A stretch of 64,000 nucleotides of DNA. Origin: Blastocatellia bacterium. Its GTDB lineage: Bacteria > Acidobacteriota > Blastocatellia > Chloracidobacteriales > Chloracidobacteriaceae. The first letter of the stretch is position 1, and each line of letters starts with the position of its first letter. Both the position numbers and the translations under genes were made by a program. Shown here piece by piece: positions 1 through 64,000 of the stretch. The notes beneath the pieces were generated by a model that made no database searches, was not told where the DNA came from, and saw only the letters and a list, made by a program, of their open reading frames with translations. Location of the stretch: contig JAIBAN010000029.1 in the NCBI GenBank assembly GCA_019695185.1, positions 1 to 64,000 of the forward strand, in the 5' to 3' direction.

Positions 1-95
1 GTGGTGGGAGGCTCATTTTTCAATGTCGTTGGAATCAAAGGAGATGGAAAAAGTCCCCATTTCCCTTTTAAAGCGTTTAGCCGACACGCTCTGCT

Positions 96-803
96 TTGCT
101 GCCTAATGGCCAAAGTCGAGCTCAGGGAAAGTGGGAAGCACGCCATACCCCAGGGAGTTTTACCTATGCGGCCCATCAGGCGTTTTTTGCCGGTTTTTTT
201 CCGACGCCCATCACGCCGGGACCGCATCCGCGTCTGTTGGCAACGACCTTTGCCGGCAGCGAAACCATCACGGACCAGACGATGGTGTTTGATGCCCCGG
301 ATATTGTCAGCGGTCTGGCCGGTCTGGGCTATCACACGGTCTGTATTGGCGGTGTGGGATTTTTCAACAAACAGAACCCGCTGGGAAATGTGTTGCCGGG
401 GCTTTTCGCCGAAAGCCACTGGAATCCGTCTTTGGGAGTGATGGACTTGAACTCAACCCGCCATCAGGTGGAACTGGCCTGCTCGATTCTGGCAAGTGTG
501 CCAGCCGGTCAAAAGGTGTTTCTCTTTGTGAATATTTCGGCTTTACACCAACCCAACTGCGGCTACCTGCCCGGCGCGGAAAAAGACTCGCCGGCATCAC
601 AGGGGGCTGCGCTGGCTTATGTGGACAGCCAGTTGCCCCCGCTCGGGCAGGCGCTGCGACGGCGCGGCCCGGTGCTGGCAATTGTCTGTTCCGACCATGG
701 AACAGCCTATGGCGAAGATGGGTTTCATGGCCATCGGATTGGCCATCCGGTGGTGTGGACGGTTCCCTATGCTGAATTTGTGATGGCAAAAATGGAGGAT
801 TGA
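96..803 (+). CDS. STM4013/SEN3800-family hydrolase (sulfatase-like), 5' end disrupted
   Basis: The protein resembles the STM4013-type members of the alkaline phosphatase/sulfatase superfamily: it has the conserved stretch WEARHTPGSFTYAAH, then FAGSE, FDAPDIVSGL, GGVGFFNK and a late SDHGTAYGEDG motif that should bind metal. Family members normally carry about 40 more N-terminal residues, including a TLDTLRYD-like metal site. Here the reading frame is closed by TAA at 69-71 and TAG at 78-80, so only a TTG at 96 is left, directly at LLPNG. Seven residues (QSRAQGK) also seem to be inserted before WEARH. The gene may be a 5'-truncated or frameshifted pseudogene, or the sequence may contain an error. 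Its stop overlaps the ATG of the next gene (TGATG), so it belongs to that operon. The substrate is unknown. Confidence 0.7.
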   Translation: MLPNGQSRAQGKWEARHTPGSFTYAAHQAFFAGFFPTPITPGPHPRLLATTFAGSETITDQTMVFDAPDIVSGLAGLGYHTVCIGGVGFFNKQNPLGNVLPGLFAESHWNPSLGVMDLNSTRHQVELACSILASVPAGQKVFLFVNISALHQPNCGYLPGAEKDSPASQGAALAYVDSQLPPLGQALRRRGPVLAIVCSDHGTAYGEDGFHGHRIGHPVVWTVPYAEFVMAKMED

Positions 804-2119
804 TGCAACCACGACCTGTGTTGGAGCAAACGCCATACGAGGCTTATTCCTATTCCTACCCGCACAAAACGGCGTACCGTCCGCTGGAACCGCCGGTTTC
901 GCTGCAAGAGGTCTGGGCAACGGAAAACCGGCAGGCGCTGTTTTTGTACTTCCATATTCCGTTTTGCGAGATGCGGTGCGGGTTTTGCAATCTCTTTACC
1001 ACGGCCAATCCGGATGATGATTTGCCGGAAACCTACCTGCGGACCCTGAAACGGCAGGCCGAACGGGTGTGGGCTGCGCTTGGCCCGGCGGTCTTTGCCC
1101 GGATGGCCATTGGAGGTGGAACCCCAACCTATCTCAGTCCGGCCCAACTGGATTTTCTGTTTGATATTGCCGAAGACCTCTTTGGCATCAACGCCCACCG
1201 GATTCCGGTTTCGGTCGAAACGTCGCCACTCACCTCCGAAATGGAAAAACTGCGGGTTCTGCGGGCCCGTGGCGTGGACCGCATCAGCATGGGTGTGCAG
1301 AGCTTTGTCGAAGCCGAAACGGCTGCGGTCGGGCGGCGGCAGAAAAACGCTGACCTCTTTCATGCGTTGGACCGGCTTGCCCAGGCCGGTTTTCCAACCC
1401 GGAATCTGGATTTGATTTATGGATTGCCGGGACAAACCGTTGCCAGTTGGCTGGTTTCGGTGCAAACGGCGCTTCGGTTTGCCCCTGAGGAACTGTACCT
1501 GTATCCGCTGTATATCCGTCCGCTGACCGGTTTGGGGCGCAAAGACACACATTGGAATGATGTCCGGCTGGATTGCTATCGGGAAGCCCGGTCACTGCTT
1601 TTAAGCGAAGGCTACGAGCAGCTTTCCATGCGGATGTTTCGCAAAAAAGGTGTTTCCTTGGAAAGTGGTCCGGTCTATTGCTGTCAGGAGGACGGAATGG
1701 TTGGGCTGGGCTGTGGGGCACGGTCCTACACAAGTGGGCTGCATTACTCAAACGAGTATGCGGTGGGCGTGCCTGCGGTCCGCTCGATTTTGGCTGATTA
1801 CCTGACCCGGCACGATGCGACGTTTGACATGGCTTCCTATGGCATTCGCCTTTCAGCGGAAGACCAGCGCCGCCGGTTTGTGATTCAGTCGCTGCTGCAA
1901 ACCGAAGGGCTGGACCTGAACCGCTATCAGGCCCGGTTTGGAACGGAGGTCTGGGCCGACCTGCCGCAACTGAAACTGTTACAGGAGGCTGGGCTGATTC
2001 ATCAACGTGCTGAAACAGTGCAACTTACCGCAAGCGGGCTGGAGCGTTCGGATGTGATTGGACCCTGGCTTTATTCGGAATCGGTCCGCAGCCTGATGGA
2101 AGGCTGTGAACACCGATGA
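803..2119 (+). CDS. STM4012-family radical SAM protein (HemN-like fold)
   Basis: This 438-residue radical SAM enzyme has the 4Fe-4S motif CEMRCGFC at residues 55-62, an IGGGTPTYLS segment that contacts SAM, and SMGVQSF and DLIYGLPGQT segments typical of HemN/coproporphyrinogen oxidase-like proteins. The family is named after Salmonella STM4012 and its reaction is not known. ATG 803 was chosen over the TTG at 800 because the protein then starts MQPRP and GGAGG (794-798) lies just upstream. It overlaps its upstream neighbour by TGATG and its downstream neighbour by ATGA, so the three are probably translated together. The C-terminal part ends in a winged-helix-like segment, as in HemN relatives. 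HemN itself is unlikely because of the neighbours. Confidence 0.85.
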   Translation: MQPRPVLEQTPYEAYSYSYPHKTAYRPLEPPVSLQEVWATENRQALFLYFHIPFCEMRCGFCNLFTTANPDDDLPETYLRTLKRQAERVWAALGPAVFARMAIGGGTPTYLSPAQLDFLFDIAEDLFGINAHRIPVSVETSPLTSEMEKLRVLRARGVDRISMGVQSFVEAETAAVGRRQKNADLFHALDRLAQAGFPTRNLDLIYGLPGQTVASWLVSVQTALRFAPEELYLYPLYIRPLTGLGRKDTHWNDVRLDCYREARSLLLSEGYEQLSMRMFRKKGVSLESGPVYCCQEDGMVGLGCGARSYTSGLHYSNEYAVGVPAVRSILADYLTRHDATFDMASYGIRLSAEDQRRRFVIQSLLQTEGLDLNRYQARFGTEVWADLPQLKLLQEAGLIHQRAETVQLTASGLERSDVIGPWLYSESVRSLMEGCEHR

Positions 2120-2994
2120 ACCTTTCAATTTTGTACCGGGGACCGCTCGCAAGCTGCAACTACGGCTGTGAATATTGTCCCTTTGCCAAACATCAGGAAT
2201 CGGCTGCCGAACATGCGGCGGACGGAGTAGCGTTGAACCGGTTTCTGGAATGGCTTGAAACCCGGACCACCGACCGGCTTTCCATTTTTTTCACGCCCTG
2301 GGGCGAAGCCCTTATCCGCAAACGCTATCAGGCGGCAATGGTGCGGTTGTCGCATTTGCCTCAGATTGCGAAAGTTGCCATTCAAACCAATCTTTCCGGA
2401 CCGCTTGGCTGGATTGACCGGGCGGAGCGGTCCCGATTGGGAATCTGGGCCACCTATCATCCGGGAGAAACCAGCCGCTCCCGGTTTTTGGGAAAGTGCC
2501 GGGAACTGGACCGGCGGAGTGTCCGCTACAGTGTGGGAGTCGTCGGGCTCAAGGAACATTTGGCCGAAATCGAAGCCTTGCGCCACGCCTTGCCAGCGCA
2601 TGTCTACCTGTGGGTGAACGCCTACAAGCGACAACCGGATTATTACAGTCAGGCGGAACTCGAATTTCTGGAAACCATTGACCCGCTTTTCCCTTTGAAC
2701 AATCAGTATCACAACAGTTTCGGGCGTGCCTGTCGGGCCGGACATTCCGTCATTTCGGTGGATGGAACCGGCACCATGCGCCGTTGTCACTTCATCCCGG
2801 AACCGATTGGAAACCTCTATCAGTCCGATTTTGCGGCAGGACTCCGGGAGCGTCCCTGTCCCAACGCCACCTGCGGCTGTCATATTGGTTATGTGCATTT
2901 GGACGAATTGAAACTCTACGATGTGTTTGGGACAGGTGTACTGGAGCGGGTTCCGGAAATCCAACCGTTCCGCGCAGAAGGAAAAACCTTATGA
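2116..2994 (+). CDS. STM4011-family radical SAM protein
   Basis: This 292-residue radical SAM protein carries CNYGCEYC (Cys14, Cys18, Cys21) for the 4Fe-4S cluster, and a Cys-rich C-terminal part (MRRCHF near residue 220, then CPNATCGC) that could bind an auxiliary cluster as SPASM-type proteins do. The pairing with STM4012- and STM4013-type proteins makes the family assignment firm, although the chemistry is undescribed. The start ATG overlaps the previous stop (ATGA), and its own stop overlaps the next ATG in the same way. Two different radical SAM enzymes in one tight unit point to a stepwise modification of a small molecule or a peptide; that is inference. Confidence 0.85.
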   Translation: MNLSILYRGPLASCNYGCEYCPFAKHQESAAEHAADGVALNRFLEWLETRTTDRLSIFFTPWGEALIRKRYQAAMVRLSHLPQIAKVAIQTNLSGPLGWIDRAERSRLGIWATYHPGETSRSRFLGKCRELDRRSVRYSVGVVGLKEHLAEIEALRHALPAHVYLWVNAYKRQPDYYSQAELEFLETIDPLFPLNNQYHNSFGRACRAGHSVISVDGTGTMRRCHFIPEPIGNLYQSDFAAGLRERPCPNATCGCHIGYVHLDELKLYDVFGTGVLERVPEIQPFRAEGKTL

Positions 2995-3656
2995 ATGAAA
3001 TCAAACTGGTGGTTTTTGATTTGGCGGGAACGACCGTTCACGATACCGGACAGGTGGTGACAGCCTTTACTTCGGCTTTGGCCGAGCATGGCCTGGAAAT
3101 CACTGCCGGGCAGGTCAGCCAAGTTCGAGGTGCTTCGAAGCGCCAGGCCATTTTGCATTTCATTCCGGAAGGACCGCACCAAACGGAGCAGGCCGCAGTC
3201 GTGTATGCAACTTTTCGCAGGCATCTAACCCAACTCTATCAAACAGAAGGTGTGCAGTCTGTGACCGGAGCCTCGGAGGTTTTCCAGTGGCTGCGCTCCA
3301 AAGGTGTTGCCGTTGCCTTAACCACCGGCTTTGACCGTGACATCACCAGCCTGTTGCTGACGGCTTTGGGTTGGGAAACCGGCGTGGCGGATGCGATTGT
3401 CTGTGGTGATGATGTACGGCAGGGACGCCCCGCCCCGTACCTGATTTTCCATGCCATGGAAGCAACCGGAGTCAGGAGCGTTCGGCAGGTTGCCACGGTT
3501 GGAGATACAGTGCTTGACCTTCAGGCGGGTTACAATGCCGGAGTAGGCTGGAACATCGGCGTTCTCTCCGGCGCGCATTCGCGTCAGGTGCTGGAGCAGG
3601 AACCGCATACCCGCCTGCTGCCGTCGGTGAAGGAATTGCCCTCGCTGTGGAAGTAA
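2991..3656 (+). CDS. Phosphonatase-like HAD-superfamily hydrolase
   Basis: The 221-residue protein opens with FDLAGTTVHDTG (nucleophile Asp10), the HAD motif I form typical of phosphonoacetaldehyde hydrolase and its relatives. The cap has GASKRQAI with Lys50, placed like the Schiff-base lysine of PhnX. Motif II is ALTTGFD and motif III/IV is VGDTVLDLQAG with the metal-binding Asp. It fits the 'phosphonatase-like hydrolase' family rather than true PhnX, which is longer. The ATGA overlap ties it to the radical SAM genes, so its substrate is probably made or handled by that unit. This suggests C-P or phosphate-ester chemistry, but the sequence does not prove it. Confidence 0.8.
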   Translation: MNEIKLVVFDLAGTTVHDTGQVVTAFTSALAEHGLEITAGQVSQVRGASKRQAILHFIPEGPHQTEQAAVVYATFRRHLTQLYQTEGVQSVTGASEVFQWLRSKGVAVALTTGFDRDITSLLLTALGWETGVADAIVCGDDVRQGRPAPYLIFHAMEATGVRSVRQVATVGDTVLDLQAGYNAGVGWNIGVLSGAHSRQVLEQEPHTRLLPSVKELPSLWK

Positions 3657-3688
3657 TGTCCGGGAAAGCAGAGCGCATTTTTATGAGT

Positions 3689-3810
3689 CCGCCGCTTCGC
3701 GGCGGTTGATTGTAGCCGTGGGTTTCAACCCACGGAATCTGACGGAACATGGCTTTTCCTTTTCCGTGGGTTGAAACCCACGGCTACAATCATTGGTCGC
3801 TGACGCGACC
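3689..3810. repeat. REP-like cluster of nested palindromes
   Basis: The cluster contains a 17-nt hairpin CCGCCG-CTTCG-CGGCGG (3689-3705), then a 28-nt arm (3708-3735) whose reverse complement lies at 3764-3791. Each arm is itself a palindrome (CCGTGGGTTTCAACCCACGG). A small hairpin GGTCGC-TGAC-GCGACC follows at 3795-3810. The arrangement resembles REP/BIME elements mobilised by RAYT transposases. It lies between two convergent genes and could also end transcription on both strands. Confidence 0.8.
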
Positions 3811-3831
3811 GAATTACAGGTGTGACAACTC

Positions 3832-4656
3832 TTATTCCCTTTCCAATAGATGAAACCGCAGAAAAGCCAGTACCTGCCGGATGGTTTCGCGGGTTATTGC
3901 GCTGTCGTGCATCAAGTCAAAGGCGTGCGGGCCTGCGGCGTGATTGATGAGCGTGAAGGGCAAATTGTGCCGTAGGGCATGAGCCAGAAACCGGTCCATG
4001 GCTTCATTCAGATGGGGGAGTTCGTCTTTTCCGGCCCGAACCACCAGCAACGGGAGGTGTGATGGAAGGTCCGCCACCGTTTTTCCTGCCGCCGGATTGA
4101 CAAACCCAAAAGCTTTGGACAGTTCAGCGACCGCCGTTGCTCCGTCGAGGTCCAACGTCACTCCGTAACAGAGTGCGGCACATTTCAGAAAATCCTGCCC
4201 GGATTGCATCAGCACTGCCAGGGCATTGGGAACGTGACCGGAACATGCCCAGATTCCAATCCGGTTTTCATCAACTCCCAACTGTGCGGCGTTCTCCCGG
4301 ACGAACCGGAGCAGCACGTTCACATCGGCGGTAGGATTGGCACCGGTCTGATACATGATTGCCACCATTCCCGAAGCGGCGACCATCCGGCCCCAGGATT
4401 TGTAGGATTCCATTTCCTTGGTGATACAGCCGAAGATACGTTGGAAACCTACATCGGGATACCCCATCACAAACACCACGGCTGGAAGACGTGTTCCGGC
4501 TTGGGCGGCAGGTGGGAGGTAGACATCCAAACCCAATTCGCCGGTTTCATCCTGGTGGTAAACCACTCCCTGCCGGATGGATACGGCTTCCATACCGGGC
4601 AGGTGAAAAAGCACCGGTTTTTTTGTCATTTCCTGAAGTTGCGATTCCTGAGACAT
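3832..4656 (-). CDS. Alpha/beta hydrolase (dienelactone hydrolase-like)
   Basis: The 274-residue protein has a Ser139 nucleophile in the elbow WACSGH, Asp211 in RAGKDE and His244 in GPHAFD, in the order and spacing of an alpha/beta-hydrolase catalytic triad. VFVMGYPDVG near residue 62 is the usual oxyanion-side strand and loop. The N-terminus matches predicted esterases of the dienelactone-hydrolase type (LDVYLPP). ATG 4656 was chosen because the upstream extension is Arg-rich and overlaps the neighbouring acetyltransferase gene, and because GAGG lies upstream. No signal peptide is seen. The substrate is unknown; carboxylic esters are likely. Confidence 0.8.
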   Translation of the reverse strand: MSQESQLQEMTKKPVLFHLPGMEAVSIRQGVVYHQDETGELGLDVYLPPAAQAGTRLPAVVFVMGYPDVGFQRIFGCITKEMESYKSWGRMVAASGMVAIMYQTGANPTADVNVLLRFVRENAAQLGVDENRIGIWACSGHVPNALAVLMQSGQDFLKCAALCYGVTLDLDGATAVAELSKAFGFVNPAAGKTVADLPSHLPLLVVRAGKDELPHLNEAMDRFLAHALRHNLPFTLINHAAGPHAFDLMHDSAITRETIRQVLAFLRFHLLERE

Positions 4657-4682
4657 GGATTCCTCTTTTGTTTTTGTCTGCC

Positions 4683-5237
4683 TCACCATTCGTCGTCGGT
4701 GAGATGCAGCGGTTCCCGGCACCATTTGGCCCGTGCGGCCTGAGCCTTGGGGGAAAGAAACATCATCATGGAAAATTCGGACTCGTCGTCCAGTTCGTCT
4801 TCGTCGTTTGTTACCCGAAGTTCCGGAATGTGTTCCCAACCATATCGTCCGTAAAATTTTCCCAGCCGTGGTTCGGTAATCAAAAAGGCGGCATCTGCCT
4901 GCGGGTCCGAACGGATATGGTTTGAGGCTGCTTCGACCACCATTCCGCCAAAACCATGTTGGCGAAACTGCGGGTCGGCAATGACATCGCCCAGACCGTA
5001 GAGCTTGAAGGAATCTCCGAGGTGGGCCGTCTGTTTCCAGATGGTGCGGGTGTAGCTGCGAACCCGGCGATCTTCAGTGACCAGAAAATAGACGGGGTGC
5101 AACTCCGATTGAATGACTGGGTGACTGAGTTCGGGTTCGTCCGGGTCGCCCCACTGTGCCAAAAGGAGTTGCTGGACCTGTTCCACCAATGGCGGTGGAA
5201 TGTCATCAATCGAGTCAAATTTTAAGATTTGAATCAT
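4683..5237 (-). CDS. GNAT-family N-acetyltransferase
   Basis: This protein of about 184 residues shows a GNAT core: a central strand leads to DVIADPQFRQHGFGGMVV, where the QHGFGG loop corresponds to the acetyl-CoA pyrophosphate loop (Q/RxxGxG/A). It is followed by helix 3 and by FYGRYGWE, a typical GNAT motif B ending. The acidic DEDELDDESE tract near the C-terminus is unusual. Two starts are possible, ATG 5267 and ATG 5237; neither has a clear ribosome binding site, and 5237 begins with the first conserved strand. The gene lies 26 bp upstream of the alpha/beta-hydrolase gene on the same strand, so the two may be co-transcribed. The acetyl acceptor is unknown. Confidence 0.75.
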   Translation of the reverse strand: MIQILKFDSIDDIPPPLVEQVQQLLLAQWGDPDEPELSHPVIQSELHPVYFLVTEDRRVRSYTRTIWKQTAHLGDSFKLYGLGDVIADPQFRQHGFGGMVVEAASNHIRSDPQADAAFLITEPRLGKFYGRYGWEHIPELRVTNDEDELDDESEFSMMMFLSPKAQAARAKWCREPLHLTDDEW

Positions 5238-5284
5238 ACGTCGTGTGGCAATCTGTTGCCGAAGCATTTTCTATGGGGGCAGAT

Positions 5285-5329
5285 GGTGGCGACAAGTCGC
5301 CACCAGTAAAAGCGGCGACAAGTCGCCGC
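5285..5329. repeat. Tandem pair of REP-like palindromes
   Basis: Two palindromes with the same GGCGACAAGTCGCC core lie 7 bp apart: 5285-5304 (GGTGGCGAC-AA-GTCGCCACC) and 5312-5329 (GCGGCGAC-AA-GTCGCCGC). They differ from the 3689-3810 cluster. They lie between two minus-strand genes and may end the transcript of the SGNH hydrolase. Confidence 0.75.
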
Positions 5330-5349
5330 ACTCCAAATTTCAAACGCGG

Positions 5350-5973
5350 TTACGCCAGGACAAACCAGCCACCTTCCCGAATACGCTGGGCTGCCCGCAC
5401 GATGGCCTGCGCAATTTTGGCACCTCCAACCAGGGAAGGCTCAATTGGGTTGGCAAAATCCTCCGGACTGGCGCAAATCCGGCGCAAATCAATCACCGGA
5501 AGCTGTTGCTCCAACGCCACCCGCAGAATCACGTCATTATATACAGCCAGCACCGGCTTGGCGGCCCGTTGAATATCGGGTTCGGGAAATTGCGGATAAT
5601 AGATGGTGCAAACCACCAGCGGCAATTGCAGGTTCTGCAGGTGTGCAATTGTGTGGCGGTATTCTTCTTCAAACTGCTCCAGGCTTGTCGCCAGACTGAG
5701 CAGGCTGGCGGAAAACGTGCCCAGCGGTTGGTCAAACAGGAACAGTTCCTGCAAGGCGTTGTTTCCACCAGCACTCAAAACAAGCACGGTTGCATCCGGT
5801 GGGAGGGCTCCGGTCTGCGCGAGAACATTCCGGGCCAGGCTGCCGTCAACTGCGCGGAGCGTTGCCTTCCAGGTGGATGGAATGAGCTTTCCAAGCTGCT
5901 GCACCACGTCAGGTCCGGACACGTAGGCTTTGTTGTCGAAAATCGAGTCACCAAATAAAACAATGTGTTCCAT
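5350..5973 (-). CDS. SGNH/GDSL-family hydrolase
   Basis: The 207-residue protein begins MEHIVLFGDSIFDNK, with block I GDS carrying the serine nucleophile, and has SAGGNNAL (block III Gly and Asn) near residue 70. The usual C-terminal DxxH is not obvious; in its place stands NPIEPSLVGGAKIA, a form known from some SGNH hydrolases with a different block V. Activity therefore cannot be taken for granted. ATG 5973 was preferred to the start 42 bp upstream because the conserved block I then sits at the usual distance from the N-terminus. No signal peptide is seen, so the enzyme is probably cytoplasmic. Confidence 0.75.
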   Translation of the reverse strand: MEHIVLFGDSIFDNKAYVSGPDVVQQLGKLIPSTWKATLRAVDGSLARNVLAQTGALPPDATVLVLSAGGNNALQELFLFDQPLGTFSASLLSLATSLEQFEEEYRHTIAHLQNLQLPLVVCTIYYPQFPEPDIQRAAKPVLAVYNDVILRVALEQQLPVIDLRRICASPEDFANPIEPSLVGGAKIAQAIVRAAQRIREGGWFVLA

Positions 5974-6091
5974 AACAAAACATGAATAGGAAAAAGACAG
6001 AATTGAGAGCGGCATTCAACCGGGAAGATGATGTTGTGCGAAATTTGGCGGGAAAATGTTCAATCGGATTGTGACAGACTGAGGCCGGAAT

Positions 6092-6592
6092 TCAATTTCG
6101 AGCAGACCGAAAAGCCCGGATTTTGTTGTAACAGTCAACGGATGATTCCTGTGGATTGTAGCCTTCCAGTTTGTTGGCCTCATCCGGAAAAACCAGCCGG
6201 AGGGCATCCCAACCGTACACCCGCTCCAATGGCTCACCTGATTCAAGCATCGTCAGAATCTGTTCCAGTTTGGCAAAAACGTCTTCACCCCGGCCTGCCA
6301 ATTGCAGCAAGGCCATGCTTTGCCGGAAATTCCATTCAGGTTCAGCGACAATTTCCCATAACCGTTCGGTTGAGCTGTTTTCCAGGTCTTTGAAAAAGGC
6401 CCGCATTGCCAAACGTTCGGGGAGCAACCCGATGATTCCGCCAAGATACAGTCCCAGCAAACCGCCAATGACGGCTCCGGTGATGCCGAAATATTTCCAT
6501 CCCAAGGTTCCGCCCACATTTCCCCCAATGATGAGGCCCAGCCAATTGAACAGGTGGAAGATGGTGATTCGGGTATACACAAACGGTTGCAT
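6092..6592 (-). CDS. Hypothetical membrane protein with glycine-rich TM hairpin
   Basis: The 166-residue protein is not recognised. From ATG 6592 it begins MQPFVYTRITIFHLFNW and then has two Gly-rich membrane segments (LIIGGNVGGTLGW and AVIGGLLGLYLGGIIG) resembling a glycine-zipper hairpin. A soluble helical C-terminal half of about 100 residues follows, possibly with short helical repeats (FRQSMALLQLAGRGEDVF). An in-frame start 114 bp upstream would add a helical extension and cannot be excluded. The gene stands alone on the minus strand upstream of the SGNH hydrolase gene. Confidence 0.55.
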   Translation of the reverse strand: MQPFVYTRITIFHLFNWLGLIIGGNVGGTLGWKYFGITGAVIGGLLGLYLGGIIGLLPERLAMRAFFKDLENSSTERLWEIVAEPEWNFRQSMALLQLAGRGEDVFAKLEQILTMLESGEPLERVYGWDALRLVFPDEANKLEGYNPQESSVDCYNKIRAFRSARN

Positions 6593-6730
6593 AAGGAATT
6601 TGTCCAATAAGAACCTGACAGCTATGCTGAGTTTCGCTAAAAGTATGAGGGAATGCCGAGCCTGACGGGCTTGAACCCTTGACAGGTTTGGTCCTTCTTT
6701 CAACAATCAGGTTCCGGATGAGAACAGATT

Positions 6731-7189
6731 ATGCCCAATCAGGTCAAAATTGAGTTTGCCAAACCCCAGGAGTTTGTGGAAGCCATTCGGGCTTTGAGTT
6801 TGCCGTCTGTGACGGAAATGGAGGTGGTGCCGGTTCCTGATGGAATTCTCCTGCGGCCAATCGTTTCTCACCTGCCAACAGACCCAACTGAATTGCGGGG
6901 AAAATTTACGGCTTTGGCTGAGCAATGGAATGCGGAAAAAGGGCCGCATTCATTGGTTTGTGATTTGGTCAACCATCCTGCCTACCGGGAAATCATTGGT
7001 TTTGGACCAGCAGTCATTCCCTTGATTCTGGAACGGTTGGAAGTTCATTTGGAAGACTGGTTTCCAGCTTTGACGGCAATTACCGGAATTGACCCGGTAC
7101 CTTTGCAGAGTGCCGGAAATCTTGACGAAATGGCGCACGCCTGGAAAAAATGGGGACGGGAACATGGATACTGGCCTCCCGTCGTTTAA
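6731..7189 (+). CDS. Conserved hypothetical protein, first gene of a two-gene module
   Basis: The 152-residue protein has a short N-terminal segment of mixed strands (KIEFAKPQEFVEAIRAL). Its C-terminal domain holds HPAYREIIGFGPAVIPLIL, then WFPALTAITGIDPVP and a final AWKKWGREHGYW. I know this last domain from many bacterial hypothetical proteins; it looks like one or two HEAT-like helical repeats. No catalytic motif is seen. It overlaps the next gene by 26 bp, so the two are translationally linked. The N-terminal part may be a separate antitoxin-like fold, but that is speculation. Confidence 0.65.
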   Translation: MPNQVKIEFAKPQEFVEAIRALSLPSVTEMEVVPVPDGILLRPIVSHLPTDPTELRGKFTALAEQWNAEKGPHSLVCDLVNHPAYREIIGFGPAVIPLILERLEVHLEDWFPALTAITGIDPVPLQSAGNLDEMAHAWKKWGREHGYWPPVV

Positions 7190-7625
7190 CCGCTGGTTTC
7201 CCAAACTGAAGAAAACCGGATATTCCGTCACCAGTGAACGAACTGCCCGGTACAACTGTTTTTCCTGGGTACTCGGAATCACCGACCGGAAAATGTCTCC
7301 GGAAGCATCACCTCATTACTTCTGGCCCGAAGGTGTCCCCCGTGGTTACAGTCTGGAGGATTTCATCGCAGCCTATGCTGTCTTTGGGTTTTCTGTTTGC
7401 GGCCTGGATGACACTTTTGAGAAAGGCTTTGAAAAAATTGCCTTGTACGGGTTTGAAAATCAGCCTAAACATGCGGCGCTGCAAAAAGAAACGGATACCT
7501 GGACCAGTAAAATCGGTGATTTCGAGGATATTGAGCATACACTGGCAGGTTTAAGCGGCAACGAGTATTACGGTGAGGTACTGGTGATTCTCAAACGCCC
7601 TCAACTGCCGCCGCCCCTTCCTTGA
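7164..7625 (+). CDS. DUF7689-like conserved protein, second gene of the module
   Basis: The 153-residue protein has ARYNCFSWVLG (Cys32, Trp35), a YFWPEGVPRGY segment, GFEKIALYG, then HAALQ (His103) and WTSKIGDFEDIEH (His125). I associate this pattern with the DUF7689 type of uncharacterised proteins. The conserved Cys, followed by aromatic and His positions, is compatible with a papain/NlpC-like fold, but that is inference. ATG 7164 was chosen because GGGACGGG lies upstream and the family N-terminus fits; it lies inside the previous gene. No signal peptide is seen. Confidence 0.65.
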   Translation: MDTGLPSFNRWFPKLKKTGYSVTSERTARYNCFSWVLGITDRKMSPEASPHYFWPEGVPRGYSLEDFIAAYAVFGFSVCGLDDTFEKGFEKIALYGFENQPKHAALQKETDTWTSKIGDFEDIEHTLAGLSGNEYYGEVLVILKRPQLPPPLP

Positions 7626-7682
7626 CAGTCTGCCCCATTCCCACCACAATCGGCGTTTCATTTTAACCTGGAGAACGAATGC

Positions 7683-8198
7683 ATGACATCTGCACAGACG
7701 CAAAGCGATGCAGTCTGCGCCAAGGTGTGTTCGCTGGCGGAATTGGTCGCCATTCGCACCCGTTTGAAAGCCGAGGGCAAGCGCGTTGTGTTTACCAACG
7801 GCTGTTTTGACCTGATGCACCCCGGCCATGTGCGCTACCTGCGCGAAGCCCGCAAACTGGGCGATGCGCTGATTGTGGCCATCAACAGTGACCGCAGCGT
7901 GAGCGAACTGAAAGGCCCGGCCCGTCCGATTTTGCGCGAAATGGAGCGGGCGGAAGTTTTGGCGGCGCTCGAAATGGTTGATTTTGTTGTGGTTTTTGAC
8001 GACCTCGACCCACGGGCGACGATTGTCGCGCTCCTGCCCGACGTTTTAGTCAAAGGCGGCGACTGGGACCTGAGCCAAATTATTGGCCGCGAAGAAGTCG
8101 AAGCCGCTGGTGGACTGGTCACTCCGCTGCCGTTCGTGCCGGGAGTTTCCACCACTGAAATCGTCGCGCGGATTTTGCAGGGAGTACAGCCCTCCTAA
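7683..8198 (+). CDS. rfaE2: D-glycero-beta-D-manno-heptose 1-phosphate adenylyltransferase (RfaE2 type)
   Basis: This 171-residue nucleotidyltransferase carries [16 protein letters not shown] with the HxGH motif, then INSDRSV and the VLVKGGDW and EEVEAAGG segments diagnostic of the HldE C-terminal domain. It makes ADP-heptose from heptose 1-phosphate and ATP for the lipopolysaccharide inner core, in the cytoplasm. The kinase half of HldE is not fused, so a separate RfaE1 should be encoded elsewhere. ATG 7683 has GGAG about ten bases upstream. mfd follows 27 bp later on the same strand. The gene supports a Gram-negative envelope with heptose-containing LPS. Confidence 0.9.
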
Positions 8199-8225
8199 AT
8201 TTTTACCCACAAAGAACAAGGTTTT

Positions 8226-11200
8226 TTGGATTCCGTGTCAGTTACAGCTACATCCACCATCCCACCGATTTTTTCCGACTTCATCCAGAATGAAACCGGA
8301 CAGGCGCTCCAGCGGCAGTTGCGGGAAAACCGCCGTTGTATTGTGCTTTCGGGGCTGACGGGCAGTGTCCGTGGTCTGGCACTGGCCTATGTGCAGGCCG
8401 CCACGAAAAAGCGGGTTGCCTACGTGTTGCCGACGCCGGAGGACATTGAAGCCATCGAAGCCGATGTGCGCTATTTCACCCGGCTGGTTCATGCCACTCC
8501 AACCGGAGAACATGACGGCGTGTTCATCTTTCCGGTGACGGAGGGCGGTCCCTATCACAGCGCCCCACCACACCCGGATGTCCTTGAAGCCCGTGCCCTG
8601 GCGCTGACCACCCTCACGGAAAAAGCCGGAAAAATCTGCCTGCTTCCGGCGCGGGCACTGGTTGAACGGATTCTTTCACCCAAAAACCTGAGCATTGTCA
8701 GCCTCACGTTGACTGTCGGTGAAGAATACCCGGTGGATGACATACTCGCACTCCTCAGCGAAGTCGGCTATTACCGGCGCGAACCGGTCGGTTCGGTCGG
8801 TGAGTTCAGCCAGAGGGGCGGCATCCTTGATTTTTATTCACCAGCGCATCCAAATCCGATTCGGATGGAGTTTTACGGCGACACGCTTGAATCCATCCGG
8901 GAATTTGACCCGGATTCGCAACGTTCAATTACCAAGCGCGACCAGTGCCAGCTTGTGCCAATGAAGGAACTGGCCACCGTCAAGGCGGATTTTCTGGCCT
9001 GGGCCAAAGCCGCCAAAGAACGCTGGACGGAAGACCGGTTCGCCTACGGATTGCGCGGCAGGCTGGAATTTGCCGAACGGGGCGAACAGTTTCCCGATTG
9101 GGAATATCTGCTGCCGCTGGTGCGTCCGTTGGACGGCTCGATTTTTGATTATCTCACGGACATGCTCCTGGTGGTGGACGAACCGGCTGCCGTTGAGCAA
9201 ATGATTGGCACCTACCGGAAAAACCTGTCCCAGCGGTTTCGCGGAGCGGATGACGCCGGGGAGTTGGTGTTGTCGCCCGAATTCTTTATACATCCGGTCG
9301 AACTTCTGCGCGAACGCATCGAAGCCAGCCAGCGGGTCGAAATCCGGGTTTTGGGTGTGCAGGCAGCAATGGTGGATACCGGTTTCCTGACTGACGGGAG
9401 TGAGTTAAGAAGTCTGGGGAGTCTGGGGAGTCTGGGGAGTCAAAATCCGGAAAACCGGGTTTCGGGTTCCGGGTTCCGGGTTCCGGGGTTGGAGACCTCA
9501 AATCAATCGGAGTCTCAAGACGAGAATTTAGAGACTCCCAAGACTCCCGAGACGCTCCAGACTCCCGAGACTCCGTTGTATTTGTTTCCTTTGGAAGCCA
9601 ATCAGCCTGAAATCAGGTTCAAAGTTCAGCAGGGCCGCCGCTATCATGGCCGGATTCAGCAACTGGTCCAGGGATTGCGGGAAATCCGGCAAAAAGGCGA
9701 AACGACCCTGCTGGTGATGCCGTCGCTTGGGGTGGCCGAACGGGTGGCCGACATGCTCAAAGAGTATGAGGTCAATGCTTTGCTCTTTCCCGAACCGACG
9801 CAGTTGATGGCCTCGGATTCGGTTTTTGCGAAAGCCTCCTGCGTGGTAACCGTGGGTGGTGTGGTGTCGGGGTTTGATGCTCCGAACTTTGGGCTTCATG
9901 TCATTGTTGAGCGGGATATTTTCGACGAAGCGGCCTCGGTTGAGGAAGTCCGCCTGACTCCGGGCGGCAAAACCCGGCGCAAGACCTCCCTCAGCAGCTT
10001 TCTGTCAGATTTCCGGGATTTGAAAATCGGCGATTACGTGGTTCACGTTGACCACGGTATCGGGCGCTATCGCGGCTTGCAGCAAATCCAGGTGGACCCG
10101 CGCCAGCCGGCGCACGAGTTCATGCTGCTTACCTATGCGGATGACGCCAAACTGTTCGTCCCGGTGGAACGACTGGATTTGGTGCAGAAATATTCCAGTG
10201 CCGAGACTGGTCAGGCTCCGCAACTCGACAAGCTGGGCGGCATCGGCTGGGCCAAAACCAAGGCCAAAGTCAAGCGGGCCATGCGCGACATGGCTGAAGA
10301 ACTGCTGAAACTCTATGCCGAGCGACGGCTGGTCCGGGGCCATGCCTTTTCGCCGGATGGTCCCTGGCAACAGGAGTTTGAAGAAGCCTTTCCTTTTGAA
10401 TTGACACAGGACCAGGCACAGGCCGTGACGGAAATCAAAACCGACCTTGAAACCGATGGCCCGATGGACCGCCTGCTCTGCGGCGATGTGGGCTTTGGCA
10501 AAACCGAGGTGGCCATGCGGGCGGCCTTCAAAGCCGTGATGGATTCGAAGCAGGTGGCGGTGCTGACGCCGACGACGGTTTTGGCCTACCAGCACTGGAA
10601 AACCTTTCGGGAGCGGTTTGCTTCCTTTCCCGTCAACATCGAAATGGTTTCGCGCTTTCGCACCCCGAAGGAACAAAAACAGACCGTGGAACGGTTGGCA
10701 CGCGGTGAAGTGGACATCCTGGTAGGAACCCACCGGATTCTGTCAAAAGATGTTGAATTCCGCGATTTGGGATTGGTCGTGATTGACGAGGAGCAGCGTT
10801 TTGGGGTCGCCCATAAGGAAAAACTGAAACACCTGCGCCGGAAAGTGGATGTGCTGACGCTTTCAGCCACACCGATTCCGCGCACGCTCAACATGTCGCT
10901 GGCCGGACTGCGGGATATGTCGGTGATTGAAACTCCGCCGCGTGACCGGCTGCCGATTCATACGGTGGTGGCCCAATTTTCCGAACCGGTGGTCAAAGGT
11001 GCAGTGGATTTGGAACTGGCCCGTGGCGGACAGGTCTTTTTCGTTCATAACCGGGTGGAAAGCATCAACACCATCGCCGCCCTGTTGCAACGATTGGTTC
11101 CCCAGGCACGCATCGGCGTTGGTCACGGGCAAATGGGGGAAAAAGATTTGGAATCCGTCATGATGAAATTCGTCCAACACGAATTTGATATTTTGGTTTC

Positions 11201-12032
11201 CACCACGATTATCGAAAACGGGATTGATATTCCACTGGCCAATACCATCATCATCAACCATGCGGAGCATTACGGCCTGGCTCAGTTGTACCAATTGCGC
11301 GGGCGGGTCGGACGCTCCAGCCGCCGGGCCTACGCCTATTTGTTGATTCCACCCGAAGGCCAGCTTTCGCAGATTTCGCGGCAACGGCTGGCAGCCATTC
11401 GGGAATATTCCGATTTGGGGGCTGGTTTCCGGATTGCGGCGCTCGACCTGGAGTTGCGCGGGGCAGGGAATATGCTGGGCGGTGAGCAATCGGGCTTCCT
11501 CGATTCGGTCGGGTTTGACCTCTACTGCCAAATGCTTGACCACACGGTCAAGGAACTGCGCGGCACCGTGACCGAAGATGATGTCAATACAGCCATCAAT
11601 CTGAAATTCGATATCCGGTTGCCGGAAAGTTACATCGAAGATGTGGGGCAGCGGTTGCGCACCTATAAACGGATTTCCTCGGCGGCCAACGATATGGTGC
11701 TTGAAAAACTCGGCCAGGAGCTTGACGACCGTTACGGCCCACGCCCCGAACAGGTGGAAAATCTGTTCGAATATTCACGCCTGCGGCGCAAAGCCTCTCC
11801 CATGGGGGTTGTCTCAATGGATTTTGAAGGCGGCGTGCTCATGGTCAAATTCAGCGACAAAGCCCGGATTGACAAAGAAAAACTGCTCGCGTTCATTGGT
11901 GCGCGCAAAAATATTTCGTTCTCACCAACAGGTTTGCTGAAAATACCCATTCAGGCAACCGGCAGGAGCCAGCTCTTTGCCGGTGTTCATGAATTTCTGA
12001 ACGCTGTGTGTTTGGACGAGCCAGCCGATTGA
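8226..12032 (+). CDS. mfd: Transcription-repair coupling factor Mfd with low-complexity insertion
   Basis: Mfd removes stalled RNA polymerase at DNA lesions and recruits UvrA. The 1268-residue protein has the UvrB-homology N-terminal part, the RNA-polymerase-interacting domain (GDYVVHVDHGIGRYRGL near residue 600), and a RecG-like motor with Walker A GDVGFGKTE near residue 755, the DEEQ box IDEEQRFGV and LRGRVGRSSR. A TRCF C-terminal domain closes it. Residues about 393-452 are alien to the family: RSLGSLGSLGSQ, then a stretch ending TPKTPETLQTPETP, encoded by a 9-mer/7-mer repeat element inserted in frame. The start is TTG 8226 with AAGG upstream; GTG 8235 is an alternative. Two SurA-like genes follow on the same strand. 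Confidence 0.95.
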   Translation: MDSVSVTATSTIPPIFSDFIQNETGQALQRQLRENRRCIVLSGLTGSVRGLALAYVQAATKKRVAYVLPTPEDIEAIEADVRYFTRLVHATPTGEHDGVFIFPVTEGGPYHSAPPHPDVLEARALALTTLTEKAGKICLLPARALVERILSPKNLSIVSLTLTVGEEYPVDDILALLSEVGYYRREPVGSVGEFSQRGGILDFYSPAHPNPIRMEFYGDTLESIREFDPDSQRSITKRDQCQLVPMKELATVKADFLAWAKAAKERWTEDRFAYGLRGRLEFAERGEQFPDWEYLLPLVRPLDGSIFDYLTDMLLVVDEPAAVEQMIGTYRKNLSQRFRGADDAGELVLSPEFFIHPVELLRERIEASQRVEIRVLGVQAAMVDTGFLTDGSELRSLGSLGSLGSQNPENRVSGSGFRVPGLETSNQSESQDENLETPKTPETLQTPETPLYLFPLEANQPEIRFKVQQGRRYHGRIQQLVQGLREIRQKGETTLLVMPSLGVAERVADMLKEYEVNALLFPEPTQLMASDSVFAKASCVVTVGGVVSGFDAPNFGLHVIVERDIFDEAASVEEVRLTPGGKTRRKTSLSSFLSDFRDLKIGDYVVHVDHGIGRYRGLQQIQVDPRQPAHEFMLLTYADDAKLFVPVERLDLVQKYSSAETGQAPQLDKLGGIGWAKTKAKVKRAMRDMAEELLKLYAERRLVRGHAFSPDGPWQQEFEEAFPFELTQDQAQAVTEIKTDLETDGPMDRLLCGDVGFGKTEVAMRAAFKAVMDSKQVAVLTPTTVLAYQHWKTFRERFASFPVNIEMVSRFRTPKEQKQTVERLARGEVDILVGTHRILSKDVEFRDLGLVVIDEEQRFGVAHKEKLKHLRRKVDVLTLSATPIPRTLNMSLAGLRDMSVIETPPRDRLPIHTVVAQFSEPVVKGAVDLELARGGQVFFVHNRVESINTIAALLQRLVPQARIGVGHGQMGEKDLESVMMKFVQHEFDILVSTTIIENGIDIPLANTIIINHAEHYGLAQLYQLRGRVGRSSRRAYAYLLIPPEGQLSQISRQRLAAIREYSDLGAGFRIAALDLELRGAGNMLGGEQSGFLDSVGFDLYCQMLDHTVKELRGTVTEDDVNTAINLKFDIRLPESYIEDVGQRLRTYKRISSAANDMVLEKLGQELDDRYGPRPEQVENLFEYSRLRRKASPMGVVSMDFEGGVLMVKFSDKARIDKEKLLAFIGARKNISFSPTGLLKIPIQATGRSQLFAGVHEFLNAVCLDEPAD
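9406..9576. repeat. Repeat element inserted in frame within mfd
   Basis: The element has a left array of the 9-mer AGTCTGGGG (9412-9442), an inner array of the 7-mer CGGGTTC (9464-9488), and a right array of GACTCCCAA/GACTCCCGA type units (about 9533-9575) that is nearly the reverse complement of the left one. It has the same build as the intergenic elements of this window. It has no stop codon in the mfd frame and its length keeps the frame. Confidence 0.85.
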
Positions 12033-12129
12033 AGGCAGGTGCGATGTGTGTTTCATTTTTGTATAAACTGCGTATTTCGCGGTTAAAAAATCCAGTTTTG
12101 ATAGTCCAAGTATTTTATAGAAACTCGAC

Positions 12130-13083
12130 ATGATGATGGTTCAACCCAAAACTTCTTTTCGCCGCCGATTCCGGAATGTGGCGTTCTTCTGTCTGCTTGC
12201 CTGTGGCCTGCTGAATGGTTGTAAAACGCCAACCACAGCGCCGACGCCTGCCGGTGGTGAATCTCCAATTGTGGCAACGGTCAATGGAAAGTCCTTGACG
12301 AAGGCGGCATTTGAGACCTACATGGCGGTTCGCACCGGCACTTTGCAGGCGGACGGCCTCTCCGCCAAGGTCAAAAGCCAGATGCTCGATGAATTTATTG
12401 AGCGGGAAATCAAGGTTGAAGCTGCCCTCCAGCGGGGATTGAAACCGGCGGAAACCACTCAACCGGTTCCGTCTGCCGGGGCTGTGGGAGAAACCACGAT
12501 TCCACCCGCCATGCGCGAACAGGAACAAAAAGCCGATGCCCTGAGCAAGAGCTTTGACCAGACGGCGGCTTCAAATATCCAACTGGCCTCCAAAGAAGAC
12601 GTAAACAAGTTTTATGAGGCGAATAAAACCGATTTTGAACGCAACGGATTTTACGTGCGGGAAATCAGAGTGGAGTCGGATGCCCTGATTCAGGAAATCG
12701 CTCAAAAACTTAAATCCAACACCGCTTCATTTGTTGAGCTGGCGCGCAAGCATTCGCAAAGTCCAAACGCACGCCACGGAGGACTCAATTATTACGACCG
12801 GGGCCAGCTTCCGCCCGAACTGGAAGAGCCGGTTTTGGCCTTGCGTCCCGGTGAAATCAGCAAAGTCTTGCATACCAGTTTCGGCTACCATATTTTCAAA
12901 CTTGAACGAATGGCCGAGCCGTTGCCGTTTGAGAGTGTCCGGGACGACATCCAGGACAAGGTGACTCAGGCACGCCAACAGGAAAGCGTCGAGAAAGAAA
13001 CCAAACGGGTGGTTTCCGAGGCAAAAGTTGAAATCCGGGAAGCCGTTTTGGGATTTCCTTATGAGGGGAAATTCAAACGGTGA
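12130..13083 (+). CDS. Parvulin-type peptidyl-prolyl isomerase, lipoprotein (SurA/PrsA-like)
   Basis: The 317-residue protein begins with a lipoprotein signal (CGLLNGC, lipobox Cys at about residue 34), so it is probably anchored to a membrane facing the periplasm. A SurA_N-like chaperone segment (NGKSLTKAAFETYM) is followed by a parvulin rotamase domain with FVELARKHSQSPNARHGG and the ending HTSFGYHIFKLE. It should help fold exported proteins. Three ATG codons in a row (12130, 12133 and a later one) make the exact start uncertain. A second, signal-peptide-bearing relative follows on the same strand, and mfd precedes. Confidence 0.85.
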   Translation: MMMVQPKTSFRRRFRNVAFFCLLACGLLNGCKTPTTAPTPAGGESPIVATVNGKSLTKAAFETYMAVRTGTLQADGLSAKVKSQMLDEFIEREIKVEAALQRGLKPAETTQPVPSAGAVGETTIPPAMREQEQKADALSKSFDQTAASNIQLASKEDVNKFYEANKTDFERNGFYVREIRVESDALIQEIAQKLKSNTASFVELARKHSQSPNARHGGLNYYDRGQLPPELEEPVLALRPGEISKVLHTSFGYHIFKLERMAEPLPFESVRDDIQDKVTQARQQESVEKETKRVVSEAKVEIREAVLGFPYEGKFKR

Positions 13084-13195
13084 ACAACAAAAACCATTCA
13101 CCCTTTACTATTTTGTAACTCATCTGGGTGTGGAATTTCCTTTGGTGTTGGTTGACCCAACGCATAAGTGGTCACAAGCACAAGCGCATCTTGCA

Positions 13196-13221
13196 AGTGG
13201 CCAATCGCAAATCGCAAATGA
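13196..13221. repeat. Short 7-mer array (CAAATCG type)
   Basis: GGCCAATCGCAAATCGCAAATG repeats with a 7-bp step and stands just before the second isomerase gene. It matches the arrays at 53445-53550 and 60163-60197. Confidence 0.55.
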
Positions 13222-13238
13222 TTGATAAGGAAGGTTGT

Positions 13239-14291
13239 ATGTCTTCAAATCGCCAGATTGCGCCGGGGAAAACGGGTTATCCTCGGTTTTCCATGTTTTT
13301 ATCATTTTGCCTGGGAGTGGTTTTTGTGGCATCCGCTCTGGGACAGGAACCGCAGGTGGTTGATGAAACCATCGCCCGCGTCAATCGGGATTTGATTACC
13401 CGTTCACTCTATGACTCGGAGGTGAAAAAAGTCAGAGACCAGTTGGAACGTGACTTTCCCAACGACAAACCCAAGCAGGATGAAGCCCTGAACAAATTAA
13501 AACCCAAAATTTTACCTTCGTTGATCGAAGAAAAGCTGATTTCCCAACGGGCTGATGAACTGGGTATCAACGTCGAAGCGGAAATCAACCAGCAAATCAT
13601 CGCCCTCTGCAAAGAAAACAAAATTGATTCGTTGACGGATTGCCAGACTGCAATGGAACGCGAAGGGCTTTCGTTGGATTCCATCAAAGCCAACCTGCGC
13701 ACGACTTTTCAACGGCGGGCGGTTTTGTCACAGGAAGTGTTTGGTCCTACCCTCGAAAAAATCACGGAAAAAGAAAAGCGCGACTTTTACGAGGCCAACA
13801 AAGATAAATTCATTGTTCCGGGTGAGGTGAAACTCTTTGAGATTTACGTCAGTTTCAAAGCTGAAACCCAGGCTCAGGCGGAAACCCGGATTCGACAGGC
13901 ACTGGATGATTTGAAAGCAGGCAAGGATTTTGGGGCAACAGCCCGGCGTTACTCAGATGACAATCGGGCTTCCCGGTTGAAAGATGGTGAAATGCCGTCT
14001 TTCAAGGAAAACGAGCTTTCCGACTGGCTCAAAAAGGAAGTGGATAAAATCAAACCGGGCCAATATACGTCAATTATCAAGCTTCAGAATGCTTACCAGA
14101 TTTTCAAACTGGAAAGCCGGATTGAGACCAAGCCCCGTTCTTTTGAAGAAATGGCCCCGGAAATTGCCTACAATTTGGCATATGAAAAAAGCTCCGACAA
14201 ATTCAAAGTCTACATTGCCAAGCTGCGCAAACAGTCCTTTGTGGTAGTGCGCGAAGAGTTTCGCGGCCAGGACCAACTGAACACCGACTAG
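13239..14291 (+). CDS. SurA-like periplasmic peptidyl-prolyl isomerase
   Basis: The 350-residue protein has an N-terminal signal peptide ending near VASALGQ, then a SurA_N chaperone segment (DETIARVNRDLITRS), a long helical linker, and a parvulin domain (KLFEIYVSF to FGATARRYSDDNRASRLKDG) closing with AYQIFKLE. Its role should be folding of outer-membrane or secreted proteins. ATG 13239 was chosen because GGAAGG lies about 10 bp upstream and the signal peptide then starts properly; the extension upstream runs through the CAAATCG repeat and is not protein-like. It is a second copy after the lipoprotein isomerase, sharing the same overall order but with clearly different sequence. Confidence 0.85.
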   Translation: MSSNRQIAPGKTGYPRFSMFLSFCLGVVFVASALGQEPQVVDETIARVNRDLITRSLYDSEVKKVRDQLERDFPNDKPKQDEALNKLKPKILPSLIEEKLISQRADELGINVEAEINQQIIALCKENKIDSLTDCQTAMEREGLSLDSIKANLRTTFQRRAVLSQEVFGPTLEKITEKEKRDFYEANKDKFIVPGEVKLFEIYVSFKAETQAQAETRIRQALDDLKAGKDFGATARRYSDDNRASRLKDGEMPSFKENELSDWLKKEVDKIKPGQYTSIIKLQNAYQIFKLESRIETKPRSFEEMAPEIAYNLAYEKSSDKFKVYIAKLRKQSFVVVREEFRGQDQLNTD

Positions 14292-14305
14292 GGCAAATAA
14301 CCTGC

Positions 14306-14440
14306 TGAATTGAGAAGTTCGAATTGAGAATTGAGAAGTTCGAATTGAGAATTGAGAATTTTGGTTAACTCCCAAGACTCCCAAGACTCCCAAGGCTCCC
14401 AAGACTTCTGGCTCTTGGTTCTCAATTCTCAATTCTCAAC
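14306..14440. repeat. 7-mer armed element between surA-like and VOC genes
   Basis: GAGAATT units run on the plus strand (14306-14361), then a CCCAAGACT-type 9-mer array (14371-14405), then CTCAATT units (14420-14438), which are the reverse complement of the first array. The convergent VOC gene takes its stop codon from the right array. Confidence 0.8.
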
Positions 14441-14863
14441 GTCGCCTACCTCGCCAAACTCCTGGGCTCCGAAAATCGCTTCCTTGTGGCGATAGAATTT
14501 GAATTCCAGCAGGTTGTGGAACGGGTCTTCCAGAAAAAAGGTCCGGTGTTCCAGTGGTTTCCCTTCAAACCGTACTTTCGGTTGCTGGAAAAAGTTTAGC
14601 TGGCGGGTTCGAACCCGTTCCAGCAAAGCCTCCCAATCGGCTTCCGCTTCAAAAATCAATCCAAAATGACGAGGGTAGATACTGCCCTGTGGTTCCGTCG
14701 GTTGACTGGTTTTATGGGCCACAATCTGGTTTCCCGCCAGATTGAGAATGACGGAATGGTCGGTTTCCCGTCCAATGGCACACCCCAACCCTGCACCATA
14801 GTAAGCTTTGGTCTGTTCAATATCGGTCACTGGGAAAGCAAGGTGAAAAAAAGTGTTGGGCAT
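14429..14863 (-). CDS. VOC-family (glyoxalase-like) protein
   Basis: The 144-residue protein has the paired beta-alpha-beta-beta-beta modules of the vicinal oxygen chelate superfamily: FFHLAFPVTDIEQTKAYYG at the start, RHFGLIFEAEADWEAL in the middle and TFFLEDPFHNLLEFKFY near the end. Likely metal ligands are His7, the His of RHFG and the Glu of LLEFK. It may be a lyase or dioxygenase; the substrate is unknown. The last codons and the TGA come from the GAGAATT array, and the start codon stands a few bases from another array (14868 on), so nearly the whole transcription and translation context is made of repeats. No Shine-Dalgarno sequence is seen. Confidence 0.75.
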   Translation of the reverse strand: MPNTFFHLAFPVTDIEQTKAYYGAGLGCAIGRETDHSVILNLAGNQIVAHKTSQPTEPQGSIYPRHFGLIFEAEADWEALLERVRTRQLNFFQQPKVRFEGKPLEHRTFFLEDPFHNLLEFKFYRHKEAIFGAQEFGEVGDVEN

Positions 14864-14867
14864 AGGA

Positions 14868-15035
14868 CTTCAGGGTTCAGGGCTCAGGGTTCAGGGCTCA
14901 GGGCTCAGGGCTCAGGGTTCAGGGTTCAGGGTTTTCGAATACCAGCAGATTTGAAGCTCTGGATGAGGTTTTCATTGTCAATTGTCCATTGTCAATTATC
15001 CATTCAAAAAACCCTGAACCCTGGACCCTCACTCC
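14868..15035. repeat. 7-mer armed element, copy A flanking the DAHP synthase gene
   Basis: CAGGGTT/CAGGGCT units with a 7-bp step are followed by a core (TTTCGAATACCAGCAGATTT and onward), a CAATTGT-type 7-mer array and reverse-complement units (AACCCTG). The core is shared with 16200-16378 in the same orientation. Confidence 0.85.
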
Positions 15036-15041
15036 AGTATT

Positions 15042-16112
15042 TTACGCTGGCACCAAGGCTGTCACCCGGCGGGCACGGACCGCCTGAGCCAAATTCGTGA
15101 GTACGGTTTCCGTGTCTTCCCAGCCGATACAGGCATCAGTGATGCTTTGCCCATAGCGCAATGGTTTATCGGGTCGGGCATCCTGCCGTCCGGCTACCAA
15201 ATGACTTTCCACCATGACACCAATCAGATTGGTGTTTCCTGCCGAGACCTGTTCGCAAACATCTTGGCAGACTTCAATTTGGCGCAAATGGTCTTTATTG
15301 GAGTTGGCATGGCTGCAATCAACCATGATGCGAGCCGGCAGATTCGCCTTTTCCATCAATGAAACGGCGTGGGCAACATGCTCGGCGTCGTAATTTGGTG
15401 CCCGCCCGCCCCGTAAAATCACGTGACAGTCCGGATTTCCGGCAGTTTCAAAAATGGCCGATTGGCCTTGTTTTGTATGTGACAGGAAATAATGCGGATG
15501 GGTGGCGGCCCGTACGGCATCCACCGCGATTTGCAGCGTTCCGCCGGTTCCGTTTTTGAATCCGACCGGGCAGGAAAGCCCTGAAGCCAGTTCGCGGTGG
15601 GATTGGCTTTCGGTGGTACGGGCTCCGATGGCTCCCCAACTGATAAGTTCGGCGGTGTATTGTGGTGAAATCAAATCCACAAACTCGCTCCCCGCCGGGA
15701 CGCCCATTTCGGCCAAGTCAACCAGCAGTTTCCGGGCCAGTTTCAATCCGTCGTTGATTTTCGAACTGCCGTCAATATAGGGGTCGTTAATCAACCCTTT
15801 CCAGCCCACGGTCGTGCGCGGTTTTTCAAAATAGACCCGCATCACGATACATAAATCATCCTTGAACTCTTCGACTTTGGCCTTGAGCAAGGTGGCATAT
15901 TCGCAGGCTGCTTTGACATCGTGAATCGAACAGGGGCCGACCACAACCAGCAGGCGGTCATCCGTCCGGTTCAAAATGTTGCGAATTGCCTGACGGGCAT
16001 GAAAAACCGTTTCAGAAGCGGTTTCGGAAACAGGGAACTCCTCCTGAAGGTAGGCCGGGGGCAATACGACCCGCACGGAGCGTATTCGAACGTCATCAGT
16101 TTGGTGCTTCAT
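15042..16112 (-). CDS. aroG: 3-deoxy-7-phosphoheptulonate synthase, class I (AroG/F/H type)
   Basis: The enzyme condenses phosphoenolpyruvate and erythrose 4-phosphate as the first step of aromatic amino acid synthesis. The 356-residue protein has VVVGPCSIHD with the metal Cys, MRVYFEKPRTT, GARTTESQSHRE, GFKNGTGG and VDCSHANS, all hallmarks of class I alpha DAHP synthases. Length and motifs are normal, so it should be active; which amino acid inhibits it cannot be told. ATG 16112 was preferred over an upstream extension rich in Cys and Lys. The gene is bracketed by two related repeat elements in direct orientation and has no close operon partner. Confidence 0.95.
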   Translation of the reverse strand: MKHQTDDVRIRSVRVVLPPAYLQEEFPVSETASETVFHARQAIRNILNRTDDRLLVVVGPCSIHDVKAACEYATLLKAKVEEFKDDLCIVMRVYFEKPRTTVGWKGLINDPYIDGSSKINDGLKLARKLLVDLAEMGVPAGSEFVDLISPQYTAELISWGAIGARTTESQSHRELASGLSCPVGFKNGTGGTLQIAVDAVRAATHPHYFLSHTKQGQSAIFETAGNPDCHVILRGGRAPNYDAEHVAHAVSLMEKANLPARIMVDCSHANSNKDHLRQIEVCQDVCEQVSAGNTNLIGVMVESHLVAGRQDARPDKPLRYGQSITDACIGWEDTETVLTNLAQAVRARRVTALVPA

Positions 16113-16199
16113 GGTCTTGGTGGTGGAATCTTTCTTGCTTCGAGATAAACGAGGAACTGAGCATAGGAAAAATTGGCCGGTGTGACAAGCCATCATTGG

Positions 16200-16378
16200 G
16201 GTTCAGGGTTCAGGGTTCAGGGTCCAGGGTTCAGGGTTCAGGGGCCAGGGTCCAGGGTTCAGGGTTCAGGGTTTTCGAATACCAGAAAATTTGATGTTCC
16301 GGATGGGGTTTAATTGTCAATTCTCAATTCTCAATTCTCAATTAAAAAGCCCCTGGACCCTGACCCCTGACCCCAGTG
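16200..16378. repeat. 7-mer armed element, copy B flanking the DAHP synthase gene
   Basis: CAGGGTT units are followed by a core (TTTCGAATACCAGAAAATTT), CTCAATT units and CCCTGGACCCTGA-type units. The core closely matches copy A at 14868-15035. The element ends at the stop codon of the large exported protein gene. Confidence 0.85.
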
Positions 16379-16379
16379 T

Positions 16380-19300
16380 TTATTTCTTCCGCTCAATTGT
16401 GAGTTTGGTCCGGATGCCTTCGGGCGTAAAACCAAAGCTCACATTCAGGGTTTTCAGGCTTTCGGTGAAATTGACAAACGGTTCCCTTTCACTGGCAACC
16501 GTGGGCTGATGCGGATTGGCCCGCGAGCCGTGAATGGAACAGCTTACCTGCCCGCTTTGCCGGTCAAACTGATAGGTTCCGGCGGATGGACAAAACGGCA
16601 CATAGCCAAAGCGAGCCAAGGCTTCATCAGAGAGTTGTTCCGGACTGATTCCCAGCCAGTCAAGCAAAACCCGGTTGCCGGCCAGATTGGCCAGACAGGT
16701 TTCGCGCATCCGTTCCTGCCAGTGCGTGGAAGCCGCCGTGCGAATCCGGTCAAAATTTTCCGGACGCATTTCCAACAGGAGGTTGGCGGGTTGGGAAGCC
16801 GTGACCGTTCCAGTGCCGTTGAGTTGGGCGTCAATCAAATCGGTGAGCACATTCCGTTGCGTGGCAACCACCAGCTTTTTGCCGACAAACGCACAGAAAA
16901 GGCGAAAATCCACCACAAAAATCTGGAGTTTGAGCGTCCGGATTTCAACACCCCGGTAAGGATTCAGGGTGTAATCCTCAATTTGCAGAAACCGGTCACC
17001 CCGAATCTGTGATTGCCGGACGCCGGCCTGCACGGCCCGGTCAAACTGTTGTTTGGCCTGGGAAACGTCTTTGACATCCAGGGTGACATAAATCGGCAAT
17101 GTCAGGGCAGATAAAATGCTGCCAATGAAAAAGCTGTCACCCCGGCGAACCACTCCTGTTCCCAACAGGTCCCGCGAAACGGATTCTCCAAAAGTGAAAA
17201 GCGGTGCCGCGTCACAGATATTGAGGGTCATTGCGTCACCCAGGGTTTGGGTCAAGGCTTCCGCTGCTTTGCCATTGCGGTCAAAGAGGACATCCCGCAG
17301 CATATTTTTTACTTCGGGACTGTTGGCCGGGATTTTGAATCCAACCGTTCCAATGGTTTGGCCGGTGCGAAGCAGCTCCATCCGGACTGGTTCACCCCCT
17401 GCTGTTTCGCGCACACCGTTGTAAATGCTGTTCTCAATCAAGGGCAGAATGCAGGTTTCGACCTCAATTTTCTCTTTCAGCCGGAAGCGGATGCCCACCG
17501 GGTCGAAAAAACGGCTCCAGTATTGGTTGTATTCCTCCACAAACCGTTTGTATCCATCGGCTTCGCCCTGTGTGGCATCCGTCAGCGGGATTTCCACCAG
17601 AGGTGTCAGGTAGCGGAACGAACCATGCACGGAACAAGCTGCTTCACCGTTTTCCCGAAACGTGTAGCGTCCGCCCGCCGGGCAAATCTGGTCCTCTTCA
17701 TCCAGCAGTTTATGGGCGGTCAAATCCGCGATGGTGGCTGACTTACCGGTTTCAATCCGCTGGTGCAACTGGCCGTACCCCATTTCTCGCAAGTGCGAAA
17801 CGCAAATCAATTGGCGCAGGCGATTGATTTTCTGTTCCGGTCCGACCACCCGCCGGATGAACGCATCAGACAGATAGAGGAATCCATCTTCCTCTTTTTC
17901 AGTACCGGGAAAAACCGTCCGCATGTACCGAAAATCCCCGGCGGTTTTGAGCGAAGCGCGTTTCCCGCTGGAAACATCCAGCATCCGTTGCAACCCGGCC
18001 AGTGAGTTTGAATAGATGGCGCAGGCTCCCACCGTGGTCCGATAGGAAGACACGCTCCGGTCCGCTGTGCGGAAGTAATCAATCGAACTGTCACCATATT
18101 TGACCGTCCCGGTTTCCGCTTCCGGATGTTTTTTCTGGATGTTGGAACGATGCAACTGCATGGCCGATTCAAAAAGCGCGGTATTTTTCACCTGAAAGAG
18201 CACCGTCACATCATTGCCATCGGTCAGGAACGGGTCGTTTCCGGTAAAACCGATTTCACCAATCACCAAATCACCAAAGAGCCGGGTCAGGGTGGAAAGT
18301 TCAATCGCCAGTTGACCCAAAATCCGGTCTTTGACTTTGCGGTCGCGGGATGTGACATCCATGGACTGCAACAGGCTGGTGCCCCAGTTGTCCAACAGGT
18401 CCGAGAGTTCGATTTCAGCCCGCAGGTTGGAAAAATGGAGGTAATACTGGTCATGGGGAACAAGTCCGGCCATGTCAAACATGACCGGTTCACGTCCTTT
18501 GAGCATTTCCTCAAACGGATGCGATTTGATATTCGGGCCGGAAAGCTTGGCAAGTGGTACCCGCCCTGTGGCGGTTTCATCCGTTGGCCGCAGAATCTTG
18601 TTGGCCTGCAAAGATTCCTCAATTGCCAGCCCGCCGGTGGTTACGGAAAACAAATCCACTTGGCTGGTTTCCCCCTGTGAAACAATGGAGCCACGTTGCA
18701 GGCGTCCCAGAAATTCAGGCGGTTCAACCTCGTATTGGCGGGCGACGCGGTGGATTTCATAGATGTGAAACCGGGTTTCCCCGCCGTAAATGGCTTCGAC
18801 GCCAAGAGCAGTCATCCAGGCACGAGCCCAACCCTTGACCAAATCCGGGTTGGCCGGGAGTTTGGCCGGTGGCTGCACCGGAATGGTGGCCAGCACTTTG
18901 GCGGGTTCGTCTCCCTTGGGAACCAGCACCACGGCGATTTCCGCCGGGCCTGATGAGCGCAGGCGGCCAAAGACTTCAATCCAGGCAGCGGGTTTGTCTT
19001 CCGTCATGCCGCCCTTCCAATCAACTTGCGGCGCTTCCTGCTGCACTTGAGCCAGCTTTTGCTGTAAGGCGGTTTGCTGTTTGCGCAAGGACTCAAGGTC
19101 CTTATTGGTGGCGGAAAGTTGCGCCTGGACTTCGGTGCGCAGCCCGGCGGCCAGGGATTTTTCTTCCAGCAGGGCTTTCAACCCGCTGGCCCGACTTTCC
19201 TGCTTGGACATTTTTTCGGCAACCCCGTTCAGTTGGGTATAGAGGTCGGTTTGTTTTTTATTCCACTCGTCATATTTTTGCTGGTCACCGGGGGAAAGCC

Positions 19301-19616
19301 GCCCTTCCGTGCTTTTGAGCGACCCTGTGTCATACATCACGGAGACGGCAAAAGCATTTGCATCACGGGAACGGGCTGTCACCCGCCAGATGTCGTGGTC
19401 GCCTAAAATTTCACGTCCCACTCGCACGCGAAACACCTGGGTGTCGCCTTGGGAGCCGAATTCAATCGGAGAGGATTGGGAAACCGGGCCAGCCGGTAGG
19501 GCAAGCGGGTCTGCGAAAACGGTTGTGTAAAACAGGGAATTGGCGGTTGTCAGTATCAGAAAGGTCAAACAGGACCAGAGGAATTTCCTCAGAGCAAGCC
19601 TTGAAGAGGAAAGCAT
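16380..19616 (-). CDS. Large exported protein of unknown function, DUF3352-like
   Basis: This 1078-residue protein has an N-terminal signal segment (SCLTFLILTTANSLFYTT) and then a strong coiled coil at roughly residues 100-190, rich in Lys, Gln and Glu. A long region follows that resembles DUF3352-type proteins (TVLFQVKNTALFESAM, GFLYLSDAFI). Two short Cys pairs, CPAGGRYTF with CSVHGS and CPSAGTYQF with CSIHGS, look like the tails of major pilins. It may sit in the periplasm or on the cell surface. ATG 19616 has GAGGTGA upstream and gives a normal signal peptide; the longer reading frame adds 66 residues without one. It is transcribed divergently from the amidohydrolase cluster. Confidence 0.6.
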   Translation of the reverse strand: MLSSSRLALRKFLWSCLTFLILTTANSLFYTTVFADPLALPAGPVSQSSPIEFGSQGDTQVFRVRVGREILGDHDIWRVTARSRDANAFAVSVMYDTGSLKSTEGRLSPGDQQKYDEWNKKQTDLYTQLNGVAEKMSKQESRASGLKALLEEKSLAAGLRTEVQAQLSATNKDLESLRKQQTALQQKLAQVQQEAPQVDWKGGMTEDKPAAWIEVFGRLRSSGPAEIAVVLVPKGDEPAKVLATIPVQPPAKLPANPDLVKGWARAWMTALGVEAIYGGETRFHIYEIHRVARQYEVEPPEFLGRLQRGSIVSQGETSQVDLFSVTTGGLAIEESLQANKILRPTDETATGRVPLAKLSGPNIKSHPFEEMLKGREPVMFDMAGLVPHDQYYLHFSNLRAEIELSDLLDNWGTSLLQSMDVTSRDRKVKDRILGQLAIELSTLTRLFGDLVIGEIGFTGNDPFLTDGNDVTVLFQVKNTALFESAMQLHRSNIQKKHPEAETGTVKYGDSSIDYFRTADRSVSSYRTTVGACAIYSNSLAGLQRMLDVSSGKRASLKTAGDFRYMRTVFPGTEKEEDGFLYLSDAFIRRVVGPEQKINRLRQLICVSHLREMGYGQLHQRIETGKSATIADLTAHKLLDEEDQICPAGGRYTFRENGEAACSVHGSFRYLTPLVEIPLTDATQGEADGYKRFVEEYNQYWSRFFDPVGIRFRLKEKIEVETCILPLIENSIYNGVRETAGGEPVRMELLRTGQTIGTVGFKIPANSPEVKNMLRDVLFDRNGKAAEALTQTLGDAMTLNICDAAPLFTFGESVSRDLLGTGVVRRGDSFFIGSILSALTLPIYVTLDVKDVSQAKQQFDRAVQAGVRQSQIRGDRFLQIEDYTLNPYRGVEIRTLKLQIFVVDFRLFCAFVGKKLVVATQRNVLTDLIDAQLNGTGTVTASQPANLLLEMRPENFDRIRTAASTHWQERMRETCLANLAGNRVLLDWLGISPEQLSDEALARFGYVPFCPSAGTYQFDRQSGQVSCSIHGSRANPHQPTVASEREPFVNFTESLKTLNVSFGFTPEGIRTKLTIERKK

Positions 19617-19909
19617 AACGCAGGTCACCTCGTTGAAAAGGGAAGATTGGGGGCTGTGGAGAAACAGGGTGGGGCTGAGGATATGCCACACCATAGCACA
19701 GGTGCCGGGGAACATGTTGCACTTTTCAAATTGCCCCAACCAGCAGGCAGCCTGGAATCGAGTGCCGGCGGAGTGGAGGCGCTGACAAAATTTTACACAC
19801 CAACGAGTTGACACGGTGCGCCAGCCAAATGCAAGATGCGCCCTTATTCCATTTGGCCCTCAACACGGCCCTCCGGTCGTCTTTTTTCAATCACTCAAGC
19901 CAATTTCCT

Positions 19910-21925
19910 ATGAACCGACGTGTCTCTTCGTTTACCGCCCTGCTGTTTGTTTTCCTTTTGTTGGTCAGTGTGCATACCAAAGCCCAGATTGACCGGCCCG
20001 GCGAGTTGATGAATGTCAATTCCTATGCCATCACCAATGCCAAAATCGTGACGGCGGCAGGTACGCCGATTGACAAAGGCACCGTCATCATTCGTGACGG
20101 GCTGATTCGGGCGGTGGGAACAGATGTGAAAATTCCCTCTGATGTGCGCGTTATTGACGGGGCCGGGTTGACTGTTTATCCAGGCTTGATTGATACGGTG
20201 ACCAATCTCGGCATTCCGGCACAGCAACAGGCTGCAACCGGTGGCCGTCCCGGAGCTTCACCCCGCGAGGACTTTCAGCAATTGCTGGCCAATGCCGGAC
20301 AGTCAGCTCCGGTTGTCAAAGCCGAAGCAACCGCAGCCGAACAAATCAAGCCGGGCGGGGACCAGGTGGAAAGCTGGCGTAATGCCGGGTTCACTTCCGT
20401 GCTTTCAATTCCCCGTGACGGCATTGTGCTGGGGCAATCTGCCGTCATCAATCTGGCCGGAGACAAGGCGGAAGACCTGGTGGCTCGGACCCCGGTGGCC
20501 CTTCACATCAGCTTTGCCCAGCCGCGCTTCAGTTTTGGTTACCCCAATTCCCTGATGGGCGTGATTACGGTCATCCGCCAGTCATTTCTGGACGCCAAAC
20601 ATTACGCCACATTGCAGGAGCAATACCGGGCCAACCCGCGCGGACTGAAACGCCCGGACTTTGACCGCTCGTTGGAAGCCCTGCTGCCAGCCCTCAAAGG
20701 CGACATGCCGGTGATTTTTACAGCGGACTCGGAGCGGGAAATTCACCGGGCTCTGGATATTGCCCAGGAATTCAATTTGAAGGCGGTGATTGCAGGCGGG
20801 AGCGAGTCGTACAAATGCGTCGAACGGCTCCAGCGGATGAATGTGCCGGTGTTGCTGTCGCTGAATTTTCCCAAACGGAACACCAGCGACAATCCCGAAG
20901 CTGACCCGGAATCAATGGAAGTTCTGCGCGCCCGTGCTGCCGCGCCGAAAACCGCCGGGAAACTGGCGGCGGCAAAAATCCCCTTTGCTTTTCAGTCGGG
21001 TGGGATGACCAGCATTGCCGATTTTTTGGCCAATGTCCAAAAGTCCAAGGAAAACGGCTTGGATGCGGCGGAAGCTGTGCAGGCCATGACGATGCGGGCG
21101 GCTGAACTGCTGGGCGTGGCCGACCGGTTGGGTTCGGTTGAAGTGGGTAAAATCGCCAATCTGACCGTGCTGCGGGGTGACATTTTTGACAGCAAGCGCA
21201 AAGTGGCCTATGTGTTTATTGATGGAAAACCGGTGAACCTCAAGGCTGCCGGTTCGACGGCCAGCGAAGTGAGCGGCAAATGGGCGCTCAAAACCGACCT
21301 GGGCGAAGGCGAAACGACACTTCAGGTCAATCTGAAACAGGAACAAGGCGCGTTGACTGCTGCTTTGCAGGCGAAAGGCGCACCGGACAAAGGACAACCA
21401 GCAGCCGCCCGCCGGACCGACGACAACAGCAGTTATCAGGTTCTCTTTACCCTGCCGTTGACAGTGGGCGGCCAAACCGTCGAAGGCGCATTCCGGGGGA
21501 TTGTGGTTGGCAACGAAATGACCGGCACGCTTGAAATCAAAGGCCGCGCCCCGGTGAATTTCAGTGGCAAAAAGAGCGAGGAACGTCCGGCTCCCGGTGC
21601 TGGCGGCAAACCTGACGGAGCAGCACCGGTGGATGTGGCGGGCACCTGGAATCTGACCTTGAACGTCGGCGGCCAGACGCTGACCCCAACCCTGGTGCTC
21701 AAACAGCAGGGCGCAAGTGTAACCGGGACGCTGGTTTCACAATTTGGCCCGGCGGAACTTTCCGAAGGCACTGTGAATGGCAGTACCCTGACAGCCACAG
21801 CCACTGTGAACGTAGGGGGACAATCCCTCCGGATTTCCATCAATGGAACCGTCACCGGCAACCAGATGGAAGGCACCATTACCAGCCCGCAAGGGGCAAT
21901 TCCGTTTACTGGAACAAAACCGTAA
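19910..21925 (+). CDS. Amidohydrolase-family protein, metal HxH missing, with beta-rich C-terminal domains
   Basis: The 671-residue exported protein (signal peptide ending near VHTKAQ) has the imidazolonepropionase-like start ITNAKIVTAAGTPIDKGTVI and VYPGLIDTVTNLG. Active family members have HxH at the end of this strand; here it reads VTN. Later metal positions also look changed (VIFTADSERE, FAFQSGGMTS), so catalysis in the usual way is doubtful. After residue about 420 come two beta-rich repeats (SGKWALKTDLGEG and AGTWNLTLNVGGQTL) not found in its neighbours. ATG 19910 gives a good signal peptide. It is the first of three amidohydrolase paralogs in a row. Confidence 0.8.
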   Translation: MNRRVSSFTALLFVFLLLVSVHTKAQIDRPGELMNVNSYAITNAKIVTAAGTPIDKGTVIIRDGLIRAVGTDVKIPSDVRVIDGAGLTVYPGLIDTVTNLGIPAQQQAATGGRPGASPREDFQQLLANAGQSAPVVKAEATAAEQIKPGGDQVESWRNAGFTSVLSIPRDGIVLGQSAVINLAGDKAEDLVARTPVALHISFAQPRFSFGYPNSLMGVITVIRQSFLDAKHYATLQEQYRANPRGLKRPDFDRSLEALLPALKGDMPVIFTADSEREIHRALDIAQEFNLKAVIAGGSESYKCVERLQRMNVPVLLSLNFPKRNTSDNPEADPESMEVLRARAAAPKTAGKLAAAKIPFAFQSGGMTSIADFLANVQKSKENGLDAAEAVQAMTMRAAELLGVADRLGSVEVGKIANLTVLRGDIFDSKRKVAYVFIDGKPVNLKAAGSTASEVSGKWALKTDLGEGETTLQVNLKQEQGALTAALQAKGAPDKGQPAAARRTDDNSSYQVLFTLPLTVGGQTVEGAFRGIVVGNEMTGTLEIKGRAPVNFSGKKSEERPAPGAGGKPDGAAPVDVAGTWNLTLNVGGQTLTPTLVLKQQGASVTGTLVSQFGPAELSEGTVNGSTLTATATVNVGGQSLRISINGTVTGNQMEGTITSPQGAIPFTGTKP

Positions 21926-21927
21926 AA

Positions 21928-22110
21928 CAGGGTTCAGGGTCTTTTGAATTGAGAATTGAGAATTGAGAATTGAGAATTGAGAATTGAGAATTGAGAATTG
22001 AGAATTGAAAACCAATTCACAACCTCGATTTTTCTGATAGGCGAACCCCCTGAACCCTGAACCCTGAACCCTAGACCCTAGACCCTGAACCCTGAACCCT
22101 GAACCCTGCT
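21928..22110. repeat. 7-mer armed element before the second amidohydrolase gene
   Basis: CAGGGTT units, then eight or more GAGAATT units (about 21948-22005), a short core, then AACCCTG and CCCTAGA units up to the start of the next gene. All steps are 7 bp. Confidence 0.85.
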
Positions 22111-22116
22111 TTGCTT

Positions 22117-23550
22117 ATGAAAAAACGACTTTTTGCATGTTTCTCACTTCTGTTGGTGCTCCTGGTGCAGACGCCGTTACCTGCCTGGGCGGGTTCCGGG
22201 GACCAGGAAAAACCAACCGAACTGGTTATTCGTGACGCCACGGTTTTGACTGCTTCGCACGGGACGCTGCAAGCCAGCGACATCCTGATTAAAAACGGCA
22301 AAATTGCAGCCGTGGGCAAGAACCTGAAAGCCAGTCCGAATGCAAAAGTCATTGATGCCAAGGGAAAGTTTGTGACGCCGGGCATCATTGACTGTCATTC
22401 CCATGCCATGCTCGATGCCGTCAACGAACTCTCGGAATCAGTAACTTCCATGTGCCGGATTCAGGATGTGCTGAATCCGACGGACCCGACGATTTACCGG
22501 GCGCTGGCCGGCGGGGTGACCGCCATGAATCTGTTGCATGGGTCGGCCAATGCCATCGGCGGACAGAATGCAGTGGTCAAAAACAAGTATGGCCATCCGG
22601 TCACGGATTTTGTCATTCCCGATGCGCCTCCGGGTATCAAATTCGCCTTGGGGGAAAATCCCAAACGGTCAAATTTCAACATCACCACCGGTCCCCGCCG
22701 CTATCCGGCCACTCGTATGGGGGTTGAGGAAATTATCCGCGAAGCCTTTGTCCGTGCCCGCGATTACAAGCATGCATGGGATGAATATCGCGCTGCGGTG
22801 GCCAAAGGCGACAAATCGGCACAGGAACCGCGCCGCGATTTGCAATTGGAACCGCTGGTGGAAGTGCTGGAAGGCAAACGTTATGTCCACTCCCACTGCT
22901 ATCGGGCGGATGAAATCCTGATGTTGATTGGGATTGCCGACGAGTTCGGGTTTAAGGTGCGGACTTTTCAGCATAATCTGGAAGGCTACAAAGTAGCCCG
23001 CGAAATGGCCAAACATGGCGCGATGGCTTCGGTTTTTGTGGATATGTGGTCATACAAAATCGAAGCCTACGACGCGATTCCGTATTTGCCGGTGCTGTTG
23101 ACCAGGGCCAGAGTCAACGTTTCCATCAATTCCGATTCCGGTGAACGGATTCGCCGCCTCAACATAGATGCGGCCAAAGCCATGAAATACGGCGACTTGA
23201 CCGAAGAGGAAGCCTTGCGCATGGTGACGCTGAATCCGGCGATTCAACTCGGCATTGACAAACGCACCGGCTCGATTGATGTGGGCAAGGATGCTGACTT
23301 GGCTATTTGGAGCGCCCATCCGTTCAGTGTCTACAGTCATTGTGAGACAACCTTGATTGAAGGCGAAATTTTCTTTGACCGGGAGCAGGATCAGAACAAA
23401 CGCGAAGCCCTTGCCAAAGAACGCGCCGAGCTTGAAAAAGATGAGTCCAACAAGGCCCGGCCCGGCGGCCCGCCGCCCGGAATTCCACCCCGCCGCCCCA
23501 CTGAAAAAGGCGACAATTGCCTGCAAGGCACAGAGGAACATCAGCACTGA
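22117..23550 (+). CDS. Amidohydrolase-family protein with intact metal site, exported
   Basis: The 477-residue protein has a signal peptide ending AWAGS and an amidohydrolase barrel with all likely ligands: VTPGIIDCHSHAM (HxH), VHSHCYRADE, FQHNLEG and INSDSGE with the Asp. It is therefore the probable active member of the three-gene cluster. Exported imidazolonepropionase-like proteins of this kind are thought to be metal-dependent peptidases or amidases, but the substrate is unknown. The start is ATG 22117 rather than the TTG at 22111; the repeat array reaches almost to it and no Shine-Dalgarno sequence is seen. The C-terminus is Pro- and Arg-rich. Confidence 0.85.
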   Translation: MKKRLFACFSLLLVLLVQTPLPAWAGSGDQEKPTELVIRDATVLTASHGTLQASDILIKNGKIAAVGKNLKASPNAKVIDAKGKFVTPGIIDCHSHAMLDAVNELSESVTSMCRIQDVLNPTDPTIYRALAGGVTAMNLLHGSANAIGGQNAVVKNKYGHPVTDFVIPDAPPGIKFALGENPKRSNFNITTGPRRYPATRMGVEEIIREAFVRARDYKHAWDEYRAAVAKGDKSAQEPRRDLQLEPLVEVLEGKRYVHSHCYRADEILMLIGIADEFGFKVRTFQHNLEGYKVAREMAKHGAMASVFVDMWSYKIEAYDAIPYLPVLLTRARVNVSINSDSGERIRRLNIDAAKAMKYGDLTEEEALRMVTLNPAIQLGIDKRTGSIDVGKDADLAIWSAHPFSVYSHCETTLIEGEIFFDREQDQNKREALAKERAELEKDESNKARPGGPPPGIPPRRPTEKGDNCLQGTEEHQH

Positions 23551-23561
23551 GAAACCATTCC

Positions 23562-23590
23562 GGGACTGAGGACTGAGGACTGAGGATTAA
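23562..23590. repeat. 7-mer array (GGACTGA)
   Basis: Three to four GGACTGA units stand between the second and third amidohydrolase genes. A reverse-complement array (CAGTCCT) lies at 25497-25531, beyond the third gene. Confidence 0.75.
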
Positions 23591-23607
23591 GGATTGTGAA
23601 AAGAGTT

Positions 23608-24960
23608 ATGGTGATGAAACAGACTGTGAGTCGTTCGCTTTTCCGCTTGCTGGCCGGACTTTTGTTCGTTTTGTTGTCCACTTCAACCTGGGCGCAACAG
23701 CCGCTGGATTTGGCTCAGCGAGGAACCTTTGCCATTAAAAACGCCAAAATCGTGACCGTGAGCGGTGACACGATTGAGCGCGGCACCGTGGTCATTCGGG
23801 ATGGCAAAATCGAGGCTGTGGGAGCCTCCGTGGCGGTTCCTTCCGGAGCCCAAAGTATTGATGGCACCGGACTCAGCGTGTATCCGGGCATGATTGACGC
23901 AGCCACGTCTTTGGGGTTGACCGAAATTCAGAGCGGTGCCGCCGGAGGGGTGGACACAACCGAAGTCGGTGAAATGAATCCGAGCGCATCGGCCATCGTG
24001 GCGGTCAATCCGCACAGTGCCCACGTCCGGGTGACCCGTGTCAATGGTGTGACAACCGTGGTGACGGCTCCCAACGGCGGCACGATTTCCGGTCAGGCGG
24101 CGGTTATCAATCTGTATGGAACTTCGCCCAAGGAAATGGCCTTGGTTCCGGCTGCCGGTCTGGTGCTCAACTTTCCCCGGTTGGTGGCTGGCGGCTTTGG
24201 CGGCTTTGGCGGCTTCCGGCAAAACACCCAGCCGAATATTGCAGAGGCCATCACCAATCGGGACAACCAGGTGGAACAACTGCGCAAGTTCTTCCAGGAT
24301 GCCGCTGCCTATGCCAAAGCCCAGGAAGCCTATGCGGCTGACAAATCCTTGCCCCGCCCAACTACAAATCTGGCGCTGGCTGCCATGGTGCCGTATGTGA
24401 AAGGGGAAAAACCGATTTTCATTCACGCCGACCGGGAACGGGACATCAAGGCCGCTGTGCGTTTTGTGGATGATTTGAAGCTCAAAATGGTTTTGGTTGA
24501 CGGTGGAGAAGCTGACAAAGCGGCGGCACTGCTCAAGGAGAAAAATATTCCGGTCGTGGTAACCGGAGTCCTAGCTGTTCCCCGACGGGATGACGATGCC
24601 TATGACGACCAGTATGCGCTGCCCGGCCACCTCCAAAAAGCAGGTGTTTCCTTTTGTATTTCAACCGGTGATGAAGGGTCTTCGGTTCGTGACCTGCCCT
24701 ATCAGGCTGGCATGGCTGCCGCCTTCGGACTTTCGCCTGCCGAGGCACTCAAATCCGTGACCTTGTATCCGGCGCAGATTCTCGGACTGAGTGACAAACT
24801 CGGTTCCATCGAGCCAGGGAAAGTAGCCAATCTGGTGGTGACCGACGGCGATGTGCTTGAAGCCCGGACCCGCGTCAAATACCTGTTCATTGACGGACGG
24901 CAGGTGCCGTTGGTTTCACGGCACACGGAGCTTTACGAACAGTTTAAGCAGCGGAAATAA
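23608..24960 (+). CDS. Amidohydrolase-family protein, metal HxH missing, exported
   Basis: The 450-residue exported protein (signal peptide ending STWAQ) shares the [18 protein letters not shown]-type opening with its neighbours, but its first metal strand reads [13 protein letters not shown], without HxH. It keeps FIHADRERD and STGDEGSS, so only part of the site is altered. A Gly/Phe repeat (GGFGGFGGF) encoded by a 9-bp unit lies near residue 195. Three starts are possible: GTG 23596, ATG 23608 and ATG 23614; 23608 was chosen because AAGAG precedes it. It may form a complex with the intact paralog upstream, as the co-directional order suggests. Confidence 0.8.
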
Positions 24961-24974
24961 CCTTACGAAGCTGT

Positions 24975-25253
24975 ATGCGCCTTGATTTGTTTTTGAAAGT
25001 CAGTCGGTTGATTGTCCGCCGGACGGTGGCCCAGGAGGTCTGTGAAGCCGGAGCGGTCAAGGTCAACGGAGCCACCGCCAAACCGGCACGGGAAGTCCGG
25101 GTGGGAGATACCGTTGCCATTCGTCAGCGGGGACGGGTGAAAACCATTCGGGTGGCAGTTGTACCGGAATCCAAAACCATCCGTTGTGCCCCAACTGATT
25201 TGTACGAGCTTGTTTCCGAGGAAACCACCGGTTCGGAGCCGTTCCCAACATGA
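24975..25253 (+). CDS. rqcP: S4-domain RNA-binding protein, RqcP-like
   Basis: The 92-residue protein MRLDLFLKVSRLIVRRTVAQ matches the opening of Bacillus RqcP (YabO) very closely, and the S4 fold continues with VKVNGATAKPAREVRVGD. The C-terminal LYELVSEE also resembles the end of RqcP. RqcP binds the 50S subunit in ribosome quality control together with RqcH during poly-alanine tailing. The related Hsp15 (HslR) is a less good match because its basic tail is absent. The gene starts 14 bp after the amidohydrolase gene and its stop overlaps the next ATG (ATGA). Whether an RqcH is encoded elsewhere cannot be seen. Confidence 0.75.
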   Translation: MRLDLFLKVSRLIVRRTVAQEVCEAGAVKVNGATAKPAREVRVGDTVAIRQRGRVKTIRVAVVPESKTIRCAPTDLYELVSEETTGSEPFPT

Positions 25254-25495
25254 ACCTGGATGACCAACACCTCCATACCTTGCAGGATGCCCTGGCTTTG
25301 TTAAAAGAAGCTGAAACCCGTTTGGCCTGGATTTTGGAAAACACCCCGGAAAGCACCCTCGACGATTTTGATGAAATGTGCGACACCTTGAGCGTGGCCG
25401 CCGCCCGCTTGCGGTATGTTCGTGTTTTTCTGGAAAAAACACCCGACGAAGAATTGGAAGACGATTTGGACCGCACCCTCAGCCCTGACGCATAA
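25250..25495 (+). CDS. Small acidic helical protein of unknown function
   Basis: The 81-residue protein is not recognised. It is almost entirely alpha-helical by composition and acidic (EELEDDLDRTL), with no signal peptide or cysteine pair. Its ATG overlaps the stop of the RqcP-like gene by ATGA, so the two are translated together and may work together. A reverse-complement 7-mer array begins right after the stop. The short length and lack of known motifs leave the function open. Confidence 0.6.
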   Translation: MNLDDQHLHTLQDALALLKEAETRLAWILENTPESTLDDFDEMCDTLSVAAARLRYVRVFLEKTPDEELEDDLDRTLSPDA

Positions 25496-25496
25496 T

Positions 25497-25531
25497 CAGT
25501 CCTCAGTCCTTGGCTCGTCCTCAGTCCTTTC
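25497..25531. repeat. 7-mer array (CAGTCCT)
   Basis: CAGTCCT units, the reverse complement of the GGACTGA array at 23562, begin directly after the stop codon of the small acidic protein. Confidence 0.7.
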
Positions 25532-25698
25532 CAGTTTGAGAGGGTTGTCAGGTGTGGTACACTGCACGCGCAAGTCACAGCCGGAACGTTCGATTCACGA
25601 TCCTTCTCATTCATCACTACATTACAAGCCGGGAAATATACGTTTTGATAAAAGCAGATCAGGTCCAACCGTCTTGATCGGCCTGCCACGCTACGCCC

Positions 25699-27672
25699 AT
25701 GAGATATTGTCCAATTTGCAAGCGATGTTACGAAGATACCGAAATGCGGTGTGCCAGTGACGGCTTGTTCCTCGTCGAGGCTTTTCCCGGCCCCCGTGCG
25801 GTGGATGGCAAATACCGCATTGATATGTTGCTGGGGCAGGGTGGAATGGGGTCGGTCTACAAGGCGACCCATCTTGAACTGGACCGGGTGATTGCCCTGA
25901 AAGTGGTCCTCCCTGATTTTGTTTCAAGCAATGAAACGCTGGAACGGTTTCGCCAGGAAGCACGGGCGGCGGCCCGGCTCAATCATCCGAATGTCATTGG
26001 CGTCTATGATTTCGGCGTGTTGCCCACCGGTCAGGCTTATTTGGCGATGGAATTGCTGCGCGGGCGGTCCCTGCGGGATGAAATTGAAGACCTGGGTATG
26101 CTGTCACCGGAACGGGTGGTGGAGATTCTCCGACCTGTGTGTGAAGCCGTTCATGCCGCCCATTGTGCCGGGGTCATTCACCGGGATTTGAAACCGGACA
26201 ACATTGTGGTGGAAACCACCGATGCCGGGCACGAGTTGGTGAAAGTCGTGGATTTCGGGATTGCCAAGCTCAAAGAACGGCAGGGAATTCACTCGCTGAA
26301 CCTGACGGAACCCGGTTTGGTGATGGGAACACCCCATTATATGTCGCCGGAACAATGTCGCGGTGAGGAACTGGACGCTCGTTCAGATGTCTACAGCCTT
26401 GGGGTGACCGCTTACGAAATGCTTTCCGGGCGGGTGCCGTTTGATGCTCCGACACCCTCGGCAGTGATTATTCAGCATGCCGTGGATCCACCCCGCAAAT
26501 TGCGGTTGATACGGGAGGACCTCAGCGAGGTTCTGGAAACCGTGGTGATGAAGGCGCTTTCAAAAAATCGGGAAATGCGTCAGCAGTCGGCCATGGAACT
26601 GCTTTTGGAACTTGAACGGGCCGTGAATGAATCAAAAGAACCTGAAGCCCCGCCCCTGCCGCAACTCAATCAAGCCGACCGACCAACGCTTTCCCCGGAA
26701 ATGGATTTTCTGGGAAATTCGGATGCCGCGCTGGCTGACATTGCCACGTTGTTCACCACAGGAAGGACACACATCGCGGTATCCTTAAAGTTGTCGGAAA
26801 GCGCCACCCTGACCGGCCATGAGCACGTGGTGAAATCACTGGATTACCTGCCGCAGTCGCATTTGCTCGTTTCCGCCAGCGGAGACGGCACCGTGCGGAT
26901 TTGGGATACGGCTTTCCTTCAGGAACGGGCCGTCCTGCGAGGGCATGAATATTCGGTCAATGCCGCCATCTTTTCTCCGGACGGGGCCCGGATTGCTTCT
27001 GCCGGAGCCGACGGAACGGTCCGGCTCTGGATGGTGAAAGGGGAACGCGAGTTGATTGCGCTGGGGCATAAGGCTTCGGTGCGGGCCTTGAGTTTCGCTC
27101 CGGACGGAAGATGGCTGGCCTCTGCCTGTGACACGGAAATCAAGCTGTGGGATGCCGTCCGGTTTCGCCAGATTACCTTGCTGGAAGGGCATACCAAGAC
27201 GGTTGAGGCCGTCAAGTTTTCACCTACCGGCAATATCCTGGCTTCCGGCAGCACCGACGATACCGTGCGGCTGTGGGATATGATTACCAAGACCGAAACG
27301 CAATCCCTCTTGCGGGCCGGTCATGCCATTACGGCACTCAAATATTCGCCGGATGGCCGTTATCTGGCTTCTGCCGGACGCGACCAGGTGATCTGCCTGT
27401 GGGATTTGGAAAATTTGTCTGAACCGTTTCAGGTTTTATGGGGCCATGATGAAGCAGTCAGAGCCATTGCTTTTTCTCCTGATGGTCGCTGGCTGGCTTC
27501 CGGTGACTGGAATGGGGAAATGCGGATTTGGGATTTAACCACTTTTGAAATTGTGGCTTCCAAGGAAGCCCATGACGGCTCAATTTTTGCCCTGAATTTC
27601 TCCCCGCAAGGTGACATCCTGGCTTCGGGCGGATACGACACCGTTATCAAGCTCTGGAAAATTGAAATCTAG
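25699..27672 (+). CDS. Serine/threonine protein kinase with zinc-ribbon head and seven WD40 repeats
   Basis: The 657-residue protein starts with a small Cys knuckle (CPICKRCYEDTEMRC). The kinase domain follows, with the glycine loop GQGGMGSVYKA near residue 45, the ALK lysine, HRDLKPDN near 160 and VVDFGIAK near 185. About 80 residues of linker separate it from seven WD40 repeats (residues about 370-657), each with a GH..V and ..D..RLWD pattern, enough for one full propeller. No membrane segment is seen, so it should be cytosolic, unlike PASTA kinases. The stop codon overlaps that of the convergent cysteine synthase gene. Partners and targets are unknown. Confidence 0.9.
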   Translation: MRYCPICKRCYEDTEMRCASDGLFLVEAFPGPRAVDGKYRIDMLLGQGGMGSVYKATHLELDRVIALKVVLPDFVSSNETLERFRQEARAAARLNHPNVIGVYDFGVLPTGQAYLAMELLRGRSLRDEIEDLGMLSPERVVEILRPVCEAVHAAHCAGVIHRDLKPDNIVVETTDAGHELVKVVDFGIAKLKERQGIHSLNLTEPGLVMGTPHYMSPEQCRGEELDARSDVYSLGVTAYEMLSGRVPFDAPTPSAVIIQHAVDPPRKLRLIREDLSEVLETVVMKALSKNREMRQQSAMELLLELERAVNESKEPEAPPLPQLNQADRPTLSPEMDFLGNSDAALADIATLFTTGRTHIAVSLKLSESATLTGHEHVVKSLDYLPQSHLLVSASGDGTVRIWDTAFLQERAVLRGHEYSVNAAIFSPDGARIASAGADGTVRLWMVKGERELIALGHKASVRALSFAPDGRWLASACDTEIKLWDAVRFRQITLLEGHTKTVEAVKFSPTGNILASGSTDDTVRLWDMITKTETQSLLRAGHAITALKYSPDGRYLASAGRDQVICLWDLENLSEPFQVLWGHDEAVRAIAFSPDGRWLASGDWNGEMRIWDLTTFEIVASKEAHDGSIFALNFSPQGDILASGGYDTVIKLWKIEI

Positions 27673-28610
27673 TCAAGGACTGGTTTTGGTTTTGTGCGAT
27701 AGACATCCGTGCTGAGGTATTTCAGACCCGAGTCAACCATTAGAGTCACGACCTTGGCCCCCGGCCCCAATCGCTTTCCGATTTCAATCGCAGCCAACAC
27801 ATTGGCTCCCGAAGAAGTCCCGGCAAAAAGGGCTTCTTCCCGCGCCAGCCGGCGGGCCATGGCTTTGGCATCCTCGGTTTTAACCGGCAGAATTTCGTCC
27901 ACCAGCGCCGGTTCCCACAGCGGGGGAAGGTAGCCAATTCCCACCCCTTCGATTTTGTGAGGGCCAGCCGGACCTCCCAGCAAAACCGATGATTCAGCCG
28001 GTTCCACCACTCCAATTCTGACATTTGATTTATATTGCTTGAGCACAGTGGCGACTCCGCGCGAGGAAGCCCCGGTTCCCACCGAATGCACAAACGCGTC
28101 CACTTCGCCTTTGGTTTGACACCAGATTTCCTCACCCAACGGAAAATAACCGGCAATGCTGTCATGGTTGTTCAATTGGTCGGTCCAATAAACCTGAGGC
28201 TCAAGGCTCAATTGGCGGGCGGTTTCAATCATGTCCAGAATCAGTTTTTTGGTGGTGCGCCCGTCTTCGCTGGGAACAATGGTCAGTTCTGCTCCCAATG
28301 CAGCCATCTGGTCCAGCTTTTCCTGGCTGAAAGCATCAGAGGTGACAATCCGCAACCGGTATCCTTTGGCGGCACAGACAAGGGCCAGCGATGCCCCCGT
28401 GCTTCCTCCGGTATATTCAACCACCGTATCCCCCGGCTTGAGCCGCCCGTCGGCTTCCGCTCGTGAAATGACCGCCAGGGCCATCCGGTCTTTGACGCTG
28501 CCGGTTGGATTTTCCCACTCCAGTTTGACGAAAATATCAGCACATTGCGGGGGCACCACCTGACGAAGTTGAACCAGCGAAGTATTGCCGATGGCTTGCA
28601 GAATATTCAT
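27669..28610 (-). CDS. Cysteine synthase (O-acetylserine sulfhydrylase family)
   Basis: This 313-residue fold-type II PLP enzyme has NPTGSVKDRMA with the Schiff-base lysine, EYTGGSTGASLAL binding the PLP and substrate, and the phosphate loop GTGASSRGVA. Near the end it has FAGTSSGAN and VTLMVDSGLKYLS, as in CysK and CysM. It joins sulfide to O-acetylserine; whether it is CysK, CysM or a cystathionine beta-synthase-like relative cannot be decided from sequence alone. ATG 28610 has AAAGGA upstream. It is convergent with the kinase gene: the two stops share the palindrome CTAG (27669-27672). Confidence 0.85.
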   Translation of the reverse strand: MNILQAIGNTSLVQLRQVVPPQCADIFVKLEWENPTGSVKDRMALAVISRAEADGRLKPGDTVVEYTGGSTGASLALVCAAKGYRLRIVTSDAFSQEKLDQMAALGAELTIVPSEDGRTTKKLILDMIETARQLSLEPQVYWTDQLNNHDSIAGYFPLGEEIWCQTKGEVDAFVHSVGTGASSRGVATVLKQYKSNVRIGVVEPAESSVLLGGPAGPHKIEGVGIGYLPPLWEPALVDEILPVKTEDAKAMARRLAREEALFAGTSSGANVLAAIEIGKRLGPGAKVVTLMVDSGLKYLSTDVYRTKPKPVLD

Positions 28611-28680
28611 GAGGATGGTCCTTTGCCGGGGCAGCCTGAGTGACGGACTCGAAAACCGGGGCCACCGGTTCGGCTGAAAA

Positions 28681-28725
28681 AACCTGAGGGCGAATACCAG
28701 CCTCAACTGGATTCGCCCTCAGGTT
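28681..28725 (-). terminator. Rho-independent terminator
   Basis: A perfect 15-bp stem (28681-28695 with 28711-28725) carries a 15-nt loop. On the minus strand it is followed by a T run, and it has an A/T run on the other side, so it could work in both directions. It lies just after the PLDc_N-like micro-protein gene. Confidence 0.8.
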
Positions 28726-28781
28726 TTTCCCGCTTGTAAAGAAAGTTTCAGGCAATAATAAAAGCGGATGACAGGATAAAT

Positions 28782-28955
28782 TTATTTTTTCTCGCGGAAG
28801 AACATCATATAAACAATCGGACCGATGACCGGGAAAGCCAGGATAAGAACGACCAGAACAATTTTTTCCATCAAAGAACGGGTGCTGCTGCCGACCACGT
28901 CTCCGATTGAAATAATGTAAAGAGCCATCGCAATCAAATTAAAAAGCGTCACCAT
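28782..28955 (-). CDS. PLDc_N-like small membrane protein
   Basis: A 57-residue protein is readable on the minus strand: it starts MVTLFNLIAMALYIISIGD and its second half is VLVVLILAFPVIGPIVY followed by MMFFREKK. The pattern of two hydrophobic helices, with a short polar turn and an FP.IGP.IY signature, matches the PLDc_N domain found as free-standing small membrane proteins or at the N-terminus of cardiolipin synthases. A start at 28955 has GAGG twelve bases upstream, which is a weak spacing. It lies between queD and the cysteine synthase gene, with a strong terminator after it. The role is unknown. Confidence 0.75.
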   Translation of the reverse strand: MVTLFNLIAMALYIISIGDVVGSSTRSLMEKIVLVVLILAFPVIGPIVYMMFFREKK

Positions 28956-29085
28956 GATCGTTCGGTACCTCGCTGAAATGGTTAGGGATTGAGTTTGGGA
29001 AAGTTGTTCCGGGATACGTCACCCGCCAACCATTGGTTTCATAAATTTTTTACAACCCAGGCAACCCGGTGGCCGGTCCTTCGGT

Positions 29086-29454
29086 TCAATCCTGCGGTCC
29101 ATAGTAATGACAGGCCGAAGTACAGGTTTCCGAGATGGTTACCCGGTGGAGGCAGGGGAGCGCCGGTGCCAGCCGTTCCCAAATCCAGCCGGCCAGAATT
29201 TCACTGGTCGGGTTTTCCAATCCTTCGATTTCGTTCAGAAAATAATGGTCCAGGCGTAACCGAACGGGGTCGCAGGCGACCTGAATCTCGGCAAAATCCA
29301 TCAGCCAGCCGGTTTCCGGGTTGACCGGTCCGCGCACCACAACCTCCACCCGATAGCTGTGGCCATGCAAACGGCGGCATTTGTGACCGGGCGGGACGTT
29401 TGGCAACTGATGGGCGGCTTCAAAGGTAAAGGTTCTTGAAAGTTCAACTTCCAC
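29086..29454 (-). CDS. queD: 6-carboxy-tetrahydropterin synthase QueD
   Basis: The 122-residue protein shows FTFEAAHQL (zinc His15), CRRLHGHSY (catalytic Cys, zinc His pair) and DFAEIQ, then DHYFLNEI and NPTSEILAGWIWE. These are the hallmarks of the QueD/6-pyruvoyl-tetrahydropterin synthase family. It converts dihydroneopterin triphosphate into 6-carboxy-tetrahydropterin in queuosine synthesis. The length is normal. No other queuosine genes are near. A 61-residue reading frame upstream on the same strand (29484-29669) was not accepted as a gene. Confidence 0.9.
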   Translation of the reverse strand: MEVELSRTFTFEAAHQLPNVPPGHKCRRLHGHSYRVEVVVRGPVNPETGWLMDFAEIQVACDPVRLRLDHYFLNEIEGLENPTSEILAGWIWERLAPALPCLHRVTISETCTSACHYYGPQD

Positions 29455-29772
29455 AGGTTTTTCGTCACTTGTTCAGGAAATACTCAGACTTGGCTGAGGG
29501 GCGGAACCGGTTGCCAGGTTACCCGGAAAGCAATGCTGTCGAGCTTTGCGGGCGGCAGCGATGGTTCCCGCGCCAAATGAAGTGACAATGCCACCGATGG
29601 AGGTTTATTTTCAACCTTTGCCAAAGAAAAACCGAATGGAGCACAAATCCGCCCGTATCTTTTTTCCATTTTCAGGTAATCAGCCGGTGCGAAATGTGAG
29701 TTTGGTTCATTTCCTGAATTCTTTGGTGCCCAGTGGCTTTCTTTTGAGGCTCCGCAGGCAGGTGAGGATTGT
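29455..29772. other. Gene-free stretch between queD and the M23 peptidase gene
   Basis: The spacer holds no convincing coding, RNA or repeat signal. It separates two divergent genes and must hold both promoters. GAGG lies six bases before the peptidase ATG; no clear -35/-10 pair could be fixed by eye. Confidence 0.5.
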
Positions 29773-31569
29773 ATGAAAATTCGATTTTTATCGGTGTTGT
29801 GTGTGGGGTTGTTGGGGCTGGTTGGGGCAGTCGGGGGTGGTCTTCATTCGTTTCAAACCACAGCCCAAACCGGTCCCAACTTGGTTCCCGGTGGTGTACA
29901 GGGATTTTGGGTTCCCGCTGAGGAACCACAGGCAGACTGTATCGGTCCGGTTGAACGAGCTGCTTTGGAGCGAACGTTGGCCGAATATGAACGCCAATCG
30001 GGTTCCCGGTGGAACCCGCACCAGGCAACTCCCCAACCGTATCGGTTTCTGCCCCAGGCCGGAACGCTATGGCAGGATTTGCTGGTGAGCAATTTCGTTG
30101 ATTTGGATCCCGGTTCAGGTATCAGGGATTGGGATTGCACGGACTTCACCTACAATGGGCATCGTGGTCATGACATCAGTCTGCGCAGTTTCCGCGAACA
30201 GGAAATCGGCATCCCGGTTTTCGCTCTTCTGGATGGAAAAGTGGTGGATGCCCACGACGGTGAATTCGACCAGAACACGAGTTTTGACGACAACGCCCGA
30301 GCCAACTACGTGGTGCTGGACCACGGAAATTCCCAATTCACCTGGTATTATCATTTCAAGAAAAACAGCGTGGCGGTGAAAGTCGGCGACCAGGTCAAGG
30401 CCGGAACCCAACTCGGGCTTACCGGCAGCAGCGGATACAGTACCGGCCCGCACCTGCATCTGGAATCACGGTTTCGGGGAACCTGGTTTGAACCTTCCGT
30501 CGGGAGGTGCAACTCTGGAACCAGTACCTGGGTCAGCCAGACACCCATCCGGCGGGATACTTTTCTCTTTGATTTCTGTTTCAGTCGCCAGCCCTTCGGA
30601 AATGACGGCGGACTGCCGTTTGAAACAGTTCCCCGACTGGGAACTCTGGAGGCCGGAAACAGTCCGGTTTATTTTCGGATGCAGATTGGAAACCTGCCTG
30701 CCAACAGTACTTTCCGGGCCCGGTTTTTGCGTCCGGACGGTTCAACCGCCTTGGATTTTCCCGGCAGACTTGATTTCACCAACGGGAAAGCCTACCGGCA
30801 GGCGTATGCCTGGTTTTTCTTTAATTTTTCCCATACGGTGCCGGGAAACTGGAAACTGCAATTTGATGTGAATGCAACCACGGTGATTGAAGCACCCTTT
30901 ACAGTGGTGGCCAGTTCAAGTCAAGCCAGCAATCGTCCGCCAAATCCAATTACCGTCAAATTTGATCCGGCTGAGCCGACTCCGGGAGATGTGATTTTCT
31001 GCCGGGTTCAGGGCGGCCCGCTGTTGCGTGACCCGGATTATGATGTGGTTCGGTACCGGTATCAGTGGCGGCGCAACGGGACAATCATTCGGGAGGTGGT
31101 CAGTGCCGGTCTGGCTGATGCCCTGCCACGCAATGAAGCCGCTGCCACGGATGAATTAACCTGCACTGTCACGCCCCTGGATGACACCTTGGCGGGTCCT
31201 GGCGCAACCGCCACAACCACGTTTGGCAGCACGCCGCCGGATCAGGAACCTCCACAGGTCAAGGTGCTTGTCCCAAGCGGCGGCGAAACCTTCAAATCCG
31301 GCAGTTCGGTCACCATCCAATGGCAATCAACTGATAACCTGGGGGTGGTGCGGCATGATGTGCTGCTTTCAACCGATGGCGGTGGGACGTTTCCTCTTGA
31401 AATTACCACCGGTTTGGCTGGAAACACCCAACAGTTTCTCTGGACCCTGTCTGCCACAATCGCAAAAACCTCGCAGGGTAAAATCAGGGTGGTGGCAACG
31501 GATGCAGCAGGTAACCAGGGCCGGGGCGAGAGTGATGGCGCTTTCAAAATCAAAGTCAGGAAAAAATAA
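29773..31569 (+). CDS. Secreted M23-family metallopeptidase with C-terminal beta domains
   Basis: The 598-residue protein has a signal peptide (LSVLCVGLLGLVGAVGGG) and an M23/LytM domain with the zinc motif GHRGHDISL near residue 135 and HLHLE near 230, so the zinc site looks complete. Such enzymes cut peptidoglycan cross-bridges or glycine-rich peptides. After the catalytic domain come beta-rich modules: an Ig/Fn3-like part (VKFDPAEPTPGD) and a segment beginning GGETFKSGSSVTIQW, resembling secreted adhesion modules. ATG 29773 has a good ribosome binding site. A bidirectional hairpin follows the stop. Confidence 0.85.
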   Translation: MKIRFLSVLCVGLLGLVGAVGGGLHSFQTTAQTGPNLVPGGVQGFWVPAEEPQADCIGPVERAALERTLAEYERQSGSRWNPHQATPQPYRFLPQAGTLWQDLLVSNFVDLDPGSGIRDWDCTDFTYNGHRGHDISLRSFREQEIGIPVFALLDGKVVDAHDGEFDQNTSFDDNARANYVVLDHGNSQFTWYYHFKKNSVAVKVGDQVKAGTQLGLTGSSGYSTGPHLHLESRFRGTWFEPSVGRCNSGTSTWVSQTPIRRDTFLFDFCFSRQPFGNDGGLPFETVPRLGTLEAGNSPVYFRMQIGNLPANSTFRARFLRPDGSTALDFPGRLDFTNGKAYRQAYAWFFFNFSHTVPGNWKLQFDVNATTVIEAPFTVVASSSQASNRPPNPITVKFDPAEPTPGDVIFCRVQGGPLLRDPDYDVVRYRYQWRRNGTIIREVVSAGLADALPRNEAAATDELTCTVTPLDDTLAGPGATATTTFGSTPPDQEPPQVKVLVPSGGETFKSGSSVTIQWQSTDNLGVVRHDVLLSTDGGGTFPLEITTGLAGNTQQFLWTLSATIAKTSQGKIRVVATDAAGNQGRGESDGAFKIKVRKK

Positions 31570-31570
31570 A

Positions 31571-31601
31571 ACCGATGCCGGGGAATCCTTCCGGCATCGG
31601 T
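31571..31601. terminator. Bidirectional terminator between convergent peptidase genes
   Basis: An 11-bp perfect stem (ACCGATGCCGG with CCGGCATCGGT) with a 9-nt loop stands between the M23 and S41 genes. On the minus strand it is followed by a T-rich run. Confidence 0.7.
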
Positions 31602-31628
31602 TGGGAAGTGCTGGAGTGCTGTTTACGG

Positions 31629-33275
31629 TTATTCCTGATGAAACGAGCGATTCCGCAGGGTTCCGGCATTTTCTGCCAAAGCGCGGGCGGCCTGGACGGA
31701 TTCAACCGCTTTGATGGTCTGGATATCCGCTTGCAGGCGGACTTCCATTCCGGCTTCGATGCCAAAGGCGGCGGTCACCACATTTTCACGAATGACACTG
31801 CGCACGTATTCCAGGTTTTCAGCCACCTGGGCGTCCGTCAGGTGCAGGTCCGGATTTTCCTTGAGATAGGCATTAAAGGCCGCAATGACTTTGTCGTTCA
31901 CAACATATTCGTCAGCTTTGAGTCTATGACCATACTGGGTCTGGGTCACTCGAAAAGACTGCTGGTTGGGAACTTTCCCTCCCAAAAGCTGCCGCGAGAA
32001 GATGAATGCGGCATTCAGCAACCGGATTTGAACCGGTGTCAAAACCGGCTCTTTGATGGCTACGTCAGGAGTGATTCCGCCACCGGCATAGACCTTCCGT
32101 CCTGAATCGGTGGTTCGCTCCTCACCGGCTTTTTTGTACTCGTCTTTTTTGTGGGTGTAATCATAGAGCGAAAGTCCGGCATACTGACTTTGCACGCAAC
32201 GCCCACTGGGGGTGTAATATTTGGCCGTGGTGAGCGTCAGTCCCGACCCGAACGACAGGCGTTTGACCGATTGAACCAATCCTTTGCCAAAACTGGGTTC
32301 CCCGACAATCAGCCCCCGGTCATGGTCCTGAATGGCTCCGGCCACAATTTCAGATGCAGAAGCCGTTCCGCCATTGATGAGAACCACCAATGCGTCATTA
32401 TTCGGGGTTTGATTTTCCGAGAAATAATCGCGGGCTTCCCCGTCGGAAGTCCCCAGGCGGCCCTTTTGAGATAAAACTTTCAGGTCATGGGGCAGAAATG
32501 CACTCGCCACTTTGACTGCCTGGGTGAGCAGCCCACCTCCGTTTCCGCGCAAATCCAGAATCAGCGATTCCATCCCCTGCGATTGCAAGGATTTCAGCGC
32601 GGTCTGAAGTTCCTCATCTGTGGTGTGATTGAATCCGCCCAAGAGCGCGACATAACCAATCCCCGGACGAATCATAAAGGCATGCCGAATTGAGGGATAA
32701 GGCACCGCATCGCGGGCGATTTTGAAGGTCAAGGGCTTGGGCACTCCGACGCGTTCCACTGTAATTTCAACAAATTCGCCCTGAGGACCCCGCACTTCCT
32801 CGGAAACCTGCCCAGAGGACCAGTTGAGAGCGGATTTTCCGTTCACGGCCACAATGGCATCGCCATAGCGCAACCCTGCTTTTTCAGCCGGAGTGTCGTC
32901 ATTTGTGCCGAGGACAAACACCCGGTCACCCCGGCGTCCGATTGAAACTCCAATCCCAAAGTATTGACTGTGCTGCTGGCTTTGCAGTTCCTGAAATTCT
33001 TTGGCGTCGTAATAGTTGGAATGAGGGTCCAGGGAATGCAACATGCCCTGGATTGAGGCTTTGGTCAACTGGTCGGTGGCCACCTCGTCAATGAAGTGGC
33101 GATTCACCATATCCTGGGCTTCGGAATAGCTTTGCAAAACGTAACTGCCATTGGGAATGGCTGCGATGCCGGTACTGGCCTCGACCGGTTCCGATGGGCG
33201 TTGCACCCATTTCCCTCCGATGATGGCCGATGTACACAAAATTGCCAGCGCTATTGGCAACAACTTTCGCTGCAT
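31629..33275 (-). CDS. S41-family C-terminal processing peptidase with PDZ domain
   Basis: The 548-residue protein has a signal/anchor segment at the N-terminus, a helical cap (SIQGMLHSLDPHSNYY), a PDZ domain at about residues 95-185 (GVSIGRRGDRVFV, AEKAGLRYGD) and a protease core with the Ser/Lys dyad: Ser306 in GGTASASEIV and Lys331 in PSFGKGLVQ, 25 residues apart as in E. coli Prc. It should be active in the periplasm on C-terminal tails. The C-terminus has an extra 120 residues of helix. It is the intact counterpart of the degenerate copy at 43051-44340. Confidence 0.9.
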   Translation of the reverse strand: MQRKLLPIALAILCTSAIIGGKWVQRPSEPVEASTGIAAIPNGSYVLQSYSEAQDMVNRHFIDEVATDQLTKASIQGMLHSLDPHSNYYDAKEFQELQSQQHSQYFGIGVSIGRRGDRVFVLGTNDDTPAEKAGLRYGDAIVAVNGKSALNWSSGQVSEEVRGPQGEFVEITVERVGVPKPLTFKIARDAVPYPSIRHAFMIRPGIGYVALLGGFNHTTDEELQTALKSLQSQGMESLILDLRGNGGGLLTQAVKVASAFLPHDLKVLSQKGRLGTSDGEARDYFSENQTPNNDALVVLINGGTASASEIVAGAIQDHDRGLIVGEPSFGKGLVQSVKRLSFGSGLTLTTAKYYTPSGRCVQSQYAGLSLYDYTHKKDEYKKAGEERTTDSGRKVYAGGGITPDVAIKEPVLTPVQIRLLNAAFIFSRQLLGGKVPNQQSFRVTQTQYGHRLKADEYVVNDKVIAAFNAYLKENPDLHLTDAQVAENLEYVRSVIRENVVTAAFGIEAGMEVRLQADIQTIKAVESVQAARALAENAGTLRNRSFHQE

Positions 33276-33393
33276 AACCCACTACCAACCTTTTTCTTCA
33301 AACTGACTCAATTCAATCACCTTACTGGACGTTGTCCGGCCTGTCAATTGACCGGAGCTGCAACCAGTGGAGGAACCCCGCCTGGGAGCTTCA

Positions 33394-34035
33394 TCAATTC
33401 CGCTTGCCATCCAGTGGCAGGTTGTCGCCGCGAATGGCCAATGCTTTCAATTCAATTGTGGCATTGCCTTTTAAGCCGGCTTCATTGATGTTGGCGTCAC
33501 AGGTGAAACGGTCTTCACTTTGCGCCTTGGAAGTAAGTCGGACTTGGTTCCCTTGCACATCTGTTCCTCGGACTGCAATGGTCGCCTGCTTTTCATTGGG
33601 CCCGCCCGCATCAACTTTAATGGTGGCAGAGCCTGAGACAAAGGTGCCATCCTGCATGAGGTCAATCTGGATGGTGGCTGGTTTTCCAGCTAAAGTCGCC
33701 TGACTGATATATTTGCCGGAGAGTGTCGGACAGAAAAGGCAGACCCGGTACACCCGGGTGGCGATGAAGTAACCAGGGACCGCCAGTAAAACCAAGACAA
33801 TTCCAATAATCAGAAAAGTATTGACCTTGATGGTTTGCAGGCGAGCCAGAAAAGGGTTCGCTTCAATGAACTTTCCGATGAAGGGAAGAGAAGATGTCTC
33901 TTTGCCAGCTTTGGGCGGGCGCAAGGGGCTGGTTGTAATTGGGGCAGTTTGGCGACCAGCAGGGGTTTTGAAGCCACATTTGGTGCAACTGAGTGCATTT
34001 GGTGGAACTTCCGTGTAACATCGGGGACATCTCAT
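33394..34035 (-). CDS. Zinc-ribbon membrane protein with extracytoplasmic domain
   Basis: The 213-residue protein starts with a zinc ribbon (MRCPRCYTEVPPNALSCTKCG, two CxxC pairs), followed by a Pro-rich linker, one transmembrane helix (FLIIGIVLVLLAVPGYFI) and a beta-rich C-terminal domain (ISQATLAGKPATIQIDL, FVSGSATIKVDAGG). The N-terminal ribbon would be cytoplasmic and the rest outside. The family is not recognised by name, although small proteins with this plan are common in Acidobacteriota. It lies upstream of the S41 gene on the same strand, separated by about 120 bp. Confidence 0.6.
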   Translation of the reverse strand: MRCPRCYTEVPPNALSCTKCGFKTPAGRQTAPITTSPLRPPKAGKETSSLPFIGKFIEANPFLARLQTIKVNTFLIIGIVLVLLAVPGYFIATRVYRVCLFCPTLSGKYISQATLAGKPATIQIDLMQDGTFVSGSATIKVDAGGPNEKQATIAVRGTDVQGNQVRLTSKAQSEDRFTCDANINEAGLKGNATIELKALAIRGDNLPLDGKRN

Positions 34036-34195
34036 GAGAAATGGAACGCCTCCGTCACAAAAATATTAGGGGTGCCTTGTTGAAAAAAGTGCGGGTGGCA
34101 CGCAGTGTATATGAAGCCTGAAGCAGGCGTCCAGCCAGAACCCTCACAGCCTGCAAGATAAATGCTTTTTGAAAGTTCAGGTTTGGTCACTGGTT

Positions 34196-34948
34196 ATGAG
34201 CCTTATTTCCCCCTCCAAGCGACTCAAAGTCATTCTTGAATATGATGGGACCAATTATTGCGGGTGGCAGATGCAGCCTTCAGGCGTTTCCATTCAGGGG
34301 CTGCTGACCGCTGCCTGGACCCGGATTGAGGGGCATCCGGTCATTTTACATGCCGCCGGACGAACGGACGCCGGGGTGCATGCCTTGGGGCAGGTCATGC
34401 ACCTGGAGGTTGGAAAAAAACTGGCGGCAGAACGCTGGCAGGCAGCCGTCAACAGTATGCTCCCGCCGGATATCCGGGTACGGCAGGTCGAACCCTGCCC
34501 GGCTGATTTTCATGCCCGTTTTTCCGCCGTTGGCAAACTGTACCGCTATCGGTTCTGGAAAGGCCGGGTGGTAAGCCCTTTCTGGTATCGGTATGTTCAT
34601 CCGGTTCCCGCCAACCTTAATTGGGTGGCCATGCAGGAAGCCGCCGCCGGTTTGCTTGGAACCCATGATTTCACCGCCTTTACGGTGGCTGATTGTGAAA
34701 CCGCCACGCATGTCCGCACCATTATTGACATCCAATGGTCAAATCCAACTGACGACCTGACCGAAATCAGTTTTTATGGCAATGGATTCTTAAAGTATCA
34801 GGTGCGTCGGATGGTCGGCGCTCTGCTCGAAATCGGACGAGGGCGGCTGCCTGTAGCCACCATTGGAAATTGCCTGCGTGGAATGCCTCCGGCTGCCCTG
34901 CTGACGGCCCCGGCAAAAGGGTTGACTCTGGTTCGGGTCGATTACTAA
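34196..34948 (+). CDS. truA: tRNA pseudouridine(38-40) synthase TruA
   Basis: The 250-residue protein has the family opening LKVILEYDGTNYCGWQ, the catalytic Asp in AAGRTDAGVHALGQV, and FLKYQVRRMVGALLEIG near the end. It isomerises uridines 38, 39 and 40 in the anticodon arm of several tRNAs. ATG 34196 was chosen over the TTG at 34169 because the conserved strand begins right after it. Length and motifs are complete. It heads a run of same-strand genes with uppS, cdsA, a TPR protein and dusB. Confidence 0.93.
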   Translation: MSLISPSKRLKVILEYDGTNYCGWQMQPSGVSIQGLLTAAWTRIEGHPVILHAAGRTDAGVHALGQVMHLEVGKKLAAERWQAAVNSMLPPDIRVRQVEPCPADFHARFSAVGKLYRYRFWKGRVVSPFWYRYVHPVPANLNWVAMQEAAAGLLGTHDFTAFTVADCETATHVRTIIDIQWSNPTDDLTEISFYGNGFLKYQVRRMVGALLEIGRGRLPVATIGNCLRGMPPAALLTAPAKGLTLVRVDY

Positions 34949-34967
34949 TATCGCACGCTTTACCCAG

Positions 34968-34989
34968 CCCTGGCATGACCATGCCAGGG
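34968..34989. repeat. Perfect palindrome between truA and uppS
   Basis: CCCTGGCATG-AC-CATGCCAGGG is a 10-bp stem with a 2-nt centre. It may be an operator or a short repetitive palindrome; with no T run it is not a clear terminator. Confidence 0.6.
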
Positions 34990-35028
34990 TCCCCTCCTGT
35001 TCGAACTTCGCTTCCGGAATTCACGTGC

Positions 35029-35829
35029 ATGATACATTTTGAGGGCGTATTGGAGCCTGGCTCCCGAGACGAATCATTATTGCAGCAAATTGACCCACAG
35101 CATTTGCCCAACCATCTCGCAGTCATTATGGATGGCAATGGGCGCTGGGCCAAAGCCAGAGGAAAGCCTCGCGCCATGGGGCACAAAGCCGGTATCGAAG
35201 CGGTCCGGGCCACGGTGGAGACCTGTTCGCGGCTTGGGATTGGTACTTTGACGTTGTACACCTTCTCGGTCGAAAACTGGAAGCGGCCCCGTTTGGAAGT
35301 CGAAATGTTGTTCCGTCTGTTGCGCGAAGCCTTGCGCAAAGAGGTCAACCTGCTGGAACGGAACAACATTCGGCTGCGCTTCATTGGTCGCATCAGTGAA
35401 TTGGACAAAAAGGTCCAGCGCGAACTGGAACGGGCCGAGGCTGCGACCCGAAATAACAGCGGGATGACTTTAAATCTGGCTCTCAACTACGGCTCGCGGA
35501 CTGAAATTGTGGATGCGGTGCGGCGGTTGGCTGCTGAATACCACCAGACCGGACGGTCAATGGAAACCATCACTGAGGCCGACATCTCCCGCCACCTGCT
35601 GACCCAGAGCGACCCGGACCTGCTCATTCGAACCAGCGGGGAAATGCGCATCAGCAATTTTCTGCTCTGGCAGATTGCCTATACGGAAATCTATGTGACC
35701 GAAACCCTCTGGCCCGATTTTGGCCGGACGCATTTATTTGAAGCCATTCTTTCATATCAAAAACGTGAGCGTCGCTTTGGCGGGGTCGAACCTGCTGACT
35801 CCGAGAAGAAAGCCGAGGCTCAGATTTAA
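35029..35829 (+). CDS. uppS: Isoprenyl (undecaprenyl) diphosphate synthase UppS
   Basis: This cis-prenyltransferase of 266 residues has VIMDGNGRWAKARGKPR with the catalytic Asp, YTFSVENWKRP, LNYGSRTEI and RTSGEMRISNFLLWQ, all diagnostic. It makes the C55 lipid carrier used for peptidoglycan and O-antigen. ATG 35029 was chosen because it fits the usual N-terminus; a longer reading frame back to 34870 overlaps truA and shows no homology. The next gene is cdsA, the usual partner, separated by a repeat array of about 30 bp. Confidence 0.92.
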   Translation: MIHFEGVLEPGSRDESLLQQIDPQHLPNHLAVIMDGNGRWAKARGKPRAMGHKAGIEAVRATVETCSRLGIGTLTLYTFSVENWKRPRLEVEMLFRLLREALRKEVNLLERNNIRLRFIGRISELDKKVQRELERAEAATRNNSGMTLNLALNYGSRTEIVDAVRRLAAEYHQTGRSMETITEADISRHLLTQSDPDLLIRTSGEMRISNFLLWQIAYTEIYVTETLWPDFGRTHLFEAILSYQKRERRFGGVEPADSEKKAEAQI

Positions 35830-35860
35830 TTGAGAATTCTCAATTCTCAATTCTCAATTC
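35828..35860. repeat. 7-mer palindromic array between uppS and cdsA
   Basis: One AATTGAG unit followed by three CTCAATT-type units fills nearly the whole space between uppS and cdsA. It starts within the uppS stop and ends four bases before the cdsA ATG. Confidence 0.8.
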
Positions 35861-35863
35861 ATT

Positions 35864-36688
35864 ATGAGTAACCTCCAACAACGAATTCTGGCTGGATTGA
35901 TTGCGCTGCCGTTGCTTTTTGGGAGTCTCTGGAGTCCCGAAGCTTATTCTTTTTCCGGCATTGTGTTGCTTGCTTCCTTGTTGGGAGTCACCGAACTGAT
36001 GGCCCTGGCGGAAAAAGTGGGGGCAACGATTCCCCGGTTGCCGGTTTATGTGGGAATCATGTTGATTCAGGGGTTGTTTTTCTTCCGGACTTCACCGGAA
36101 TGGTTCATCGGCGTGACGGTTGCCATGTTCACGGTGTTGATGATTTGGGCGGTTCTTGCTTCCAAAAATCAGGCGGATTTTCAAAAGGTGCTGCTTTCGC
36201 ACGGGGCTGCCTTGTTTGGTTTGATTTATGTCGGGTATCTGGCCGGGTTTCTGATTGGAATTCGTGTCATGACTCCGCCCCATCGCGCCAGTCAGCTTTT
36301 AACCCTTTTCTTTTCAGTGATTATGGCCGGAGATACCGCTGCCTATTTCACCGGGAAAGCCATCGGCAAACATAAACTGGCCCCGGCCATCAGCCCAGGG
36401 AAGACCATCGAGGGCGGGGTCGGGAGCGTTTGCGGCAGCGTCGGATTTGCCGTGTTGGCCCATTACTGGTTTTTTCCCGAACTGCCGCTCCTGCACGCCG
36501 TGATTTTGGGAATTGTGATGAATGTGGTCGGACAAATCGGTGACCTGTATGAATCGCTGCTCAAACGCGGTTCAGGTACCAAGGATGCCGCTGCCCTGAT
36601 TCCGGGACACGGCGGATTGCTTGACCGGTTGGACAGTTTGCTCTTCAATGCTCCGCTGCTGTACTACTATGCAATCTTTTTCAAATAG
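35864..36688 (+). CDS. cdsA: Phosphatidate cytidylyltransferase CdsA
   Basis: The 274-residue integral membrane protein has several hydrophobic segments and the CDP-alcohol signature near its C-terminal end: SPGKTIEGGVG, DLYESLLKRGSGTKDAA and IPGHGGLLDRLDS. It makes CDP-diacylglycerol, the branch point for phospholipids. The ATG stands four bases after the CTCAATT array, with no clear Shine-Dalgarno sequence. The order uppS-cdsA is common in bacteria, but dxr and rseP, which often come next, are replaced here by a TPR gene. Confidence 0.92.
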   Translation: MSNLQQRILAGLIALPLLFGSLWSPEAYSFSGIVLLASLLGVTELMALAEKVGATIPRLPVYVGIMLIQGLFFFRTSPEWFIGVTVAMFTVLMIWAVLASKNQADFQKVLLSHGAALFGLIYVGYLAGFLIGIRVMTPPHRASQLLTLFFSVIMAGDTAAYFTGKAIGKHKLAPAISPGKTIEGGVGSVCGSVGFAVLAHYWFFPELPLLHAVILGIVMNVVGQIGDLYESLLKRGSGTKDAAALIPGHGGLLDRLDSLLFNAPLLYYYAIFFK

Positions 36689-36774
36689 CCGAATCCATGT
36701 GCGGCCTGTGAGCCATCGAAACACACATGGCACATCGCACCTGGGCAACGGCACATGATGTACCTCGCAAACTT

Positions 36775-37539
36775 ATGAACAAAAACACCTTATTTGTTGC
36801 GGTTACCTGTCTGGTGATTGGATTTGGCATCGGGTTCTATTGGACCAATTCACTCAATCGGGCAGTTATCAAAGAAGCCGAAGACAAAATCCGTGAAGCG
36901 CGGGCTGGCGGTGGGGCAGGAAATCAACCCACCGGAACCCCAGGCCAACCCAATGGTCAAATGCCGTCGGATGACATTCATTCCGGCATGGCCAACCCTC
37001 AGCAGGTCCAACAGGCACTTGATGAAGCCAAAAAGACCCGCGACAACTTTGAAGCCCAGATGAAAATCGGGATGTACCTGTATCAGGGGGCAAAGAAATT
37101 TGATGAAGCCCGTGAATGTTTCGAAGCCGCGCTCAAGCTGAAGCCCAATGATTACGACGCCACCGTCAATCTGGCGAATGTCTTGTTTGACGCCAGCAAA
37201 TTTGAAGAGGCCGGAACCTGGTACGAAAAGGCAATCAAAATCAAATCGGACGATGTCAATGTCAGGACCGATTTGGGCTTTACCTATTATTTAAGAAAGC
37301 CACAGCAACTGGGCAAGGCGATTGAGAATTACCGCCTGTCACTCAAGCTTGACCCAAACCATGTTCCGACCTTGCGGAATCTGGCGGTGGCGTTGCTGGA
37401 AAACAAAGAAATGGCAGCCGCCAAAGAGGTGACCGACCAGTTGGCCAAGGTTGACCCTAAGAATGACATTATTCCGAAATTGCGGGCCGAACTTGAAAAA
37501 GCACCCGGCGACACCAAGCGGGAGATTCCAACCCACTGA
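36775..37539 (+). CDS. Membrane-anchored TPR protein
   Basis: The 254-residue protein has one N-terminal transmembrane helix (TLFVAVTCLVIGFGIGFYW), a charged helix, a Gly/Pro/Gln-rich linker and about four TPR units (ARECFEAALKLKPNDYDA, AGTWYEKAIKIKSDDVNV, AIENYRLSLKLDPNHV). It should scaffold other proteins in the periplasm or at the inner membrane. ATG 36775 begins the membrane helix; the longer reading frame has no support. The position after cdsA suggests an envelope role, by inference only. Confidence 0.75.
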   Translation: MNKNTLFVAVTCLVIGFGIGFYWTNSLNRAVIKEAEDKIREARAGGGAGNQPTGTPGQPNGQMPSDDIHSGMANPQQVQQALDEAKKTRDNFEAQMKIGMYLYQGAKKFDEARECFEAALKLKPNDYDATVNLANVLFDASKFEEAGTWYEKAIKIKSDDVNVRTDLGFTYYLRKPQQLGKAIENYRLSLKLDPNHVPTLRNLAVALLENKEMAAAKEVTDQLAKVDPKNDIIPKLRAELEKAPGDTKREIPTH

Positions 37540-37541
37540 TA

Positions 37542-37650
37542 GGGAAAAAGGAAAAAGGAAAAAGGAAAAAATCAGGCTGCGCCCATCGCAAGCTGCTTCA
37601 TTGCTTTATTCTTTCACTTTTTCCTTTTTCCTTTTTCCTTTTTCCTTTTT
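37542..37650. repeat. 7-mer armed element ending at the dusB start codon
   Basis: GGAAAAA units (37542-37571) and a reverse-complement array of TTTTTCC units (37615-37650) surround about 43 bp of unique sequence. The right array touches the ATG of dusB. Confidence 0.85.
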
Positions 37651-38724
37651 ATGTTGCAGCAAGAATTTTTTATTCGTGATGTTCGGATCAAACCCAATCT
37701 GATTTTGGCCCCCATGGCCGGAGTGACGGATTCCGCCTTTCGCGGGTTGATTAAAAGCCTGGGGGGGGTGGGGTTGATTGTCACGGAATTCATTAGTGTC
37801 GAAGGGTTGACGCGGGGGAATCTGAAAACTCACCGGATGATGCACTTCGAGGAGTTTGAGCGCCCTCTCTCGATTCAGTTTTTTGGTTACAACCCCACCC
37901 GAATGGCCGAAGCCGCCGAAGTGGCCGAAGCCGCCGGGGCTGACTTGGTGGATGTCAATTGCGGCTGTCCGGCCAAAAAGGTTGTTCATCGCGGAGCCGG
38001 TTCCTCGCTTCTAAAAGACCTGCCCCACCTTAAAACCATTCTTACGGCGATGCGGAAAGCCATCAAAATCCCGCTGACACTCAAAATCCGGATTGGCTGG
38101 GACGAAACCTCCATTGTTGCCGTGGAAGTTGGGAAACTGGCGGAAGATTGCGGGGTTGAGTCGCTGGCCATTCACGGACGGACCAGGGTTCAGGGCTACA
38201 GCGGTCAGGCAGACTGGAATGTAATTGCCGCCGTCAAACAGGCGGTCAGCATTCCGGTCATTGGCAGCGGTGATGTGACCACGATTGACCATGCCCTCAA
38301 GCGGTTTCGGGAAACCGGTGTGGATGGCGTCATGATTGGCCGGGGCGCAATGGCCAACCCGTGGATTTTCCGGCAGGTTTCCGAAGTCATGCAGGGAAAG
38401 GAGCCGTTTCAGCCCACCTTGATTGACAAGCGGGACCTGCTGTTTGGTTATTTTGAGGTGATGCTCAAGGAATTACCCACTGAAACCCATGCCATGGGCA
38501 AGGTCAAACAGCTCTGCGGACAATTCACCAAAGGGCTTCCCGGTGGCGCGGCTTTTCGGCAGGAAGTTTTTCACTCACAATCACGCTCGGAATTGACGGA
38601 GCGGATCCACACCTACTTTACCATGATGGCCGAACGCGAAGCCGCCGGAACTCTCCCGCCGATTCCACACCCAAGCGACGCTTCGGAGAGCGTTGATGAA
38701 TTGTCGTGTGAGACTTCTTGCTGA
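37651..38724 (+). CDS. dusB: tRNA-dihydrouridine synthase, DusB type
   Basis: The 357-residue FMN enzyme opens with LILAPMAGVTDSAFR and has VDVNCGCPAKKVVHRGAG with the catalytic Cys, LKIRIGWDE, HGRTRVQGYSG and GSGDVTT, then IGRGAMANPWIF. It reduces uridine in the tRNA D-loop. The ATG follows a pyrimidine-only array (TTTTTCC repeats) without any Shine-Dalgarno sequence, so initiation may be coupled or leaderless. The C-terminal tail of about 40 residues beyond the barrel is normal for the family. Confidence 0.92.
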   Translation: MLQQEFFIRDVRIKPNLILAPMAGVTDSAFRGLIKSLGGVGLIVTEFISVEGLTRGNLKTHRMMHFEEFERPLSIQFFGYNPTRMAEAAEVAEAAGADLVDVNCGCPAKKVVHRGAGSSLLKDLPHLKTILTAMRKAIKIPLTLKIRIGWDETSIVAVEVGKLAEDCGVESLAIHGRTRVQGYSGQADWNVIAAVKQAVSIPVIGSGDVTTIDHALKRFRETGVDGVMIGRGAMANPWIFRQVSEVMQGKEPFQPTLIDKRDLLFGYFEVMLKELPTETHAMGKVKQLCGQFTKGLPGGAAFRQEVFHSQSRSELTERIHTYFTMMAEREAAGTLPPIPHPSDASESVDELSCETSC

Positions 38725-38727
38725 ATG

Positions 38728-38891
38728 ATGAGGACTGCGGACTATTCAGGACTGAGGACTGAGGACTGAGCAGAAACCAGGACTTGTCTGTATTTCCAAA
38801 ATAGTGTTTCGGTAAATTTTCTTGGTGTTGAGGAGCTGCCTTTCATGTGAAGCTCAGTCCTCAGTCCTCAGTCCTCAGTCCTTGGTCCTTG
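38728..38891. repeat. 7-mer armed element before the ABC exporter gene
   Basis: GGACTGA units (about 38728-38770), a core of about 90 bp, then CAGTCCT units (38866-38890) reaching the start of the next gene. Confidence 0.85.
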
Positions 38892-38894
38892 TTT

Positions 38895-40643
38895 ATGATG
38901 ACTCCCTTCCAACGAATGCTTTCCTATGTTCGGCGTTATCCGCTGAAAGTGATTTCCGGCAGTTTGTGCGTGGTTTTCTCGGCTTATATCGGATTGCTTG
39001 GGCCACGGGTGATTCGCATGGCTGTGGATGGACTCCGGAGTGGCGTGACCCAGGACAAAGTCACAGTTTTTGCCCTGCTGATTGTGGCGGTTTCTTTTGG
39101 AAAAGGTATCTTTCTCTTTTCCCAGCGGAAGATTCTGGTCGGGTTGTCACGGGATATCGAGTTTGACATCCGGAATGATTTCTATGCCCAACTCCAGCGG
39201 ATGTCGCTTGATTTCTATCACAATAACCGGACCGGCGACCTCATGTCGCGGGCAACCAATGACATCAGCAATGTGCGGATGCTGCTTGGGCCGGCAATTA
39301 TGTATGGGCTCAACACCATCTTTACCACCATGTTCGCTTTTCCGGCGATGCTCCTCATCAGCGGCAAACTGACCTTGGTTTCCCTGGCAACCCTGCCCTT
39401 GAGTTCTTTTGCCACCAAGTATTTTGGCAGCCGGATTCACAAACGGTCCGAGGAAATCCAGGAATATTTCGGAGTCATCACCGCCAAGGCACAGGAAAAT
39501 ATGTCGGGCGTGCGGGTGGTGCGGGCCTATGCTCAGGAAGAGGCGGAGGAAGCATCATTCAAAGCGCTCAATCGGGAATTTGTGAACCGAAACCTGCGAC
39601 TCATCCGGCTGAGTGCGCTGTTTATGCCCACGTTACAGGTGCTGATTGGGTTTGGCCCGGCTCTGGTGCTTTGGTATGGCGGCAATCTGGTGTTGAACGG
39701 AACGATTACCCTGGGGCAGTTTGTTGAATTCAATCTCTATCTGGCTTTGTTGATTTGGCCCATGATTGCATTGGGATATGTGGTCAATCTCTTTCAGCGG
39801 GGCATGGCCGGAATGAAACGACTGAATGAAATTCTGGTCCAAACCCCGGCCATCCGGGATACCGAGGAAAAACAGGAAATCAAGGAAATTCAAGGTTCAA
39901 TTGAATTTCGTGACTTGACGTTTGCGTATCCGGGGGCTCCGGACCATCCGGTGCTGGAAAACCTGAACCTGGTTATTCCCTGTGGCAAAACCATTGCCCT
40001 GATTGGCCATACCGGAGCCGGAAAATCCACCTTCATCAATCTGATTCCGCGTTTGCTGGACGCTCCGCCCGGACAGGTTTTGATTGACGGACGACCCATC
40101 CGCGAAATTCCACTCCAGGTGTTGCGCCAAAATATCGGATATGTCCCCCAGGAAACCTTTTTATTCAGCGATTCGGTGGCGGGCAATATTGCATTTGGGG
40201 TTCCGCAGGCGGCTCAGAGCGCAATCGAGGAAGTTTCCGAACAGTCGGCCCTGCTCGAAGACATCCAGGGTTTTCCCGAAGGGTTTGAGACGATGGTGGG
40301 GGAACGCGGCATCACGCTTTCCGGCGGACAGAAACAACGTTCGTCACTGGCCCGCGCTATCCTGCGCAATCCCAGGATTTTGATTTTGGATGATGCGCTT
40401 TCCGCCGTTGACACGTATACTGAGGAGAAAATCCTGGGCCATCTGCGCAGCATCATGCGGGGACGGACCACCATTCTGGTGGCGCACCGGATTTCCACTG
40501 TCAAAGAAGCCGACGAAATTATTGTGCTCCACAATGGCCGCATTGCGGAACGCGGCACTCATGACGAACTTCTGAAAAACAATGGGCCGTATCTGGCGCT
40601 TTACGAAAAACAACTGCTCGAAGAAGAACTGGCCGCGCTATGA
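38895..40643 (+). CDS. ABC exporter, MsbA-like (fused TMD and NBD)
   Basis: The 582-residue half-transporter has a six-helix membrane domain with the family segment DLMSRATNDISNVR and a nucleotide-binding domain: Walker A GHTGAGKST, signature LSGGQKQRSSLARA, Walker B ILDDALSAVD and the H-loop AHRIST. It should work as a homodimer and export lipids or hydrophobic compounds; MsbA-like lipid A flipping is possible. ATG 38895 (or 38898) follows the CAGTCCT array. Its stop overlaps the ankyrin gene by ATGA, which is unusual for an MsbA gene. Confidence 0.88.
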   Translation: MMTPFQRMLSYVRRYPLKVISGSLCVVFSAYIGLLGPRVIRMAVDGLRSGVTQDKVTVFALLIVAVSFGKGIFLFSQRKILVGLSRDIEFDIRNDFYAQLQRMSLDFYHNNRTGDLMSRATNDISNVRMLLGPAIMYGLNTIFTTMFAFPAMLLISGKLTLVSLATLPLSSFATKYFGSRIHKRSEEIQEYFGVITAKAQENMSGVRVVRAYAQEEAEEASFKALNREFVNRNLRLIRLSALFMPTLQVLIGFGPALVLWYGGNLVLNGTITLGQFVEFNLYLALLIWPMIALGYVVNLFQRGMAGMKRLNEILVQTPAIRDTEEKQEIKEIQGSIEFRDLTFAYPGAPDHPVLENLNLVIPCGKTIALIGHTGAGKSTFINLIPRLLDAPPGQVLIDGRPIREIPLQVLRQNIGYVPQETFLFSDSVAGNIAFGVPQAAQSAIEEVSEQSALLEDIQGFPEGFETMVGERGITLSGGQKQRSSLARAILRNPRILILDDALSAVDTYTEEKILGHLRSIMRGRTTILVAHRISTVKEADEIIVLHNGRIAERGTHDELLKNNGPYLALYEKQLLEEELAAL

Positions 40644-41290
40644 CCGACTACGCAAACAAATACGACGCCACACCGCTGGAAAGTATTCCAGTTTCTGATG
40701 GACTGATTGAAGCGGTGGGGAAGGGAAAACTGGAACAGGTGCGGGAACTCCTGGCCACCGGAGTTCCGGTCAACGGACATTTCAACGATGGCTACACGGC
40801 TTTGATGGCAGCCGCACATACCAATCGGCCGGATATTCTGACTGTGCTGCTTGAAGCCGGAGCCAATGCGGACCAGGCCGACAAATGCGGCATGACGGCC
40901 CTCATGTTTGCGGCGGAAGAAGGTGTGCTTGAAGCTGCCAAAGTTTTGCTCGAACGGGGAGCCAGCAGCAATGTCCGGATTCAGGATGAGCTTTCTCCTT
41001 ACTGGGGCTGGACGCCATTGATTTTTGCGGCGGATGCCGGTTCGCAGGAGGTGACGGACCTGCTCTTGAAACATGATGCCGACCCTGACATCTGTGATGG
41101 CGAAGGGGAAAGCCCGCTCATGAAAGCAGCAGTCGGTGGGCATCTGGCCGTGATTGAGTTGTTGATTTCCGCCGGTGCCGAGCTTGACCGAAAAAACGAA
41201 AATGGTGATACAGCCCTGCGGTTGGCTGATGAAATGGACCATACCGACATTGTGGATGCCTTGCGGCGGGCTGGAGCTTCGGAAAAATGA
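40640..41290 (+). CDS. Ankyrin-repeat protein
   Basis: The 216-residue protein holds about five ankyrin repeats (GYTALMAAAHTNRPDILTVL, GMTALMFAAEEGVLEAAKVL, GWTPLIFAADAGSQEVTDLL and two more), with no signal peptide. It overlaps both its neighbours by ATGA, so it is translated in step with the ABC exporter and the next gene. Ankyrin proteins act by binding other proteins; a link to the exporter is inferred from the overlap only. Confidence 0.85.
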   Translation: MTDYANKYDATPLESIPVSDGLIEAVGKGKLEQVRELLATGVPVNGHFNDGYTALMAAAHTNRPDILTVLLEAGANADQADKCGMTALMFAAEEGVLEAAKVLLERGASSNVRIQDELSPYWGWTPLIFAADAGSQEVTDLLLKHDADPDICDGEGESPLMKAAVGGHLAVIELLISAGAELDRKNENGDTALRLADEMDHTDIVDALRRAGASEK

Positions 41291-42069
41291 AGAAACAGCT
41301 TGAATTTGACCTGAATCATCCACAGTTGCAAAACCCTTGCCGGGTTGATTGGGATGAAATGGCTGGGGATGAACGTCAACGCCATTGCGCCCAGTGTGAC
41401 AAACAGGTCTACTGGTTTTCCCACATGAGCCAGAAGGAAATCCAAGCCGTCCTTAACCAAACAGGACCGAACCTCTGTGCCCTGATTGAAAAGCGGCCCG
41501 ATGGGACCATTGTCACGGCTGACCCACCGATTGCCTCCCGGTTTTTTTCTTTTCGGACTTCAAAATGGACCGCTGGGGTTTTCTCCCTGTTTTTAGGTTG
41601 GACGGCTGGTGCCGGTACCATTCAGGCAAACAGTCTTTCACCCGCGACACTGCAAGTGAATTCCACTGACCGGCAAAAAGATGAAACCAAACCCCAGGCC
41701 GGGTCACAAACTGGAATCAAAGGCTGGGTGAAGGATGCAACCGGGGCTTCCGTGGTCAATGCCACCGTGAGAGTGACAAGCCGTCAGACAGGGGTGGTGC
41801 GGGAATTCACTACTGATGAGGAAGGCTGTTTTGTGTTTCTCACCGACCAGCCCGGTTCATTTACCATTCGGGTTGAGGCAGTTGGGTTTGTCACATTCGA
41901 GAAAACAAAGGTTTCGGTCAAGGCCGGAAAACTTTCAACCCCCAGGCCTTTTGTGTTGCGCGTAGGCTCAACCGGTGGTTTTTGCTTTCTTGAGAAACCG
42001 AAGCCGTCTGACAACCTCAGCACTATCTTTTCGAATTCATTTTCAGGTTTCAAACGTCTGTTTTCCTAA
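41287..42069 (+). CDS. Carboxypeptidase-like regulatory-domain protein with Cys-rich head
   Basis: The 260-residue protein has a cytoplasmic-looking head (PCRVDWDEMAGDERQRHC, AQCDKQVYWFSHMSQKE) whose Cys pattern resembles a small zinc-binding domain, then a hydrophobic stretch (TAGVFSLFLGWTAGAGTIQ) and a carboxypeptidase regulatory-like beta domain (GIKGWVKDATGASVVNATV). This head-TM-beta plan is common in Bacteroidota and Acidobacteriota. It overlaps the ankyrin gene by ATGA. A close relative follows at 42121, apparently by duplication. Confidence 0.75.
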   Translation: MKKQLEFDLNHPQLQNPCRVDWDEMAGDERQRHCAQCDKQVYWFSHMSQKEIQAVLNQTGPNLCALIEKRPDGTIVTADPPIASRFFSFRTSKWTAGVFSLFLGWTAGAGTIQANSLSPATLQVNSTDRQKDETKPQAGSQTGIKGWVKDATGASVVNATVRVTSRQTGVVREFTTDEEGCFVFLTDQPGSFTIRVEAVGFVTFEKTKVSVKAGKLSTPRPFVLRVGSTGGFCFLEKPKPSDNLSTIFSNSFSGFKRLFS

Positions 42070-42120
42070 TGCCGTCACGCCCACAAGTTGCTTTTAGATT
42101 GTGAGTTCAGGAGGTTTCCT

Positions 42121-42972
42121 ATGCCGAAGCCACCTCCGAATATACGGGCACTCCGGGTCATTGCGCCCTGTACTGAAAATTGGGAAACCATGACCGGCGA
42201 CACGCGGCAACGATTTTGTGCCGAATGTGGAAAGCAGGTCCATAACCTCTCCGCGTTGACACCATCCGAGGCCCGCAGTGTATTGGTGCAAAACCCGGTT
42301 GGAGTCTGCACCCGCTTTGAACGGGATGAAGCCGGGGAAATCCTGTTTCAGCCGGAAGCAAGTTCTCAACGGCTGTTTACCCGACGTGCTTTGTCAGTGG
42401 CTGCGGGCGTCATGGGAACCGCATTAAGTCTTTCCAGTCCTACACTTGCCCAACAACCACAAACCGAAACCCGGCCCCGCCAAACTGCCAAGCCAGCTCA
42501 GTCAAATAAAAAAGATGCCGAACCTGTTGCTGTTTTGAAGGCAACGGTGATTGACCCGACCCAGGCGGTGATTGTGGGCGCTACGGTCATCCTCCGGTTT
42601 GACAAAACCGGTGAAATGCGCAAGGTCACCACCGATGAGGTCGGCAGCGTGACCATCCGGGGGCTTCAGCCCGGCACCTACTCACTTCGCATTGAAGCCA
42701 GAGGGTTTGTCTCCAGTGAAACCTCAAATCTGGAGTTTGCTCCAGGGGCTGAAAAAATCATTGAGGCGATGCTCAATGTGGGGGATGCTGGTGCGGACAA
42801 GATCAACGTGGGGGATGCCAATGCCGGTACGGTAAAAGTGAAAAACGCACCGGAAATGGGATTGACGGCGGAGGTTCCCTGTCCGCCGCCCAGGAAAAAA
42901 AGCGGGTTCTGGTATCAAATGGGGAGAGCCATGGCCTATCCATTTCGAGTGGTGGCCAGACGATTCACCTGA
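42121..42972 (+). CDS. Carboxypeptidase-like regulatory-domain protein, paralog
   Basis: The 283-residue protein has the same Cys-rich head as its upstream neighbour (APCTENWETMTGDTRQRFC, AECGKQVHNLSALTPSEA), a Tat/TM-like stretch (TRRALSVAAGVMGTALSLSS) and a beta domain (LKATVIDPTQAVIVGATVIL). ATG 42121 has a strong AGGAGG at 42109-42114, so it can be translated independently. It differs from its neighbour by a TM segment preceded by two Arg residues and by a Pro/Lys-rich C-terminal tail. The function is not known. Confidence 0.75.
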   Translation: MPKPPPNIRALRVIAPCTENWETMTGDTRQRFCAECGKQVHNLSALTPSEARSVLVQNPVGVCTRFERDEAGEILFQPEASSQRLFTRRALSVAAGVMGTALSLSSPTLAQQPQTETRPRQTAKPAQSNKKDAEPVAVLKATVIDPTQAVIVGATVILRFDKTGEMRKVTTDEVGSVTIRGLQPGTYSLRIEARGFVSSETSNLEFAPGAEKIIEAMLNVGDAGADKINVGDANAGTVKVKNAPEMGLTAEVPCPPPRKKSGFWYQMGRAMAYPFRVVARRFT

Positions 42973-43050
42973 AAAAACAGTGGAGCTCACCTTTCAGCCA
43001 GCGGCAGGAAAGTGAACTCCATTTTGGTTCAATCAGTTTTGGAGGAGGCT

Positions 43051-44340
43051 TTAGGCAGCTTTCTTTTCCGCTGTTGGCGCACCGCCCTTGAGCAATTCCA
43101 GTGCTTTCTTCAACTGTTTGTCTTCCGGAGCCGGTTGCACCGCCGGCTTCTTATCCGTTTTGGATTTGTCCTTTTCAGTCTGGTTTTCCGGTGCCGGAGT
43201 GGCTGTTTCGTCATCTTCACCGTCGTCGGTGGTACCATCCGCAGCGGCAGCGGTTTCTTTCAACTCAACCGTCGGTTTCACTGATTCTTCCATAAAGGTC
43301 TTGCCACTGCCCGGAGCATAGCGGACTGTTGTCAGGAGCATCGCTCCGCCATCCGACAGTTTGACGAGTTCCTGTTCGGAGCCAGCGCCAAAGGTTTTTT
43401 CGCCCACCACTTCACCCCGTTTGGCGGCAATCACTGCGGCGGCAATGACTTCCGCCGGGCCTGCCGTGGAGGGGTTGGTCAGGACCACCAACGGTCCGTT
43501 GTAGGCCACCTTGTCAGCCTCGGCTTCAAAGGTCTTGGTGGTTTCATTTTTGCGGGCAATCGTGCGGGCCAGCGGTCCGTTGCCGACAAACAGATTGGCC
43601 ACGGCAACCCCTTCGCTCAATTCGCCATTGGCTGCCCCACGCAGGTCAAGCACGATTTTCTTGGCACCTTTTTTCACCAGGGCTGCCAGATTGGCTTTGA
43701 CTTCAGCGGCTTTTCCGGTCGCCAGTGTGGTGACTTTGATGTAACCGATTTCACCTTCCTCCATCCGGTTTTCAATCATGGGCTGGCCATAAGGGGCGCT
43801 CTTGATTTTGAGTTTTTCGGTTTTGCCCCGGCGGAGTACGGTCAGTTCGATTTCCTGCCCGTTGGTCAGGGCTGCAATCGTTTCCTGAATGTCATAGAGG
43901 CTGACATCACGGGTGGCCACCTGACCGACATATTCGACGAAATCCCCGTTCTTCAAACCAGCCGTTTCAGCCGGTGAACCTTTGAGCACGGCCACAGTGT
44001 ACAAAAAGCCGCCGACTTTGGAAAATGTCACGCCCAGCGGGTTTTTCTTGAGGGCTTCAGGGTTGTAGCGGGCCACCTGCTCGCGGGTCAGATAGGCGCT
44101 GTACGGGTCAAGTCCTTCAGCCAGGCCGCGCAAGGCTCCAATTCGGACCTTTTCCATATCAGGCTCGTCAACATAATCGCGGGTGATGTGTTTCAGCACA
44201 TCGCCAAAAATCTTGAGTTGTACATAGGGGTCGCCCTTGTCAAGAATGTTGCCTTTGGCAGAGAGCTTGCCACCGATAATGGCGTAAAAGGCGATTGCGG
44301 TTGAAAGACCAATCAATGCGAGTTTGGTGCGAATGGACAT
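43051..44340 (-). CDS. S41-family PDZ protein with both catalytic residues lost
   Basis: The 429-residue protein has a signal/anchor helix (LALIGLSTAIAFYAIIGG), a helical cap (GALRGLAEGLDPYSAY), a PDZ domain at about residues 100-180 and an S41 core. Aligned with the paralog at 31629-33275, the catalytic Ser is Gly294 (NPSTAGPAEVIA) and the Lys is Ala319 (KTFGAGSEQ), with the same 25-residue spacing. It should therefore not cut peptides but may still bind them. The C-terminal tail is Lys/Glu/Pro-rich. ATG 44340 has AGGAG between it and the repeat element, unlike most array-flanked genes here. Confidence 0.85.
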   Translation of the reverse strand: MSIRTKLALIGLSTAIAFYAIIGGKLSAKGNILDKGDPYVQLKIFGDVLKHITRDYVDEPDMEKVRIGALRGLAEGLDPYSAYLTREQVARYNPEALKKNPLGVTFSKVGGFLYTVAVLKGSPAETAGLKNGDFVEYVGQVATRDVSLYDIQETIAALTNGQEIELTVLRRGKTEKLKIKSAPYGQPMIENRMEEGEIGYIKVTTLATGKAAEVKANLAALVKKGAKKIVLDLRGAANGELSEGVAVANLFVGNGPLARTIARKNETTKTFEAEADKVAYNGPLVVLTNPSTAGPAEVIAAAVIAAKRGEVVGEKTFGAGSEQELVKLSDGGAMLLTTVRYAPGSGKTFMEESVKPTVELKETAAAADGTTDDGEDDETATPAPENQTEKDKSKTDKKPAVQPAPEDKQLKKALELLKGGAPTAEKKAA

Positions 44341-44352
44341 CGTAACTCCTGA

Positions 44353-44476
44353 AGTCTGAGGTCTGGGGTCTGGGGTCTGGGGTCTGGCTGGTTTTGAGAG
44401 TCGGTCAAGCGTAAGACAACGCTTGATAGCCAAATTTCTCAACCCCGGACCCTGAACCCCGGACCCTGAACCCTAT
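44353..44476. repeat. 7-mer armed element upstream of the degenerate S41 gene
   Basis: GGTCTGG units (44358-44388), a core containing a small inverted repeat (TCAAGCGTAAGACAACGCTTGA), then GGACCCTGAACCCC-type units up to 44476, at the end of the VWFA gene. Confidence 0.8.
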
Positions 44477-44477
44477 T

Positions 44478-45545
44478 TTATTGGGTTCCGAGCGAACTCG
44501 GAAAATAACCTTCTTTGGCGCGCACGTTGAGGTGCGGCAACCCTTTGGGGGGTTTGATTTTGACCTGGATTTTGCGCCATTTGGAATCATTGCCTTCGTA
44601 GGTGGGGGAATAACCCAGGCTGTATTGATGGCGCAGTTCCAAGCCGATACGGGTGATGACTTCCTGCATTTCCGTGTCACTGTTGGGAAAAAACGCCCGC
44701 CCGCCGGTCAGCCGGGACAGTTCTTCCAATATGGTTTGGCCCTGCATATCCAGGGTGGTGCCGGAAAAGACATTGGTAATCCCGATGGCATAAATCTGCA
44801 CATCGGTTTCCTTGACCAGTTGTTTCAGTTCCCGATAGCTGTAGCGGCTGTTGTTGTCCTGTCCGTCACTGATGAGCACCAGCGCGCGCCGGGTATGGCG
44901 ACCCTGGCGGACTTTTTCAACCCCGATATAGGCTGCATCAAAGAGCGCCGTCTGTCCTTTGGTTTCCGCCATCATGAGCAGGCTGGCCAGCCGTTCACCA
45001 TTGGGAGTGAAATCCGACAACAGCTTGGCTGTGCTATTAAAGCCCACCAGAAAAAACTCGTCTTCCTCGTGACAGGTATCGAGAAACCGGCGCAGGGCTT
45101 CCTGAGACCGGGCAATTCGTCCGCGCATACTGCCTGAAAGGTCAAAAATGACTCCTACTGAAATGGGGGCGTCGTCGTCGGAAAAATTTGTGATTTTCTG
45201 AAGGACTTTCTCGTCGTAAACCTCAAAATGTTCCTTTTCAAGTCCTGTCACAAAGCGGCCTGCACCGTCTGTCACCGTGACGGTCATGGTCACGAGTGAG
45301 GTATTGACCCGAACGACTGGAACATCCTCCTGGTTCTTCTTAGTTTCCGGAGGTGGCGGAGGCGGCGCATCGCTTGATTTATCGGTCTGGGGCTCTGTTT
45401 GGGGCTTGGCTGCCTCGGGTTGCTGCCTGAATCCAGCCGAACCCTGAGCCGGCTGTTCAAATGCCAGCATGGTGCTCCAAAAAACCGCTGTGCCCAGCAG
45501 TAAAAAGGTTAGGATTCGATACTGGAAAAATCTCCTGGTTCGCAT
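44478..45545 (-). CDS. Exported VWFA domain protein (VWFA-related Acidobacterial domain type)
   Basis: The 355-residue protein has a signal peptide (ILTFLLLGTAVFWSTMLA), a Pro/Gln-rich linker, a beta segment (VNTSLVTMTVTVTDGAGRFV, EHFEVYDE) and a VWA domain with a complete MIDAS: DLSGS, the Thr of KGQTALFD and SDGQDN. It matches the family known as 'VWFA-related Acidobacterial domain' proteins, which support the lineage call. Such proteins bind ligands by metal; the partner is unknown. It is divergent from the SpoIIE phosphatase gene. Confidence 0.85.
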   Translation of the reverse strand: MRTRRFFQYRILTFLLLGTAVFWSTMLAFEQPAQGSAGFRQQPEAAKPQTEPQTDKSSDAPPPPPPETKKNQEDVPVVRVNTSLVTMTVTVTDGAGRFVTGLEKEHFEVYDEKVLQKITNFSDDDAPISVGVIFDLSGSMRGRIARSQEALRRFLDTCHEEDEFFLVGFNSTAKLLSDFTPNGERLASLLMMAETKGQTALFDAAYIGVEKVRQGRHTRRALVLISDGQDNNSRYSYRELKQLVKETDVQIYAIGITNVFSGTTLDMQGQTILEELSRLTGGRAFFPNSDTEMQEVITRIGLELRHQYSLGYSPTYEGNDSKWRKIQVKIKPPKGLPHLNVRAKEGYFPSSLGTQ

Positions 45546-45628
45546 ACAATGTGCTCCTTGCCGATTGCAGCACAATCTATAGGTGTTAAAGAAGCAACGA
45601 GGTGCCCGGTGTATTTAGATGAGAAGTT

Positions 45629-45656
45629 AAGACAAAGGGGCAGACTCACCTATACT
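45629..45656 (+). promoter_or_regulatory. Candidate sigma70-type promoter for the SpoIIE phosphatase gene
   Basis: AAGACA (45629-45634), a 16-bp spacer and TATACT (45651-45656) stand about 150 bp before the ATG in the spacer between divergent genes. The -10 is good and the -35 is weak; Acidobacteriota promoters are not well defined. Confidence 0.35.
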
Positions 45657-45808
45657 AGAAGCAAATCGCAACCTTGCGCAAGAAAATCAGCCGATTGTCA
45701 GGTGTTCGGAAATAAAAGTCAGCTTGTTTGTGATAAGAGGCGGAAATGATGGACCATCCGGTCATTTTTCAGGGCTGAACGCACCTGGGATGGCGGTCGC
45801 ATGACACT

Positions 45809-48535
45809 ATGAAAGTTCCCCATTGGGTATTGTGGGTTGTGACACTCGGTTCCCTGCTGTACCTGACACAGAAAATCATATACCTGACGGACGTCACCTT
45901 TCGTTGGACCCCGCTTGGTTTTGAGTATGTCATCAATCAGGCAGAGGGGGAGTTGCGGGTTTCCGCGCTCGACTCCAACGGCCCGGCGGCCAACAGCGGT
46001 TTGGCTGTGGGGGATGTGCTGGTGACTTCGAATGGCACGAATTTCAGTGGGTTGAATGAATTTGCAGTTCTGGTGGGCAAGGCGGAACATTCCCGGATTT
46101 TGCTGCTTCAGGCGCGCAAGGCTGATGGTTCGGTGCGGCCCTGTCAAATCAACCTGCCCCCTCCTTTTTCAAATGGCGGCTATCCGCTGAATCTGTTTTT
46201 TTGGGCTTCGCAGGTTTTCATTGGCATTTTATGTACGGGTATTGGGTTGACCATTCTCTGGCAGCGTTGGTCGGATGGAACAGGCCGGTTGGGCGGTTTT
46301 TTCTTTCTTTCGTTTGCCGTGTTATTTGACCAGCCGTTTTTTTATGTATCGGAATATGCTCGACCTTTTATGTTGCTTTACCGCCCGCTTTTAGCGCAGA
46401 CCGCCGGTCTGTGGGCGTTCGCTTTTTTCTCTGAATTTCCTGCCGCTTCGGCTTTCGCCACCCGGTGGCGCATCACCCGGCATTATTATTTAGCTGCTTT
46501 GATTGTGGTGTTGCCGGTGGCAATTTATGCAAACCTCTGTTTGTACTATTCCTTTGATTTGGCTGCTCAATTGTTTCCCTGGCAGGGCTTTCTTGATTCC
46601 GCCCGGTCCTTCTTTCTTTTCATTGGCTTTATCCTGACCCCGCTCAATTTTATTCCGGGCATTCGCGGGAAACTGGACCAGGACCAGTCCCGCCGATTGC
46701 GGGTGCTCTCTTTTGGTGCGGTTTTTGGCTTCAGCCCTTTGCTCCTGTTGTCTTTTATTAACTATGTTCATCATGGCCGGCTGGTACTTGAGTCCTATCC
46801 ATCCTGGGTGTGGGCGGTTGCCATTGGCTTGAACGCGCTATTTCCGATTACCTTTGCCTATACGGTGGTCAAGCATCGGGTTTTGGGAATCAAACAGATT
46901 CTGCGCCGCAGTGTGCAATATGCCTTCTGGTCCCATTCCTATTTGTTGATTGAAGTCGGGTTGCTGGTCTTTTTGCTGAAGTATCCGGTGAAAACCCTGC
47001 TGTTGGTGAGCATGGAGTTCATGGGAATGTATCCTGAGCCAAATACCTGGAGGTTTTGTCTCTATGTGTTGGGCGGAGGTGGTTTGCTGGGGATGTTGCG
47101 GGTGAATCCCCGTCTTCAGGCTGCGATTGACCGGGCTTTTTTCCGGGATGCCTATAACGCCCAACAGGTTTTGGGTGACCTCAGCCGGGCGGTTCGCAAT
47201 TTGACCAAAGCGGAGGATGTACTGCATCAGGTTGCCGAACAGATTGGGCTGGCCTTGCATGTCAACCGTATCGGCTTTTTCGTTCATCCTTCTTTGCTTG
47301 AAACGGTGCCGGAAACAGTTCCGGCGGCCAGCCATTTTTGTGGCTATCTGTGCCACTTTGACGGGACACCGCCCGGTTTGGTCGAAAGCCCAGAGCAGTT
47401 TCCCCTCACCGGTCTGGTGATGGAATGGCTTGAGACGGATGTGTTTCCCCGTGAGGTTGAGTTTGCGGCGGCTGATTCCTGGTTGGCTGAGAAACTGGCC
47501 GGGAACCCTGACTTGGGCTCCTTCCAGGATTTGCAAGTCGAATGGCAGCACCTGCAGGCGCTGGAGGCGTGTGTGTTGGTACCGCTTGTGACCTCCAACC
47601 GGGTGATGGGGTTTATCAGTTTGGGGCCAAAACTTTCTGAAGAGCCTTATACAAAAGAAGACAAGGAGTTATTAATGGCAGTGGCGGAAGCCACTTCGCT
47701 CAGGCTGGAAAATACCCAACTGATTGGCCGCATGGCGGAGGAAGCCACCCTGAAACGTGAACTGGAAATCGCCAAGGCCATGCAACAAAGCCTTTTGCCG
47801 GCCCGGCATCCGCATCTGCCCGGTTATGAGATTTCCGGGTTTTCCACGGCTGCCAATGATGTCGGTGGTGATTACTTTGATTTTTTCCTGGCAGGCCCAG
47901 ACCGGTTGGCCATTGCAGTCGGAGATGTGACCGGTCATGGGGTTTCCTCCGGTTTGCTCATGGCTTTGGCCAAAGGTGGATTTTTGAATCAGGTTTCAAG
48001 CAATCATGAGCCGCAATCGGTCATGTTTGCCATGAATAACCTGATTCACAGCAGTGGCAGTCGCCGTAACCTGATGACCTTTGCCTATGCAGTTCTGGAC
48101 GGAAAAAACCGAACCCTTCAATTTTCCAACGCCGGACACCCGCATCCATACCGGTACATTGCTGCCCACGGCCAGGTGGAACCGCTGGAAATGGCTGCCT
48201 ATCCTTTGGGGGTTCGCAAAAACACCAATTACGAAACTCTGACCCTTCAACTGGAGCCAGGTGATGCTGTAGTTTTTTACAGTGACGGAATTGTTGAGGC
48301 GCAAAATGAAGCAGGTGAACTTTTCGGGTACGAACGACTGGAGGCCGCTATCGCACTCCATGGAGCCAAGCCCGGTGCAACCCTGCGGGAAGCCTTGCTG
48401 ACCACAGCCCAGGAATTCGTGGAAGGGGTCCCTTTTTCCGATGACCTGACGGTGGTGGTAGTGCAGGTCCAATTGTCAGAGAAAGAACAGAAAGCAGTTC
48501 CAATCCGTGAAGAAGCCATACAAAATACTGGCTGA
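45809..48535 (+). CDS. Membrane PP2C/SpoIIE-family phosphatase with PDZ and GAF domains
   Basis: The 908-residue protein has an N-terminal TM helix, a PDZ-like module (GPAANSGLAVGDVLV near residue 55), about eight further TM helices, a GAF-type domain around residues 440-620 and a SpoIIE/PP2C phosphatase domain at the end (QQSLLPARHPHLPGYE, NDVGGDYFDF, GDVTGHGVSSG, YSDGIVEAQNE). It probably dephosphorylates an anti-sigma factor antagonist in a partner-switching system. No such partner genes are next to it. A PDZ joined to a multi-helix sensor is an uncommon arrangement. Confidence 0.85.
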   Translation: MKVPHWVLWVVTLGSLLYLTQKIIYLTDVTFRWTPLGFEYVINQAEGELRVSALDSNGPAANSGLAVGDVLVTSNGTNFSGLNEFAVLVGKAEHSRILLLQARKADGSVRPCQINLPPPFSNGGYPLNLFFWASQVFIGILCTGIGLTILWQRWSDGTGRLGGFFFLSFAVLFDQPFFYVSEYARPFMLLYRPLLAQTAGLWAFAFFSEFPAASAFATRWRITRHYYLAALIVVLPVAIYANLCLYYSFDLAAQLFPWQGFLDSARSFFLFIGFILTPLNFIPGIRGKLDQDQSRRLRVLSFGAVFGFSPLLLLSFINYVHHGRLVLESYPSWVWAVAIGLNALFPITFAYTVVKHRVLGIKQILRRSVQYAFWSHSYLLIEVGLLVFLLKYPVKTLLLVSMEFMGMYPEPNTWRFCLYVLGGGGLLGMLRVNPRLQAAIDRAFFRDAYNAQQVLGDLSRAVRNLTKAEDVLHQVAEQIGLALHVNRIGFFVHPSLLETVPETVPAASHFCGYLCHFDGTPPGLVESPEQFPLTGLVMEWLETDVFPREVEFAAADSWLAEKLAGNPDLGSFQDLQVEWQHLQALEACVLVPLVTSNRVMGFISLGPKLSEEPYTKEDKELLMAVAEATSLRLENTQLIGRMAEEATLKRELEIAKAMQQSLLPARHPHLPGYEISGFSTAANDVGGDYFDFFLAGPDRLAIAVGDVTGHGVSSGLLMALAKGGFLNQVSSNHEPQSVMFAMNNLIHSSGSRRNLMTFAYAVLDGKNRTLQFSNAGHPHPYRYIAAHGQVEPLEMAAYPLGVRKNTNYETLTLQLEPGDAVVFYSDGIVEAQNEAGELFGYERLEAAIALHGAKPGATLREALLTTAQEFVEGVPFSDDLTVVVVQVQLSEKEQKAVPIREEAIQNTG

Positions 48536-48567
48536 ATCCGGGCAGAATGGACTAACGTGCTGATTCA

Positions 48568-48660
48568 AACCCTGAGAGTCTTGGGAGTCCTGAGAGTCTT
48601 GGGAGTCAAAAAAGCATTCGCCCTTCTCAATTAATAAAGACCCTGAAACCCTGAACGCCG
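48568..48660. repeat. Mixed 9-mer/7-mer element before the HD-GYP gene
   Basis: GAGTCTTGG-type 9-mer units (48568-48607), a CTCAATT unit and CCCTGAA units follow one another. The 9-mer resembles that of the mfd insertion (AGTCTGGGG). Confidence 0.7.
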
Positions 48661-48678
48661 AAAACCTGAATCCAAATT

Positions 48679-50061
48679 ATGCCCAAAGAAAATCAAAATG
48701 AACGACCCCCCTCAAACGAGGCGTTGCGGTTGGAATGTGAAAGCCTTGCTCCGGCTCTTGATGCTGTTGAAGGGTACACTGTTCCTCATGCCACCAGAAT
48801 TGCTGCGGTGGCTGAACGGGTAGCCCGCGCCATGGGACTGACCGATGACATGTGTTTTGATTTGCGATTGGCCGCTCTGGTTCATGATATTGGAGAACAA
48901 ACCCTGCACATGAGTTTTTTACGTCAGGACCGGGCACTTAATTTTACCGAACGACTGGAACTGTGGCGGCATCCGGTGGTGGGGGAACAGCAGGCCGCCA
49001 AGCGTAATTTGCCGATTCCGGTTCAGTTGCTGATTCGGTGGCACCATGAAAACTGGGATGGAACAGGGTATCCAGATGGGCTGCGAGGTGAACATATTCC
49101 GTTGCCGGCCCGGATTTTACGGGCCGCTGATGTGTACAGCACGCTGACCTCGCTCCGTCCCTTTCGTCCGGCTTACACTCCGGAAGAAGCTTTGAATGTC
49201 ATTCGCCACCTGGCAGGGTTTGCTTTGGACCCGATGGTGGTTGAAGTGCTCCTGCATTTGGAAAAAACAACGGTCGAAGCTTTGCCCGTGGCCCAATTGG
49301 TGGAACCAGTGCCGGCAGAACCCCAAGCGAGCTTTGCCGCTGAACCGCCCGAACCGGTAGTTGCAATTCCCCATTCGGATAGGTCCTCGGAAATTATTGA
49401 TACCGGGCGTTTGGGTTCGCGGCCAGCCCCTCCAGCCAATGCACCGGAAGAATCAGAAATCACTGCCGAGTTTTCGCCGGTTTCCGCCCCATTCAACGAA
49501 GTCAACGAAATGGAGGAGTCTGCCGCACCGGCACCAATACCGTTGGTGGTTGAAGAGACTTCGGAAATTACTGCCGAGTTTGTTGGGGAAGCGATTCCGT
49601 TTGCCGTTTCGGTCGAAGCTGCACCTGCCGTTTCAAATATAGAACCTGAAGGGGCTGCACCCGTTATGGACCCGGAGCCTTCCACCAGTGCAGGATTTTC
49701 GATGCCAAATCCACCTGTGGCGGAAGTGCTTCCGGAAACTCCTGTTGTCGAACCTGCATCTGTGGAACCCCCAGCAGCTTCAACCGGGGCGGAAGTGCCT
49801 CCGGAAGCGGTTACTGCCGAACCTGCATCTGTGAACTCCCTCCCGGTTGAAGCGGTTCCGGAACCGGTGACAACCGGTGAACCGCTTCCGGCGGAATCTT
49901 CGACTCCGGTTGCAGCAGTGACCGCAGAAGAACCTGCGCTTATGGCCCAGCCGGAATCGGAACCAGTTCCCACAACCCCAGAGCCGGAATCGGATGCGGC
50001 GGCATTGGCGATTGCCCATCCCGCAACCCCGGAGACAACCACTGGAGGTGAACCCCGATGA
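48679..50061 (+). CDS. HD-GYP domain protein with long Pro/Ala/Glu-rich tail
   Basis: The 460-residue protein has an HD domain with LVHDIGE and the GYP form HHENWDGTGYPDGLRG, and so is probably a cyclic di-GMP phosphodiesterase. The N-terminus is short, without a sensor domain. From about residue 205 to the end the protein is low-complexity, rich in Pro, Ala, Glu and Val, with degenerate repeats of the type EPASVE and PPEAV. The stop overlaps the next gene by ATGA. The tail may be an interaction tether. The full set of metal ligands cannot be verified without alignment. Confidence 0.8.
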   Translation: MPKENQNERPPSNEALRLECESLAPALDAVEGYTVPHATRIAAVAERVARAMGLTDDMCFDLRLAALVHDIGEQTLHMSFLRQDRALNFTERLELWRHPVVGEQQAAKRNLPIPVQLLIRWHHENWDGTGYPDGLRGEHIPLPARILRAADVYSTLTSLRPFRPAYTPEEALNVIRHLAGFALDPMVVEVLLHLEKTTVEALPVAQLVEPVPAEPQASFAAEPPEPVVAIPHSDRSSEIIDTGRLGSRPAPPANAPEESEITAEFSPVSAPFNEVNEMEESAAPAPIPLVVEETSEITAEFVGEAIPFAVSVEAAPAVSNIEPEGAAPVMDPEPSTSAGFSMPNPPVAEVLPETPVVEPASVEPPAASTGAEVPPEAVTAEPASVNSLPVEAVPEPVTTGEPLPAESSTPVAAVTAEEPALMAQPESEPVPTTPEPESDAAALAIAHPATPETTTGGEPR

Positions 50062-50981
50062 GGTCCTTACTTGGATTTGAAGTCAGTGTTTTACGACGAT
50101 TGGAAGGCGAGAGTATTGCCATTGCTTTTGGCGGTGAGGGAAAACTGGCCTGGCATCTGAAATTGTTGGGCAAGCGGGTCATGTCCAATGATTTATGTCA
50201 AGCCACGACCTGGCAGGCTATCGGCAGTGTGGAAAACAACGGTTTTCTCCTCAGTGCTTCAGCCTGTGAATTGCTGGTTGAAGCTGCCAACACATATCAG
50301 GAACAACACGAACTACGGAATCAAAAACTGCTCGACTGGTTTCCGCTGGCACAAGCCTGCTGGCTGGAAGGGTATCGTGATGCGGTCTTAAAACTGGGTG
50401 ACCGACCCATTCAGGGGCTGGCTTTTACCCTGGGGCTTCGACTGGGGGAATACTGGTTGTCTTTTGAGCGGGAAACTGAAAGCCTGCGGCGTTCGTGGGA
50501 TGATGTGATTCCCGAGGTTCTAATGCAGCTTCAGGCTGTGATTGATAACCGGCGAGAGAACCTGGTGCTCAATCTGGATGCCCACCAGTTTGCCCTCCAG
50601 GTGAAGGCAAATGTTTTTTATGCCCATCTGCCTTCTGGAAAATCCCTCCTGACCCATCTCCATCAAAAATGGGGCTGGCAGGAAATCTGGTTGAGCGGTG
50701 ACCCTCAAATCTGGGAGCGGATGGCGCTGGCACAGCGGGGGCGTTTTGGCGGTCAATTGCAGACGCGCAGTGCCTATAAGGAAACTACCCGCAGCCTTTG
50801 CAAACGCCTGCGGGCTTTTCCGCAGTGGGCCATTGGGGTGACCCAGCCTGGTCCGCTTTCCCTGGATGAAACCATTCACATCATCGAGGAATTTCGCCGG
50901 GTGGACAAAATCTACACGAAGGATGTTGGGGAATTTCTGGATGGGAATGCTCAACAAATCATCGTGACCAAACCACTTTAA
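50058..50981 (+). CDS. Degenerate D12-class adenine methyltransferase-like protein
   Basis: The 307-residue protein has an N-terminal stretch like motif I of D12-class DNA adenine methyltransferases (FGGEGKLAWHLKLLGKRVMSND, residues 24-45; the family has F.GGG...HLK..GK.V.LND). The position of motif IV reads DAHQFALQVKANVFYAHLPSG (residues 174-194), where active enzymes have D...F....D.VYLDPPY, so the DPPY is gone. It is therefore unlikely to methylate DNA. It overlaps the HD-GYP gene by ATGA, which implies a joint role. The resemblance is weak and the call is an inference. Confidence 0.5.
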   Translation: MRSLLGFEVSVLRRLEGESIAIAFGGEGKLAWHLKLLGKRVMSNDLCQATTWQAIGSVENNGFLLSASACELLVEAANTYQEQHELRNQKLLDWFPLAQACWLEGYRDAVLKLGDRPIQGLAFTLGLRLGEYWLSFERETESLRRSWDDVIPEVLMQLQAVIDNRRENLVLNLDAHQFALQVKANVFYAHLPSGKSLLTHLHQKWGWQEIWLSGDPQIWERMALAQRGRFGGQLQTRSAYKETTRSLCKRLRAFPQWAIGVTQPGPLSLDETIHIIEEFRRVDKIYTKDVGEFLDGNAQQIIVTKPL

Positions 50982-50982
50982 T

Positions 50983-51007
50983 AAGGACTGAGGACTGAGA
51001 GTTGAGG
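50983..51007. repeat. Short 7-mer array (GGACTGA) after the methyltransferase-like gene
   Basis: Two GGACTGA units and a partial third begin directly after the stop codon. The rest of the 158-bp spacer is A/T-rich without further structure. Confidence 0.6.
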
Positions 51008-51139
51008 GAAATTGAATTGAAATTTACATTCGATTTATTTTGATAAATTGAAATTTCTGTAATACTCCAAGTCAATTTCCCAACTCGCAACCCTCCCTCC
51101 CTCTCTTCTTGAGAAACGTCCTGGGTTTTCAGTGACAGG

Positions 51140-51625
51140 TTACGTCTCAACCACCTTGGTGTGCAGCCCCATCCAGGTCCCGCCACGGGTTCGACCCACC
51201 ACATAGACATCCAGGCTGATACGTCCCACCCGGTACACCTTGAGATTGGTCAGGTTTTCGCGCATCAGTTGTTTGAGTACCCGGAATCGGGCTGCGGCTT
51301 CCGGGCCGTAGAGGTCATCCCGTACGGCATTTCGGAAAAACCAGTCAAAATCAACCGTTTCCACCGGCTCATCGGTTTGATGCCCGGTCAGTCGGCATAC
51401 GGTTTCGCGGTTTAAAGTTCCGTTGAAATCCCTCCAGGCAAACGGCTCCAAGGGATGGTCCTGTTCGCTGATATAAGTCAGTCCGGCGGTCGCTGTTTCA
51501 AGCTCGGCCAGCAATCCATCAATGTTTTCGCCTTTCATACTGGTGGTGAAAAGAGTCTGAGACTCCGGTGGAACCAAAGGTTGTTGCGTTAAAAGAGTTG
51601 TGAGAAGCAGTGAAGCACACAACAT
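51140..51625 (-). CDS. Nuclease A inhibitor-like (NuiA) protein with signal peptide
   Basis: The 161-residue protein has an N-terminal hydrophobic segment (MLCASLLLTTLLTQQ) that looks like a signal peptide, then the NuiA-type motif ATAGLTYISEQDHPLEPFAW, FDWFFRNA and VYRVGRISLDVYVVGRT. The original NuiA of Anabaena inhibits a cytoplasmic-to-secreted DNA/RNA nuclease and has no such segment. ATG 51625 was chosen; GGGAG lies ten bases upstream, and a TTG at 51646 is also possible. Export is a prediction from the short hydrophobic stretch only. No nuclease gene is adjacent. Confidence 0.7.
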   Translation of the reverse strand: MLCASLLLTTLLTQQPLVPPESQTLFTTSMKGENIDGLLAELETATAGLTYISEQDHPLEPFAWRDFNGTLNRETVCRLTGHQTDEPVETVDFDWFFRNAVRDDLYGPEAAARFRVLKQLMRENLTNLKVYRVGRISLDVYVVGRTRGGTWMGLHTKVVET

Positions 51626-51822
51626 GTATTTTTTTCTCCCTATCAATTTAATTTAATTTTTCTCGGAACTATGTTCCGCGACAGGGTAAGCGCAACTTTT
51701 GTGCCAAAAGAAAAAGCAGCGGGATTTTATTTTCAGCGTTGTATCCGGACCAATTTTCAAGCCTCAAGTCGTTGTGAAGACAATCGCCCTTCCCAATCAT
51801 CAGATAACTTGAGGTGGATTCA

Positions 51823-52920
51823 ATGAAAAAGATATCCCGTTGGTTTGTTGGAATCTGTTGTGTATCGCTCTGTTTTACTTTTACAGCCTGGGCGCAGCTT
51901 CCTAAACTCCCCGGCCTTGGTAAAAACGATAAGAAACCTGCCGAGCCAAAAACCAGCCCGGCACAACCTGCACCAACTCCGCCCAATCGCGCAGGACTGA
52001 ACCCGGATGCCGGCAGTCTGGCCGCCAAACCGCCGCTTGAATACAAACAATTTCCCCCAACCTTCATGTATGAAAGTCTGCTCAAGGGGCTGACGGTTCA
52101 TGCCAATGGCAATTTTCTTTTGAATAAATTTTTGACGGGTGTTTTCCTGCCGACTACCGAGCAAGGAGGGCAACCGGCCTACTTCAGCGACAACCCCAAA
52201 CACCACCTCATGTTGTGTGCCGTGAAAAGTGCATCCGGTGGAACGGTCCATTCCTTCCATTTTTCATCGTATCCGGACCCCAAGGCGACTGCTTTTCAAA
52301 CTGCCGACCCCAAGGTGTCGGCTTGTAAACTGCCGGGACCAGGGGCGTATGTGTTGGAATTTTCGCTGGATGGCAAAGTCTTTTACAAATTTCCCTTCGA
52401 AGTGAAAAAGCAGAGCAGTTCCGACCCCTACAACCCGGCGGATACGCTCTTTCCGGATGGCCCGTGGCGGGATTACGGCTATCTTTCCGGTCAGGGCGAT
52501 GAGCAGAACATGCGCTGGAATATGTGGCTTCCACCGATGTTTCTGGTTGGAGGCCAACGGAACCTGAAAGCCAAGGTTGAAGTTCTGAAGGGCGGAAAAA
52601 TGGTGGCTACCAATGTGACCACCACCAATCCCGATGGGGAACCAACTGCCTACCATCCGAATTTTTGGACCCCCAAGGAATTTGTGGTAACCAAGCCGGA
52701 CCGGACTGCTTTCAGGCTGACAGACCTCACGGCTGGCGATGGGAAAGGGGAGCTTCTGGTCACCATTGACGGAAAAAAGACGAGTTATCCGTTTAGCGTG
52801 AAAGGTGGGAAAATCGAATTCTCAGGCCGGCAGGTGCGTGAAACAGCAGATGTCCTGCGGTTGATTGAAGGTGGCGGTAGCCAATGGTGGATTCGCCGGT
52901 CCGATGCAATGTTCGACTGA
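51823..52920 (+). CDS. Exported protein of unknown function
   Basis: The 365-residue protein has a signal peptide ending FTAWAQ and a Pro/Lys-rich linker (KNDKKPAEPKTSPAQPAPTP). The rest is probably all beta: YEFSLDGKVFYKFPFEV-like strands, a WNMWLPPMF segment and EVLKGGKMVATNVTTTNPDG. No known domain is recognised. ATG 51823 has GAGGTG upstream. The product should be periplasmic or surface-bound. An imperfect hairpin (52937-52966) follows the stop and serves both it and the convergent DinB gene. Confidence 0.65.
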   Translation: MKKISRWFVGICCVSLCFTFTAWAQLPKLPGLGKNDKKPAEPKTSPAQPAPTPPNRAGLNPDAGSLAAKPPLEYKQFPPTFMYESLLKGLTVHANGNFLLNKFLTGVFLPTTEQGGQPAYFSDNPKHHLMLCAVKSASGGTVHSFHFSSYPDPKATAFQTADPKVSACKLPGPGAYVLEFSLDGKVFYKFPFEVKKQSSSDPYNPADTLFPDGPWRDYGYLSGQGDEQNMRWNMWLPPMFLVGGQRNLKAKVEVLKGGKMVATNVTTTNPDGEPTAYHPNFWTPKEFVVTKPDRTAFRLTDLTAGDGKGELLVTIDGKKTSYPFSVKGGKIEFSGRQVRETADVLRLIEGGGSQWWIRRSDAMFD

Positions 52921-52936
52921 ATGTGTTGTAAAGGTA

Positions 52937-52966
52937 ACAAGGTGGCCGGTTACCCGGCTACCTTGT
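52937..52966. terminator. Hairpin between convergent genes
   Basis: ACAAGGTGGCCGG pairs with CCGGCTACCTTGT (one mismatch) and a short loop. It overlaps the end of the DinB gene and has no long T run, so the terminator role is only probable. Confidence 0.5.
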
Positions 52967-53433
52967 CAGGCAGGCAACGGGCCAACTTCCCGTTCGAAGC
53001 CGATGTAATCAGTGTTGGGCGGTTTTTCACCGTTGTGCCGAAGTGCAGCAGCCACCTGTCCCCGGTGGTAGGCTCCGTGAAACGCAACATGTATCAGGAT
53101 GTCACGGAATTTGGTGGTGTATTCGACATTTTGGCTATTGCGATAGGTTGCCGTTTGCTCCAGGTCGCCTTCAGCAAGTGCATTGAGAAAAGCACTGAAT
53201 TCCTGTTCGACCTCTGCGGCCAGTTGGAGGCATTCGGCCAAAGTCAAAACCGGCCAGAAATCCCAGCCACGGGTATCAACTCCTTCCATCCGGCGGAGCC
53301 AAGCCCGCTCGGCGGTCAAAATATGACAGAAATAACGGATGGCTTCGGGGCTTGGCTGAAGGCTTTGATTGAGCGCACCAACGATTTTTTGATTTGCCCA
53401 ACGGTTATAGTCGAAAAGCGGGATGGGGTTCAT
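52966..53433 (-). CDS. DinB-family protein
   Basis: The 155-residue helical-bundle protein has the family opening FDYNRWANQKIV, HILTAERAWLRRMEG and the late motif VAFHGAYHRGQVAAALR. The three histidines (in CHILTAE, FHGAYH) fit the DinB metal site. Members are thiol transferases or metal-dependent hydrolases; which one this is cannot be seen. The start codon lies next to the 53445 repeat element. No partner gene is evident. Confidence 0.85.
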   Translation of the reverse strand: MNPIPLFDYNRWANQKIVGALNQSLQPSPEAIRYFCHILTAERAWLRRMEGVDTRGWDFWPVLTLAECLQLAAEVEQEFSAFLNALAEGDLEQTATYRNSQNVEYTTKFRDILIHVAFHGAYHRGQVAAALRHNGEKPPNTDYIGFEREVGPLPA

Positions 53434-53444
53434 AGTGGAGAGGG

Positions 53445-53550
53445 CATTTACGACTTGCGATTTGCCATTTGTTTCAGATTGGGTTCCGGGTTGAATTATG
53501 CAACCCCCTCACCAGCACGAAACAAATGGCAAATGGCAAATCGCAAATGA
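53445..53550. repeat. 7-mer armed element (CAAATGG/CAAATCG)
   Basis: ATTTGCC/ATTTGTT units on the left and AACAAATGGCAAATGGCAAA on the right form an inverted pair around about 45 bp. It occupies the space between the DinB and ispG genes. Confidence 0.8.
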
Positions 53551-53560
53551 AAATTTTTCG

Positions 53561-54781
53561 TTACCGGGCCGAATACTTTTCATCCACATACCGGTTCAGG
53601 ATATTGATGAAATCGGGGACAATGGTTGGACCTTCGAGGGTGACGGTTTTCGCTCCGTCCACAAAGACGGGAGCACGCGGGTCTTCGCCTGTTCCGGGCA
53701 GGGAAATGCCCAGATTGGCATGTTTGGATTCACCCGGACCGTTCACGATGCAGCCCATCACGGCTACTTTCATATCAGCAACACCGGGCCGGGTAGCTTT
53801 CCAGACCGGCATTTGATTGCGGAGGTAGGTTTGGATTTCATCCGCCATTTCCTGAAACAGCGTGCTGGTGGTGCGACCGCAGCCCGGACAGGCCGTCACG
53901 AGCGGGGTAAAGCTGCGCAGGCCCATGGTTTGCAGAATTTGCTGGGCAACCACCACTTCTTCGGTACGGTCACCGCCGGGGAGCGGCGTCAATGAAACCC
54001 GGATGGTATCGCCAATTCCTTCCTGGAGCAGTACCGCCAGTGCCGCCGTACTGGCCACGATGCCCTTGGAACCCATGCCGGCTTCGGTCAGTCCCAGGTG
54101 CAACGGGTAATCGCAGGCTTGGGCCAGTTCACGATACACATCAATCAAATCCTGCACTTCCGAAACTTTGGTGCTGATGATGATGCGGTTTCGGGGCATG
54201 CCGTATTCTTCAGCCAAATGAGCCGAATCCAGCGCACTGGCAATCAGCGCCTTAATCATCACCCCACGGGCGTCAAGCGGTTCGGGCAGGCGTGAATTTT
54301 CATCCATCATTTTCGCCAGCATGTTCTGGTCGAGTGAACCCCAGTTGACGCCAATCCGCACCGGTTTCTCATGTTCATTGGCAATATCAATAATGGTTTT
54401 GAAATTGACATCATGCTTGCGGCCAAATCCGACGTTGCCGGGATTGATGCGGTATTTGGCCAATTTCCGGGCGCAATCAGGATATTCCGTGAGGAGGATA
54501 TGACCGTTGTAGTGAAAGTCCCCAATGATGGGAACGGTGACGCCCTGGTCGGACAGGCGGTCCACGATTTCACCAACAGCAGCAGCGGATTCGCGGGTAT
54601 CAACCGTGATGCGAACCAGTTCGGACCCGGCCCTGGCCAAAGCCGCCACCTGTTCAACCGTGGCAGCAATATCTGCCGTATCGGTATTGGTCATGGATTG
54701 GACGACGGTCGGATGGTCGCCGCCCACAAGAATGCCGCCTACATTGACGGCAATGGATTTACGTCGAGTGATAAGTGCCAT
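53561..54781 (-). CDS. ispG: 4-hydroxy-3-methylbut-2-enyl diphosphate synthase IspG
   Basis: The 406-residue iron-sulfur enzyme has [49 protein letters not shown] and the cluster ligands CPGCG and GCIVNGPGE. It makes HMBPP in the MEP pathway and fits with uppS as a source of isoprenoid units. The ATG stands a few bases from a CAGGGTT array and has no Shine-Dalgarno sequence. Length is normal for the short bacterial form. Confidence 0.95.
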
Positions 54782-54786
54782 ATGAA

Positions 54787-54917
54787 AAACAGGGTTCAGG
54801 GTTCAGGGTTCAGGGTTCAGGGTTCAGGGTTCGGAAAATTCCAAATTTGAAACCTGAGCAGAAACAAGGCTAAGGTAAAGGTACAGGATTTAATAACCCT
54901 GAACCCTGAACCCTGTT
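54787..54917. repeat. 7-mer armed element upstream of ispG
   Basis: Six or so CAGGGTT units (54787-54832), a unique core of about 60 bp, then ACCCTGA units (54895-54917) at the end of the TPR gene. On the ispG strand the left array is directly upstream of the start. Confidence 0.85.
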
Positions 54918-54919
54918 GA

Positions 54920-56191
54920 TTACTTCTTCTTCCCGCCAGGGCCAGATGGTCTGGCCGCCTCTTTCATGGTTTTGGCGAATTCCGCCGCCTGGGCTTTATG
55001 CGGGTCAGTCGGGGCGGCTTTGTCGGCCACGAGTTCAAACAGTTTCACGCATTCCGCCGCTTTGCTGGGGTCGCTGGTCAACGCCACACCCAGGTTGAAC
55101 GAGGCATCCAGGTTGGCCGGGTCTTCGGTCAGAATGCCACGATAGGTTTCAACCGCTTTGTCTATCAAACCGGCGCTGAAATACATTTCACCCAGTTTGA
55201 CCCGGAGGTCATGTTTTTTCTTCGGGTCGGTCTGAAGTTCAGAGGCGGTCAGATAAAGCTGGGTCGCTTTTTCAAGGGCCGAACCATCGCCGCAGTATTG
55301 ACCCACCAGGGCATAGGCACGGGCCGCAAACACTTTGTAATTGGAGGTCACGTTAGGGTCAATCGTCTTGCCCGCCGGTTGTGTGCCGCCTGAGTAAAGT
55401 TCCGCCGCTTTTTCCCCGGCAGGGCCAGCTTCCTTGAACAAGGCACAGGCTCCTTCACGGTCTTTGGCGTTAAACTTGGTTGCTCCAAGATTGAACATGG
55501 CTTGTGACATGTTACCAAACACTGCATGTTGGGTGTTATCGAGCGAAACCGCCTGTTTGTATTCCTTCACGGCACCATCGTAATTTTTTTGCTGGTCCAT
55601 GGCGAGCCCGGCTTCAAAGTGCTTTTTCATTTCTTCGAAATCGGCTTTGATTTTCTCGTTTTCCTTGGCAATCCGGTCATATTCAGCCTTTTCCTTTTCG
55701 TAGGCTTCGATTTCCTCTTTCGTCGGTTGCCGAGGTGCGCCGCTGTTGGGAGTGCTGGCACGGGTCAGAATCTCTTCATCTGTGGGCAGCGTACCCTCGC
55801 CAGGGTACACTTCGAGGCTGATTTCCTGCTGGTCTTGTTCCAGCTTGAACAAAGCGGAACTGCGGGCGGTCAATCCTTTACCGTGGGCAGTCACCACATA
55901 AAAGCCAAACAACGGCACGGAAAAGAAATATTCCCCTTTTTTGTCGGTTTTGGTTTTCCAGACGCCTTTGATGTCCTTGCGCAAAATCAGGATTTCAACA
56001 TCGCTTTTGGGAACCGCCTGGCCATCAACCTTTTCTTTATAGGTGATGTTTCCGCGAATCCGTCCCAGTTGGGCATAGGCCGGGCTGGAGGTTGCCACGG
56101 TTGCGGCGAGAACGCCCAATCCTACAATCAGGGCGAATCCAAACCGTCGGGCAAACAGGTTCCAATTGAAAAAAGTCGGTACAGAAGTCAT
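54920..56191 (-). CDS. Exported TPR protein with carboxypeptidase-like regulatory domain
   Basis: The 423-residue protein has a signal peptide (ATVATSSPAYAQ), a carboxypeptidase-like beta domain (RIRGNITYKEKVDGQ, YFFSVPLFGFYVVTAHGKGL), a charged coiled coil (KEKAEYDRIAKENEKIKADF) and TPR units in its C-terminal half (AVKEYKQAVSLDNT, AVETYRGILTEDPANL). It ends GPGGKKK. It is the second TPR protein of the window and is probably periplasmic. The TPR count is a rough reading. Confidence 0.75.
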   Translation of the reverse strand: MTSVPTFFNWNLFARRFGFALIVGLGVLAATVATSSPAYAQLGRIRGNITYKEKVDGQAVPKSDVEILILRKDIKGVWKTKTDKKGEYFFSVPLFGFYVVTAHGKGLTARSSALFKLEQDQQEISLEVYPGEGTLPTDEEILTRASTPNSGAPRQPTKEEIEAYEKEKAEYDRIAKENEKIKADFEEMKKHFEAGLAMDQQKNYDGAVKEYKQAVSLDNTQHAVFGNMSQAMFNLGATKFNAKDREGACALFKEAGPAGEKAAELYSGGTQPAGKTIDPNVTSNYKVFAARAYALVGQYCGDGSALEKATQLYLTASELQTDPKKKHDLRVKLGEMYFSAGLIDKAVETYRGILTEDPANLDASFNLGVALTSDPSKAAECVKLFELVADKAAPTDPHKAQAAEFAKTMKEAARPSGPGGKKK

Positions 56192-56702
56192 GTAGAACCT
56201 CCACTATGGTTGGTAAGTTGAAAACGATGCCAAAGACCGGGCAGTCGGAAAGGTACTGTGCAAATGGGCGATGAGAAGTGCGCCGCTGCCAGGGGTCGTT
56301 TTCTGTGGTTGTTTTCGTTTGAAAAACTTCATTTCGGAATCAAAAAACTGCACCAAATCGAAAAACCGGCCATATTTGCACAAAAAGCCGAGTAAAACAC
56401 GCCGGCTCGCCGGATTTCAGGCCGATGGACAGAGAAACAGACAGGATTGCGATTTTGGGCAATCCCTCTGATAAGCAAAACGTGATTGCATGTTGCCTGT
56501 GAAATAATGAAAGAAAAACCGGCCCGATTCTACTGGTTTTATGAAAACTTGACCACTTTCGTTTTTCATCAAAGGCGAGCGGAGGTGTTTTTACGGTTTT
56601 TTGTGATAGGTTGAGAGCTGAATCGTAAACTTACCGTCTTCACAAGCGTTTGGCTGTCAACCACACAAGTGAAATTATATGTTGATTGAAGGAGTCTGTC
56701 GT
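56192..56702. other. Long spacer without a gene
   Basis: The 510-bp spacer separates two divergent genes. It is A/T-richer than its surroundings, contains no 7-mer array and no convincing gene or RNA. Both promoters should lie here; no clear pair could be fixed. Confidence 0.5.
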
Positions 56703-59048
56703 ATGCCGAGCATCAAATCCGCTGCCGCCTGGGCAGTTGCGTGTGCTTTGTCGCTGGTAGTTTCAGGAACCTGGGGCCGGGGACAAACCCAGCCCAAAAG
56801 CTATGTGCAGGCACCGTCGGCCAATCCTGCTCCGCAAAACCTTGATTTTGAAGACGGCGAGCCTGGAAAACAACCGCCCGGATGGAATGGGACGACTGCC
56901 GTCATTGGGTACCCGGCCACGATTTCAACCGAAAAGCCGAAAACCGGAAAACAATGCTTGGTATTGGTTCGCAAACCGGACCAATCGCCGGAACCAAATC
57001 AATTTGCGAATGTTATGCAGACGGTTGATGCCACACCCTACCGGGGGAAACGGGTCCGGTTCCGGGCCGCAGTCCGGTTGAAGGCACAGGATTTCAACAG
57101 CCGCGCTCAATTGTGGCTGCGGGCGGATTTGCCCAATCAGAAGGCGGGCTTTTTTGACAATATGGGAGACCGCCCGATTATCACCGGCACCTGGCAATCC
57201 TTTGAAATTGTCGGGGATATTGATCCAACAGCAGAAAAACTGAATTTTGGGGTGATTAGTTTTGGAACCGTGTCCACCTATCTGGATGAAGTTTCTTTGG
57301 AGGTGCTGCCAACGGTTCCTTCACCGCTCGAACCAGCCCGCCCACTGACTGCCCAGGGATTGGCCAACCTGACTGCGTTCACCCGGCTGATGGGATACGT
57401 CCGGTTTTTCCACCCCAGTGACGAAGCTGCTGCGGTTGACTGGGACCGCTTCACGGTCGAGGGAATGCGCAAGGTCGAAGCTGCAAAAAATTCCGCTGAA
57501 CTGATTGCCCGGTTGCATGAACAGTTCGGGCCCATTGCCCCGGCGGTCCAGGTTTTTGCTACCGGCAAGCCTCCGCAACTGCCCGCCGGCCTGACTCCTC
57601 AAGCTGAAGCCGCCCAGCTCAACGTCATCAAATGGAGCCATCGTGGCATTGGACTCAAAAAAAGCAACCAGAATGTATATGCCAGTGACCGTGCCAAAGG
57701 AGCGGTGGTAAACGGACAGATGCCTGAAGGATTTTCCAATCCGGCCAAGCCTTTTGAGGCCGACCTGGGTGGTGGGGTGTCCTGCCGGGTTCCACTGGCA
57801 CTTTGGGTTGACGCGAGCGGAACCCTGCCTCATGTCGAAAAAAAGGCCAACCCCGTAGCCACTCTCTCCGAACCCCTGATGGAACTGTATTCGGCCAATG
57901 ACCGGGCGACCAGATTGGCGGATGTGGCACTGGCCTGGAATATTTTTCAGCATTTCTATCCGTATTTTGACGTGGTGGCAAAAGACTGGTCCCGCCAGTT
58001 GCCGGAACTGTTGCGGGCGGCTGCCACCGACAAAGATGAAAAAGCCTTTTACAACACCTTGCGGCATTTGATGGTGATGCTCGAAGACGGACATGGCGGA
58101 GTCAGTTGGCGCAACCTTGCCAGCGGATTTACGCTCCCGTTTTTGTGGGACCAATTGGATGGAAAACTGGTTCTCATCCATGTTGCAACCGAAGGTGCAG
58201 CCGGGCTGAAACCAGGGGATGAAATTCTGGAAATCAATCAAAAGCCGGCTGCCGAGGCTCTGAAAGCAGCGGAATCGTTAACCTCATCAGCGACTCCGCA
58301 ATGGCGGTTGTTTCGGGCGTTGCGAATGTTGCGTGTCGGGGACAAAGACACAGAAGTGACCCTCAAGGTGCTGCCTTTTGGTGAAAACCTGCCCAAGACC
58401 ATAACCATCAAGCGGACCTTACCGGAGAGCCAGGTGACGGAAACCCGCCCGGAAAAAACCGCCGAACTCAAACCGGGAGTTTTTTACTATGACATCGGGC
58501 GGGCATCCGACGCTGATTTCGCCGCATTGCTTCCCAAATTGGAAAAAGCCAAAGGAGTGATTTTCGACTTGCGCGGCTATCCGGTTGGTTCGCCCGTCTT
58601 CCTGCAACATTTGGCGGATATACCGCTCCAGTCAGCCCGATGGAACATTCCGCTGGTTTCCACTCCCGACCATGTGAACATGACTGCTTTCGAAACCGGA
58701 GGCCGCTGGAGTCTCGAACCCAAAAAGCCAAAAGTGGGCGGGAAAATCGTGTTTTTGACGGATGGACGGGCAGTGAGCTATGCGGAATCAGTGATGGGAA
58801 TTGTGGAAGCCTACAAGCTGGGTGAAATTATTGGTTCACCAACTGCCGGGACCAACGGCAACATCAATCCGTTTACCCTTCCAGGCGGATTTACTTTGTA
58901 TTGGACCGGGATGAAAGTCCTCAAGCATGATGGGTCACGTCACCACGGGGTCGGGATAGCCCCGACCATTCCGCTCCAGCCAACGCAGCAGGGTGTCGCT
59001 GCCAAACGGGACGAACTGCTTGAAAAGGCACTGGAAATCATTCATTGA
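56703..59048 (+). CDS. S41-family peptidase with N-terminal carbohydrate-binding-like domain
   Basis: The 781-residue exported protein has a signal peptide (CALSLVVSGTWGRGQ), a jelly-roll-type domain at about residues 35-200 (NLDFEDGEPGKQPPGW, YRGKRVRFRAAVRL), a linker with helices and a C-terminal S41 peptidase core with a PDZ-like part (GLKPGDEILEINQKPAAEAL) and the catalytic Ser in DGRAVSYAESVMG. GSPTAGTNG follows. ATG 56703 has AAGGAG nine bases upstream; ATG 56679 lies before that site and is less likely. It is the third S41 protein of the window and unlike the other two in build. Confidence 0.85.
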   Translation: MPSIKSAAAWAVACALSLVVSGTWGRGQTQPKSYVQAPSANPAPQNLDFEDGEPGKQPPGWNGTTAVIGYPATISTEKPKTGKQCLVLVRKPDQSPEPNQFANVMQTVDATPYRGKRVRFRAAVRLKAQDFNSRAQLWLRADLPNQKAGFFDNMGDRPIITGTWQSFEIVGDIDPTAEKLNFGVISFGTVSTYLDEVSLEVLPTVPSPLEPARPLTAQGLANLTAFTRLMGYVRFFHPSDEAAAVDWDRFTVEGMRKVEAAKNSAELIARLHEQFGPIAPAVQVFATGKPPQLPAGLTPQAEAAQLNVIKWSHRGIGLKKSNQNVYASDRAKGAVVNGQMPEGFSNPAKPFEADLGGGVSCRVPLALWVDASGTLPHVEKKANPVATLSEPLMELYSANDRATRLADVALAWNIFQHFYPYFDVVAKDWSRQLPELLRAAATDKDEKAFYNTLRHLMVMLEDGHGGVSWRNLASGFTLPFLWDQLDGKLVLIHVATEGAAGLKPGDEILEINQKPAAEALKAAESLTSSATPQWRLFRALRMLRVGDKDTEVTLKVLPFGENLPKTITIKRTLPESQVTETRPEKTAELKPGVFYYDIGRASDADFAALLPKLEKAKGVIFDLRGYPVGSPVFLQHLADIPLQSARWNIPLVSTPDHVNMTAFETGGRWSLEPKKPKVGGKIVFLTDGRAVSYAESVMGIVEAYKLGEIIGSPTAGTNGNINPFTLPGGFTLYWTGMKVLKHDGSRHHGVGIAPTIPLQPTQQGVAAKRDELLEKALEIIH

Positions 59049-59060
59049 AGCAGGAATGGA

Positions 59061-59125
59061 ACTGAGGACTGAGGGCATTCCAAGGACTGAGGGCTGAGGA
59101 TTATCCTCAGCCCTCAGTCCTTCCA
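59061..59125. repeat. 7-mer element forming a perfect 19-bp hairpin between convergent genes
   Basis: GGACTGA and GGGCTGA units lead into AAGGACTGAGGGCTGAGGA (59082-59100), a 3-nt loop and the exact reverse complement (59104-59122). The hairpin could terminate transcription from both sides. Confidence 0.85.
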
Positions 59126-59129
59126 CCCA

Positions 59130-60074
59130 TTAGTTGCCGGAGATGGCAATTACCAATCGCTTGGACTGGCCGGGAGGCAACACCAGAATATTGCTTTCAA
59201 TGCCACGTTCCTGGAGATTGAACCCGTCCGTCGGGCAGGTGTAAGGCTCGATACAGAGCGCCTGGCGCGGGGCCGGAGCTGTGTAGGCCACGATATGCGG
59301 AAAATCCCCCACGTTTGACGAAACCTGAATGGACGTTCCGTTTTCCCGGTCCTCAATCCGGCACACGGCATTTCCGGCTGTATCCGGCTGGACCTCTGTG
59401 TAGATGTCATCCAACACCAGTTCGGCACAATTCTTTCCTGCCTGGAGGTCAAAGGTTTCATCCACATCGAGCAAGGTTCCAGTGGGCAGGCTGTCGGCGA
59501 GTTCCCACCGTTTCCGGGCCGGAACCTGTAAGGTGCCTTGCTCCGGACGGGTGAAGTAGGGGTGAATCCCAAACCCGAACGGCAGCACCGATTCACCTAC
59601 ATTCCGGACTTCGGTTTCCATCCACAGGGTGTTCTCCCGCAGCCGATAGGTTACGGTCAGATAAAAGGGAAACGGGAATTGCTGTAAAATGGCTTCCTGA
59701 TGGTCACGGGCATCAAAGGCGGCGGTCATCCAGGCCCCTTCGCTGGCGGAGGCTCCGGTACCAATCAGTTTCCAGGCTTTATCCCGCACGTAGCCATGCC
59801 GGTTGGGGTTGACCGGATACGCTTTCCCCTGAAAATGGAACACGCCGTCCGCAATCCGGTTGGGATAGGGAAACAGGATGGGAATCCCATAGCTCGTCGG
59901 TTTTTTCAGAAAGTCTGCAAATCCAACAGTTTCCAACACGGGCCAACCGGTCTGGAACGCAAAACAGTTGTTGCCCAAGGCTGGAGCAATTTCGGCAGTC
60001 GTTTCATCCTGCCGGAGGGTGATGATTTCAACCCCTTCGCGGACCGAGGTTTCAACAGTGTAGGTGGAATTCAT
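59130..60074 (-). CDS. Aldose 1-epimerase (mutarotase) family protein
   Basis: The 314-residue beta-sandwich protein has PILFPYPNRIADG, RHGYVRDKAW, the catalytic His in FGFGIHPYF and the Glu in ALCIEPYTCPTDG. It interconverts the anomers of hexoses. The family also contains epimerases of other sugars, so the substrate is not fixed. The length is standard. It stands alone on the minus strand. Confidence 0.88.
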   Translation of the reverse strand: MNSTYTVETSVREGVEIITLRQDETTAEIAPALGNNCFAFQTGWPVLETVGFADFLKKPTSYGIPILFPYPNRIADGVFHFQGKAYPVNPNRHGYVRDKAWKLIGTGASASEGAWMTAAFDARDHQEAILQQFPFPFYLTVTYRLRENTLWMETEVRNVGESVLPFGFGIHPYFTRPEQGTLQVPARKRWELADSLPTGTLLDVDETFDLQAGKNCAELVLDDIYTEVQPDTAGNAVCRIEDRENGTSIQVSSNVGDFPHIVAYTAPAPRQALCIEPYTCPTDGFNLQERGIESNILVLPPGQSKRLVIAISGN

Positions 60075-60162
60075 ACAGTTCTCAGATTCATGTTTGATCT
60101 GCCTTGTTCTTTTCCATCAAATGAAAGAAAGGTTTGGGGCTGATAGGCACCTGAAGTCTTCC

Positions 60163-60197
60163 GTCAATGACAAATGGCAAATCGTAAAACGGCAAAT
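60163..60197. repeat. Short 7-mer array (CAAATGG type)
   Basis: GACAAATGGCAAATCG and CGGCAAATG units with a step near 7 bp lie between the epimerase and outer-membrane protein genes. Confidence 0.55.
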
Positions 60198-60199
60198 GA

Positions 60200-61054
60200 T
60201 TATTTGACCGGCTCAAATGCCTTGAACTCGTAGGTAACACCCAGATACACCCCGGTTTGCGAGGTAAATTCGGTCAAACCTTTGATGCCGGCCACATCCC
60301 ATTGGAGTCCGCCGGCTTTGACCTGCATGCCGAAACGGGCCTGCGACTGGCTTTCGAGTCCGGGTTTGGGCGTGCGCGGGTTGTAACGGCCCTGCACTTC
60401 TCCGAGCAGGTTGATACGGTCGTTGAGTTTGAAAATGCCAGCCACGCCGTAGAGCAGCACATCCTGCTGGGCTCCGGTGGAAAGCGGGTCAGTCAGAATT
60501 CCCAGGCCCACATTGCCAAAAGTCCGCAACCGGCCTCCGGCAAATGATTTGCCAATCAACGTCATGGTGTACACATTGGTTGTATTGAGGGCAATCCCTT
60601 TGGCCTGATTCGAGTTGGGCAGACTTACTCCCAGCCGGAAACCCAGGCTGGGGAGGCGTTTGGTTTCCTTGCGGAGTTTGATTTTGGTCCAGAGGGTAAT
60701 ATCTCCCACATCGCTGACAGAGGTTTCACCGGGTTTGATGCTGAGCGGGATGGAGCTGGTTCCGGTTTCCCGGATGCTGAGGAAATTGCGGACCGGGCCT
60801 TCCACGGAAAACTCAACATTGGGTGACAGGCCAAAGTGGAGGCCAACGATACCGGCCCTGGTCAGGTCACCCTTCAATCCTGAGAGGCCAAACCGTTGAT
60901 TTTGTAGAAATTCAAAGCCAAGCTGGGCACGGACATGCCCCGGTTCAACAATTTCCACATCTTCCGTGAACAAAGGTCGCTGCTGGGCTGCGGCGGGGAA
61001 GGAGGCACACCCCAACAGGAACAGAACGAGAAAAAACAAACGCCACAATTTCAT
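60200..61054 (-). CDS. Outer-membrane beta-barrel-like protein
   Basis: The 284-residue protein has a signal peptide (LFFLVLFLLGCASFPAAAQ) and alternating beta strands with aromatic ends (VRAQLGFEFLQNQRFG, NVEFSVEGPVRNFL, FGMQVKAGGLQWDVAGI, GVYLGVTYEFKAF). It resembles transporter-like barrels of the phenol-degradation MetA type, a weak match. The role is not known. ATG 61054 gives a good signal peptide. The cysteine in LLGC could be a lipobox, but FPAAAQ is a standard cleavage site. Confidence 0.7.
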   Translation of the reverse strand: MKLWRLFFLVLFLLGCASFPAAAQQRPLFTEDVEIVEPGHVRAQLGFEFLQNQRFGLSGLKGDLTRAGIVGLHFGLSPNVEFSVEGPVRNFLSIRETGTSSIPLSIKPGETSVSDVGDITLWTKIKLRKETKRLPSLGFRLGVSLPNSNQAKGIALNTTNVYTMTLIGKSFAGGRLRTFGNVGLGILTDPLSTGAQQDVLLYGVAGIFKLNDRINLLGEVQGRYNPRTPKPGLESQSQARFGMQVKAGGLQWDVAGIKGLTEFTSQTGVYLGVTYEFKAFEPVK

Positions 61055-61122
61055 GCGGTCTCCACAATTGAAAAGCCAGCACAGTTAGTTGGAAAAGTCA
61101 AAGCCTGGCACAATCTGGAAAG

Positions 61123-61491
61123 TCAGCTCTTTGAAACCAGATACACACCCAGGCAGATAATTAAAACTCCAACCACTCTGGTGAGGGAAAGTGGTTCCCG
61201 AAAAAGCCATGCCGAGGCCAGTAACACAACTACAAAGCCAAGACTCATAAAAGGATAGGCAAAACCAAGGTCGAGCTTGCTGACAGCGACAATCCAGGTC
61301 AGAGAGGCCAGAAATGCCGCCGCAAAACTGGCAATCACATAAATGTCGAGGAAGGCATGGACCAGATATTGAACGCCAGCCATGGACAAACCGGGAAAAC
61401 TCCCGCCGAGGCGGGTATTGGTTGCATGTTTGAGCAGCAGTTGCCCGACGGCGGTCAGAAAAATTGTCAGAAAGATACAGAGATACGCCAT
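61123..61491 (-). CDS. Small four-helix transporter (EamA/SMR-like, ArnE-type)
   Basis: The 122-residue protein has four hydrophobic helices, with the opening FLTIFLTAVGQLLLKHATN and the closing pair WIVAVSKLDLGFAYPFMSLG and LVGVLIICLGVYLVSKS-like (LTRVVGVLIICLGVYLV). The pattern matches half-size EamA proteins such as ArnE, the undecaprenyl-linked aminoarabinose flippase subunit, and SMR drug exporters. It should work as a dimer. Which substrate it moves cannot be told from sequence. Confidence 0.75.
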   Translation of the reverse strand: MAYLCIFLTIFLTAVGQLLLKHATNTRLGGSFPGLSMAGVQYLVHAFLDIYVIASFAAAFLASLTWIVAVSKLDLGFAYPFMSLGFVVVLLASAWLFREPLSLTRVVGVLIICLGVYLVSKS

Positions 61492-61496
61492 TGCTT

Positions 61497-61608
61497 CTGA
61501 ATTGAGAATTGAGAATTGAGAATTGAGAATTGCTGAGTAACCTCGAAGTTTCAGATAGTTTGAAGCTCTTCGGCTTATTTCAAATTCTCAATTCTCAATT
61601 CTCAATTA
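61497..61608. repeat. 7-mer armed element between the transporter and SPOR genes
   Basis: GAGAATT units (61497-61530), a core and CTCAATT units (61583-61606). The core TAGTTTGAAGCTCT resembles part of the core of 14868-15035. The SPOR gene takes its TGA from the right array. Confidence 0.8.
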
Positions 61609-62090
61609 TTGATAACTCGTGCATTTTTGTAACCCAGGTCCCGTTGCAGTTCTTCCGTAACCTGATTGGCAGTGGGAAGGTTGTAAAACCCCACTTTGAT
61701 GGAATAAAGCTGCGTCGGGGACCCGGCATCCGGTAGTGTGATATAGGCACTGGTAAATCCCTTGCGGCGCAACTCGGCTACGATTTGATTGGCTTCACCG
61801 GCAGTACTCACCACTGTGACCAGGACAGCATATTTGGCATTGGCGGCAGCCGTGGCAGCCAACCGTTCTTCATTGGTCCGTCCGTTGGCTGCGGTTTCGG
61901 TGCGGACTGTCGCGGCAGATGGTTTGGTTTCGGATGGGGTCGGACCGGAAATCCGTCCAATGGCGAGGCCCATAACGAAAAATACCAAGCAACTGACCAG
62001 CCAAAACACATAGCCAGTCACAGCCATCCGCTGATGGGGCAATGGGCGCGTGGCAGGAGAGGAGTCCGGTTGCAAAAAGGTAATATCCAT
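61602..62090 (-). CDS. SPOR-domain membrane protein
   Basis: The 162-residue protein has one TM helix (YVFWLVSCLVFFVMGLAIG) preceded by a short cytoplasmic N-terminus, a Thr/Ala-rich linker and a C-terminal SPOR domain (YAVLVTVVSTAGEANQIVAEL, YSIKVGFYNLPTANQVTEEL) that binds denuded peptidoglycan at the septum. It should act in cell division or cell wall remodelling. The stop codon comes from the adjacent array. Confidence 0.8.
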   Translation of the reverse strand: MDITFLQPDSSPATRPLPHQRMAVTGYVFWLVSCLVFFVMGLAIGRISGPTPSETKPSAATVRTETAANGRTNEERLAATAAANAKYAVLVTVVSTAGEANQIVAELRRKGFTSAYITLPDAGSPTQLYSIKVGFYNLPTANQVTEELQRDLGYKNARVINN

Positions 62091-62541
62091 GTTTGTGTTG
62101 TGTGATAACTGGGGCCAAAGACTGAACTTAATGGAAGAGGTGAAAAGAAGTACAGCCCTTCATAAATTGCCTTGAATGGAGCCGGTTCAAAGTCAGCCCT
62201 CGGTCCGCGGTTCTCAGTCCTTTCAGATTTCCTACTATACCGAGGCAGAGCTTTTCGGTTCAATACGTTGGCGGTTTTTTTCTTTCCCGTTGCAAGAATG
62301 ATTTTTCGTGTGGTAGGTTGGACTGCATCGCTCTCGCCAATTCAAGATTGTAGCAAGCACAGTTTGGCAGTCCTTGGTTTTCGCTCGATATTTCTACGTT
62401 TCAAACAAAATAAGAGGGTGTCTGAAAGTTGTTCCAGCCAGCTCCTTCAGCATCCAACCACGGTTGGTCGCGGTGTAAGTCTCGCGCGCCCAAACTCCAC
62501 AACGAAAATGCCCGCAACGAGGCATGTGTGAGGAAATAACA
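62091..62541. other. Long spacer between SPOR and hfq genes
   Basis: The 450-bp spacer separates divergent genes. A short partial array of the CAGTCCT type lies at 62190-62222; otherwise no gene or structured RNA is obvious. The promoter of hfq should lie here. Confidence 0.45.
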
Positions 62542-62919
62542 ATGGAAAAAGCACCAACCCCTCAAAATCTGCAGGATAGCTTTCTGAATCAAGCCCGCCG
62601 TGACCGGGTAATGGTTGCGATATACCTGATGAGTGGTGTGAAGTTGACTGGCCGTATTCGGGGGTTCGATAAATATTCAGTGATTCTTGAATCCGGGAAC
62701 CAAGAACAGATGATTTTCAAACATGCCATCTCCACTGTATCCATGATTCGCCCATCAGGTGGAGGCCGTGGCTATGAAGGTGGCGAAGGTCGAGACAGTC
62801 GAGACAGTCGAGACAGTCGAGACAGTCGGGGTGACTATCGGGATCATGGTCCGCGTAGCGGCCATGGCGGTTCGTCCTCATCGGCCTCCTCTCAAAACCA
62901 CCATGACGACGAATCATGA
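62542..62919 (+). CDS. hfq: RNA chaperone Hfq with repetitive Arg/Asp/Ser tail
   Basis: The 125-residue protein has the Sm1 and Sm2 parts of Hfq: [40 protein letters not shown] and FKHAISTVS with the KH pair. The core ends near residue 75; the tail has four RDS units encoded by the 9-mer CGAGACAGT (62791-62826), then Gly, Ser and His residues. The ATG at 62542 has GAGGAA upstream. The stop overlaps tmk by ATGA, which is not the usual hfq neighbour (miaA, hflX). The tail may bind RNA or protein. Confidence 0.9.
62791..62826. repeat. 9-mer tandem repeat within hfq
   Basis: Four exact copies of CGAGACAGT encode Arg-Asp-Ser units in frame. Confidence 0.9.
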
Positions 62920-63611
62920 CGCAGGGGCGCTTGATCACCTTCGAAGGGGTTGACGGTTGTGGCAAAACCACTCAATTGCGGCTAGTTTCCGAACGTTGTG
63001 ATGCCCTCGGCATCCCGTTCCTGGCCACCCGTCAACCTGGTGGAACCCCCTTGGGGTTGAAAATTCGGGAAATTTTACTTCCTCCCACTCCAGTTGACGC
63101 CCATTCAGCCTTATCCTACGAATCGCTGCCGGTACCTACCCCGGTGGCCGAAGCGTTGCTGTTTGCAGCCGACCGGGCGCAGCATGTGGAAACTGTCATC
63201 CGTCCAGCTTTGGCTGCGGGCAAGCTGGTGCTTTGTGACCGGTATACGGATTCAACCATTGCCTATCAAGGATATGGTCGGGGACGGGATATCAAAGTCA
63301 TTGAGCAGTTGGTTGCCATTGCGACCGATGGATTGAAACCGGATGCCACCCTTTTGTTCGACCTGCCGGTGGCGGAAAGCCAGAACCGGTTGCAGCAATC
63401 CCGGCAAGGAAGTACCGGGACACCGGACCGGCTGGATGTTGAACCTCTGGAATTTCATCAGGCGGTGCGGGATGGCTTTTTGAAATTGGCGGCGGCGGAA
63501 CCCAAACGATTCCATTTGCTTGACGCACGGAGTGAAATCAAACAATTGCATCAGGAAGTTTGGAACCTGCTCGACCGGATTCTGGGCGGCAAGCCGTCAT
63601 TTTCAGTTTGA
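62916..63611 (+). CDS. tmk: Thymidylate kinase
   Basis: The 231-residue protein has the P-loop [21 protein letters not shown] (the DR/TRXGG motif), [29 protein letters not shown] and a lid region. It phosphorylates dTMP. Between the P-loop part and the AADR motif lies an extra stretch of about 15 residues ([16 protein letters not shown]) not found in E. coli Tmk. The start overlaps hfq by ATGA. hemC begins about 120 bp downstream. Confidence 0.9.
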
Positions 63612-63660
63612 TTTCCTGCAAGACTGTGCCAACATCGGACTTTCACCGGTTGGCACCTGA

Positions 63661-64000
<340 letters not shown>

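Follow-up and report, generated by a model that had tools for sequence, protein, structure and literature searches.

One gene in the 64,000-nucleotide stretch of DNA analysed here (the window) encodes a protein with the architecture of a C-terminal processing peptidase (CTP) that is almost certainly catalytically dead, judging by its active-site residues. The best explanation for this pseudoprotease, called pseudo-CTP below, is that of a CtpA-derived, membrane-anchored periplasmic oligomer, whose task would be to scaffold or regulate peptidoglycan remodelling without proteolysis; we give this reading a probability of about 0.6. The features are listed in Table 1.

The reading frame runs on the minus strand from an ATG at window position 44340 to a stop at 43051 (429 aa). 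It can be extended in frame to a TTG at 44442; the alignment of the orthologs begins at the ATG. The preliminary description, made from the letters alone, had proposed that the PDZ domain and the S41 fold are kept, and Pfam matches both: Peptidase_S41 (PF03572) with E 1.5e-32 and 112.9 bits against a cut-off of 24, and PDZ (PF13180) with E 7e-8. The regions through which CtpA oligomerises are likewise kept in sequence and as predicted helices. With the NCBIfam model of C-terminal processing peptidases (TIGR00225, prc), the pseudo-CTP scores 176.5 bits, below the curated cut-off of 218.6. An AlphaFold2 model built from 41 sequences (pLDDT 88.9, pTM 0.81) shows the domains in the order known from CtpA, together with a helix at the N-terminus and a confidently predicted one at the C-terminus. 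Residues 3-29 are probably a membrane anchor or an uncleaved signal, a topology that we infer. The charged tail noted earlier is also present: residues from about 361 to 402 are charged and of low confidence in the model, and are followed by the confident helix, whose motif is of the type of the CtpA C-terminal helix. The last residues are placed without confidence. An Rfam search of the window gave no match.

Table 1. Features of the pseudo-CTP locus, in window coordinates.
Feature	Position	Strand	Basis
Pseudo-CTP gene (S41/PDZ pseudoprotease, 429 aa)	43051..44340	(-)	ORF and translation, Pfam, orthologs
N-terminal hydrophobic helix, residues 3-29	44254..44334	(-)	Helix in predicted model
N-terminal dimerisation-type helical region, residues 38-84	44089..44229	(-)	Alignment to P. 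aeruginosa CtpA from residue 38
PDZ domain, residues 102-181	43798..44037	(-)	Pfam; Arg170 kept
S41 core, residues 198-359	43264..43749	(-)	Pfam
Gly294 codon (GGC), position of nucleophile Ser	43459..43461	(-)	Alignment
Ala319 codon (GCT), position of general-base Lys	43384..43386	(-)	Alignment
Gln323 codon (CAG), third residue of Ser-Lys-Gln triad, retained	43372..43374	(-)	Alignment
C-terminal helix, residues 408-418, motif D-x-QLKKALELL	43087..43119	(-)	pLDDT about 85-93
C-terminal KKAA	43054..43065	(-)	-AA ending recurrent in family
VWA-domain gene (TIGR03436), co-directional upstream, in place of EnvC	44478..45575	(-)	NCBIfam
Catalytically intact CTP paralog P0002, 548 aa, Ser306-Lys331-Gln335	31629..33275	(-)	Pfam, alignment

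The first description had read Gly294 and Ala319 as occupying the positions of Ser306 and Lys331 of the paralog, with a spacing of 25 residues in both proteins. This reading was confirmed, and it holds in an alignment of 117 family sequences (the triad-intact L142 and L151 set aside) with 94 canonical CTPs. The nucleophile column of the family contains Gly in 102 sequences, Asn in 8, Ser in 6 and Gln in 1. The residues in the Lys column include Ala (36), Arg (16) and Met (13); L141 is the only sequence with Lys there. All six Ser carriers lack the Lys, and the active Ser-Lys pair is thus found in 0/117 sequences; among the canonical CTPs, Ser and Lys are each present in 93/94. The third triad residue, Gln, is retained in 103/117. 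Reduction to below 50% identity left the picture unchanged (Gly in 37/42). Counted over 115 non-redundant homologs, the dyad substitution recurs with L142 and L151 as exceptions; a third relative, L212, also has Ser-Lys-Gln intact. The loss goes beyond the dyad: the PDZ hinge aromatic is absent too, as is the Asn-Pro-Gly-Gly loop. In the substrate loop (D-x-R-x-N-P-G-G), N236 is replaced by V, S, T, C or A in most family members, and the Asn is found in 5/117 family sequences versus 94/94 canonical CTPs. A search of the open-access literature gave no comparable family of S41 pseudoproteases in bacteria. Outside the phylum, a protein of an alphaproteobacterial MAG (L214:5001-6053) has Arg/Glu/Glu in place of Ser/Lys/Gln and a canonical Asn-Pro-Gly-Gly loop; it is apparently an independent dead CTP.

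A different catalysis relying on another set of residues, or the binding of a small ligand, could also have replaced proteolysis. IRBP (retinol-binding protein 3), a vertebrate retinoid carrier, uses the S41-related fold without being a peptidase and matches the pseudo-CTP weakly in sequence (E 1e-6 to 1e-9), as a separate loss of catalysis. Such an activity would fit the conservation of Gln323, Thr292, Glu297, Asp232 and Arg234 around the former active site, but these residues may be structural, because they are mostly conserved in canonical CTPs too. No conserved alternative nucleophile and base were seen in the family, whose Lys column shows no constraint and whose substrate loop has degenerated, and we regard this alternative as improbable.

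The state of the PDZ domain suggests what may have been kept. The hinge aromatic before the PDZ carboxylate loop is F/Y in 92/94 canonical CTPs and is absent in the family; in the pseudo-CTP it is lost at residue 99, just outside the domain. L142 and L151 also lack it, despite their intact triads. The PDZ Arg (Arg170 in the pseudo-CTP) is retained in 92/117 family sequences. In the H. pylori CtpA, Phe105 and Arg162 help to bind the substrate C-terminus, and mutating either impairs activity (PMC12749690). We mapped the equivalents of these two residues onto the family by sequence motif: that of Arg162 is kept as Arg170 in the pseudo-CTP, while that of Phe105, like the dyad, is absent. With the hinge aromatic gone and the Arg kept, binding is plausible without the canonical activation switch, and the domain looks able to bind and unable to run that switch. 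A family-specific pair, Ser/Thr then Lys/Gln/Arg at residues 107-108, followed by Gly-Tyr at 111-112, suggests an altered PDZ specificity. The second strand is changed by Lys/Gln/Arg108, so that the domain may have another specificity or may no longer bind.

The pseudo-CTP is neither an isolated case nor, by its pattern of substitution, a gene in decay. A single full-length ortholog was found in 100/104 genomes of the class (those at least 90% complete), covering 41/41 genera, with frames open in nearly all. In the phylum, 103/199 genomes have a match at E 1e-40, and 15 genomes without one were searched with the family profile. Most of these 15 contain a second, short CTP homolog beside a longer canonical one. 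The dyad is absent in ten of the short homologs (L169, L182, L183, L185 and L187-L192); it is kept in L186, which groups with canonical CTPs. In G058, G061, G076 and G089, the S41 proteins that were found were all either canonical or more distant. The dN/dS ratio is 0.03-0.18 for 11/12 close pairs, and 0.51 for the divergent pair L129/L132. Homologs span the phylum, taken to be Acidobacteriota on the strength of an Acidobacteria MAG (L212) related to L142 and of the VWA family of the upstream gene (both described below), and the loss is old and under purifying selection. Sequencing error was rejected as the source of the substitution, which recurs in non-redundant homologs of a protein with orthologs in nearly all class genomes. 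A decaying pseudogene, or a recent inactive duplicate without function, would account for the loss of catalytic residues by itself. This is hardly credible given a single copy with an open frame in almost every class genome, dN/dS values mostly below 0.2, conserved motifs specific to the family and a fold predicted with confidence.

For the ancestry of the family we used a tree of 91 rows from which the dyad columns had been removed before inference. All canonical CTPs, from many phyla and including the P0002 type of Acidobacteriota, split from the family with an SH-aLRT of 100. The three triad-intact, EnvC-linked relatives (L142:6039-7235, L151:6243-7436 and L212:1643-2800, the last from an Acidobacteria MAG and 73% identical to L142) nest within the family, adjoining L141 (Gly-Lys). 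One loss event for all inactive members was rejected (p-AU 0.013), while a grouping of all inactive rows except L141 was not (p 0.36), in a tree whose deep branches are weak, whose long branches meet and whose groups were named after viewing it. At least two losses, or one loss and one regain, are needed on this topology. That the trio has kept the ancestral triad would be simpler than a regain of all its motifs, again subject to the weak deep branches. Whether the double loss forms a stable clade had been posed as a check: it does mark a stable family of great age and conservation. The family is likely, with good confidence, derived from a CtpA-type protease, and we read it as a CtpA gone dead because several of its distant members share the envC-CTP-yibQ layout of the active P. 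aeruginosa CtpA.

The active paralog had been taken as the reference for the missing dyad. It is triad-intact, matches Peptidase_S41 and PDZ in Pfam and reaches 272.3 bits with TIGR00225, but it is a distant relative and no recent sister copy: the pseudo-CTP is about 28% identical to its best paralog. A recent duplication of the paralog gene was rejected, the family branching apart from it. CTPs of the P0002 type have PDZ and S41 domains and an intact Ser-Lys-Gln, occur in the same genomes as the family and group with canonical CTPs of other phyla. The genome contains 16 S41 loci. A third S41 protein in the window (56679-59048, 789 aa, S41 domain at 58503-58973) keeps the Ser, has Thr in the Lys column and belongs to a different S41 subgroup. 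A gene for an M23 peptidase of the secreted type (29773-31569), which has a long extension at its C-terminus, is convergent with the active CTP gene.

Foldseek gave the CtpA proteins of H. pylori and P. aeruginosa as the nearest solved structures. The best match is H. pylori 9jr1 (E 2.8e-32); 9ku3 is the Ser/Lys/Gln triple mutant of the same protein. The P. aeruginosa CtpA, a CTP-3 group protease activated by LbcA, aligns to residues 38-422 of the pseudo-CTP with E 1.3e-36 and has the same fold and order of parts (N-terminal dimerisation helices, PDZ, cap, S41 core and C-terminal helix). Its envC/yibQ gene context is also found in distant family members. In the family, by contrast, the Ser, the Lys, the NPGG loop and the hinge aromatic are lost, conservation has moved to the anchor and dimerisation parts, and a -KAA tail is common.

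This shift was measured on equal-sized, 50%-nonredundant samples of the family and of canonical CTPs. Conservation in the family exceeds that in canonical CTPs at the anchor (+0.48 bit), in the dimerisation region (+0.37) and in the C-terminal helix (+0.17), and falls below it in the core (-0.53 bit), the cap and the post-core part. As a whole, the family sequences are nevertheless the more varied set (mean pairwise identity 0.31 versus 0.35). The N-terminal dimerisation region is its best-conserved part. P. aeruginosa CtpA dimerises through its N- and C-terminal regions (PMC8764530). The shift matches the expectation for a protein that retained binding and assembly and dropped catalysis.

The C-terminus itself is also unusual. 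An -AA ending is found in 57/115 family members versus 5/613 conserved neighbouring ORFs, and -KAA or -RAA in 43/115 versus 0/613. Only 1/79 outgroup CTPs end in -AA, and in non-redundant sets the counts are 25/42 for the family versus 1/49. Mapped on the tree, the ending needs 16 changes, and was therefore gained or lost often rather than being a single frozen relic. CTPs recognise substrate C-termini via their PDZ domain, and the small nonpolar -AA/-KAA terminus is for this reason a candidate PDZ ligand, which we offer as a hypothesis.

The same features bear on the binding role proposed earlier, with the active protease as partner. The pseudo-CTP could be a regulatory subunit, decoy or inhibitor of an active CTP of the paralog type, either co-assembled through the N-terminal helices or offering its own C-terminus to the active PDZ. 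This would fit the conservation of the dimerisation region, the highest of any part, and the substrate-like small nonpolar tail of half of the family, as well as the strong-scoring active P0002-type CTP in 17/18 tested genomes. However, an active CTP in nearly all genomes tested makes co-occurrence with the pseudo-CTP uninformative, and active CTPs are also present in G058, G061 and G076, where no pseudo-CTP was found. The low identity between the two proteins also counts against it, and no conserved linkage was seen, the two genes lying about 10 kb apart in the window. We consider this regulatory role possible but rather unlikely. The retained PDZ and oligomerisation parts would fit a binding role; as for the partner, the neighbourhoods favour peptidoglycan enzymes instead.

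Among distant family members, an EnvC-type gene (coiled-coil and M23) lies upstream in 24/60 and 6/11 loci, and a YibQ-type deacetylase gene downstream in 8/60 and 7/11, respectively. Examples of both neighbours were confirmed by Pfam/NCBIfam. Among 80 collection matches, nearly all of them canonical CTPs of other phyla, EnvC is upstream in 42 and YibQ downstream in 27. P. aeruginosa has an operon envC-ctpA-PA5135, in which PA5135 is orthologous to YibQ/SddA, a peptidoglycan deacetylase of E. coli (PMC12569750). In addition, a PBP1a-type gene is downstream of the family member in 12 loci, and some members are divergent from ruvX-mltG. Factors of peptidoglycan metabolism thus recur next to the gene.

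EnvC cannot be the partner throughout the family, since EnvC linkage was found in 0/40 loci of the window's own class and the search of the window's genome gave no clear EnvC-like gene. In this genome EnvC was consequently rejected as partner. The gene upstream of the pseudo-CTP matches TIGR03436, an acidobacterial VWA family. Its link is weak because a VWA gene is upstream in only 5/40 class loci, and its product was rejected as partner on this count.

Other genes of the window were noted around the locus. LbcA, the known CtpA adaptor, is a TPR protein. A membrane-anchored TPR protein encoded at 36727-37539 is a possible LbcA-like partner; similar proteins occur near the pseudo-CTP in four other loci only (L074, L086, L099 and L103), and what recurs there is the N-terminal motif. 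Adjoining the pseudo-CTP gene are genes for two similar proteins in tandem (41287-42069 and 42088-42972), which have a carboxypeptidase-regulatory-like domain and, at the N-terminus, a Cys-x2-Cys motif. The gene at 45809-48535, divergent from the VWA gene, encodes a SpoIIE-type phosphatase that carries a PDZ-like segment at its N-terminus and a GAF region; a relative of it lies near the pseudo-CTP of L067.

Among the possible mechanisms we favour the putative role as a peptidoglycan scaffold, at odds of even or slightly better. In Acidobacteriota, an EnvC-operon CtpA-type protease would have lost proteolysis. From CtpA biology, its descendant would sit membrane-anchored in the periplasm as a dimer or higher oligomer. 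Its PDZ domain, to judge from the retained residues, may still bind protein C-termini above a groove that cannot cleave them. Gene context, which bears on function indirectly, points to EnvC-type amidase activators, the YibQ/SddA deacetylase, MltG and PBP1a as candidate clients. Active CtpA limits cell-wall hydrolases through their degradation (PMC11021448). The dead version may instead hold, localise or shield peptidoglycan-remodelling proteins, while the cutting would be done by the P0002-type CTP. A more elaborate form, in which an oligomeric PDZ hub controls remodelling and -KAA acts as an internal or trans PDZ ligand gating the hub or the active CTP, is speculative. Rhomboid pseudoproteases (iRhoms) offer an analogy in mode of working; they belong to another protease family and fold, and we claim no homology. 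The iRhoms are conserved dead proteases that act through client binding (PMC6451368).

A conserved cell-wall protease that is catalytically dead across most of a phylum would mean that binding and cutting have become separated in nature among CTPs. The triad-intact L142, L151 and L212 would provide a built-in comparison for the dead family. S41/PDZ matches in Acidobacteriota that are annotated by Pfam alone would be wrongly called peptidases.
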